Shown piece by piece: positions 1-45,645 of a stretch of DNA of 45,645 nt. The stretch covers positions 1 to 45,645 of the forward strand of contig NZ_CVSU01000045.1 in assembly GCF_001180205.1 (NCBI RefSeq), in the 5' to 3' direction. Positions within the stretch are counted from its first letter, which is position 1; each line of letters starts with the position of its first letter. The translations under genes were made by a program, and so were the position numbers. This DNA is from Candidatus Pelagibacter communis (lineage in GTDB: Bacteria > Pseudomonadota > Alphaproteobacteria > Pelagibacterales > Pelagibacteraceae). The notes beneath the pieces were generated by a model. That model ran no database searches and was not told where the DNA came from. It saw only the letters and a list, made by a program, of their open reading frames with translations.

Positions 1-63
1 GAACCTTTACCAAAGCTATTTTCGCCAACGATGATTGCTCTTTTGTGATCCTTTAAAGCTCCA
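1..63 (-). other. Inverted copy of an internal ctpA segment at the window edge (probable chimeric join)
   Basis: The first 63 bases are an exact reverse complement of bases 4746-4808, which encode the catalytic region of the CtpA protease later in this window. Base 64 no longer matches. The obg reading frame starts being sensible at about base 58 (codons for Ala-Pro-Arg-Lys-Phe-Thr) and has an in-frame stop at 46-48 inside the copied part. The two sequences share the short word gctcca at the junction, so the join lies within microhomology. Inverted joins between sites a few kb apart are the typical product of multiple-displacement amplification. I therefore read this as an artefact of a single-cell or whole-genome-amplified assembly, not a real rearrangement. 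Confidence 0.85.
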
Positions 64-633
64 AGAAAATTTACTAAAGGCACTATCGGAGAAGAATTTA
101 CAATATGGCTTCAATTAAAAACAATTGCTGATATCGGTATTATTGGATTGCCTAATGCAGGAAAATCAAGTTTGTTAGCAGCTTTAACAAACGCAAATCC
201 AAAAATTGCAAATTACAAATTTACAACTATTAATCCAAACCTTGGTGTTGCTTCTTACGATGATAAAGAAATTACCATTGCAGATATTCCAGGATTAGTT
301 GAAGGAGCTCACGAAGGTATAGGTTTAGGTATACAGTTTTTAAAACATATAGAGAGATGTAAGTCTTTACTGCACTTAATAGATGTCACCAACTTAGATC
401 TGAATGTGTCTTATAATCAGGTGAAAAATGAATTAAAAAGCTACAGTGCAAAGTTATTAGAAAAAAAAGAACTAATTGTGCTTAATAAAATTGATTTGAT
501 TGATGAAGAAACAGCAAATGAAGTTATAGATCATTTTTCAAAAGGTAAAAATTGTGAGATTATGACAATGACAACTCTGGAAAAAAAATCTGTATCAAAA
601 ATTAAAGCAAAACTTTTGTCTTATGTATCTTAA
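58..633 (+). CDS. obg: GTPase Obg/CgtA, 5' part missing
   Basis: Ribosome-associated GTPase acting in 50S subunit assembly and stress signalling. The frame reads AlaProArgLysPheThrLysGly, then GEEFTIWLQLKTIADIG, the end of the Obg fold, and passes into the G domain. Visible motifs are the P-loop GLPNAGKSS (codons from 142), the switch II DIPGLVEGAHEGIG and the base-recognition NKID. The protein stops soon after the G domain, so no C-terminal OCT domain is present. The true N-terminus, about 140 residues, is absent because bases 1-63 are an inverted ctpA fragment. The leucine codon at 148 should not be taken as a start. The 3' end overlaps proB by 11 bases, so the two are probably translationally coupled. 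Confidence 0.9.
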   Translation, partial: APRKFTKGTIGEEFTIWLQLKTIADIGIIGLPNAGKSSLLAALTNANPKIANYKFTTINPNLGVASYDDKEITIADIPGLVEGAHEGIGLGIQFLKHIERCKSLLHLIDVTNLDLNVSYNQVKNELKSYSAKLLEKKELIVLNKIDLIDEETANEVIDHFSKGKNCEIMTMTTLEKKSVSKIKAKLLSYVS

Positions 634-1729
634 AAACTCCAAAATAATTGTTGTCAAAATTGGATCATCTCTTCTAGTTGATCAAAATAAAAAAATTAGG
701 AGAAAATGGTTATCTAGTTTTGCAAAAGATATTAAAAAATTAAGAGATACAAATCAAAAAGTAGTTATCGTTAGTTCTGGTGCTATAGCCTTAGGTTGCA
801 AGAAAATGAATTATAATAAAAAAAATATTAAATTAGATAAAAGTCAAGCTATCGCTTCTATTGGTCAAATAGAGCTGATGAATTTATTTTCACAAACTTT
901 TGCAAAATATAAATTAAATATTTCTCAGATTTTGCTTACATTAGAAGATACCGAGGAAAGAAGAAGATCTCTCAATGCAAAACGAACTTTTGATAATCTT
1001 TTTGAACTTGGTTTTATTCCTGTAGTAAATGAAAATGACACTATTGCAACGAGTGAAATAAAATATGGAGATAATGATAGATTGGCATCTAGAGTTGCAC
1101 AAATTACAAACGCAGATACCTTAATTTTATTATCTGATGTTGATGGTTTGTATACAAAAAATCCTAAAATTTTTAAGGATGCTAAACTAATAAAGAAAAT
1201 TGATGACCTAAAAAAAAATCTAAAAAAAATTTATATTAAAGGCGTAAATGAATATGGAAGTGGTGGTATGCATACAAAAATTGAAGCAGCAAAAATATGT
1301 CAGCTTGCTGGTACTAGTATGGTTATTGCAAATGGACTATATTCAAATCCTATCTCAAAAATAATTGAAAAAAATAACTGCACCTGGTTTAGTCCAAAAG
1401 TTTCAAAGTTAGATGCCAGAAAAAAATGGATAATAAGTTCTATAGCACCTAAAGGGGCTTTAATAATTGATGATGGTGCTAAAAAAGCATTAAAATCTGG
1501 AAAAAGTTTGTTAGCAGCAGGCATTAAAAAAGTTTCGGGAAGATTTAACAAAGGTGATCATATTAAAGTATTAGATAAAAAAAATAACGAATGTGCTAGA
1601 GGTTTAAGTTCCTTTACCTCTGATGAGGTGACTAAAATTATGGGTCATCACTCGAATGAAATTGAAAAATTATTAGGCTATGTTGCAAAATCAGAAGTTA
1701 TTCATAAAGATGATATGGTGGAAATTTAA
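623..1729 (+). CDS. proB: Glutamate 5-kinase
   Basis: Catalyses ATP-dependent phosphorylation of glutamate, the first step of proline synthesis in the cytoplasm. The 368-residue length matches the two-domain form. An amino-acid kinase domain fills about residues 5-260, with KIGSSLL at 12-18, SSGAIALG at 51-58, VNENDT at 135-140 and GDNDRLASRVA at 149-159. A C-terminal PUA domain follows from about residue 275. Feedback inhibition by proline is usual for this family. The start overlaps the end of obg and the stop directly abuts the proA start codon, giving an obg-proB-proA operon. Assignment is secure. Confidence 0.96.
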   Translation: MYLKNSKIIVVKIGSSLLVDQNKKIRRKWLSSFAKDIKKLRDTNQKVVIVSSGAIALGCKKMNYNKKNIKLDKSQAIASIGQIELMNLFSQTFAKYKLNISQILLTLEDTEERRRSLNAKRTFDNLFELGFIPVVNENDTIATSEIKYGDNDRLASRVAQITNADTLILLSDVDGLYTKNPKIFKDAKLIKKIDDLKKNLKKIYIKGVNEYGSGGMHTKIEAAKICQLAGTSMVIANGLYSNPISKIIEKNNCTWFSPKVSKLDARKKWIISSIAPKGALIIDDGAKKALKSGKSLLAAGIKKVSGRFNKGDHIKVLDKKNNECARGLSSFTSDEVTKIMGHHSNEIEKLLGYVAKSEVIHKDDMVEI

Positions 1730-2980
1730 ATGATTAAATATATGAATTTAATTGGAATAAAAGCTCGAAAAGCTAGTGAGTATAAAGTTAAAACTGAAAT
1801 AAAAAATAAAGTCTTAAATGATTACGCAAAATTAATTAAGAATGAAAAAAAATTTATTATTAATCAAAATTCAAAAGATATTAATTACGCAAGAAAAAGA
1901 GGTTTAAAAGAGAACTTAATCAAAAGACTTCATTTAAATGAAAATAAATTGAATGGAATTATAAATTCTATTTTAAAAATATCTAAATTAAGGGACCCTA
2001 TAGACAACACTTTAGAAAAATGGAAAAGACCAAATGGTTTGAACATAAAAAGAGTATCAATACCAATTGGAGTTATTGGTGTTATTTATGAAAGTAGACC
2101 AAATGTAACTTCAGATGTTGCTAGTCTTTGTTTTAAATCTGGAAACGTAGTGATTTTGAAAGGAGGCTCTGAGGCTATAAATTCTAATAAAGCCTTAGCT
2201 AAGTTGTTTAGAAAAGCACTTAAAAAAAATAAAGTTGATGAAAACTTTATTCAATTTATCGACTCAAAACAAAGAAAACTAGTAGATATAATGCTTTCTA
2301 AAATGAAAAAATATATCGATGTCGTCATACCTCGTGGTGGAAAAAATTTAGTTAAAAAAGTTTTGGAATTATCCAAAGTACCTATAATTGGGCATTTAGA
2401 GGGAATTTGTCATACTTATATAGATAAAGATGCAGAATTAAAAATGGCTAAAGAAGTTGTCTATAACGCTAAATTAAGAAATACAAGTATTTGTGGCGCG
2501 ACTGAAACTATTCTTATTCATAAAAATATAGTTAAAAAATTTAGCAATCCTATTTTACAGGAACTTGAAAATAGTGGTTGTAAAATAATTGGCGAAAAGG
2601 TTTTGAAAAGTTATTACAATGGTCAAATATATCCTGCAAAAGAAAAAGATTGGTCAACTGAATATTTATCATCAATTGTATCTGTTAAAGTTGTCAAAAA
2701 TTCTGAAGAGGCAATTAAGCATATTAACAAATACGGAACTATGCACACTGACTCCATCATTACAAAAAATAAAAAGACAGCAAAATATTTCCTAAAAAAT
2801 GTTAAAAGCTCAATTGCAATGCATAATACTTCGACTCAATTTGCTGATGGTGGTGAATTTGGATTTGGTGGAGAAGTTGGAATTTCTACTAATACACTGC
2901 CACCAAGAGGTCCTGTGGGTTTAAATCAATTGATTTCATATAAATATGAAATAACTAGTAATGGTAAAATAAGAAATTAA
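1730..2980 (+). CDS. proA: Gamma-glutamyl phosphate reductase (glutamate-5-semialdehyde dehydrogenase)
   Basis: NADPH-dependent reduction of glutamyl 5-phosphate to glutamate semialdehyde, the second step of proline synthesis. The 416 residues carry the ALDH-superfamily fold with family-specific motifs: VIYESRPNVTSDV (118-130), PRGG (201-204), GHLEGICH (221-228), and the nucleophile Cys255 in NTSICGATE. A glycine-rich C-terminal GGEFGFGGEVGIS segment is also present. The ATG immediately follows the proB stop with no spacer. A second Met at residue 5 (base 1742) is an alternative start. ProB and ProA usually form a complex that channels the labile phosphate, in keeping with their adjacency. 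Confidence 0.95.
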   Translation: MIKYMNLIGIKARKASEYKVKTEIKNKVLNDYAKLIKNEKKFIINQNSKDINYARKRGLKENLIKRLHLNENKLNGIINSILKISKLRDPIDNTLEKWKRPNGLNIKRVSIPIGVIGVIYESRPNVTSDVASLCFKSGNVVILKGGSEAINSNKALAKLFRKALKKNKVDENFIQFIDSKQRKLVDIMLSKMKKYIDVVIPRGGKNLVKKVLELSKVPIIGHLEGICHTYIDKDAELKMAKEVVYNAKLRNTSICGATETILIHKNIVKKFSNPILQELENSGCKIIGEKVLKSYYNGQIYPAKEKDWSTEYLSSIVSVKVVKNSEEAIKHINKYGTMHTDSIITKNKKTAKYFLKNVKSSIAMHNTSTQFADGGEFGFGGEVGISTNTLPPRGPVGLNQLISYKYEITSNGKIRN

Positions 2981-2981
2981 A

Positions 2982-3503
2982 TTGAATAACACAAAAATAA
3001 AAATTGGTGTATTAGGTGGATCGTTTGATCCTGCTCACAAAGGACACTTAGCAATTTCAAAGGAGGCAAAAAAAAGATTTAAACTCAAAAAAGTTATTTG
3101 GGCAATTACAAAAAAAAATCCGTATAAAATAGAGAGCAAGACATCTGTTGCTAACAGAATTAAATATTGTAAAAAAATTATTAGTACAAATTCATTTATT
3201 AAGGTTAAATTTTATGAAAAAATTATTAAATCAAATAAAACTATTAATTTAATCAATTATTTAAAAAAAGATAAAAGCATTGAAATTTATTTTTTAATGG
3301 GTGCCGACAACCTTATTAATTTTCATAAATGGCATAAATCTAAATTAATTTCAAAAAAATGTAACATCCTAGTTTTTGATAGACATGGGTATAAAAAAAA
3401 TTCTTTAAAATCAAAGACATTTAAGCAACTTAGAAAGACCAATCTAGAATTTATTGAGTTTAATAAAGTCAACATTTCATCTTCTCAATTAAGAAAAATT
3501 TGA
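2982..3503 (+). CDS. nadD: Nicotinate-nucleotide adenylyltransferase
   Basis: Transfers AMP from ATP to nicotinate mononucleotide in NAD synthesis. The nucleotidyltransferase signature GGSFDPAHKGH lies at residues 12-22, and the C-terminal ISSSQLR near 165-171 corresponds to the ISSTxIR motif. The start is a TTG codon one base after the proA stop; no ATG or GTG gives a complete N-terminal strand. At 173 residues it is somewhat shorter than the usual 190-215. Its place between proA and rsfS is the standard alphaproteobacterial order. Confidence 0.9.
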   Translation: MNNTKIKIGVLGGSFDPAHKGHLAISKEAKKRFKLKKVIWAITKKNPYKIESKTSVANRIKYCKKIISTNSFIKVKFYEKIIKSNKTINLINYLKKDKSIEIYFLMGADNLINFHKWHKSKLISKKCNILVFDRHGYKKNSLKSKTFKQLRKTNLEFIEFNKVNISSSQLRKI

Positions 3504-3520
3504 TAATCTAAATTCAATTA

Positions 3521-3871
3521 ATGGACAAAATTTCAGACTTAAAAGAAATTGTAATCAACACTCTAGATCTCAATAAAGCTCAAGACATTGTAACTATTGA
3601 TCTTAAAGACAAAAGTTCTATGGCTGATTACATGATCATAGCAAGTGGAACCTCATCTAGACATATTCAATCTTTATCAGAACAAGTTTTAGAAAAACTT
3701 AAGAATAACGGTGTAAAAGACTCAAAAATTGAGGGTAAAGAAAGTGGAGAATGGAAACTTGTTGATGGGATTGATTTGATTGTTCATATTTTTCATCCAG
3801 AAAAAAGAAAATTTTATGAATTAGAAAAAATTTGGTCAGAGCTAATTCCAAAAGAAAAAGTGATGATATGA
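3521..3871 (+). CDS. rsfS: Ribosomal silencing factor RsfS
   Basis: Small DUF143/YbeB-family protein that binds L14 of the 50S subunit and blocks subunit joining under starvation. The 116 residues cover the whole domain, with the conserved region SSMADYMIIASGTSSRHIQS at about 36-55 and the segment around GKESGEWKLVDG near 88-99. It follows nadD after 17 bases, and its stop overlaps the ctpA start as ATGA. In many alphaproteobacteria rlmH lies next; here it is absent from that position. Confidence 0.93.
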   Translation: MDKISDLKEIVINTLDLNKAQDIVTIDLKDKSSMADYMIIASGTSSRHIQSLSEQVLEKLKNNGVKDSKIEGKESGEWKLVDGIDLIVHIFHPEKRKFYELEKIWSELIPKEKVMI

Positions 3872-5007
3872 AAAAAATTAAATTTTTATTATTATTTTTT
3901 TTTTCCGTTTTTTATTTAAATAAAACAGTTATTTCAGCTGAAATTGATATCTATAAAAAAATTGATCTATTCGGTGAGGTTCTAGAAAAAATTAATAAAG
4001 AATATGTTGATGAGTTCAATCAATCTGAGAGTATGGACTCTGCTATCAATGGACTTTTACAATCCTTAGATCCTTATTCATCCTACATGTCTCCTAAAAT
4101 TTTTGATGAAATGCAAACAGAAACCAGTGGTGAATTTGGTGGACTAGGAATTGAAGTTAGCATGGAGGCTGGTGTGGTAAAAGTAATTTCACCAATAGAT
4201 GATACACCTGCATCTAGGGCTGGATTAAAAGCTGGTGATTACATAGTAAAAATAAATGATGTTCAGGTTCAAGGAAAATCATTAAGTGAAGCTGTTGATT
4301 TAATGAGAGGACCTGTAGGTTCTGGAATAGAGTTAACAGTAAGACGAAGAGGTGAAAAAAAAGCATTAACATTTAATATAATAAGAGAAGTTATTCAGGT
4401 TCAATCTGTTAAATCTGAAATAATAGATGAAAGTATAGGATACATCAGACTTACTTCATTTAACGATAACAGTAGTGATCAAATAGAAAAACAAATTAAA
4501 AAACTTAAAAAAGATAAAAACTTAAATTCATTTATTTTAGATTTAAGAAATAATCCTGGAGGTCTTTTATCTCAAGCAATAAAGATATCAGATTTTTTTC
4601 TAGAAAATGGAGAGATAGTTTCAACAAAAAGCAGAAAAAAATCTGAAAATAGAAAATGGTTTGCAAAAAAAGGAGATATTACTGATGGAAAAACACTATT
4701 GGTTTTAATCAACTATGGTTCAGCATCTGCTTCTGAAATTGTTGCTGGAGCTTTAAAGGATCACAAAAGAGCAATCATCGTTGGCGAAAATAGCTTTGGT
4801 AAAGGTTCTGTGCAATCAATTATTCCTTTAAAAAATCGTGGTGCTATCAGATTAACTGTCGCAAAATATTATCTTCCTTCTGGAAAATCTATTTCTGAAG
4901 TAGGTGTTAGACCAGATATTGAAGTAAATGAAGAAGGTGATGATTTTAGAATAAAAACTGATACTGATAATCAATTAAACTACGCTATCAAGTTACTTAA
5001 CGGATAA
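3868..5007 (+). CDS. ctpA: Carboxyl-terminal processing protease (S41 family)
   Basis: Periplasmic or membrane-attached serine protease that trims or degrades exported proteins from their C-termini. The ATG at 3868 is preferred over an upstream TTG at 3832 because it begins a clear signal peptide (MKKIKFLLLFFFSVF, cleavage after about residue 24) and overlaps the rsfS stop as ATGA. The mature protein has a PDZ domain at about residues 85-165 (EFGGLGIEV) and an S41 peptidase core. The Ser nucleophile lies within GSASASE (284-290) and the catalytic Lys312 in SFGKGS. A piece of this gene (4746-4808) reappears inverted at the left window edge. Confidence 0.93.
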   Translation: MKKIKFLLLFFFSVFYLNKTVISAEIDIYKKIDLFGEVLEKINKEYVDEFNQSESMDSAINGLLQSLDPYSSYMSPKIFDEMQTETSGEFGGLGIEVSMEAGVVKVISPIDDTPASRAGLKAGDYIVKINDVQVQGKSLSEAVDLMRGPVGSGIELTVRRRGEKKALTFNIIREVIQVQSVKSEIIDESIGYIRLTSFNDNSSDQIEKQIKKLKKDKNLNSFILDLRNNPGGLLSQAIKISDFFLENGEIVSTKSRKKSENRKWFAKKGDITDGKTLLVLINYGSASASEIVAGALKDHKRAIIVGENSFGKGSVQSIIPLKNRGAIRLTVAKYYLPSGKSISEVGVRPDIEVNEEGDDFRIKTDTDNQLNYAIKLLNG

Positions 5008-5008
5008 T

Positions 5009-5482
5009 ATGAATAAAAATTTTAAAGATTTACCACTAAGAAGTGGGGTCGGAATTGTGTTATTGAACAAAGAAAATAAAGTATTCGTAGCAAAAAGAAT
5101 TGATAATCCTAAAAATTTTTGGCAAATGCCTCAGGGTGGTGTTGATGAGGGAGAGGATAATTTAAAAGCTGCATTTAGAGAACTAGAAGAAGAAACAAGT
5201 ATCAAAAGCGTAGAACTTATAAAAGAATTAGATGGTACATTAACCTATGACTTACCTGATAGATTACTAGGTATTATTTGGAAAGGTAAGTACAAAGGTC
5301 AGAAGCAAAAATGGTTTTTAATGCGATTTATTGGAAATGATAATGAAATAAATATTAATACATCTAATCCAGAATTTTTAGATTGGAAGTGGATTGACTT
5401 AGATTTAATTACTGATGTTGTTGTTGATTTTAAACATCATGTTTACAAAGAACTTAAAGAAAAAGTAAAAAAATTAATTTAG
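5009..5482 (+). CDS. rppH: RNA pyrophosphohydrolase (Nudix)
   Basis: Removes pyrophosphate from the 5' triphosphate end of mRNA, so initiating decay, or hydrolyses dinucleoside polyphosphates (IalA/NudH type). The 157 residues contain a Nudix box from Gly43 to Ile65, with the metal-binding REL-E-EE core at 57-62. The box glycine is replaced by Ser64. The N-terminal LPLRSGVGIVLLN and the WQMPQGGVDEGE stretch are typical of RppH. The start lies one base after the ctpA stop. The last nine bases overlap the convergent atpC. Confidence 0.9.
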   Translation: MNKNFKDLPLRSGVGIVLLNKENKVFVAKRIDNPKNFWQMPQGGVDEGEDNLKAAFRELEEETSIKSVELIKELDGTLTYDLPDRLLGIIWKGKYKGQKQKWFLMRFIGNDNEININTSNPEFLDWKWIDLDLITDVVVDFKHHVYKELKEKVKKLI

Positions 5483-5865
5483 AGTTTTTAAAACTTGAAC
5501 TTTTTGATCTGCTAAATATTTTGATTGATCATTAATATCAGTTTTATTAGCCTCTTCTTCTGCCTGTTTAAGTAAATCTTGTTGCTTTGATTTATCCAAA
5601 TCAGTGAGATTAAAAATTGTACTTGTCAAAATAGATAGATTATTATTTTTAAACTCAACAATACCATCTTCAACATAGTAATTTTCATCACCTGATTTTG
5701 ATAAAATCTTAATTATCCCAGGTTTTAAAAAGGAAATAATAGAAATATGATCCTTCAATATTCCCATCTCTCCTTCAAAAGCAGGGACAACGACTTCTGA
5801 AACATCATCTTTTACTAAAAAAGATTTTTCAGGATTTACTATTTCAACTTTAAACTCTTCGCTCA

Positions 5866-5866
<1 letters not shown>
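5474..5866 (-). CDS. atpC: ATP synthase F1 subunit epsilon
   Basis: Central-stalk subunit of F1 that couples rotation to catalysis and can inhibit ATP hydrolysis. The 130 residues comprise the N-terminal beta-sandwich (VVVPAFEGEMGILKDH at about 26-41) and a short helical C-terminus, as usual in alphaproteobacteria. The start ATG shares one base with the atpD stop (TAATG), so translation is probably coupled. This is the last gene of atpHAGDC. Its 3' end overlaps rppH by nine bases, leaving no room for an intergenic terminator. Confidence 0.93.
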
Positions 5867-8159
<2,293 letters not shown>

Positions 8160-8165
8160 AAATTA

Positions 8166-9701
8166 TTAAGATTTAAAATTTCCTTTTAGTTGAGTGATTA
8201 CCTCAACAAGTAATTTTTCTTTATCTTCCTCAAGTTTTCCTGAAGTTAAAATTGACTCGATAATTTCAGGCTTATCTGATTTACATTTTTCAATAATCTT
8301 GCTCTCAAATTCAGCAACGTCTTTTAAATCAATATCATCAAGATAACCTTTCACTCCACAAAATACTGAAATAACTTGTTCCGCAACAGTCATTGGTGAA
8401 TATTGTTTTTGTTTTAAAAGTTCAGTTAGTTTAGAGCCTCTATTCAAGAGTTGCTGAGTGGATGCATCTAAATCAGATCCGAATTGAGCAAAAGCTGCCA
8501 TTTCTCTGTATTGTGCTAACTCTAGTTTCATTGAACCAGAAACTTTTTTCATCGCTTTTGTTTGAGCTGATGAACCAACCCTAGATACTGATAATCCTAC
8601 GTTAATTGCAGGTCTTATACCTTGGTTAAATAGTTCTGTTTCAAGGAAAATTTGTCCATCTGTAATTGAAATAACGTTAGTTGGAATAAACGCGGATACG
8701 TCTCCACCTTGTGTTTCAATAATTGGCAGTGCAGTAAGTGACCCTCCACCATGTTCATCGCTTAATTTTGCTGCTCTTTCAAGCAATCTACTATGAAGAT
8801 AAAATACATCTCCAGGATAAGCCTCACGTCCTGGGGGCCTTCTTAATAACAATGACATTTGTCTATAAGCAACAGCTTGTTTAGACAAATCATCATAAAT
8901 TATTAACGCATGCATTCCATTATCTCTAAAATACTCACCCATAGCACAACCTGTGTATGGTGCTAAGAATTGTAAAGGAGCAGAGTCAGATGCAGTAGCA
9001 GCAACGATTGTTGTGTACTCCATAGCTCCAGCTTCTTCTAGTGTTTTTTGAATTTGTCTTACTGTTGATCTTTTTTGTCCAACTGCAACGTATATACAAT
9101 AGAGTTTTTGTTTTTCATCTCCAGATTCATTGATTTTTTTTTGATTAATGATTGCATCTACTGCAACAGCTGTTTTACCAGTTTGTCTATCACCAATAAT
9201 TAATTCCCTTTGCCCTCTTCCAATCGGAACTAGACTATCAATTGATTTAAGACCAGTTTGCATTGGTTCACTTACTGATTGTCGTGGAATAATACCAGGA
9301 GCTTTTACTTCAACCCTGCTTTTTTTAATTCCTTTGTCTAATGGTCCTTTTCCATCAATAGGATTTCCTAAACCATCCACTACTCTTCCTAATAATTCTT
9401 TTCCAACTGGAGTATCAACAATATTACCAGTTCTTTTTACCACATCCCCTTCTTTAACGTTTCTGTCATCACCAAAAATTACGACACCAACGTTTTCACT
9501 TTCTAAGTTTAGAGCCATACCTTTTGAACCATCTGCAAACTCTACCATTTCACCAGCTTGAACATTATCCAAACCATAAATCCTAGCAATACCATCTCCA
9601 ACTGATAAAACTTGACCAACTTCAGTGACTTCTGCTTTATCACCAAAATTTTTAATTTGTTCTTTTAATATTTTTGTAACTTCTGAAGGATTTATTTCCA
9701 T
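8166..9701 (-). CDS. atpA: ATP synthase F1 subunit alpha
   Basis: Non-catalytic nucleotide-binding subunit of F1. The 511 residues begin [16 protein letters not shown], the N-terminal helix that meets the delta subunit. They carry the P-loop GDRQTGKT at 170-177, the conserved [21 protein letters not shown] region near 286-306, and [13 protein letters not shown] near 368-380. Length and sequence are canonical. The start follows the atpH stop immediately. Confidence 0.98.
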
Positions 9702-10259
9702 TTATGCCTCTATCATTCTATTTTCGATTTGTTGTAATTTATTTTTAATTGAGGTATCGACCATAGTACTTCCAACTTGTACTATCAGACCTCCTATTAA
9801 ACTTTTATCATGTTTGTAGTTTAATTTTATTTTTGAGCTAAAATTTTTTGTTAAATCCTCTGTAATTTTTTCAATTTCTTCATTAGATAATTCTTTTGCT
9901 GATTTTAATTCTGCCTTAAGTTCACCTCTTTTTTTTGAACAAATTTCAATAAAACTTTTAAGAATACGCTCGATAAAAAAGAAACGTCTTTTTTGGATTA
10001 AAAAACATAAAAAATTTTTAAATAAAGACTCAAATTTATTATTTTCAGAGATTGTATTGATTACTTTCAGTAAATCTTGTCGGCTTGTAGTTGGATCTTT
10101 AATCAAATTAGAAAAATCTTCACTTTGATCAATTAAATTAAGAATAGATGAAGAATGATCTTCGATCTGACTTAAAAGATTGTTTTCCTCTGAAAGTTCA
10201 AAAAGCGCAAGAGAGTACCTTTCAGCTGAAGTTATTGAAAATCCGGTGTCTTTACTCAA
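9702..10259 (-). CDS. atpH: ATP synthase F1 subunit delta
   Basis: Peripheral-stalk subunit that links F1 to the b subunits (OSCP-like). The 185 residues have the N-terminal helical domain (ERYSLALFELS at about 13-23) and the C-terminal KSLIGGLIVQVGSTMVD signature near 154-170. The start codon is TTG. It is supported by an AGAGGA ribosome-binding site six bases upstream and by correct alignment with the family N-terminus. It is the first gene of atpHAGDC. The F0 genes are elsewhere, as in other alphaproteobacteria. Confidence 0.93.
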   Translation of the reverse strand: MSKDTGFSITSAERYSLALFELSEENNLLSQIEDHSSSILNLIDQSEDFSNLIKDPTTSRQDLLKVINTISENNKFESLFKNFLCFLIQKRRFFFIERILKSFIEICSKKRGELKAELKSAKELSNEEIEKITEDLTKNFSSKIKLNYKHDKSLIGGLIVQVGSTMVDTSIKNKLQQIENRMIEA

Positions 10260-10265
10260 CTTGGT

Positions 10266-10271
10266 TCCTCT
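10266..10271 (-). promoter_or_regulatory. Ribosome-binding site fixing the TTG start of atpH
   Basis: Minus-strand AGAGGA stands six bases before the TTG at 10259. A good Shine-Dalgarno sequence at ideal spacing supports the non-ATG start. Confidence 0.6.
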
Positions 10272-10303
10272 ATAATGTTGAAGATTATTTAAAAATCACG
10301 CCC

Positions 10304-10332
10304 TAAATAGCATATGACCCTTATGTCTTCAA
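10304..10332 (-). promoter_or_regulatory. Possible promoter of the atpHAGDC operon
   Basis: Minus-strand TTGAAG (10327-10332) and TATTTA (10304-10309) are separated by 17 bases, about 45 bases before the atpH start. The -10 match is weak. The region 10260-10367 is the only space upstream of the operon, so a promoter is expected here, but the exact boxes are uncertain. Confidence 0.3.
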
Positions 10333-10342
10333 GTAGCGGATT

Positions 10343-10366
10343 CGTAAAAAAGGCATCTTTTTTGCG
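10343..10366 (-). terminator. Stem-loop directly after priA, possible terminator
   Basis: The sequence forms a stem with arms CGCAAAAAAG and CTTTTTTACG (minus strand; one C-A mismatch) around a four-base ATGC loop. It begins two bases after the priA stop. The T-run lies within the 3' arm rather than after it, so termination strength is unclear. Confidence 0.4.
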
Positions 10367-10367
10367 G

Positions 10368-12323
10368 TTAATTGAAGTTAATTGGGTCAACATCAACTGA
10401 AAGTTTTATTCCAGAAGAAAATTTATATTTTGGAATAATTTTTGCAAGAGAACTTTGTAGTTTCATAGATTTTAAGCCTCTAATTAAAAATCTAATTCTA
10501 AATTTTCTCTTTAATCTAAACAATGGAGCATTCACTGGCCCTAATATTTTTCCTTCTATTTTATTTTCAATAAAATTTTTAAAATTAATAGCTTCTTTTT
10601 CTAATTTAATTTCATTGTCTCCAGTTAATATTAAAGAAATAAATCTTTGAAATGGTGGTAGTTTATTTTTTTTCCTTATCTCCAGTTCTCTTTCTAAAAA
10701 AATATCTGGATTTTTACTTGTAATTTCTGAAATCATCTTAGTATTATTTTCGTAGGTTTGAAAATATACAGTTGCTGGCTTTCCTGTTCTTCCTGCACGT
10801 CCTGAAAGTTGATGATAAAGCTGTAAATTTTTTTCTGCACCTCTTAAATCATGTCCTTGAGATGTAAGATCAATATCAACAACCACAATGCAATTTAAGC
10901 TTGGAAAATGAAAACCTTTTGAAATTAATTGAGTTCCAACTAAAATATGCGTTTCATTATTAATAATTTTATCTATTTTTTCTTTAGAATCTTTTTTATT
11001 CATTGTATCACTTGAAAAGATCTCTATTTTTTTACCAGGAAATTTTCTTTTTACTTCTTCTGAAATTCTCTCAACACCAGGACCACTAAAAATAAATTCA
11101 CAATCGCCTTCTTTTGTACAGTTCCTTTCAAGATCAGATTTATATCCACAATAATGGCACAATAGGTTATTTTTATTTTTATGATAAACTAAATTGATAC
11201 TACAATTTGGACATGTAAAACTTGTAAAACACTTATTACATAAAGCATTTGGAGAAAAACCTCTTCTGTTTAAAAAAAACAAAACTTGATCTTTTTTTTT
11301 CAAATGTAAATTAACTTTTTCAACAATTTTATTTGATAACCATGATTGTTTTTCAAGTTTTGTATTATTCAAATTAATAATTTCATAATTGGGTAATGCT
11401 GCGTTTTGATATCTTTCATTTAATCTAGAAACTTCGTATTTCCCTTTTTTAATATTTTCAAAAGTTTCTATAGACGGGACAGCGGTAATCAAATTGATTG
11501 GAATATTTTCAAAAGATGCTCTGGAAATTGCCATATCACGAGCATTATAGGTTATACCTTCGTCTTGTTTAAATGATTGATCATGTTCTTCATCAACAAT
11601 TATCATTCCTAATTTTTTAAATGGTAAAAATAGTGAAGACCTTGCTCCAATAATTATTTTTATTTTACCGTTAGAAACGCCACTCCAAATTAATTCTTTC
11701 TTTTTTTTTGAAATGCCAGAATGCCAAACTGCAGGTTTAAAACCAAAATATTCTAAAAATTTTTGTTCAAACTGGCTGGTTAAACCAATTTCTGGTAATA
11801 AAATTAATCCTTGAAAACCCTTCTCTATCAGTGGTTTTAACGCTTCAAAATAAACTAAAGTTTTACCTGATCCAGTGGTGCCTTGCAAAACATGAACTCT
11901 AAATTTTTTATTTGAAATATTCATTTTTTTTAGAGTTTTATTTTGATCACCAGATAGCTTGATTAAGTTTTGTTTAATTTTGCTATCGAATATTTGATAA
12001 AGTTGAGTTTCTTTATTCTCTATTGCCTTACTGCTTAAGAGCACTAACTTTAATGCCATACCCTTTGGGATAAGATTATATTCTGCAAACCAATTTAAAA
12101 AGTTTATTGTATTTTTTTTTAATGGAGTAACGTCTAATTTCTTTATTACATTTTTAGTCTTAAAATTTCTATTGTTATTTTTTTCAAATTCGTCCCACAC
12201 AACACCAGTAATTTTGGATTTTCCAAAAGGTACAAGTACATAATCACCAACTTTAAGATTTAAATTACTTTCATAAGTAAACGGATGATTAAAAATATTT
12301 GGTACAAGAATCGGAAATTTCAT
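10368..12323 (-). CDS. priA: Primosomal replication protein N' (PriA helicase)
   Basis: 3'-5' superfamily 2 DNA helicase that recognises stalled or repaired forks and reloads the replisome. The 651 residues show the N-terminal DNA-binding domain, Walker A GTTGSGKT at 148-155, a DEEHDQSFKQD motif II near 245, and eight zinc-ligand cysteines (CNKC, CPNC, CHYC and a C-x5-C pair) interrupting the second helicase lobe. GTQLISKGFHFP and the QLSGRAGRTGKP motif VI follow. The last cysteine pair is spaced C-x5-C instead of the common C-x2-C. The gene is flanked by possible terminators and has its own upstream region, so it is probably transcribed separately. Confidence 0.95.
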   Translation of the reverse strand: MKFPILVPNIFNHPFTYESNLNLKVGDYVLVPFGKSKITGVVWDEFEKNNNRNFKTKNVIKKLDVTPLKKNTINFLNWFAEYNLIPKGMALKLVLLSSKAIENKETQLYQIFDSKIKQNLIKLSGDQNKTLKKMNISNKKFRVHVLQGTTGSGKTLVYFEALKPLIEKGFQGLILLPEIGLTSQFEQKFLEYFGFKPAVWHSGISKKKKELIWSGVSNGKIKIIIGARSSLFLPFKKLGMIIVDEEHDQSFKQDEGITYNARDMAISRASFENIPINLITAVPSIETFENIKKGKYEVSRLNERYQNAALPNYEIINLNNTKLEKQSWLSNKIVEKVNLHLKKKDQVLFFLNRRGFSPNALCNKCFTSFTCPNCSINLVYHKNKNNLLCHYCGYKSDLERNCTKEGDCEFIFSGPGVERISEEVKRKFPGKKIEIFSSDTMNKKDSKEKIDKIINNETHILVGTQLISKGFHFPSLNCIVVVDIDLTSQGHDLRGAEKNLQLYHQLSGRAGRTGKPATVYFQTYENNTKMISEITSKNPDIFLERELEIRKKNKLPPFQRFISLILTGDNEIKLEKEAINFKNFIENKIEGKILGPVNAPLFRLKRKFRIRFLIRGLKSMKLQSSLAKIIPKYKFSSGIKLSVDVDPINFN

Positions 12324-12427
12324 ATTTTTATAATATGAAAAAAAATTAAGAGTGTATTTGACTTTTTTTCATATAGCCAAAACTGTTGATACAAAATACT
12401 TTTAGAGACAATTTAACTTCCTTCTTT

Positions 12428-12458
12428 CTGTGCCAAGAATGTGCCAATAAATACGAAT
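12428..12458. repeat. 31-base element with two TGCCAA boxes, left copy
   Basis: This segment matches 14808-14838 at 29 of 31 positions in the same orientation. It contains two GTGCCAA boxes whose starts (12430 and 12441) are 11 bases apart. It lies between the last pilin gene and priA, about 105 bases before the priA start. The two copies bracket the four-gene pilin array. Function is unknown; an operator or a recombination scar are both possible. Confidence 0.7.
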
Positions 12459-12493
12459 ATTTCACGAATAATTTTTATCATTCTTAACCTTTT

Positions 12494-12522
12494 TCAAGAT
12501 CTTATTCCAAATAGAATCTTGA
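12494..12522. terminator. Long stem-loop downstream of the pilin array
   Basis: On the minus strand the arms TCAAGATTCTATT and AATAAGATCTTGA pair over 13 positions (one mismatch, one G-T) around a three-base loop. It stands about 80 bases past the last pilin stop. On the plus strand it is preceded, not followed, by a T-run, so a classical intrinsic terminator is not certain. It overlaps a possible minus-strand promoter for priA: TTGTGT at 12522-12527 and TAAGAT at 12499-12504, 17 bases apart. Confidence 0.4.
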
Positions 12523-12600
12523 CACAAGTTATGTTTTATTTGCTACTAAGACTAAGAGTTATATTAGAGTGAGGTCTTTTTGTTTAATAAAAGAATTATA

Positions 12601-13119
12601 TCAATTTATCTCTACCACATAATATAAGTTATTATCAGAAGAGCTACATGGTTCTTTGAAACATGTACTTAACCTTATATCATTATTTTTAAGAGAAGGA
12701 CTTAATCCTGGATTAAATTTACTATCGTGTGAAATACCATTTAAATGAATTGATCCAATACTACTTGAATTTGTTGATGGACCAGTATTTCTAACATAAG
12801 TTAAATTAGTATAGACGCTGGTTGCGTTTTGATCAGTATTAAATAATTGTTGTAAGTGTGGAATAATTTTTCCATATGTCATACCTGAGCAAGCTATACT
12901 ACTACCATTTGATCTTTTCATAATATTGGTTTCACCTAAATCACATTTTAAAACTTCAGCTGAAATATATTTTTTGATTGTTTCAAATTTTGCTTTTGTT
13001 GCACTTACTTTAGCACCACTCGTATAACCACTATAAGCAACTACTCCTACTGCAGCTAATATTCCTATGATAGCTACAACGACTAAAAGTTCTATTAATG
13101 TGAAACCTTTTTTATTCAT
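12601..13119 (-). CDS. Type IV pilin-like protein, array copy 4 (last)
   Basis: 172-residue prepilin. The ATG at 13119 is chosen because it gives the same MNKKG leader as the neighbouring copies; a longer frame from 13197 adds 26 residues without support. The class III signal has a cut after Gly5, then FTLIEL with Glu10 (position 5 of the mature protein), followed by one hydrophobic helix to about residue 30. The C-terminal domain has four cysteines, the last pair as TCFKEPCS, a pattern shared with copy 1. The start overlaps the stop of copy 3 by eight bases. No assembly genes (pilB, C, D, Q) lie in this window. Whether it is a major pilin, a minor pilin or a pseudopilin cannot be decided. 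Confidence 0.85.
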   Translation of the reverse strand: MNKKGFTLIELLVVVAIIGILAAVGVVAYSGYTSGAKVSATKAKFETIKKYISAEVLKCDLGETNIMKRSNGSSIACSGMTYGKIIPHLQQLFNTDQNATSVYTNLTYVRNTGPSTNSSSIGSIHLNGISHDSKFNPGLSPSLKNNDIRLSTCFKEPCSSSDNNLYYVVEIN

Positions 13120-13633
13120 ATGAAATTGTATTTTCAATATATTTTGTTTGTCCAGAACTATTTCCAAGATTTGAACAGATTTTAATTGTGTTAGCATTTA
13201 CCTTAAAAATAGATAAATAACCTCCTTGTTGTGCATGAGATGGACAGGCTGTCATATAGCCAGGAGGACTACAATTAGTAACGTTGAGTTTACACCAAGA
13301 TCCATAAGGTGGATTACCTCCATAAAAAGGACTAGTCCAGTTCATTCCATAAACTGTTTGGTTCATATAATTTATAAATGAGTCTATATTTAATGGACAG
13401 TTAACAGACTTTTCGTTTCCATTAATATCTGTATATGTTATTGGCTCTCCGACACTACACAATGCTGACTTTGCTCCTACCATTTTCGTTATAGTCGAAT
13501 GATTAGATTTAGTGGCTGAAATTTTTGCACCCTCAGTATAACCACTATAAGCAACTACTCCTACTGCAGCTAGAATACCTATGATTGCTACTACGACTAA
13601 GAGTTCTATTAGGGTGAAGCCTTTTTTATTCAT
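13112..13633 (-). CDS. Type IV pilin-like protein, array copy 3
   Basis: 173-residue prepilin with leader MNKKG, cleavage before FTLIEL, and the hydrophobic assembly helix. Residues 1-37 are almost identical to the other copies. The remaining 136 residues are quite different, with six cysteines and a Gly/Pro/Tyr/Trp-rich stretch (around PFYGGNPPYGSWC). The DNA looks less AT-rich than neighbouring housekeeping genes. It starts three bases after the stop of copy 2 and overlaps copy 4, so the four genes form one operon. Exported across the inner membrane and processed by a prepilin peptidase, by family knowledge. Confidence 0.87.
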   Translation of the reverse strand: MNKKGFTLIELLVVVAIIGILAAVGVVAYSGYTEGAKISATKSNHSTITKMVGAKSALCSVGEPITYTDINGNEKSVNCPLNIDSFINYMNQTVYGMNWTSPFYGGNPPYGSWCKLNVTNCSPPGYMTACPSHAQQGGYLSIFKVNANTIKICSNLGNSSGQTKYIENTISYE

Positions 13634-13636
13634 AAT

Positions 13637-14194
13637 TTAATAACAAGTTTTTATTGAGTCTCCGTATGCGCATTTCAAATCTATTCTTGTTGCTGTCTCA
13701 TCATTATCAGAGCATCTTGAATAGACTAAGTAATATAGCTTTCCTCCATCCCTAAGTACTTGATACGCTGTTTCCCCAACATCAACTAAAGAGCACTTCA
13801 TTCCATTGCATCTTCTTCCAGACTGAACAGCATTCAAAGTGTTATCATAAGCATTTCTGTAATTTTGATATTGAAAGTGTCGAGCTATATGTTCTCCTTC
13901 CCCAAATTCCCATCCGGTTGTTGGATTATTGTTTCCATCAAATTCACAAAAATTTGTATATTGGCTCCATTTACTTCCTGAAATTTTATACAATTTTAAT
14001 GGCATAACCCCGGTACTACAAATTGCAAGTCCCTCATTCATAGTTTTAACAACAGCCTTATGTGTTTGGTTACAACTTGTTTTCTTAGCCCCACTTGTAT
14101 AACCACTATAAGCAACAACTCCTACAGCAGCTAGAATACCGATAATTGCTACTACGACTAAGAGTTCTATTAGGGTGAAGCCTTTATTTTTCAT
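13637..14194 (-). CDS. Type IV pilin-like protein, array copy 2
   Basis: 185-residue prepilin. I choose the ATG at 14194, giving leader MKNKG like the paralogues and lying two bases after the stop of copy 1. An ATG at 14203 would add three residues and overlap copy 1 by seven bases. The FTLIEL cleavage site, Glu10 and hydrophobic helix are conserved. The C-terminal domain has eight cysteines, including RRCNGMKC and a terminal TCY, suggesting several disulfides. Beyond residue 37 it shows no clear similarity to copies 1, 3 and 4. Confidence 0.86.
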   Translation of the reverse strand: MKNKGFTLIELLVVVAIIGILAAVGVVAYSGYTSGAKKTSCNQTHKAVVKTMNEGLAICSTGVMPLKLYKISGSKWSQYTNFCEFDGNNNPTTGWEFGEGEHIARHFQYQNYRNAYDNTLNAVQSGRRCNGMKCSLVDVGETAYQVLRDGGKLYYLVYSRCSDNDETATRIDLKCAYGDSIKTCY

Positions 14195-14196
14195 TT

Positions 14197-14718
14197 TTAC
14201 CATTGATCAAAAGAAATTTGTGTTTCTAATTGATTTTTCGTGTCGCTACATGGTTGTTTAATACAAGTACCTAGATTTACCCATACTTGCTTGTTTGAAT
14301 TTGATGGTACTCTCAAAAATACAAATCCTGCATGATAATTATACATACTACCTTCTTGTAATACATACAAATTTTTTCCATTCCAACCAGTGAGTGAAGA
14401 TTTGTTAATCCACTCTAATTGATTATTAATATGGTTTTTAAAATGCTCAGGAAAAAATGCCTGAACATTTCCAAAACACTTATGTGTATAATACTTTTTG
14501 CTATTCAACGTGCTCATTAATTGAACGCTACCTTCCAATTCACAATTTGCAATTATTAGTCTAACTTGTTTAACAACACGATTATGATTTGTCTTTGCAA
14601 CTGTAGCTTTTGCACTAGCTGTATACCCACTATAAGCAACTACACCTACTGCAGCTAAGATACCAATGATTGCTACTACGACTAGAAGTTCTATTAAGGT
14701 GAAGCCTTTTTTGTTCAT
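14197..14718 (-). CDS. Type IV pilin-like protein, array copy 1 (first)
   Basis: 173-residue prepilin, first in the operon. Leader MNKKG, cut before FTLIEL, Glu10 and hydrophobic helix are as in the other copies. The C-terminal domain has four cysteines and ends with TCIKQPCS followed by a short tail, resembling copy 4 in layout. It is preceded by a possible promoter at 14736-14765 and by four TGCCAAG boxes (14776-14828). As the promoter-proximal gene it may be the most highly expressed of the four; this is inference. Confidence 0.87.
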   Translation of the reverse strand: MNKKGFTLIELLVVVAIIGILAAVGVVAYSGYTASAKATVAKTNHNRVVKQVRLIIANCELEGSVQLMSTLNSKKYYTHKCFGNVQAFFPEHFKNHINNQLEWINKSSLTGWNGKNLYVLQEGSMYNYHAGFVFLRVPSNSNKQVWVNLGTCIKQPCSDTKNQLETQISFDQW

Positions 14719-14735
14719 TTATTAAGACTAACAAA

Positions 14736-14765
14736 TCTTAAGTTAGGAGTCTAACTGAGAGTCAA
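14736..14765 (-). promoter_or_regulatory. Possible promoter of the pilin operon
   Basis: Minus-strand TTGACT (14760-14765) and TTAAGA (14736-14741) are 18 bases apart and end about 18 bases before the first pilin ATG. The spacer contains a perfect six-base inverted repeat (14741-14756, AGTTAG/CTAACT) that could be an operator or an RNA hairpin. The prediction is based on box similarity alone. Confidence 0.38.
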
Positions 14766-14775
14766 ATACATACCC

Positions 14776-14828
14776 GTGCCAAGATTGTGCCAAGAGAATT
14801 TTCAGCGCTGTGCCAAGAATATGCCAAG
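14776..14828. promoter_or_regulatory. Four phased TGCCAAG boxes upstream of the pilin operon
   Basis: Boxes begin at 14776, 14787, 14810 and 14821. Spacings within pairs are 11 bases, and the pairs are 34 bases apart, so all four would fall on nearly the same face of the helix. They lie just upstream of the predicted -35 box, a usual place for activator sites. The second pair belongs to the 31-base element repeated at 12428-12458. The binding protein is unknown. Confidence 0.55.
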
Positions 14829-14838
14829 AAATACGAAT
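14808..14838. repeat. 31-base element with two TGCCAA boxes, right copy
   Basis: Matches 12428-12458 with two mismatches, in direct orientation, 2.38 kb apart. The shared part continues into aaatacgaat and then diverges. It lies about 90 bases before the first pilin gene. Confidence 0.7.
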
Positions 14839-14932
14839 TAATATTTTAAAAAAGATATTAATCACAACAAATCTAAAATGATTAATTTAATTTGAAAAAT
14901 TTGATTATTCTTATTGATGGAAAAGGATAATT

Positions 14933-14955
14933 TAGGATTTTCCTATAAAATCCTA
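14933..14955 (-). terminator. Stem-loop after lpd, probable end of the TCA operon
   Basis: Perfect nine-base inverted repeat TAGGATTTT / AAAATCCTA around a five-base loop, starting about five bases after the lpd stop. Its minus-strand 3' side continues AAATTATCCTTTTCC, a weak T-rich tail. It is placed where the 23-gene minus-strand run meets the pilin upstream region. Confidence 0.5.
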
Positions 14956-14959
14956 TAGT

Positions 14960-16360
14960 TTAAGAGTGTATTGCTCTTTTATCTACTGATAAAGCGGCTT
15001 CTTTAACTGCTTCTGAAAAAGTTGGATGAGCATGACAGGTTCGGGCTATGTCTTCTGCGCTTGCACCAAATTCCATTGCAACACCGATCTCTGCAATTAA
15101 TTCTCCTGCATGAGGCCCAATTATATGTGCACCTAATACTTTATCTGTTTGCTCATCAGCTAAAATCTTAACAAAACCTTCTGCATCATCTATGGCCTTA
15201 GCTCTTGAATTAGCCATAAACGAAAATTTCCCTACTTTATATTTTTTATTTAATTCTTTTAATTGTTCCTCAGTTTTTCCGATTGATGCTACTTCTGGTG
15301 TTGTATAAACTACTCCTGGAATTGTATCGTAATTTACATGTCCAGATTGACCAACTATGTTTTCTGCAACTGCTATACCTTCGTCCTCCGCTTTATGTGC
15401 AAGCATTGGACCAACAATTACATCGCCTATTGCATAAATATTTTCAACGTTAGTCTTAAAAATTTTATCAGTTTTAATTCTATTTCTTTCGTCAAGATCT
15501 ACTCCTACAGACTCTAAATTTAAACCATCTGTATTAGGTTTTCTGCCAACAGAGATTAAAACAACATCACACTCAAAATTATTTTTATTACCATCTTTAT
15601 CTACTGTTGAAACCACTACACCTGCTGCATTTTTTTTAATTGTTTCAACTTTATTTTGCATATTAAATTTCATACCCTGTTTTTTTAAAATTTTCATAAA
15701 TTCTGAAGAGATTTCTTTATCCATTCCAGGCGTAATATGATCTAGAAATTCAACAACTTCCACCTCTGCTCCAAGTCTTGACCATACAGATCCCATCTCC
15801 AATCCTATATAGCCTCCTCCTACTACAACCATTTTCTTAGGCACCTTTTCTAACTTTAAAGCACCTGTTGATGAGACAATTGTTTTCTCATCTATTTCTA
15901 TTCCCGGTAATGAAACTGGAACTGATCCTGTTGCAATAACTGTTTTTTCTGTTTGGATGATGGTTTCTTTATTTTTATCATCTTTTATTAAAATTTCATT
16001 TTTAGATTTAAAACTTCCGTGTCCTTTAAAGTAAGTAACTTTGTTTTTTTTCAAAAGAAACTCAACACCTTTTGTAAGAACGGTTACAGCTTTATCTTTG
16101 CTTTTCATCATTTTGTCTAAATTTAATTTTACTTCACCAACTTCAATACCTTTGTTTGCTAAACTTTTTACTTTGTGAAATTCTTCAGACAGATTAAGTA
16201 AGCTTTTTGATGGGATACAACCAATATTTAAACAAGTACCTCCCAAAGACCCTCTAGACTCTATACATGCAGTTTTTAATCCTAATTGAGCAAGTCTGAT
16301 TGCGCACACATAACCACCCGGTCCACCTCCAATAACTACAGCTTGAAATTTTTCTGACAT
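14960..16360 (-). CDS. lpd: Dihydrolipoyl dehydrogenase (E3)
   Basis: FAD-dependent E3 that reoxidises lipoyl groups of 2-oxoacid dehydrogenases with NAD. The 466 residues show the FAD-binding [10 protein letters not shown] at 11-20, the redox-active disulfide Cys43/Cys48 in [13 protein letters not shown], an NAD-binding GGGYIGLE, and the C-terminal [10 protein letters not shown] with the His-Glu pair. It directly abuts sucB, so it presumably serves the 2-oxoglutarate complex. It may also be shared with other lipoyl-dependent complexes. Confidence 0.96.
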
Positions 16361-17650
16361 TTAAATATCTAAAAACAACCTTCTAGGGTCTTCTAAGTTT
16401 TCTTTAATCATTTTAAGGAAAGATACAGATTCCTTTCCATCAATAATTCTGTGATCATATGATAATGCTAAATACATAATTGGTCTTATTTTGATTTCAC
16501 CATCTACAACAACAGGTCTTTCCACTATATTATGCATGCCCAACACTCCAGATTGAGGTAAGTTTAGTATTGGGGTTGAAAGCATAGACCCATACACACC
16601 TCCATTACTTATTGTAAATGTTCCTCCCTGAAGATCTTCAATCGTTAGCTTTCCATCGCGCGCTTTTTCTGAAATTTCTTTAATATTTTTTTCAATGTCA
16701 GCAAAGGATAATTCATCTGCATTTCTCAAAACTGGAACAACCAAACCCTTATCTGTTCCGACAGCAAAGCTAATATTGTAATAGTTTTTATAGATAATCT
16801 CATCTCCGTCTATTTCAGCATTCACCGCAGGGAAATTTTTTAAAGCAACTACACATGCTTTTACAAAGAAAGACATAAATCCTAATTTTATCCCATAACG
16901 AGATTGGAAATCCTCTTGATTTTCTTTCCTCATTTCCATCACACTGCTCATATCAACCTCGTTAAATGTTGTTAAAAGAGCTGCATTCTCTTGAGCTTGC
17001 TTTAATCTTTTTGCAATAGTTTGTCTCAACCTAGTCATCTTAATTCGTTCTTCTTCACCATATTGAATTTTTCTTTCGGATGGTTTTGGATTTGCACCCA
17101 TCAAACTTATTAAATCTCCTTTTAAAACTCTCCCATCTTTTCCTGAACCTTGAATTGAATTAATATCGATATTATTTTCAGTTACTATTTTTCTCACTGC
17201 TGGAGACAAGGTTGTATTAACACTTCTTTGTGGAGCAACATCTGGTTTAACTTCCTCAGTTAAAACCAAAGGTTTCTCTTTGGGTTTTTCTTCAAATACT
17301 TTTGGTTCTTTTTTATTTGTATCTAATTTTATTACATTGCTCTCTGCAGGAACAATTTCCTCTTTCTTAATTTCTTCACTAATTTTCGGCGCAGATTTAA
17401 CCACTGTTCCACCTTCAGCTGATACAGAACCTAATAATGCTCCTACTTCAACGACTGATCCATCTTGTGAATTTATCTCTGTTAACACACCAGCAATTGG
17501 AGATGGTACTTCTAAGTTTACTTTGTCTGTCTCAAGTTCTACAATAGGCTCATCTGCTTCGACTGTATCACCTGCGTTTTTTAACCATTTTGCAACAGTC
17601 GCTTCCGTTATACTTTCACCAAGAACTGGGACTACTATTTTTTTACTCAT
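16361..17650 (-). CDS. sucB: 2-Oxoglutarate dehydrogenase E2 (dihydrolipoyl succinyltransferase)
   Basis: Core of the 2-oxoglutarate dehydrogenase complex, transferring succinyl from lipoyl to CoA. The 429 residues contain one N-terminal lipoyl domain with Lys43 in ETDKVNLE, a flexible Lys/Glu/Pro-rich linker, and a peripheral-subunit-binding domain at about 147-185. The acetyltransferase-fold catalytic domain ends with SYDHRIIDG (His400, Asp404). Five bases separate it from sucA, and lpd follows immediately. Confidence 0.96.
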
Positions 17651-17655
17651 TAAAA

Positions 17656-20574
17656 TTAATCAAATACCTTTTTAATTATTTCTTGTTGTTGAGAATTATG
17701 CCTTTTGGCATATCCTGTTGCAGGAGTTGCGTCTGGGCTTCTTCCTATATAAGAAATTTTATTATTATTAGCCTTTAAAGTGTCTAATGTCCATTGGATA
17801 TAATCTCTAACTGAAAACCAAGCACCCATATTTTTTGGTTCTTCTTGACACCAAAAGAATTCGGCATTTTTAGAGTATGGTTTTAACTCCTTAACCAAAG
17901 CTTTTGCTGGAAATGGATACAATTGTTCAATTCTATACATCACTACATCATCTCTTTTAAGCTTTTCTCTGGCGTCTAACAAATCAAAATATACTTTTCC
18001 AGAACAAAGGATTACTTTTCTTATTTTAGAACTTTCTTTTAGTTTAATAAATCCTTTAGACTTAGGATCTATAGCATGATCCCACAATACTCTATGGAAA
18101 GTATTTTTTTTGTTAAAATCTTCTAAATTTGAAACACAATACTTATTTCTTAATAATGATTTTGGTGTCATTATGATTAGTGGCTTTCTGAAACTCCTAT
18201 GCATTTGTCTTCTTAAAGCATGAAAATAATTTGCTGGGGTTGTGCAGTTCATTACTTGCATATTATCGTTTGAGCATAGTTGTAAAAATCTTTCTAATCT
18301 TGCTGAAGAATGTTCTGGTCCTTGTCCTTCATATCCGTGAGGTAACAACATTACTATGCCAGATGCTCTATTCCATTTTCTCTCACCAGATGCAATAAAT
18401 TGATCAATTACTACTTGAGCTCCATTAGCAAAGTCACCGAATTGTGCTTCCCAAAGAGTAAGTGTGTTTGGCTCTACTAGACTATAACCATATTCAAAAC
18501 CTAAAACTGCAAGTTCAGATAAAAAACTATCTACTACTTCAAATTGCTTTTGATTTTTAGAAATATTATTAAGAGGAATATACCTAGAATTATCTATTTG
18601 ATTTCTTAAAACAGAATGTCGTTGACTGAATGTTCCTCTTCCAGAGTCTTGCCCTACAAGCCTAACTGGATATCCCTCTTCAAGCAAAGATCCAAAAGCT
18701 AAAGACTCAGCTGAAGACCAATCGATTCCAGTACCTTTTTCGACACTTTCTTTTCTGGCATTAAATATTTTAGAGATAGTCTTGTGAATATTTTTTTCCT
18801 CAGGAATGCTATTTATTTTACCTGAGATTATTTTTAATTTATTTTCATCAAAACCTGTTATACCCCTCTTATCTTTGCCTCTTTCAGGTTTATATCTTGA
18901 CCATGTTCCCTCAAACCATTCTATTTTAGGTTTATAATCTTTTGCACTTTTGTATTGTTCATCAAGTAAATCTTTAAATGATTTAACGTTATGATTCAAT
19001 AATTCTTCAGTTATAGATTTTTCGTTTACTAATTTATTTCCATAAATTTTGTAAACACTGGGATGAGATCTAATTTTTTTATACATTAAAGGTTGAGTAA
19101 ATGAAGGTTCATCACCCTCATTATGTCCAAATCTTCTATAACAAATTAAATCTACTACAACGTCTCTATTAAATTTTAATCGAAATTCTGTTGCTATTCT
19201 AGTTGCATAAACAACTGCTTCTGGATCATCACCATTAACATGAAGAATTGGAGCCTCTACCATTTTTGCAACATCAGATGGATAAGGTGAAGACCTCGCA
19301 AATCTTGGACTAGTAGTAAATCCTATCTGGTTATTAACAATAATATGAATTGTTCCTCCAGTGTTATGCCCTGGTAGTCCAGACATTGCAAAACATTCTG
19401 CTACAACTCCTTGACCAGCAAAGGCTGCATCCCCATGAATGAGAATAGGTATAACTTTATTTCTTTCACGGTCTTTATGAAAAAATTGTTTGGCTCTTGT
19501 TTGACCTAAAACAACTGGGTTAACAGCTTCTAAATGAGAGGGATTATCTGTCAAACTGACATGTACTGAATTTCCATCAAATTCTCTATCAGACGACGCT
19601 CCAAGATGATATTTTACATCTCCAGCACTATCTTCAGAGTCAGCACTAAACTCACCAGCAAACTCATTAAAAATTTTTTTGTAAGATTTTTGCAAAACGT
19701 TTGCTAAAACGTTAAGCCTACCTCTATGAGACATACCTATTTTAACTTCTTTTATATTATTTTGACCACCAATTTTTATTATCTGTTCAAGAGCAGGTAT
19801 TAAACTTTCGCCACCATCTAAACCAAATCTTTTTGTTCCCACATACTTTGTAGCTAAAAATTTTTCAAATCCTTCTGCCTGTACCAATTTATTTAAAATT
19901 GCCTCTTTACCATTTTTTGTAAATTGAAGTGCATTTTTATCTTGCTCTATCCTGTCCCTAAACCACTTTCTTTCATCTGGGTTTGAAATATGCATGAACT
20001 CATAACCTATTTTTCCACAGTAGGTTTTCTTCATAAACTTAAGTATTTCTTTTATATTTGCATATTTACGATTGATTACCCCGTTTAGAAAAATTTTCTT
20101 ATCATAATTTTCTTTTTTAAAACCATAAAAATCTGGATGAAGCTCATCTAGATATTCGGACTCTCTCATTTCTAAAGGATCAAGATCTGCTAATAAATGT
20201 CCTCTTAGTCTATATGCTCTAATTAATGCTACAGCACTAATAGAATCTTTGTTTGAGTCAGCAAGTAATTGAAAATTAAATTTTTCTGAAGTGTCTAATT
20301 TGACATTATCAAAATCATTTTTATCTTGTTCTTCTATTTTTTTTTGTAATTCATCAATATCAATCTTTTTTTTAGTAGGTCCCCATGATGGCCCATTAAT
20401 TTCTTTTGCTATAACATTTAATTCTTCACCAATTCCCTCAAAATAATTTGCCCAACTTTCTGGAAGATCAGCATCTTTATTTACAAACTTTAAATACATT
20501 TCTTCTATAAATGCACTATTAGATTTGTTTAAAAATGAAGTTTTTTCGAAATCAAGATTTTTTGATGAAGACAT
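17656..20574 (-). CDS. sucA: 2-Oxoglutarate dehydrogenase E1 component
   Basis: Thiamine-diphosphate-dependent decarboxylase that makes succinyl-lipoyl groups from 2-oxoglutarate. The 972 residues include the N-terminal E2-binding helix ([18 protein letters not shown] near 29-46), [43 protein letters not shown], the ThDP-binding [13 protein letters not shown], and the C-terminal transketolase halves ([30 protein letters not shown]). Full length. It follows sucD after 34 bases, one of the larger gaps in the operon. Confidence 0.97.
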
Positions 20575-20608
20575 CTTTTTATTAAATATATCCCTCTAAT
20601 ATTTTTTT

Positions 20609-21484
20609 TCAATTAGACAGTTTATCAAATAAAGTTTTTCCAATAATTGATGGTGATTTGGCAACTGTAATACCACATTCTTCCATTTTTTTTATTTTAT
20701 CTTCAGCTCCACCCTTGCCACCTGATATAATGGCACCAGCATGCCCCATTCTCCTTCCTGGAGGAGCAGTAATTCCAGCAATAAATCCAACAATTGGTTT
20801 TTTGATCTTATGATTTTTTATAAATTCAGCCGCTTCTTCTTCAGCTGTTCCACCAATTTCACCTATCATTAAAATAGATTCTGTTTCAGAGTCATTTAAA
20901 AATAAATCTAAACAATCTATAAAATTTGTTCCATTAATAGGATCACCACCAATACCAATACAAGTTGATTGACCAAGTCCATTTTCAGTTGTTTGGGCTA
21001 CTGCTTCATATGTCAATGTTCCTGACCTTGATACAATTCCAACACTTCCTCTTTTGTGAATACTTCCCGGCATAATCCCAATTTTACATTCATCTGGTGT
21101 GATTATTCCTGGACAATTAGGTCCAATTAATCTGCTACTAGATCCACTTAATTTTTGTCTGACCTTAAGCATATCCTGAATTGGAATACCCTCTGTTATA
21201 CAAACAATTAGTTCAACTGATGCATCAATAGCTTCAATGATTGCTGCTGCTGCAAATTTAGCAGGTACATAAATCATAGTTGCATCCGCTCCTACTTCAT
21301 TTTTTGCCTCTAAAACGCTATTAAAAACTGGTCTGTCTAAATGTTTTTGTCCACCTTTCTTTGGCGTAACTCCACCAACAAGATTGGTTCCATATTTTAT
21401 AGCCTGCTCTGAATGAAATGTTCCGTGTGAGCCAGTAAATCCCTGACAAATTACTTTAGTATTTTTATTTACCAAAACCGACAT
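20609..21484 (-). CDS. sucD: Succinyl-CoA synthetase alpha subunit
   Basis: With SucC it converts succinyl-CoA to succinate with substrate-level phosphorylation. The 291 residues carry the CoA-binding fold ([19 protein letters not shown] near 16-34), the SRSGTLTYE motif, and the catalytic phosphohistidine in [14 protein letters not shown] near 245-258. It begins one base after the sucC stop. Confidence 0.97.
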
Positions 21485-21485
21485 T

Positions 21486-22646
21486 TTATTTTATCGCCTC
21501 AACAATTTTCTTAGCAGCATCATCTAAATTTTCTGCAGAAATTAATTTTAATCCAGAATTATCAAGAATTTCTTTTCCCTCCTTGAAATTTGTACCTGCT
21601 AATCTTACAACCAAAGGTACACTAATATTAATTTCTTTAGCTGCATCAACTACTCCTTGGGCAAGGACATCACATCTCATTATTCCTCCAAAAATATTAA
21701 TCAAAATACCTTTAACATTTCTATCTGAGAGAATTATTTTTAATGCAGCAGATACTTTTTCTTTGGATGCGCCACCGCCTACATCTAAAAAATTTGCTGG
21801 CTCTTTACCATACAATTTAATTATATCCATAGTTGCCATTGCTAATCCTGCTCCATTTACCATACAGCCAATACTTCCATCTAGCTTGATATATGCAAGA
21901 TCATGCTTACTAGCTTCTATCTCGGTAGGATCTTCCTCGTTTAAATCTCTTAATTCAACAATTTCTGGATGCCTGAATAAAGCGTTAGAGTCAAAATTAA
22001 CTTTTGCATCTAAACAAACAATTTTTTCCTCTTTTGTCAAAATTAATGGATTTACTTCAACCATGTTTGCGTCAGTACCTACAAACATTTTATATATTGA
22101 TTTAATTAATGTTATTGCTTGTTTTTTTACGTCTTCATTTAAATTAAAAATATTAATTATTTTTTCACAATCTGAATCAGAAATTTCATCACCCATATCA
22201 ACTTTTGTAGTTATAATTTTTTCAGGTGAACTGCTTGCAACTTCTTCAATGTCCATCCCTCCTTGGTCACTTGATATAAATGCAATTTTAGAACTTGCCC
22301 TATCAACCAGGCACGATAAGTAAAATTCTTTATCTATATTTGATGATTCTTCTACGTATAATCTTTTTACCGCTCTACCTTCAGGGCCAGTTTGATGAGT
22401 AACTAGTGTTTTTCCAAGTAATTCTTTAGCTGCTACTGTTAGTTCCTCAATAGAGTTTAAAATTTTTACACCACCAGCTTTTCCTCTACCTCCAGCATGG
22501 ATTTGTGCTTTAAGCACATATTTCTCAGTTTTGAGTGCTTTTGCTTTTTGAATAAGTTCATCAACATTAAGCGCAAATACTCCTTCTGGAACTACAGCTC
22601 CATATTTTTTTAATATTTGTTTAGCTTGATGCTCGTGAATATTCAT
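21486..22646 (-). CDS. sucC: Succinyl-CoA synthetase beta subunit
   Basis: ATP-grasp subunit that binds the nucleotide. The 386 residues start [16 protein letters not shown] and contain [15 protein letters not shown] (nucleotide lid), VEVNPL (metal ligands) and the C-terminal FLDVGGGA and [13 protein letters not shown] segments. Length is normal. It follows mdh after two bases and precedes sucD. Confidence 0.97.
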
Positions 22647-22648
22647 TA

Positions 22649-23611
22649 TTATTTAGATAAATCAGGATCTATTTTATATGCAGCTTCCCATAAAGCTTTT
22701 ACAGCATCTATTGAATGCATAAATTCTTTTTTTTCTTTTTCATCTAAATCAATCTCTTCAATTTTTTCTACACCATCTTTTCCAATGACAACAGGAACAC
22801 CTGCATAAACATTTTTCACACCATATTCTCCATTTAATTGTACAGCGCAGGGTAATAATTTTTTCTGATCATTTAAATATGCTTCTGCCATTTGAACACC
22901 TGAAGCTGCTGGCGCATAAAAGGCTGATCCTTTTTCTAAATACTTAACTATTTCCGCACCACCATCTCGTGTTCTTTGATTAATTTCCTCAACTCTTTCT
23001 GAAGAAATCTTTCCATCCTTTACAAGATCCAACAACGGTTTACCTGAAATTTTTGTAAATCTTGGCATAGGAACCATGGTGTCACCATGACCACCCATAA
23101 CCATTGCCTCAATTTCTCTTACTGGCACATTAAGTTCTAATGATAAAAATAATTTAAATCTCGAACTATCTAAAATACCTGCCATACCAACAACTTTATT
23201 TGATGGCAAACCTGAAAATTTTTGAAATGCCATAACCATAACGTCTAAAGGATTGGTAATACAGATCACAAAAGCGTTAGGAGCATTTTTCTTTACCCCC
23301 TCAGCAACTTGTTTAATAATTTTTAAATTAATTCCAAGAAGATCGTCTCGGCTCATTCCAGGTTTTCTTGGAACACCTGCTGTAATTATAATTACATCTG
23401 AATCTCTTATATCCTCATAGTTATCAGTTCCTGAAAACCTAACATTGAAACCATCTACAGATGAAGATTGTGCAATATCTAATGCTTTTCCTTTTGCAAT
23501 ACCACTAGCTACATCAAATAAAACCACTTCATTTACTAATTCTTTTGTTCCTATTAAATGTGCAAGAGTTCCACCTATTTGGCCTGCACCAATTAAAGAT
23601 ATTTTTGTCAT
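22649..23611 (-). CDS. mdh: Malate dehydrogenase
   Basis: NAD-dependent oxidation of malate to oxaloacetate. The 320 residues belong to the LDH-like MDH class found in alphaproteobacteria: Rossmann motif GAGQIGG at 7-13, the substrate arginines in [14 protein letters not shown], and the catalytic His in GGHGDTMVP. It lies between mmsA and sucC in the TCA run. Confidence 0.97.
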
Positions 23612-23620
23612 TTATTTCCT

Positions 23621-25114
23621 TTATTTCATTGTTGGCATAACAAATTCCGCATTTGATCGGACACCTGAAGGCCATCTGGATGTTACTGTTTTAAGTTTAG
23701 TATAAAATTTTATTCCTTCCATACCATGCATTCCACTATCTCCAAATAATGATCTTTTCCAACCACCAAAACTATGAAATGCCATTGGAACTGGGATCGG
23801 CACATTAATACCAACCATACCTACTTGAATTTTACTTGCAAAAGTTCTACCTGCATCACCGTCTCTTGTATAAATACTAACTCCATTTCCGTATTCATGG
23901 TCGTTAATTAATTTTGCAGCTTCTTCAAAAGTTTTTACTCGAACAACTGATAAGACTGGACCAAATATTTCCTCTTTGTAAATTCTCATATCTTTATTTA
24001 CATGATCAAACAAGCATCCACCTATATAGAAACCATTTTCATAACCTTGAAGTTTTAAACCTCTTCCATCAACCACTAGCTTTGCGCCTTCCTTGACACC
24101 TAAATCAACGTAACTTGTAACTTTTTCTAAATGTTCTTTTGTAACTAAAGGTCCCATTTCTGATGCTTTATCCATTCCAGGACCAACTTTTAAAGCTTCA
24201 GCTTTTTTTGATAATCTTGATACAAGTTCGTCACCAATATCTCCAACCGCAACCGCAACTGATTGAGCCATACATCTTTCTCCAGCTGAACCATAAGCAG
24301 CACCCATTAAACCATTTACTGCACCATCTAAATCACAATCTGGCATAACAACTAAATGGTTTTTTGCTCCACCCAAAGCTTGAACTCTTTTTTCATTTTT
24401 AGCTGAATTTTCATAAATATATTTTGCAATAGGAGTAGATCCTACGAAACTAACAGCTTTGATATCTTTGTTTTCCAAAATTGCATCAACAGCTTCTTTA
24501 TCTCCATTTATTACGTTAAATACTCCCTCTGGAAGACCCGCCTCAGAAAGTAATTCTGCTAATCTTATTGCGCAAGAAGGGTCTTTTTCTGATGGTTTAA
24601 GAATAAAAGTGTTTCCACAAGCTATTGCTATTGGAAACATCCACATTGGTACCATAGCAGGAAAATTAAAAGGTGTAATACCTGCAACAACTCCTAATGG
24701 TTGTCTGATTGACCAACTATCAACATTGGTTCCAACATTTTCTGAAAACTCACCTTTTAATAAATGTGGTATTCCACAAGCAAATTCTACCACCTCAAGT
24801 CCTCTAGTTAAAGAGCCTCTTGCATCTTCATAAACTTTTCCATGTTCTGAAACTATTAACTTCGTTAATTCATCAGAATTTTTTTCAATTAATTCTTTAA
24901 ATTTAAATATTATTCTAGCTCTTTGTAGAGCAGGTTTTAAAGACCAACTTTCAAATGCTTTTTTTGCTACCTCAACAGCACTGTCTAGATCAGATTTTGA
25001 AGCAAATCTTACCTCTGACTCTTGTTCGCCAGTTGCTGGATTAAAAACTTTTCCTTTTTTATCTGAAGATCCCGGAATTATTTTACCGTTTACGAAGTGT
25101 TCTATTAATTTCAT
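23621..25114 (-). CDS. mmsA: Methylmalonate-semialdehyde dehydrogenase (CoA-acylating)
   Basis: Oxidises methylmalonate or malonate semialdehyde to propionyl-CoA or acetyl-CoA with NAD and CoA. The 497 residues have the ALDH fold with nucleophile Cys281 in GERCMAQSVAV. The usual ALDH general-base glutamate is absent: the matching place reads LGGAKNH (247-253). That marks the CoA-dependent MmsA/IolA branch. It lies between sdhB and mdh, so its product can enter the TCA genes beside it. Natural substrates could include intermediates of valine, beta-alanine or propionate metabolism. Confidence 0.9.
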   Translation of the reverse strand: MKLIEHFVNGKIIPGSSDKKGKVFNPATGEQESEVRFASKSDLDSAVEVAKKAFESWSLKPALQRARIIFKFKELIEKNSDELTKLIVSEHGKVYEDARGSLTRGLEVVEFACGIPHLLKGEFSENVGTNVDSWSIRQPLGVVAGITPFNFPAMVPMWMFPIAIACGNTFILKPSEKDPSCAIRLAELLSEAGLPEGVFNVINGDKEAVDAILENKDIKAVSFVGSTPIAKYIYENSAKNEKRVQALGGAKNHLVVMPDCDLDGAVNGLMGAAYGSAGERCMAQSVAVAVGDIGDELVSRLSKKAEALKVGPGMDKASEMGPLVTKEHLEKVTSYVDLGVKEGAKLVVDGRGLKLQGYENGFYIGGCLFDHVNKDMRIYKEEIFGPVLSVVRVKTFEEAAKLINDHEYGNGVSIYTRDGDAGRTFASKIQVGMVGINVPIPVPMAFHSFGGWKRSLFGDSGMHGMEGIKFYTKLKTVTSRWPSGVRSNAEFVMPTMK

Positions 25115-25153
25115 GAATACGGTGTTTTAGATCAAAAATATCGAATAGTCTAT

Positions 25154-25933
25154 TTAAACATTAGCTGTTGCTAACATTTTTTTTATTTCAGCTATAGCTT
25201 TTGCTGGATTCAAGCCCTTAGGACATGCATTTGTACAATTTAATATTGTATGGCATCTATATAATTTTAATTCATCAGAAACTTTTTTTAATCTAGCTTT
25301 TCTCTCTTCATCTCTACTATCAATAATCCATCTATAGGCCTGTAGCAGAACTGCAGGACCTAAATATTTATCTCCATTCCACCAATAACTTGGGCAAGAT
25401 GTAGAACAACAGGCACACATAATGCATTCATAAGCACCATCAAGTTTTGCTCTATCTTCTTTAGACTGATAAATTTCTGTTGACTGTTTTGTTGAGTTAT
25501 TTTTTAACCAAGGTTCAATAGATTGATATTGTTTATATAAGCCATCTAAATCGCCGATCAAATCTCTTTTAACTTTTAAATGAGGTAGAGGATAAATATC
25601 GATGTCACCATCTATCTCTGCATGTGGAGTTGTACAAGCCAAGCCATTTTTTCCTCCCATATTCATAGCACAAGAGCCACAAACACCATGAGCACAAGAC
25701 CTTCTATAGGCCAATGTCGGATCAATTTCGTTTTTAATTTTATTTAGAATATCCAGTACCTTAGATGGGCAATTATCCATATCAACTTCGTATGTATCAA
25801 TTCTAGGATTTTCATCTGTCGATGGATCCCATCTATAAATATTTACTTTTCTTAAATTTTTAGATCCAGTTTTGTCTTTAAAATATTTGCCTTTTTTAAC
25901 CTCTGAATTTTTAGGTAAGCTTAGCTGAGCCAT
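25154..25933 (-). CDS. sdhB: Succinate dehydrogenase iron-sulfur subunit
   Basis: Electron-transfer subunit of complex II carrying [2Fe-2S], [4Fe-4S] and [3Fe-4S] clusters. The 259 residues show [10 protein letters not shown] plus a later Cys for the plant-type ferredoxin domain, then [12 protein letters not shown] and [17 protein letters not shown] for the C-terminal clusters. All cluster cysteines appear present. It shares one base with the sdhA stop. Confidence 0.97.
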
Positions 25934-27708
25934 TAATATACTCGCTCTTGTGGTGGAAAATATTGAACTTCGTTTGTTAAAGTTGATTTGTGTACTTCTC
26001 TGTAACTTATCTTTGTATTTTTCCCATCACACCAAGCAAGAGTATGTTGCATAAAGTTTTCGTCATCTCTTTTTGGATAGTCATCTCTCGCGTGAGCACC
26101 TCTGCTCTCTTTTCTATGATATGCAGACTCTACAGTAGTTACTGCTTGTCTTATTAAATTATCAAATTCTAATGTTTCAACTAAATCAGTATTAAATACT
26201 AAAGATCTATCTTTAACTGAAATTGAGTCCATGCCATCATAAGTTTTTTTAATCTCATCAACACCTTCTTTAAGATTTTTTTCTGTTCTAAAAACTGCAC
26301 ATTTCGACTGCATCGTTTTTTGCATTGAAAGTCTAAGTTCAGCAGTACTATTATTTCCTTGTGCATTTCTAAGTTTATCAAATCTATCTAAACATTTTTG
26401 TGTTTCTGACTCAGGAATTTCCTCATGAGGTGTTCCTGGCTTAACTAATTCAGCTGCTCTTTTTGCTGCTGCTCTTCCAAATACCACTAAATCAATTAAA
26501 GAATTAGAACCAAGTCTATTTGCTCCGTGAACAGAGACACATGCCGCTTCTCCTATAGCCATTAGACCTGGAACAGTTTTTTCTGAGCCATTTACAGTTA
26601 ATACTTCTGCTTTATAGTTTGTTGGAATGCCGCCCATATTATAATGAACTGTTGGTACAACAGGGATTGGTTCTTTAGTTACATCTACATTTGCAAATAA
26701 TCTTGCTGCATCGGTAATTCCAGGAAGCCTGCTTTCAATAATATCTTTATCTAAGTGACTTAGGTTCAAATGAACATGATCTTGATCTTTTCCAACACCT
26801 CTTCCCTCATTAATCTCTATAGACATTGATCTGCTAACAACATCTCTTGATGCTAAATCTTTTGCATTTGGAGCATACCTTTCCATAAATCTTTCACCTT
26901 TAGAATTTGTAAGATAACCCCCTTCTCCTCGCGCACCTTCTGTTATTAAGGTACCGTGGCCATAAATTCCTGTTGGGTGAAATTGAACAAACTCCATATC
27001 CTGAAGCGGCAATCCAGCTCTTAAAACCATTGCATTACCATCACCAGTGCAAGTGTGTGCTGATGTTGCTGAATAATAAACTTTTCCATAACCACCTGTA
27101 GCAATAATTACTGAATGTGCTCTAAATCTATGAATTGTTCCATCATTCAAATTCCAAGCAATTAGACCTTTGCATTCTCCATTCTTCATCAACAAATCTA
27201 ATGCAAAATATTCTATAAAAAATTCTGTATTATGCTTTAACGCTTGTCCATATAATGTGTGTAAAATAGCATGTCCTGTTCTATCGGCTGCTGCACAAGT
27301 TCTTTGAACTATTCCGTTCCCATAATTTTTCGTCATTCCACCAAATGGTCTTTGATAAATTTTTCCCTCTTCAGTTCTACTAAATGGAACTCCATATTTC
27401 TCCAATTCTAAAACTGCTTTAGGTGCTTCTTTACACAGATATTCAATACTATCTTGATCACCTAACCAATCTGCACCTTTGACAGTGTCATACATGTGCC
27501 ATCTCCAATCATCTTCCCCCATGTTTCCTAGTGCTGCTGATATTCCACCTTGTGCAGCTGATGTATGACTTCTGGTAGGAAATACTTTTGAGATACATGC
27601 TGTTTTTAAGCCAGCCTCACTAAGCCCTACTGCCGCTCTCAAACCTGATCCACCTGCACCAAGTACAACAACATCGTACTCATGGTCTATAATATTATAT
27701 GCTTTCAT
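25933..27708 (-). CDS. sdhA: Succinate dehydrogenase flavoprotein subunit
   Basis: Oxidises succinate to fumarate using covalent FAD. The 591 residues have the Rossmann motif [12 protein letters not shown] near 17-28, the flavinylated histidine in [10 protein letters not shown], the FHPTGIYG and [11 protein letters not shown] motifs, and the conserved arginine region [12 protein letters not shown]. Full length. The start overlaps the sdhD stop by four bases. Confidence 0.97.
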
Positions 27709-28034
27709 GTATTTAAGTTTAAAATTACAATTATTGTAATTACTGGGATTGTTATAGCAAAAAAATTTAGGACTTTGTTTGCGGCATTTTTGATTTTTTT
27801 ATCGTTAATATAGTCTTCAAAAACCTCACTTATAGTTAAAGCTGAAAAAAAATAAGCAATAACTAAAAATAACCCAATTAAGAATTTAGATGGTTGTGTT
27901 GTTAAAAAATTCACTATTTCCAAATAACTTTTATCATAAATATTCACTAAGTTTATAATAAACCAAAGCATTAAAGGTAATAAGATTGCAGAACTAATTT
28001 TTAAGAATAACCATTTTTTTGTTACTGGCAGCAT
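27705..28034 (-). CDS. sdhD: Succinate dehydrogenase membrane anchor SdhD, histidine-free
   Basis: 109-residue anchor with three predicted membrane helices (about 12-31, 50-70, 86-106). By ungapped alignment with E. coli SdhD, FEDYI (72-76) matches the quinone-site Asp82-Tyr83, while the haem ligand His71 falls on Phe63. The protein contains no histidine at all. It lies between sdhC (one-base overlap) and sdhA (four-base overlap), so identity rests on both context and the EDY motif. Together with the change in SdhC this suggests a haem-free complex II. Confidence 0.85.
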
Positions 28035-28414
28035 TATATTAATCCTCTGCCAATTATATAAATTAGGATAGTTAAAATAATCGAGCCAAAAATAACTAGC
28101 AAACCTGTAATTCTTGTTGTTTGTAATTCAAATCCATAGCCCAAATCCATAATTAAGTGTCTTATTTCACTTAACATTTGAAAACTAAATGACCAGGTTA
28201 TTCCAATTAAAATAAATTTACCTAAAAAAGTTTCTAAAAAAATTTTTATAATTTGATAATTACTTTCTCCTAGAAGCATTAATGCAAACCAAATACAAAT
28301 TAATGTAATTGCAAAAAAATTAATTATTCCTGTAATTCTATGTGAAATAGATACTAATGAAGAAATATGCCATTTATATATCTGTATGTGTGGTGATAAA
28401 GGTCTGTTTTCCAT
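28034..28414 (-). CDS. sdhC: Succinate dehydrogenase cytochrome b556 subunit SdhC, haem-ligand position altered
   Basis: 126-residue membrane anchor with three hydrophobic helices. SLVSISHRITGI (19-30) matches the E. coli segment containing quinone-site Ser27 and Arg31 (here Ser22 and Arg26). The second conserved region normally reads H-x-x-x-GIRH; here it is Q79-M-L-S-E-I-R-H86. The axial haem ligand (E. coli His84) is therefore Gln79, while the later, non-ligand His is kept. It is first of sdhCDAB, three bases after asd. Confidence 0.92.
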   Translation of the reverse strand: MENRPLSPHIQIYKWHISSLVSISHRITGIINFFAITLICIWFALMLLGESNYQIIKIFLETFLGKFILIGITWSFSFQMLSEIRHLIMDLGYGFELQTTRITGLLVIFGSIILTILIYIIGRGLI

Positions 28415-28417
28415 ATA

Positions 28418-29413
28418 TTATTTTGAATTAATAACTGTTTCAGCAATTTCAACTGAATTAAGCGCAGCACCTCTCAATAGGTTGTCTGACACAATCCACA
28501 AATTTAATGAATTTTTTTTTGTTTTGTCTTCCCTAATTCTAGATATAAATGTCTCATCACTTCCTGCTGCTTCAAATGGTGTGCTATAACCTCCATTTTC
28601 TCTTCTATCGATAACCTCACAACCATCTGCTTTACTTAAAACATCTCTCACTTTTTCTAAAGTATATGGTTTTTCAAATTCTATATTTACAGACTCCGAA
28701 TGAGATACTAAAACAGGAATTCTCACACATGTAGCTGTAAGTTCAATTGAATCATCTAAGATTTTTTTTGTTTCATTTGTCATTTTTAACTCTTCTTTTG
28801 TATATCCATCATCAGCAAAAACATCGATATGTGGAATAACATTAAAAGCGATTTGTTTAGTAAAATTTTTTGACTCTATTTTTTTTCCATCTAAATATTG
28901 TTTAGTTTGATCAATTAATTCGTCCATTGGACTTTTGCCACCACCTGAAACAGATTGGTAAGTTGAAACTACAACTCTTTTAATTTTAAATAAATTATGT
29001 AGTGGTTTAAGTGCTATAACAAGTTGTGCTGTAGAACAATTTGGATTGGCAATAATATTTTTTTTCATATTTTTAATTTCGGATGCATTCACTTGTGGAA
29101 CGATCAATGGAACATCTGGATCCATCCTAAAAAAACTTGAATTATCTATTACAATTGTGTGCTTGGCAGCCTTTTCTGCAAATTTTTCAGCAATTGTTCC
29201 TCCTGCTGCAAAAAAAGTTATATCTGCTTTTGAAAAATCATATGTCTCTAAATTTTCAATAACATACTCTTTATCTCTAAAAGAGATTTTTTTTCCTGCA
29301 CTTTTTTCTGAGGCAACTAAATATAGATTATCAAACTTGAAGTTTTTTTTATCAAATACTTCAAGAGTTTTCCTCCCAACATTTCCTGTTGCACCTACTA
29401 TAGCTATGTTCAT
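28418..29413 (-). CDS. asd: Aspartate-semialdehyde dehydrogenase
   Basis: NADPH-dependent reduction of aspartyl phosphate in the lysine/threonine/methionine branch. The 331 residues have the nucleotide-binding VGATGNVGRKTLEV near 5-18, the catalytic Cys in NPNCSTAQ, and the SVSGGGKSPMDEL segment. It stands 15 bases after dmdA and three before sdhC, so it is probably co-transcribed with both. dapF, a later enzyme of the lysine branch, is at 41105. Confidence 0.95.
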   Translation of the reverse strand: MNIAIVGATGNVGRKTLEVFDKKNFKFDNLYLVASEKSAGKKISFRDKEYVIENLETYDFSKADITFFAAGGTIAEKFAEKAAKHTIVIDNSSFFRMDPDVPLIVPQVNASEIKNMKKNIIANPNCSTAQLVIALKPLHNLFKIKRVVVSTYQSVSGGGKSPMDELIDQTKQYLDGKKIESKNFTKQIAFNVIPHIDVFADDGYTKEELKMTNETKKILDDSIELTATCVRIPVLVSHSESVNIEFEKPYTLEKVRDVLSKADGCEVIDRRENGGYSTPFEAAGSDETFISRIREDKTKKNSLNLWIVSDNLLRGAALNSVEIAETVINSK

Positions 29414-29428
29414 TTTAAAGTTGTTATA

Positions 29429-30538
29429 CTAAATAAAAGGTAAATCGCAAACTTTACCACTGCAAATATCACCATTTATGCTTGCTTTTACGTTCTGGTC
29501 TATATTCCAATGCGATTTTTTCATCATAGCAATACCGATTACTTTTTTAAAATGTGGTGAATAGCAAGCTGATCTCAATTCTCCAATTATATTATTGTCT
29601 TGATCACTTAAGTCTAATGATCCTGTAATACTTATTTTATCTATATCAAGCATTACTCCCATTAATTTTTTTTCAATTCCTTCAGATTTAATTTTTTTTA
29701 ATTTCTCTTTGCCTAAAAAATTAACTTCGCTGTCTATATTAATATATTTATCAAATCCACATTCATATGGATTGTCTCCATTATCGATATCATTTCCATA
29801 CGATAATAATCCACTTTCAATACGTTCTATTAAATTTGGACAACCTGGTTTGATATTAAATTCTTTTCCAATTTCAAAAAGATGATCATATAATTTTAAT
29901 CCAGAAACAGTATGCTCAACATAAATTTCGTAACCACCTTGTTTAGACCAACCAGATCTTGCAATTAAATGTTTATCACCACCAAATTCGAAATAATCAA
30001 AACCAAAGAATTTTAAATTAACTATCTTATCTCCAAAAACTTTTTCCATTAATTCAAATGACTTTGGACCTTGTATAGCCATTATATCAACATCAGGTTC
30101 AAAAATCTTTACGTCAAATTTATTTCCAATAGCTAACCCTTTTGCAAATAATATTACATCTGAGTCAGCAAGAGAAACCCACCATTTATTTTCATTCAAT
30201 CTAAGTACAACTGGATCATTAATCAGGCCTGCGTTATCATCAATTATTGGACAATAATAACATCTTCCATCTTTCGATTTAGATAAATCTCTACAAGTCA
30301 TCAACTGAACTAATTTCGCTGAGTCTTTACCAGAAATTTCCACCTGTCTTTCAGCAGCTACATCCCAAATTTGAACATACTGTTTTAAGTGATGGTATGA
30401 GTCCTCAATTGAACCAAACGCTGCGGGAAGCAACATATGATTATATATTGTATAAGCCGTAACCCCTTGTTTTTCTATTCTAGAGGTATAAGGAGTTCCT
30501 CTCAGTCTTCTTGATTTTGCAATTGAAAAACTTTTCAT
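29429..30538 (-). CDS. dmdA: Dimethylsulfoniopropionate demethylase
   Basis: Tetrahydrofolate-dependent transfer of a methyl group from DMSP, giving 3-methylmercaptopropionate (MMPA) and 5-methyl-THF. The 369 residues are a GcvT-fold protein. N-terminal [37 protein letters not shown] and [14 protein letters not shown] closely resemble SAR11 DmdA as I remember it and differ from glycine-cleavage T protein. The context of dmdB and dmdC supports the call. It overlaps the upstream alpha/beta hydrolase gene by four bases. Confidence 0.92.
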
Positions 30539-31311
30539 TTTTTTAAAAATTCTAAAACCTTGTCTCTCATTTCGAACGCCTTTTCAATCATAATCATATG
30601 ACCACAACCCTCAATTATATGTGTTGTTGAATTTTTAATGAAACTAGAAAACTTTTTACCTGACTCTAGATTTACCATTTTGTCTAATGATCCAAATATC
30701 AACAAAGAGGGACAGTCTATTAATCTAGCAGCATCAGAACCATTGGTATAATTATTACATGCAATTAAATCGACTGCTAATATTTCTCTAATATCTCTTG
30801 GTGACTGTATTATTCTTTCCACTGGATTACCTCCTATAAATTTTTTTGAACCTTCATAACCCCACTTCATCATCAATTTAACAGCATCAGTATCTCCATT
30901 TTTTGCTAAATCGATTAGATCTGGATGAACTGGCATTCTATTTGAACCACCAATAAAAACTAATTTTTTTAATCTTTTTTTGTATTTAGATGCATATTCA
31001 AGTATCTCTAAACATCCTTGAGAGTGCCCAACAATAAATAGTTGTTTTAAATTTAATTTTACAAATACTTGCTCTAACCAATCAGCAATTTTTTCAATAC
31101 TATCTAAGCAGGGTCCATCTGAATTACCATGCCCAGGTAAATCAATAGATAATACATTAAAATTTTTGTTAGAAAAAAATTGTTCAGTTAATGACCAAAC
31201 TATATGTGAAAGACCACTTCCATGAAGAAATACAATTGTTTCTTTATTTAAATCTATTCCCTGTCCAGCATCTGATACATGAATATTTTTATTTTCTATT
31301 TGAAAAATCAA
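30535..31311 (-). CDS. Alpha/beta hydrolase in the dmd operon, substrate unknown
   Basis: 258-residue soluble hydrolase. The oxyanion-hole region is [10 protein letters not shown] (30-39), the nucleophile Ser97 sits in VGHSQGC, the acid is probably the Asp in FGSLDKMV, and the base is the His in GCGHMIM; the triad looks intact. No signal peptide is seen. The gene lies between dmdB (seven bases) and dmdA (four-base overlap), so it is almost certainly made together with the DMSP demethylation enzymes. A thioesterase or hydrolase acting on MMPA-CoA, methylthioacryloyl-CoA or a related ester is a reasonable guess. No sequence feature fixes the substrate. Confidence 0.85.
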
Positions 31312-31318
31312 AAGTTAC

Positions 31319-32935
31319 CTAAACTTGTTTTCTCAGTTCAAATTTTTGTATTTTACCTGTTGAGGTTTTTGGTAACTCACAAAAAACAACCTTTTTTGGA
31401 ACTTTAAAGCCTGCTAAAGTTTCTTTACAAAAATCAATTAGTTCTTTTTCGCTAACTGGTTTGTCTTTAACCGCTTCGATAAATGCACATGGCACTTCAC
31501 CCCATTTTTCGTCTGGTTTTGCAACAACCGCAGCAATCGAAACAGATGGGTGTTTGGATAAAGTATTTTCGATTTCAATTGAAGAAATATTTTCTCCTCC
31601 AGAAATAATTATATCTTTTGATCTATCTTGTATTTTAATATAGCCATCAGAATGCATCACAGCTAAATCACCACTGTGAAACCAACCATCTTTCATGGCT
31701 TTTTCGGTAGCCTCTTTATCTTTGAAATATCCCTTCATTACGACATTTCCTCTAATCATAATTTCACCGATTGTCTTTCCGTCTCTAGGAACTTCTTTCA
31801 TTGTCTCAGGGTCTAAAACAACGACACCTTCCGTATTAGGATACTTTACACCTTGTCTTGCTTTAATCTCGTTTTGTTTTTCTTCATCAAAATTATTCCA
31901 CTCATCATTCCAAGCACACTGAGTTACATGCCCATAGGTTTCTGTTAAACCATATACATGCATTACTTCAAATCCGAGAGCTCTCATTTTTTTAAAAATT
32001 ATACTTGGTGGAGGAGCACCAGCAGTTAAAACATAAACTTTTTGTTTTAATTTTTTCTTATCACTTTCTGGGGCTCCAGTAATCATATTCAATACTATTG
32101 GAGCGCCACCAAAATGAGTGATTTCATATTTATCAATAAGTTCAAAAATTTTTTTAATATCTATATTTCTTAAACATATTGTTCTTCCGTTTAGCATCGG
32201 CACAGTCCATGGATAACACCAGCCATTGCAATGGAACATTGGAACAACTGTTAAAAAATTTAATCTATTTGGCATATTCCAAGCAACTGAGCTTCCTGTA
32301 GACATTAAATATGCTCCCCTATGATGATAGACAACACCTTTGGGATTTCCTGTAGTACCTGATGTATAACTTAGTGATATAGCTTGCCACTCATCTTCGG
32401 GCATTTGCCATTGGTAATTTTCGTCACCTGTATTTAAAAAACTTTCATATTCTAAATCACCAATTTTTTCCAATTTTGATTGGTCAGCATATTTATCGTT
32501 TATATCAATGATAATTATTTTTTTATTAAGATTTTTTAATGCTTTTTTTACTTCTCCATGAAGTTGTCTATCCACAACTAAGACTTTTGCTTCGCTATGA
32601 TCTAAAATATAGGAAATTGTTTTGGCATCTAATCTTATATTTATAGTATTAAGAACTGCACCAGTCATAGGTACAGAGTAGTGTGCTTCAAAAATCTCTG
32701 GCGTATTGAAAGCTAAGAATGAAACCGTGTCACCTTTTTTAATACCTATTTTTGTCAATGCACTAGCAAATTTTACAACTCTTTTATAAACTTCAGCCCA
32801 GGTATAATTTCTTTCTTCATAAATTATAGCCTCATAATTTGGGTAAATTTCTTTTGCTCTTTTTAAAAAAGTTAAGGGAGTGAGGGGTACGTGATTTGCT
32901 TTGTTTTTATCTAAATTTGTATCGTAATGGCTCAT
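31319..32935 (-). CDS. dmdB: 3-Methylmercaptopropionyl-CoA ligase
   Basis: ATP-dependent activation of MMPA with CoA. The 538 residues are an adenylate-forming enzyme: AMP-binding P-loop YTSGTTGNPKG near 190-200, YGLTETYGH near 315, WFHSGD, RSKDIIISGGENIS, and the catalytic lysine in TSTGKIQKFELR at the C-terminus. Length and motifs suit the DmdB branch of the medium-chain acyl-CoA ligases. Placement between dmdC and dmdA makes this more likely than a generic fatty-acid ligase. The start shares one base with the dmdC stop. Confidence 0.88.
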   Translation of the reverse strand: MSHYDTNLDKNKANHVPLTPLTFLKRAKEIYPNYEAIIYEERNYTWAEVYKRVVKFASALTKIGIKKGDTVSFLAFNTPEIFEAHYSVPMTGAVLNTINIRLDAKTISYILDHSEAKVLVVDRQLHGEVKKALKNLNKKIIIIDINDKYADQSKLEKIGDLEYESFLNTGDENYQWQMPEDEWQAISLSYTSGTTGNPKGVVYHHRGAYLMSTGSSVAWNMPNRLNFLTVVPMFHCNGWCYPWTVPMLNGRTICLRNIDIKKIFELIDKYEITHFGGAPIVLNMITGAPESDKKKLKQKVYVLTAGAPPPSIIFKKMRALGFEVMHVYGLTETYGHVTQCAWNDEWNNFDEEKQNEIKARQGVKYPNTEGVVVLDPETMKEVPRDGKTIGEIMIRGNVVMKGYFKDKEATEKAMKDGWFHSGDLAVMHSDGYIKIQDRSKDIIISGGENISSIEIENTLSKHPSVSIAAVVAKPDEKWGEVPCAFIEAVKDKPVSEKELIDFCKETLAGFKVPKKVVFCELPKTSTGKIQKFELRKQV

Positions 32936-34698
32936 TAATTAAACTTAAAATTCATTATATTTGAGCTTCCTGAGATTGCAGATTTGTAATGATACTCAGC
33001 CCGAGGTAATACCTTATCAAAATAAAATTTAGCTGTATTTATTTTATCACTATAAAATTCTTTATTTGTATTAAAATCATTAAAACTAACCTCTAAAATT
33101 TTAATCCAAGCATAAGCAATTGAAACATAACCTAAGCTTTTTAAATAATCATTTGCTGCAGCACTAACATCATCCTTTTCAATTTTATTTTTATCATTTA
33201 TCCAATCTGTGAATTTGGATAAAATATCTAAATAATGGTTTAATTCTTTAGAAAATGTTTTTACTTTTTCATTTTTGCTCTCACATTCAGATTTAATCAT
33301 TTCTAAAAACTTATTTATAACATCGCCTTTTTTGTTAGATAATTTTCTAAATACTAAATCTGCAGCCTGTACGGAATTTGTTCCTTCATAAATTGGGGTA
33401 ATACGATTATCTCGATATAATTGCTCAATACCTTGGTCTTTAGTATATCCGTATCCTCCATGTATCTGCATTGCATCGCTAGTAATTTCCATAGCTAAAT
33501 CTGTAAAAAGTGATTTAACCACAGGCGTCATTAATGAAACGTAATCTAAAGCAGCTTGTTTAATTTTTTCGTCTGGATGATAAAGACTTACTTCTGTTTG
33601 TTGGGAAAGCCAAAAACATAATGCTCTTTCACCCTCAATTATTGATTTCATATTAAGTAAAGTTCTTCTAATGTCTGCATGATCAATTATAAAATCTGCA
33701 CCATTATTAGATTTAGAATTATTTGTTTTTCCTTGCTTTCTTTCTTTTGCGTAAGAAAGTGAATTTTGATAAGCAATTTCAGAAATACCTAAACCTTGAA
33801 TGCCTACAACTATTCGCTCTAAATTCATCATTGTGAACATTGCACTAAGACCTTTATCTTTGTTACCAATCATGTAACCAGTTGCATCATCAAAATTTAA
33901 AACACAAGTTGCTGAACCTTTAATACCCATCTTACTCTCAATTGATCCAGTTGAAATTCCATTTCTTGGACCAATACTACCATCCTGGTTCACAATATAT
34001 TTTGGAACTAAAAATAAACTAATTCCCTTAGTACCAGATGGAGAGTCTGGTGATCTTGCCAAAACTAAGTGAATAATATTTTCGGTTAAATCATGGTCTC
34101 CTGAAGTTATGAATATTTTTTGACCACTGATTTTATAAGTATTATCTGATTGTTTAATTGCTTTAGTTTTTAACAAGCCAAGGTCGGTACCACAGACTGG
34201 TTCTGTTAAACACATTGTACCACTCCACTTACCTTCTACAATCTTTGGTAAATATTTATTTTTAATTTCATCAGATGCATGATGATTGATACAATTATAA
34301 GCACCAATACTTAGTTCACTATATAATTTAAATGATAAGCTTGCTGAAGATAGCATTTCATCAAAAAATGCACTTACTGTTTTTGGCATTCCTTGACCTC
34401 CATATTTTGGATCACAAGACAATGAAGTCCAACCATCCTCAATATACTTTTGATACGCTTCTTTGTAGCCTGGGGGTGTTCTTACAACACCATTTTCTAA
34501 AACTGCTGGATTTTCATCTCCTGATTTAGCAAGAGGTAAAATTAAATTTTGATTTATCTTGGCTGCTTCCTCTAGAATATCTTTCACTAAATCTGAACTA
34601 ACTTCATTATATTTTTCAAGTTCATTATAATTTTTGTTGTCTCTTAATTTTTCAAAGAGAAACATCATGTCTTTTACTGGAGCTGTATAACTTGGCAT
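32935..34698 (-). CDS. dmdC: 3-Methylmercaptopropionyl-CoA dehydrogenase
   Basis: FAD-dependent acyl-CoA dehydrogenase converting MMPA-CoA to methylthioacryloyl-CoA. The 587 residues exceed the about 385 of ordinary acyl-CoA dehydrogenases and match the long DmdC-type subfamily. Visible are MCLTEPVCGTDLG, the QKIFITSGDHDL region, QIHGGYGYT, and the catalytic Glu in PIYEGTNSVQAADL, followed by an extra C-terminal helical domain. It is the first dmd gene, 26 bases after leuB. Confidence 0.88.
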   Translation of the reverse strand: MPSYTAPVKDMMFLFEKLRDNKNYNELEKYNEVSSDLVKDILEEAAKINQNLILPLAKSGDENPAVLENGVVRTPPGYKEAYQKYIEDGWTSLSCDPKYGGQGMPKTVSAFFDEMLSSASLSFKLYSELSIGAYNCINHHASDEIKNKYLPKIVEGKWSGTMCLTEPVCGTDLGLLKTKAIKQSDNTYKISGQKIFITSGDHDLTENIIHLVLARSPDSPSGTKGISLFLVPKYIVNQDGSIGPRNGISTGSIESKMGIKGSATCVLNFDDATGYMIGNKDKGLSAMFTMMNLERIVVGIQGLGISEIAYQNSLSYAKERKQGKTNNSKSNNGADFIIDHADIRRTLLNMKSIIEGERALCFWLSQQTEVSLYHPDEKIKQAALDYVSLMTPVVKSLFTDLAMEITSDAMQIHGGYGYTKDQGIEQLYRDNRITPIYEGTNSVQAADLVFRKLSNKKGDVINKFLEMIKSECESKNEKVKTFSKELNHYLDILSKFTDWINDKNKIEKDDVSAAANDYLKSLGYVSIAYAWIKILEVSFNDFNTNKEFYSDKINTAKFYFDKVLPRAEYHYKSAISGSSNIMNFKFN

Positions 34699-34724
34699 AT
34701 TTAAACCTTAAAATAATTCTAGTT

Positions 34725-35831
34725 TTATTGCAATTTTGAAATTATCGCATCACCCATTGCTGAAGTAGACGTTTCTTTCATGCCTTCTGACATTATGTCT
34801 TTTGTTCTTAATCCATCATTTAGAACATCTTGAACTGCCTTTTCTAAAACATCTGCTTCTTTATCAAGATCTAAAGAGTATCTTAAAGCCATAGCAAAAC
34901 TTAAAATAGAAGCTATTGGATTTGCAATACCTTGTCCAGCTATATCAGGAGCCGATCCATGTATTGGCTCATACATTGCTCTCATCTCACCATCTTTATT
35001 TTTTGCACCCAAAGACGCTGACGGCAAAAGACCTAAAGATCCAGTTAACATCGAAGCTTGATCAGACAGCATATCCCCAAATAAATTATCGGTTACAATT
35101 ACATCAAATTGCTTTGGGTTTCTTAAAAGTTGCATTGCGCAGTTATCTGCTAACATATGGCTTAACTCTACATCTTTGTATTCTTTTTCATGAAGTTCTT
35201 TAACTTCTTCTTTCCACAATTGTCCGGCTTCCATTACATTTGACTTTTCACATGATGTAACTTTGTTTGATCTTTTTCTTGCTAAATCAAAAGCAACTCT
35301 AGCTACTCTTGTAATTTCACTAGTTGTATATGTATGAGTATTAATTCCTTTTCTTTCACCATTTTCAATTGGCTTTATTCCTCTAGGTTCACCAAAATAT
35401 ATTCCTCCCGTTAACTCTCTTACTATCATTATATCTAGTCCTGAAACTACCTCTGGCTTAAGGGTTGAAGCATCGACTAATTGTTTAAAACAAATTGCAG
35501 GCCTTAAGTTTGCAAAAAGCTTTAATTCTTTCCTAAGTTTTAATAATGCTCTTTCTGGTTTTTTGGAAAATTCTAGGTTATCCCATGTAGGACCACCAAC
35601 TGCTCCAAGCATAATTACTTCACTTTCTAGTGCTTTATAAAAAACCTCATCAGTGATTGGGGTGCCATGTTTATCATAAGAACAACCACCAACTAGCTCC
35701 TGATCAATTTCAAAATCTAAAGATTTTTTATCATTAAACCAGTTAATGATTTTTTTTACCTCGGTTATTACCTCCGGACCAATACCATCACCAGGAAGTA
35801 AAAGTATTTTTCTTTTTTTTACTTTAATCAT
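34725..35831 (-). CDS. leuB: 3-Isopropylmalate dehydrogenase
   Basis: NAD-dependent oxidative decarboxylation in leucine synthesis. The 368 residues show [11 protein letters not shown] near 10-20, the substrate-loop [14 protein letters not shown] near 137-150, the metal-binding [14 protein letters not shown], and [14 protein letters not shown]. It overlaps leuD by eight bases. leuA is not in the window. Confidence 0.97.
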
Positions 35832-36429
35832 TAAATACCCAAGGCTTTTCGTTTTTTAAATTTGTTTCAAACTTTTCTATTTTTTCTGATTTTTTTAGTG
35901 ATAAAGCGATATCATCAAGCCCTTCTAACAAACATTTTTTCTTAAATGGATCAACTTCAAATTTTAGCTCATTATTTCCGTAAACTATTTTTTCCTCTTG
36001 CAAATCAATAGAAATTTCTTCTTGTCTATTTGCGTATTCAGATAGCTCTTTTATTTTTTCTTCTTCAAGGATTATAGGCAAAATTCCATTTTTAAAACAA
36101 TTACTAAAAAAAATATCTGCATAACTTGAACTTATCACACAAGTAATTCCAAAATCTAATAAAGCCCAAGGAGCATGTTCTCTTGATGAACCACATCCAA
36201 AATTTTTCCCAGCAATTAAAATTTTAGATTGATTAAATGGATCTTTGTTTAACACAAAATCATTTATTTCTTTACCTTGATCATCATATCTCATTTCAAA
36301 AAATAAATTTTTTCCTAGACCAGTTCTTTTGATTGTTTTTAAAAACTGCTTTGGAATTATCATATCTGTATCAATATTTACAATTGGTAAATAAGCTGGG
36401 ATACTTTTTAATTTATTAAATTTTTGCAT
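35824..36429 (-). CDS. leuD: 3-Isopropylmalate dehydratase small subunit
   Basis: Swivel domain of isopropylmalate isomerase, partner of LeuC. The 201 residues carry [16 protein letters not shown] near 18-33 and the [17 protein letters not shown] motif near 74-90. It starts immediately after the leuC stop and overlaps leuB. Confidence 0.96.
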
Positions 36430-37833
36430 TTAATTTTGATACTTTCTGACATCATCTAAATTACCTGAAATTGCAGCTGCTGCAGCCATTCCTGGACTAA
36501 CTAGATGGGTTCTACCACCTCTACCTTGTCTTCCCTCAAAATTTCTATTTGATGTAGAGGCGCATCTTTCTTCTGGTTTTAATTTATCGGCATTCATCGC
36601 TAAACACATAGAGCAACCTGGTTCTCTCCATTCAAACCCTGAGCTAACAAAAATTTTATCTAGTCCTTCTTGCTCTGCTTGTTCTTTAACTAAGCCTGAG
36701 CCTGGAACTACTATAGCATTAACATGCGATGATACTTTTTTATCTTTTACGATTTTTGCTGCTTCTCTCAAATCTTCTATTCTACCATTAGTACAACTAC
36801 CAATAAATACTTTATCTATTTTTATATCTGTGGCTGCCATGTCAGGTTTTAAACCCATATACTTTAAAGCTCTTTCAATTGAATTTTTTTTATCTTCATC
36901 AGTCTCATTATTTGGATTTGGAACTTTTCCATCAATTGTTATTACATCTTGTGGTGACGTACCCCATGTAATCATAGGTAAAATTTCATTTGCATTAAGG
37001 CTAATTTCTTTATCAAAACTAGCATCAGAGTCTGTTTTTAAAGTTTCCCAATAGTTCAAAGCTTTATCCCAATTTTCACTTTTTGGTGACATTGGTTTTC
37101 CTTTTAAATATTCAAAAATTTTTTCATCTGGTGCAATTAATCCTGCTCTTGCACCACCTTCAATTGTCATATTGCAAATAGTCATTCTTTGCTCAACACT
37201 TAAAGATCTTATTAAATCTCCAGCATATTCCACAACAGATCCTGTTCCACCTGCTGTACCTATTTTTCCAATTATTTGAAGTATTACATCTTTAGAAGTA
37301 ACTCCTATAGGAAGTTCACCGTTAACATTAATTCTAAAATTTTTAGCTTTCTTCTGAACTAGTGTTTGAGTTGCTAAAACATGTTCAACTTCTGAAGTTC
37401 CTATTCCAAATGCTAAAGCACCAAATGCTCCATGCGTTGCAGTATGACTATCTCCACAAACAATAACTGTACCTGGTTGAGTAAAACCTTGTTCAGGTCC
37501 TATAATATGAACGATACCTTGCCTCTTATCATCCATACCAAATAACTGAACACCGAATTCTTTACAATTTGCCTCTAAAGTATCTACTTGAATTTTTGAC
37601 TCTTCATCTGAAATACCTTTTGATCTGTCAGTTGTTGGGACATTATGATCTGCAACTGCTAAAGTTAAATTTGGATGTCTAACTTTTCTGTTAGAATTTC
37701 TTAATCCTTCAAAAGCTTGGGGGCTTGTCACCTCATGAATTAAATGTCTATCTACAAAAAGTAAAGATGTGCCATCATCTTGTTGGTCAACTAGATGATC
37801 GTTCCAAATTTTATCGTATAATGTTGTAGACAT
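36430..37833 (-). CDS. leuC: 3-Isopropylmalate dehydratase large subunit
   Basis: [4Fe-4S] hydro-lyase isomerising 2- to 3-isopropylmalate. The 467 residues contain [21 protein letters not shown] near 125-145, the first cluster cysteine in [13 protein letters not shown], and the C-x-x-C pair in [11 protein letters not shown]. It lies 11 bases after rplS, so leucine genes follow the ribosomal/tRNA gene group directly. Confidence 0.97.
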
Positions 37834-37844
37834 TGAAAAAAAAA

Positions 37845-38420
37845 TTATTTTTTTTCTGTAGAGCTTTCTGATTTTTGTTCTTCTTTAGGTGCCTCTGCTG
37901 CTGGAGCTGCCTCTTCTTTAGGTGCCGCTTCTGCTTTAGGAGCCTCTACTACTGGCGCTACTTCTGCTTTAGAAGCTTCTTCTTTAGTTGCTTCAACTGC
38001 AGGAGCTACATTTTCCTCAGTAACTGTTTCTGGTTTTGCCTCGATATCAATACCAATTTTTTTTCTAATTTTTTCTGCAATCCTTGCTGATTTACCAGTT
38101 CTGTCTCTTAGATAATAAAGTTTTGCTCTTCTTACTTTACCAGATCTAATAACCTTAATTGAGTCAATTAAAGTTCCAAATAATGGGAAAGTTCTCTCAA
38201 CACCCTCTCCAAAAGAAATTTTTCTTATTGTAAAAGATGAGTTTAGGTCTCTGCTTTTTTTAGCAATACATACTCCCTCAAAATATTGAATTCTTTCTTT
38301 TTTACCCTCGGTAATTCTCACACCAACTTTAACAACATCTCCAGGATAAAATACTGGAATTTTTTTCTCTGAAAGAATTTTGTTAACGTTATGCTGGTTT
38401 ATTTCTTCAATTGTTTTCAT
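37845..38420 (-). CDS. rplS: Ribosomal protein L19 with Ala/Lys/Glu/Pro tail
   Basis: 50S protein near the 30S interface. The ATG at 38420 is preferred; a TTG at 38435 would add five residues. Residues 1-120 are ordinary L19 ([45 protein letters not shown]). About 65 further residues are low-complexity, made of AP-, KAE- and EEA-type units, so the protein has 191 residues instead of about 115-125. A similar tail is on rpsP nearby. The tail is probably disordered; its role is unknown. Confidence 0.94.
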
Positions 38421-38436
38421 GTTAATATTTATCAAG

Positions 38437-39123
38437 TTAATTCTTCTTATATTTTTCCCATAAATCTGGTCTTCGGACGCGTGTTATAGCCTCAGATTGA
38501 GATAAACGCCAGTGTTTAATTTTATTATGATCACCTGATAATAACACGTCTGGCACAGCTTTTTCCTCCCAAATTTGAGGTTTTGTATACTGAGGGTACT
38601 CTAGAAGTCCATTTTCAAAGGTTTCATCTAATTTAGAGTTTTCATTTCCTAATACACCTGGCAGCAATCTTAAAATACTATCTATAACTACATATGCAGC
38701 TGACTCTCCGCCTGACAAAACATAATCTCCAATACTAATTTCCTCAATATTTCTTGTTGAAAGTATTCTTTCGTCCACACCTTCAAAATGACCACAAATT
38801 AAAGACAGAGATTTTTCATTAGCAAGCTCTTTTGCTAAATTTTGATCAAATTTTTTTCCTTTTGGTGATAAATATAAAATTCTCTCACTCTCATTTTTGT
38901 TTTCATCTAAAGATTTTGCAAGAACATCTGCTTTTAACAACATCCCTGAACCACCCCCATAAGGTGTATCATCTACTGTTTTATGTTTATCATCAGCTGC
39001 ATCTCTTATATTTACAACTTTAAGTTTCCATAAATTATTTGATAAAGCTTTTCCATAAAGTCCTTTAGATAAAGGACCAGGAAAAACCTCTGGATAAAGT
39101 GTAAACACTTGAGCTTGCCACAT
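38437..39123 (-). CDS. trmD: tRNA (guanine-37-N1)-methyltransferase
   Basis: Methylates G37 next to the anticodon using S-adenosylmethionine, preventing frameshifts. The 228 residues have the N-terminal [15 protein letters not shown], the SAM-binding trefoil-knot [14 protein letters not shown] near 130-143, and the C-terminal [11 protein letters not shown]. It lies between rpsP and rplS; rimM, usually between rpsP and trmD, is missing. Confidence 0.97.
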
Positions 39124-39137
39124 AAATAATCTTTAAA

Positions 39138-39572
39138 TTATTTTTTTTCCTCTGCTGGAGCTGCTTCTGCTTTTGGAGCTTCTTCTTTAGTAGCTTCCTC
39201 TGCTGGAGCTGCTTCTGCTTTTGGAGCTGCTTCTGCTTTTGGAGCTTCTTTATTATCCTCTTCTTTTTTATTTCTCTCTTTTTTTGGCACTGCTTTATTT
39301 GGATTATTTCCATTTGCAGGCATAGGCATTAGTTCGTTCTCACCTAAAATTCTTGCTACTCTAGTTGTTGGTTGAGCTCCTTGACCAAGCCAATATTTAA
39401 TTCTCTCAGCTTCTAGGCCCACCCTTTCTTTTTTCTCTTTTGGTAATAGAGGATTAAAAAAACCAACCTTTTCTATAAATCTTCCATCTCTTGCAAAACG
39501 ACTGTCGGCAACAACAACCTTATAAACAGGACGTTTTCTTGTTCCACCTCTTGATAATCTTAATTTTAACAT
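39138..39572 (-). CDS. rpsP: Ribosomal protein S16 with Ala/Lys/Glu/Pro tail
   Basis: 30S assembly protein. Residues 1-83 are typical S16 ([41 protein letters not shown]). The protein continues to 144 residues with a low-complexity tail containing several KAEAAP and PAEE repeats (39147-39248), against a usual 80-90 (up to about 110-165 in some alphaproteobacteria). The tail resembles that of L19. It is 13 bases after ffh. Confidence 0.95.
39147..39248 (-). repeat. Short tandem coding repeats in the S16 tail
   Basis: 18-base-scale units encoding KAEAAP and related words recur several times. Near-identical DNA words, such as ctgctggagctgc on the plus strand, occur in the rplS tail at 37848-38039. 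Confidence 0.6.
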
Positions 39573-39585
39573 TTCTTCTCCTTTT

Positions 39586-40944
39586 TTACTTTAATTGGTT
39601 AAATAGCTCTGGCGGTATACCTTTATCAGACATACCTTTCAGATTTCCTTTTGACATCTTTTTCATCATTTCAGACATCATTTTAAATTGCTTAAGCAAT
39701 TTATTGATAGTGGCCGGATCGGTGCCAGAGCCATTAGCAATTCTTTTTTTTCTAGAACCATCAATTATTTTTGGGTTCTCTCTTTCTTTTTTTGTCATTG
39801 ATAAAATAACAGCTTCATTTTTAGTAATTATACTTTCATCAATTCCCGCTGAGTCCATTTGAGATTTAATTTTAGAAACTCCAGGCATAAAAGACATAAT
39901 TCCCTCAATGCCACCCATTTTTTTCATTTGTCTTAATTGAGATAAATAATCTTCCATAGAGAATTGACCTTTTTTTAAATTTTCCTCTGCTTTTTTAAGA
40001 TTTTCTTCTCCTAAATCTTGGGCCGCCTTTTCTACAAGGGATACAATATCCCCCATACCTAGTATTCTGTTTGCAATTCTATCTGGATGGAATACTTCAA
40101 GATTATCTATTTTTTCTCCTATCCCTAAAAATTTAATTGGAACGTTTGAAACATATTTCATACTCACTGCGGCACCACCTCTTGCATCACCATCAGCCCT
40201 AGTTAAAATAATTCCAGATAAATTAACTGTATTTTTAAATTCTTTTGCCACTGAGGCTGCAACTTGACCTGTTAAAGAGTCTGCAACTAAGAAAGTTTCT
40301 GTTGGATTAATGACAGCTTCAATTTGCTTAATCTCACTCATCATTTGTAAATCGATTTGGGTTCTACCAGCTGTATCAAATAAGATTATTTCAGCTCCAT
40401 TTAAATTAGCGGCACTTATTGCTCTTCTGCAAATATCAGCAGGTTGCTGACCTTCTATAATAGGTAAAGTTAAAATATTATTTTGTTCTCCTAAAAATCT
40501 AAGTTGTTCTTGTGCAGCTGGTCTGTAGATATCTAGACTGACCATCATTACTTTTTTCTTTTTATTATTTTCTAAAAATTTTGCTAATTTTGCTGTTGTT
40601 GTTGTTTTTCCAGAACCTTGTAACCCAACTAACATCATTGGCACTGGCGGTACTGCGTTTAAGTTTATCTCATTATTTGTTGCACCTAGTAAGTCTACAA
40701 GCTCATCATAAACAATTTTAACAACCATATCCCCAGGAGAGGTAGACCTTATTATCTCTTGGCCTAATGCTTTTGGCTTAACTTTTTCAATAAAATCTTT
40801 TGCAACATCCAAAGAGACATCTGCTTCAAGTAGGGCTTGCCTAATGCCTCTTAAACCTTCATCTACTTGAGCTTCATCAAGCGAAGGTGCCTTTTTCAGA
40901 GAAGAAAAAATTTCTTCAAATTTATTTGTTAAATTTTCAAACAT
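39586..40944 (-). CDS. ffh: Signal recognition particle protein Ffh
   Basis: GTPase that binds signal sequences and SRP RNA to target membrane proteins. The ATG at 40944 begins the family N-terminus [13 protein letters not shown]; an upstream in-frame start at 41022 lies within the leader RNA. The 452 residues include the N domain, [32 protein letters not shown], and a methionine-rich M domain with the RNA-binding region around [13 protein letters not shown]. The SRP RNA gene was not found in the window. Confidence 0.96.
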
Positions 40945-41040
40945 ATTTATTACGCATAGCAGTAACGCACTAGTGGGCGAACCCTCGCTGACTAGTGTCG
41001 ATCTCTTTGTTTCCAAAGACACCGCAAAGTTAATGTTTTT
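40945..41040 (-). ncRNA. Structured leader RNA upstream of ffh (ffh motif)
   Basis: Minus-strand transcript ahead of ffh with several stems. A GAAA-capped hairpin has arms at 41005-41009 and 41014-41018. A GGG/CCC hairpin with a UUCG loop (40975-40984) lies inside a perfect seven-base stem CACTAGT/ACTAGTG (40968-40974 with 40991-40997). Two stable tetraloops in an AT-rich genome are strong signs of a folded RNA. I recall a Pelagibacter RNA motif named after ffh found by comparative searches, and the position fits it. It lacks the SRP RNA domain IV consensus. It may regulate ffh; this is unproven. Confidence 0.55.
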
Positions 41041-41104
41041 GCGGAAACGGCATCAACCTATAATAGAGGTTCAAAAAGTCAATAAATAAGTTAAATATCT
41101 ATAT
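41041..41104 (+). promoter_or_regulatory. Promoter region for dapF-ftsY
   Basis: A TATAAT hexamer at 41059-41064 stands about 40 bases before the dapF ATG on the plus strand. It lies inside the short inverted repeat AACCT/AGGTT (41055-41071). No good -35 box is seen. On the minus strand a TTGACT lies nearby for ffh, but without a well-spaced -10. Confidence 0.35.
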
Positions 41105-41929
41105 ATGGATATTAAAGCTTTTAAAATGGACGGTTTAGGTAATGATTTTGTCATTATAGATAATAGACAAACAATTACAAATCTGACGAAAGAGCAAATA
41201 ATAAAGATTTGTGACAGAAAATTTATTGGTTGTGACCAACTAATATTGGTTAAAAAAAATGATATTTCAGATGCTTCACTAGAATTTTATAATTCAGATG
41301 GAGGAATGTCTGGTGCGTGCGGAAATGGTACACGATGTATTGCTGATTTATTAGGCAAGGAAAATAACAAAAAAGAAATTGTCCTAACAACTTTATCTGG
41401 CAAATTAAAATCAAATATTGTTGGAGAAAAAATGGTTTCTACAGAAATAGGTGTTGCAAAAACAAAATGGGATGAGATTCCGTTGTCTAAAGAATTAAAT
41501 ACGAATAATTTAGGAATTAAAATTAATGACAAAAATAATAACGAATTTTCTGGTGGAACTGCTGTAAATGTTGGAAACCCACATGTAGTTTTTTTTGTTG
41601 ATAGTAACGAAAATTTTGAAATTGAAAAAATTGGACCAAAGATTGAAACCCACTCACTATTTCCAGAAAAATGTAATGTTACTTTAGCAACTGTTGTTAA
41701 TAAAGAATTGATAAAAGTTAGAGTGTGGGAAAGAGGAGCTGGACTTACCAAAGCTTGTGGAACTGCAGCTTGCGCAACAGCTTTTGCTGCAAAACAAAAC
41801 GGACTGGTAAATGATAAAGTGGATATTGAATTTTCTACAGGTAGATTGACAATTTCAATTGATGAAAACAATAGTATTCATATGAAAGGACCAGTTTCAG
41901 ATATTGAGGAGATAAATTTTAAAATTTAA
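41105..41929 (+). CDS. dapF: Diaminopimelate epimerase
   Basis: Interconverts LL- and meso-diaminopimelate for lysine and peptidoglycan. The 274 residues show KMDGLGNDFVIID near the start and the two catalytic cysteines in GACGNGTRC and KACGTAACAT. It is divergent from ffh and shares one base with the ftsY start (TAATG). Confidence 0.96.
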   Translation: MDIKAFKMDGLGNDFVIIDNRQTITNLTKEQIIKICDRKFIGCDQLILVKKNDISDASLEFYNSDGGMSGACGNGTRCIADLLGKENNKKEIVLTTLSGKLKSNIVGEKMVSTEIGVAKTKWDEIPLSKELNTNNLGIKINDKNNNEFSGGTAVNVGNPHVVFFVDSNENFEIEKIGPKIETHSLFPEKCNVTLATVVNKELIKVRVWERGAGLTKACGTAACATAFAAKQNGLVNDKVDIEFSTGRLTISIDENNSIHMKGPVSDIEEINFKI

Positions 41930-42846
41930 TGGGAATTTTTGAAAAATTTAAATCAGGTTTTAAAAAAAGTGCCTCAGCTTTTACAACAGGTTTAAGAGAT
42001 ATAGTTGTAAAAAAAGAGATTGATGACAAAACACTAGACAAAATTGAAGATTACTTAATTCAATCAGATGTTGGTATTGTTTCGGCTTCAGAAATAAGAG
42101 AAATAATTTCTCAAACAAAAATTGATCCCAATAAAGATTTAACCGACGAAATAAATAATATTTTAAAAAATTATATTATTTCAATTATGAAACCTTTAGA
42201 AAATATTGAATTCTTCAAAAAAAAAGAAAAATTAAATGCAACATTAATTTCAGGTGTCAATGGTGTTGGAAAGACAACTACTATTGGAAAAATAAGCAAA
42301 ATATTAAAGGGTAATGGAAACAAGGTAATGCTAGCTGCATCAGATACTTTTAGAGCAGCAGCTATAGAACAACTAGAAAATTGGGCAAACAAAGTTGATG
42401 TTCAAATTACAAAATCATCTCAAGGTTCTGATCCTGCATCAGTCGCTTATAAGGCTGTTGAAGAAGCATTAAACAATAATTTTAACCAAGTTTTAATTGA
42501 TACAGCTGGAAGACTACAAAATAAAAAAAATTTGATGGAAGAATATAAAAAAATTGCAAACGTTGCTAAAAAAATTGATCCTGATGCTCCACATGATGTT
42601 ATTTTAGTTTTGGATGCAACTTCTGGCCAAAATGTAATTAATCAAGTTGAAGAATTTAACAAAATTATTCCGATAACTGGTCTTATTATGACAAAATTAG
42701 ATGGCACAGCAAAAGGAGGTATTCTTTTAGCTGTTGCTAAAAAATATAAACTACCAATTATTGCACTTGGATTAGGTGAAAAAGAAGATGATTTACAAAT
42801 TTTTGAGGCCGAAAAATTCGCAGAGGCATTTACTCAAATTAATTAA
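41929..42846 (+). CDS. ftsY: SRP receptor FtsY, without acidic N-terminal domain
   Basis: GTPase receptor for SRP at the inner membrane. The 305 residues comprise only the NG domains: GVNGVGKTTTIGK, SDTFRAAAIEQL, DTAGRLQ, TKLDGTAKGG and GLGEKEDDL. The acidic A domain of the E. coli form is missing, as in many compact alphaproteobacteria. The short N-terminal amphipathic helix (FEKFKSGFKKSASAF) probably binds membrane. Its 3' end overlaps the next convergent gene by eight bases. Confidence 0.95.
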   Translation: MGIFEKFKSGFKKSASAFTTGLRDIVVKKEIDDKTLDKIEDYLIQSDVGIVSASEIREIISQTKIDPNKDLTDEINNILKNYIISIMKPLENIEFFKKKEKLNATLISGVNGVGKTTTIGKISKILKGNGNKVMLAASDTFRAAAIEQLENWANKVDVQITKSSQGSDPASVAYKAVEEALNNNFNQVLIDTAGRLQNKKNLMEEYKKIANVAKKIDPDAPHDVILVLDATSGQNVINQVEEFNKIIPITGLIMTKLDGTAKGGILLAVAKKYKLPIIALGLGEKEDDLQIFEAEKFAEAFTQIN

Positions 42847-43402
42847 TTAAGGTACTTGAAATTAAAGGTTTATAAAAACTACATTTGTAGTGTTCTTTAA
42901 ATTCATAATGTCCACAATTTTTTGCTATCGAAGAAATAATAAAATCAAATTTTCCATTTACAGGATAAAGCTCTAGTTTTTTCTCAATTATATCAAATTT
43001 AAAATTAGCTTTTAAACTTTTTACAGCACTAATCATCACTAAAGTTTTATTATCTTTTAAAAGATAATATGCAAAGTCATCTGGAAAAACTGGAAAATCA
43101 TATTCCTGTAAATAATATTTTGCAGTTTTGGGAAACCATTCATAAGAAATCAATGGCAAGGACTCTTTCGTTTTATAGTTATAAATATAAAGATCTTTTG
43201 GAAAATCATTAATATAATTTGAATTTTCTCCTCGAGCTAATACAGCTTTTTCACGGGTTTTAAAATATAATGCAAAATTTTCATCGTGTGAATTCATTTG
43301 ATCAATATGAAAAAGGCTGTCTACAGATGCTAAATTTTCTTTGGCATTTGATAAATTATTTAAAGAAAAAAGAACAATAAAAAATAAGAAAAAATTTTTC
43401 AT
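42839..43402 (-). CDS. Secreted protein of unknown function
   Basis: 187 residues with a clear signal peptide (MKNFFLFFIVLFSL, probable cut after about residue 20, SNA). The mature part is rich in Tyr, Phe and Lys with no motif I recognise, and has two cysteines near the end (NCGHYEF and YKCSF) that could form a disulfide. It is convergent with ftsY (eight-base overlap), and its start is 48 bases after the stop of the next minus-strand gene. Likely periplasmic. Family not identified. Confidence 0.75.
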   Translation of the reverse strand: MKNFFLFFIVLFSLNNLSNAKENLASVDSLFHIDQMNSHDENFALYFKTREKAVLARGENSNYINDFPKDLYIYNYKTKESLPLISYEWFPKTAKYYLQEYDFPVFPDDFAYYLLKDNKTLVMISAVKSLKANFKFDIIEKKLELYPVNGKFDFIISSIAKNCGHYEFKEHYKCSFYKPLISSTLIN

Positions 43403-43450
43403 AAATTAACTTAAAAAAAAAATTTGAATTATCTTTGTTTAGATTATGGC

Positions 43451-44269
43451 TTAATTTAAACTATCAATAAACGATTTGAGAGCTAATACAAGTTTATCAT
43501 CATATTCCATCATATGATCGTCATATTTTGTAAAATATGAATATTTAGGTTCACTTGCTAAATTAAAAATTTTTTTACCCATCCAAAATGGAACTATTTG
43601 GTCAGCCTCGCCATGCATTACTAATACTGGAATATTAATATTTTTAATTTTTTCATTATTTTCATACTTATCTTTTAAAATTAAACCTACTGGAATATAT
43701 GGATAAAAATTTTTTGCAGCCTCAATCATTGATGTGAAGGGCGTTTCTAAGATTAATCCTGCAAAATTTTTATTCTGAGTAATTTCAGTAGCAATTCCAG
43801 TTCCTAATGACTCTCCATAAATAATTATATCTTCTTCTTTCAGACCTTTTTCTTTTAGCCAGTTTATTGCACTAGCACCATCTATATAAAGACCTTCCTC
43901 ACTTGGTTTTCCTTTATTTCCACTAAACCCCCTCCATGCAATAATTAAAAAATTAACATCCATGTCTTTAAAATGATTTAATTTATGGATTCTGTTTTCA
44001 AGTGTCCCTGCATTTCCATGAAAATAAACTATTGTTTTATAACTTTTTAAATTTTTATTATGAAACCAGCCTAAAAGATTAATATTGTCTGTTGTTTGTA
44101 TACTTACTTTTTCAATTTTAACCTCTAAATTATCTCCGAAATAATTATTCTCATCAGGATGGTACATTAAATTTCTTTGATAAAAGAAAAGAAAAATACA
44201 AATTAAATTATATATTGCAAATATAAATAAAAATATATTGGTTAATGTCATTTTTGTATTAATTTTCAT
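43451..44269 (-). CDS. Membrane-anchored alpha/beta hydrolase (BEM46/ABHD13-like)
   Basis: 272 residues: one N-terminal hydrophobic helix (about 8-28), then FYQRNLMYHP typical of the BEM46/YfhR group, VYFHGNAGTLENR, nucleophile Ser in YGESLGTGIA, acid Asp in HGEADQIVP, and His in YDDHMMEY. A complete triad is present. The substrate is unknown. The start overlaps the upstream MFS gene by 11 bases, so the two are co-transcribed; a Met at residue 7 is an alternative start. Confidence 0.85.
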   Translation of the reverse strand: MKINTKMTLTNIFLFIFAIYNLICIFLFFYQRNLMYHPDENNYFGDNLEVKIEKVSIQTTDNINLLGWFHNKNLKSYKTIVYFHGNAGTLENRIHKLNHFKDMDVNFLIIAWRGFSGNKGKPSEEGLYIDGASAINWLKEKGLKEEDIIIYGESLGTGIATEITQNKNFAGLILETPFTSMIEAAKNFYPYIPVGLILKDKYENNEKIKNINIPVLVMHGEADQIVPFWMGKKIFNLASEPKYSYFTKYDDHMMEYDDKLVLALKSFIDSLN

Positions 44270-45470
44270 TTTTATTTAAATAGATAAAGAAAATATAACT
44301 TAATACACATAGAAACAAAAAAAGTGAAAATGAAATTCTATAACTACTTAAGATATCAAATCCTTTATTATTACATAAATCAATAACTAATCCTATGCCC
44401 CACTGAACAAAAAAAGTTCCAGAAAAAAGAAATACATTGAATGAAGTAAGAGATTTGCCGGCTAGATTTTTTGAAAAGTTTAGCGCAATTGCTGGCTGAG
44501 TTAAAGAAATAACAATTGATGTCATTATGTATAAAGTAAATAAAAATGCTCCTGCATTATTACCAAGATAAATAATAAGGAATAACGAAAAGTAACTAAT
44601 TGGCAGGCCCAATTTAATTATTTTAATACTGCTAATACCGTATTCTGAAATTTTTGGTAAAATATATCCCCAAATAAAATATGAAATTAACATAGTAATA
44701 TTTATCCAAAATAAACCAGTAGCACTTTGAAGGGGTGTGTAACCTGAAATATTTAACATCCATGGACCAGCCCATAAAGTTTGAATTGCTTGAATACCTC
44801 CATAATTAATAAATGCCAGAGGAATCATGCTTATAAAAAATTTATTTTTCCATATTTGTCTTAATGACTCTTTCTCAGATTTTATTGGGGTATTTTCTTT
44901 TCGGTCCCAATTAGGAATAAACAAAAAAATTAATATTATGCTTAATAAAATGAGTATAGCTATTAAAATAAAGATCCATCTCCATCCAATATACGGTAAT
45001 AGTATTTGAACCGGTAAAGTTGACGACACAAATCCAATATTTGCTACCATCAACATCCAAGAATTTGCTCTCTGTTGGTATTTCTCTGCAAACCATACTC
45101 TATATCCAGTAAGGGGTCCCATCATGCAAGCACTAACCCCTACACCAATAAATACTCTGGATATAAATAATCCAGTAAAACTTTTTGCGAGTGCAAATGA
45201 TATTGTTCCAATCAATGCTATCATTAAAAAACAACCAATTACCTTTTTTGGACCAATTTTATCTAATAAAAGCCCTACAGGTATTTGCATTATCGAAAAA
45301 CCAATAAAGTAGCCCCCTGCCAATAATCCCAAATTTCCTGCAGTTAGATCAAACTCGGAGGTTAGAACAGGAGTTAAAGTTGCAGTTATAGATCTAACCA
45401 GATTAGATAGTAAAAATCCAAAAGCGAAAACACAAAATATGATAATGCTTTTATTTACTTTAGTAATCAT
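44259..45470 (-). CDS. Major facilitator superfamily transporter
   Basis: 403-residue inner-membrane protein with about 12 hydrophobic segments and the MFS loop 2-3 motif GLLLDKIGPKKVIG near 66-79. It starts LVRSITATLTPVLTSEF, resembling nitrate/sugar-phosphate-like MFS proteins, but the substrate cannot be told. It is divergent from the ggt gene with only 29 bases between starts, so the two may share control. Confidence 0.87.
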   Translation of the reverse strand: MITKVNKSIIIFCVFAFGFLLSNLVRSITATLTPVLTSEFDLTAGNLGLLAGGYFIGFSIMQIPVGLLLDKIGPKKVIGCFLMIALIGTISFALAKSFTGLFISRVFIGVGVSACMMGPLTGYRVWFAEKYQQRANSWMLMVANIGFVSSTLPVQILLPYIGWRWIFILIAILILLSIILIFLFIPNWDRKENTPIKSEKESLRQIWKNKFFISMIPLAFINYGGIQAIQTLWAGPWMLNISGYTPLQSATGLFWINITMLISYFIWGYILPKISEYGISSIKIIKLGLPISYFSLFLIIYLGNNAGAFLFTLYIMTSIVISLTQPAIALNFSKNLAGKSLTSFNVFLFSGTFFVQWGIGLVIDLCNNKGFDILSSYRISFSLFLFLCVLSYIFFIYLNKNEN

Positions 45471-45499
45471 TTATAAATTTTTGAGAATTAATCTGTACT

Positions 45500-45645
45500 A
45501 TGAATAATCAGTCAACAAAAGATAAAGATGCACGCTCTTCAAATGCAATGGCTGCAACTTCACATCCTTTAGCTACAGAGGAAGCATTAAAAATACTCAA
45601 AATAGGTGGAAATGCAGTGGATGCTTCAATCGCTTCCTCGATTGT
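45500..45645 (+). CDS. ggt: Gamma-glutamyltranspeptidase, 3' part beyond the window
   Basis: Only the first 48 codons are present. MAATSHPLATEEAL and GGNAVDASIA match the N-terminal region of the gamma-glutamyltransferase family (Ntn hydrolases acting on glutathione and other gamma-glutamyl compounds). The ATG at 45500 follows an in-frame TGA at 45482. The family core begins about residue 16 with no hydrophobic leader, unlike the usual exported enzyme, so this copy may be cytoplasmic. The catalytic Thr region lies outside the window. Confidence 0.85.
   Translation, partial: MNNQSTKDKDARSSNAMAATSHPLATEEALKILKIGGNAVDASIASSI

What the first reader, a model, noticed from the sequence alone, without database searches (positions are those of the whole stretch)
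27705..28414. Complex II anchors appear to have lost both haem b ligands but kept the quinone site
In E. coli, haem b is held by SdhC His84 and SdhD His71. Here the SdhC motif H-x-x-x-GIRH reads Q-M-L-S-E-I-R-H, placing Gln79 at the ligand position. SdhD contains no histidine at all, with Phe63 at the ligand position. The quinone-site residues (SdhC Ser22 and Arg26; SdhD Asp74-Tyr75) and all SdhB cluster cysteines remain. This predicts a haem-free succinate:quinone reductase derived from a type C enzyme, perhaps an iron- or haem-saving trait in the open ocean.
Basis: partly seen in the sequence, partly recalled or inferred. Interest (0 to 1): 0.75.

Follow-up and report, generated by a model that had tools for sequence, protein, structure and literature searches.

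The report
SAR11 complex II without haem ligands
The succinate-oxidising enzyme of this ocean bacterium has lost both residues that hold its haem, so it probably works without one, and related genomes show the loss happening step by step.

Summary
SdhC has Gln79 and SdhD has Phe63 where type C complex II has its two haem b ligands.

It is a trait of the window's SAR11 genus: Gln79 in 82 of 83 readable loci, Glu83 in 83 of 83, SdhD ligand His in 0 of 82. Genera g5-g7 keep both His (13 of 13); others are intermediate. By parsimony SdhD His was lost on the branch where SdhC Gly became Glu, and SdhC His became Gln later, on about three branches. Of 175 loci outside the order none lost both ligands and 6 lost one.

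The anchors remain under purifying selection and the quinone-site residues are intact. Best reading: a haem-free derivative of type C, converging on yeast complex II, where cryo-EM shows no haem and a Gly→Glu replaces a propionate contact, here on the opposite subunit. Haem absence is inferred, not measured; the iron-saving motive is untested. My open-text searches listed no earlier report.

The parts
28034..28414 (-). sdhC, cytochrome b556-type anchor subunit, 126 aa
   Evidence: TIGR02970 above cut-off; AF2 model nearest E. coli SdhC
27705..28034 (-). sdhD, small anchor subunit, 109 aa, no histidine
   Evidence: TIGR02968 above cut-off; AF2 model nearest E. coli SdhD, Foldseek E only 0.02-0.04
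28178..28180 (-). SdhC Gln79 codon, at the haem-ligand His column (E. coli His84)
28166..28168 (-). SdhC Glu83 codon, replaces the +4 Gly; proposed stand-in for a haem propionate
   Evidence: yeast parallel in PMC13066397
27846..27848 (-). SdhD Phe63 codon, at the haem-ligand His column (E. coli His71)
27834..27836 (-). SdhD Thr67 codon, replaces the +4 Gly
27999..28001 (-). SdhD Lys12 codon, column of E. coli SdhD Arg20 (propionate-binding)
   Evidence: alignment; Arg20 role in PMC3290573
27825..27827 (-). SdhD Glu70 codon, column of E. coli SdhD Gln78 (propionate-binding)
28337..28339 (-). SdhC Arg26 codon, quinone site and propionate partner (E. coli Arg31)
   Evidence: PMC3290573
28349..28351 (-). 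SdhC Ser22 codon, quinone site (E. coli Ser27, recalled)
28340..28342 (-). SdhC His25 codon (E. coli His30, which packs on the haem)
28157..28159 (-). SdhC His86 codon (E. coli His91, propionate network)
27810..27815 (-). SdhD Asp74-Tyr75 codons, quinone site
25933..27708 (-). sdhA, flavoprotein, 591 aa
   Evidence: TIGR01816 964.7 bits
25154..25933 (-). sdhB, iron-sulphur subunit, 259 aa, cluster cysteine motifs present

Best explanation
The window's sdhCDAB encodes a working succinate:ubiquinone reductase that descends from an ordinary haem-b-bearing type C enzyme but no longer holds haem. Electrons run from FAD through the three SdhB clusters straight to ubiquinone at the SdhB/C/D site; in E. 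coli the haem is not on that direct path. In place of the haem the two anchors are held together by side chains: an aromatic residue from SdhD (Phe63, Tyr in some relatives) and SdhC Gln79 fill the iron region, and at the cytoplasmic end SdhC Glu83, with SdhD Glu70, takes the place of the propionates, bridging to SdhD Lys12 and SdhC Arg26. The loss went in steps inside SAR11: SdhD His to Phe on the branch where SdhC Gly became Glu, then SdhC His to Gln. Shown here: the sequence changes, their spread, their order by parsimony, and continued selection. Inferred: absence of haem, and the bridges.
For: Both ligand columns and both +4 Gly columns are changed. Near-fixation in the genus: Gln79 82 of 83 readable, Glu83 83 of 83, SdhD non-His 82 of 82. 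Residues fixed in g1 (at least 88%) but rare in bis-His SAR11 include SdhC 78, 79, 82, 83 and SdhD 11, 12, 64, 65, 67, 68, among 12 and 15 such positions. Intermediates fall in order on an SdhA tree and on a tree without the trait columns. Selection undiminished: median dN/dS SdhC 0.19 and SdhD 0.26 in g1 against 0.23 and 0.40 in bis-His SAR11. Ligand loss goes with loss of a +4 Gly in 90 of 90 rows against 5 of 181 bis-His rows; independent-pair sign test median p 0.03, range 0.03-0.13. Yeast complex II, without haem by cryo-EM and spectra, has a Gly to Glu change that binds the quinone-site Arg in place of a propionate (PMC13066397 passages). E. coli SdhD Arg20 and SdhC Arg31 are pseudo-twofold partners of the two propionates (PMC3290573 passage). 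A haem-free E. coli variant keeps significant activity and supports growth on succinate (PMC3290573 introduction).
Against: I had no haem measurement for any SAR11 complex II. SdhC His25 and His86 remain, and His25 could in principle ligate a haem. E. coli axial-ligand mutants are said to retain haem (reference title). In E. coli loss of haem lowers rates and the haem stabilises the isolated enzyme. The test for an acidic residue at the +4 place is not significant: median p 0.06, range 0.03-0.69. Lys12 also occurs in bis-His g3 (5 of 5) and Glu70 in all bis-His SAR11 loci readable, so neither is specific to haem loss. One g1 locus, L332, has His at the SdhC column. No SdhC-SdhD dimer could be modelled.
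Confidence: 0.78

Rival explanations
1. Haem b is still bound, with altered ligation (for example SdhC His25, or five-coordinate or water-ligated), because the four-helix pocket alone can hold it.
For: His25 present in 82 of 84 readable g1 loci. E. coli axial-ligand mutants are said to retain haem (reference title); E. coli SdhC His84Met and SdhD His71Met structures are solved (titles; their haem content not seen).
Against: Both ligands and both +4 glycines are replaced, with a Glu where Gly is kept in 168 of 175 loci outside the order. His25 is Thr in 2 of 84 g1 loci and 1 of 23 named ones. Yeast, with one ligand His left, has no haem.
Confidence: 0.13
2. The single-His forms (g8, part of g9, family f2 with SdhC Tyr or Asn) keep a haem, and only the double-loss lineages are haem-free, so haem itself was lost late and more than once.
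For: Single-ligand states fill whole genera: g8 26 of 27, g2 9 of 9, g4 3 of 3. SdhC His to Gln falls on about three branches.
Against: g8 already carries Glu83 in 27 of 27. L332, nested in g1, has His again, as if the site no longer served as a ligand site (support 91). Yeast with one His is haem-free.
Confidence: 0.3
3. The haem loss is an iron- or haem-saving adaptation to the open ocean.
For: Among the SAR11 loci that keep both His is the named record HIMB114 (L064; its coastal origin is recalled).
Against: Saves 1 of 10 Fe per complex (9 Fe sit in the three clusters listed). Ferrochelatase and a cytochrome b are kept. Few independent events; habitat not tested. Neutral loss of a dispensable cofactor with compensation fits equally well.
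Confidence: 0.25
4. The anchors are decaying and the enzyme is becoming non-functional or soluble.
For: In g1 the anchors are far less conserved than SdhA (median identity 0.69 and 0.61 against 0.95).
Against: Bis-His SAR11 show the same (0.63 and 0.42 against 0.92); dN/dS well below 1; quinone-site residues kept; no stop inside any match listed.
Confidence: 0.02

Closest known systems
Saccharomyces cerevisiae complex II (haem-free type C; PMC13066397, passages seen)
   Same: Type C ancestry, kept quinone site, ligand His lost on the small subunit, Gly to Glu in a ligand helix standing in for a haem propionate
   Different: Yeast keeps the Sdh3 His, which bonds to Sdh4 Tyr108, and its Glu is on Sdh4 (SdhD). 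The window has lost both His and carries the Glu on SdhC, the pseudo-symmetric place. Haem absence is measured in yeast, only predicted here
E. coli and mitochondrial type C SQR (1NEK, 1ZOY, 2FBW)
   Same: Anchor families, gene order sdhCDAB as in E. coli, quinone-site and cluster residues; nearest solved structures by sequence profile and by Foldseek
   Different: Bis-His haem b there; QxxxE and FxxxT in the window
Tetrahymena thermophila complex II (PMC10227065, passages seen)
   Same: Two core anchor subunits, no haem b
   Different: Divergent complex of 15 subunits with cardiolipin at the haem place; its authors think it most likely type D
Type D E. coli fumarate reductase (FrdABCD)
   Same: Two anchor subunits, no haem (PMC10238741 passage)
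   Different: The window's anchors match SdhC/SdhD models and no Frd anchor model at E 0.001

Membership tests
Type C succinate:quinone reductase | Two anchor subunits homologous to SdhC and SdhD | tested here: met
   TIGR02970 and TIGR02968 above cut-off. Foldseek: SdhC model to 7jz2_C E 8.6e-6, TM 0.78, rmsd 5.2; SdhD model to 2wdq_D E 0.02 and 1nek_D E 0.04, TM 0.78, rmsd 1.9 for the latter, no match at E 0.001
Type C succinate:quinone reductase | One haem b with one axial His from SdhC and one from SdhD | tested here: not met
   Gln79 and Phe63 at the two ligand columns; haem itself not measured
Type C succinate:quinone reductase | Proximal quinone-site residues (SdhC Ser and Arg, SdhD Asp-Tyr) | tested here: met
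   Ser22, Arg26, Asp74, Tyr75 present; in g1 83/83, 84/84, 82/82, 82/82 readable
Type C succinate:quinone reductase | SdhB with 2Fe-2S, 4Fe-4S and 3Fe-4S cysteine motifs | tested here: met
   Motifs read; Fer2_3 and Fer4-type families
Haem-free type C subgroup (as in yeast) | Type C fold and quinone site with haem absent in structure or spectrum | not testable with these tools
   Sequence predicts it; no spectrum or complex structure available here
Haem-free type C subgroup (as in yeast) | Gly to Glu at the +4 position of a ligand motif | tested here: met
   SdhC Glu83, on the other subunit than in yeast
Type D (E. coli fumarate reductase) | FrdC/FrdD anchor families | tested here: not met
   No Frd anchor family among the hits at E 0.001 for either anchor

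The most novel reading that the evidence does not exclude
The window's SAR11 genus runs the citric acid cycle on a haem-free complex II in which protein side chains have replaced the cofactor piece by piece. A Gly to Glu change takes over a haem propionate, as in yeast but on the opposite, pseudo-symmetric subunit. Scattered lineages outside SAR11 (L219, L222, L236/L237) show Glu at a +4 place with one ligand lost, so this would be a repeated evolutionary route from haem-bearing to haem-free complex II, with intermediates alive today in SAR11.
Probability: 0.45. Interest if true: 0.75.

Novelty: new variant of a known kind. Interest (0 to 1): 0.62.

Why it matters
The role of the complex II haem is called highly ambiguous (PMC3290573 abstract): stabiliser, electron buffer or nothing essential. 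SAR11 offers natural enzymes with both His, one His and none within one order, so the question becomes directly testable. If the prediction holds, much succinate respiration by a very abundant group of marine bacteria (abundance recalled) uses a haem-free enzyme, which type A-F classifications and haem or iron budgets of ocean microbes do not account for.

Tried and rejected
Alternative ligands: no SdhD position holds a conserved His in the window's genus; in SdhC only His9, His16, His25 and His86 recur in nearly all rows. His86 is His in 153 of 175 loci outside the order, and its E. coli counterpart His91 belongs to the propionate network, so it is not a new ligand.

Second SDH copy with haem: the window's genome has only these two PF01127 hits (72% complete), and no genome listed shows more than two. 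Loss of haem synthesis as a cause: PF00762 passes its cut-off in 12 of 12 relatives, but in the window's own incomplete genome only a sub-threshold hit was found.

The window's SdhD alone found no PDB chain; the profile did. Single-chain models give no distance between Glu83 and Lys12. Literature searches listed no title about haem loss in SAR11 or in a bacterial type C complex II; only open-licence PMC papers are held, several lists were cut short, and I read passages of only a few, so this is weak evidence of novelty. PMC2888824 was not held.

Rows dropped before counts: L001, L002, L175-L177 (repeats of other loci), L348 and L349 (repeats of L144 and L154), L365 (wrong coordinates, 100 bases). 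L062 has no readable SdhC/SdhD, L174 no SdhC, L169 and L173 no SdhD; L119, L164 and L307 are cut in SdhD. L175-L177 were left by mistake among the 178 'others' (175 plus these 3). Of the 130 outside-order loci, 60 were picked mainly for low SdhD scores, so exceptions are over-sampled, and 30 were the top scorers. The trees were built before or without L308-L367.

Full report
What is there. The window's minus strand carries sdhC (28034-28414), sdhD (27705-28034), sdhA (25933-27708) and sdhB (25154-25933) in that order, all open. SdhC and SdhD pass the curated cut-offs of TIGR02970 and TIGR02968, SdhA that of TIGR01816. These two anchors are the only Sdh_cyt hits in the genome, which is 72% complete. 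SdhA is 99% identical to two records titled uncultured Pelagibacteraceae. AlphaFold2 models of the single chains (mean pLDDT 88.8 and 93.8) are nearest to E. coli SQR chains: SdhC to 7jz2_C (E 8.6e-6, TM 0.78, rmsd 5.2), SdhD to 2wdq_D and 1nek_D (E 0.02 and 0.04, TM 0.72 and 0.78; none at E 0.001).

The haem site. E. coli His84 (SdhC) and His71 (SdhD) ligate haem b (numbers recalled; His84Met and His71Met structures appear by title). The avian SdhC motif HTWNGIRH aligns with QMLSEIRH of the window. A 20-row SdhD profile aligns gap-free with 1nek_D, His71 on the column of Phe63 and Arg20 on that of Lys12. In addition the glycine at +4 of each ligand is changed: SdhC Glu83 and SdhD Thr67. Outside the order these positions are Gly in 168 of 175 loci (SdhC) and 165 of 174 readable (SdhD).

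Spread within SAR11. Codes are those of the genome search; f1/g1 is the window's family and genus. Written as SdhC ligand and +4 / SdhD ligand and +4, (for a smaller set). g1, 85 loci: Q in 82 of 83 readable and H in 1 (L332), E in 83 of 83, SdhD F 73 and Y 9 of 82 readable. g8, 27 loci: H 26, Q 1 (L355), E 27, SdhD F 27. g9, 6 loci: Q 4, H 2, E 6, SdhD F 6. g10, 1 locus: HG/HS. g5, g6 and g7, 13 loci: HG/HG throughout. Family f2: g3 HG in SdhC 5 of 5 and in SdhD 4 of 4 readable; g2 YC/HG 9 of 9; g4 YS/HG 3 of 3; g13 ND/HG 1 of 1. The named loci agree: 23 g1-like all Q and E (SdhD F 15, Y 7, N 1); 4 g8-like HE/FT; 4 g9-like QE/FT; L063 and L064 (HIMB114) HG/HG; L065 YE/NG. Named and unnamed loci may overlap and are not added. 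The loci came mostly from the top of best-first hit lists, not at random.

Order of events. A tree of the SdhA N-terminus (117 rows, quick) and one of SdhA plus SdhC and SdhD with the trait columns removed (154 rows) agree in outline. In one search g5-g7 and L065 form one clade (100*). The rest form another (100*) in which g10 branches first with its SdhD Gly already changed; the remaining 138 rows (99*) all lack the SdhD His and all have Glu83. SdhC Gln then appears in g1 (99*), in part of g9 (99*) and in L355 within g8, and L332, inside g1 (support 91), has His. The backbone between g8, g9 and g1 has support 82-88 only. The fewest changes are 5 for SdhC His and 2 for SdhD His. Family f2 and L065 lost ligands separately. 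Support is SH-aLRT only.

Outside SAR11. The 45 loci fetched by SdhA similarity that fall outside SAR11 are all HG/HG. Of 130 further loci from the class and phylum (60 picked mainly for low SdhD scores), 119 are HG/HG, 1 is unreadable in SdhD (L307), and 10 differ: L212 HD/HS, L219 YG/HE, L222 YS/HE, L225 HG/YS, L234 HG/HQ, L236 and L237 YE/HE, L278 HC/YG, L300 and L303 HR/HE. None lost both ligands; 6 lost one. On 271 rows, all 90 with a ligand lost have also lost a +4 Gly, against 5 of 181 with both ligands; an acidic residue at a +4 place occurs in 81 of 90 against 3 of 181. Relatedness inflates such counts. The independent-pair test has 7 pairs on supported branches: median p 0.03 (range 0.03-0.13) for any non-Gly, 0.06 (range 0.03-0.69) for acidic. 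Suggestive, not conclusive.

Still selected. Median dN/dS over 60 random pairs per group, after dropping pairs with too few or saturated synonymous changes (15-49 kept in these cells): g1 SdhC 0.19, SdhD 0.26, SdhA 0.03; bis-His SAR11 0.23, 0.40, 0.04. Residues fixed in g1 (at least 88%) but rare in bis-His SAR11 number 12 in SdhC and 15 in SdhD; among them are SdhC 78, 79, 82, 83 and SdhD 11, 12, 64, 65, 67, 68 at the haem site, and others away from it. The change looks like remodelling, not decay.

How it most likely works. In E. coli the haem is not in the direct path from FAD to the quinone site, and a haem-free variant keeps significant activity, though at lower rates and with a less stable isolated enzyme (PMC3290573 introduction). 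Its distal propionate is held by SdhC His91, SdhB His207 and SdhD Arg20, the proximal one by SdhD Gln78 and SdhC Arg31, and Arg20 and Arg31 are pseudo-twofold partners (passage). Yeast complex II has no haem; its Sdh4 Glu112, which replaces a glycine, binds Arg97 of Sdh3 in place of a propionate, and Sdh3 His156 bonds to Sdh4 Tyr108 (passages). The window has the Gly to Glu on SdhC, so by symmetry its partner should be SdhD Lys12, with SdhD Glu70 near SdhC Arg26 as the other bridge. Gln79 and the SdhD aromatic would fill the middle. These contacts are inference: no dimer model was possible. Lys12 occurs also in bis-His g3 and Glu70 in all readable bis-His SAR11 loci, so they may be older than the haem loss.

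What remains open. Haem absence is unmeasured. The single-His genera could still bind haem. The iron-saving idea is not supported by anything I tested: one Fe of ten is saved, a cytochrome b and ferrochelatase remain, and habitat was not analysed.

Known or new. Haem-free type C-like complex II is known in yeast, and that paper cites ciliate and Perkinsus enzymes without the haem; I saw passages of a ciliate paper. A 2023 review describes class C as having one b haem (passages). Searches of open PMC text listed no title about haem loss in SAR11 or in a bacterial type C enzyme; of the papers that mention SAR11 I saw passages of three, of the others only the listing. I therefore file it as a new variant of a known kind.

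Noticed in passing
L300, L303 (same class, family code f24): SdhC and SdhD keep both ligand His, but the +4 glycines are Arg and Glu, a possible ion pair at the haem edge.
   Followed up: no
L236, L237 (family code f112, genomes of 1.4-1.5 Mb): SdhC Tyr with Glu at +4, SdhD His with Glu at +4: a possible separate route to altered or lost haem.
   Followed up: partly
L219, L222, L225, L278: A single ligand His replaced by Tyr in one subunit in scattered lineages outside SAR11.
   Followed up: partly
L015, L155-L159 and others (Pelagibacterales family f2): In g2, g4 and g13 the SdhC ligand is Tyr or Asn while SdhD keeps HxxxG, the reverse of the window's family.
   Followed up: partly
window SdhC residue 16 (codon 28367-28369): His16, six residues before the quinone-site Ser22, is in 82 of 83 readable g1 loci, 5 of 6 g9, the one g10 and 3 of 27 g8, but Gln in all 13 of g5-g7.
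   Followed up: partly
G000:C71:9292-9462 (L369); G012 and G066: A sub-threshold ferrochelatase-like stretch in a frame of 316 aa; G012 and G066 also have a full ferrochelatase elsewhere.
   Followed up: no
Pelagibacterales genomes: 12 of 151 genomes at least 90% complete and at most 5% contaminated show no Sdh_cyt match; gaps or real absence not resolved.
   Followed up: no
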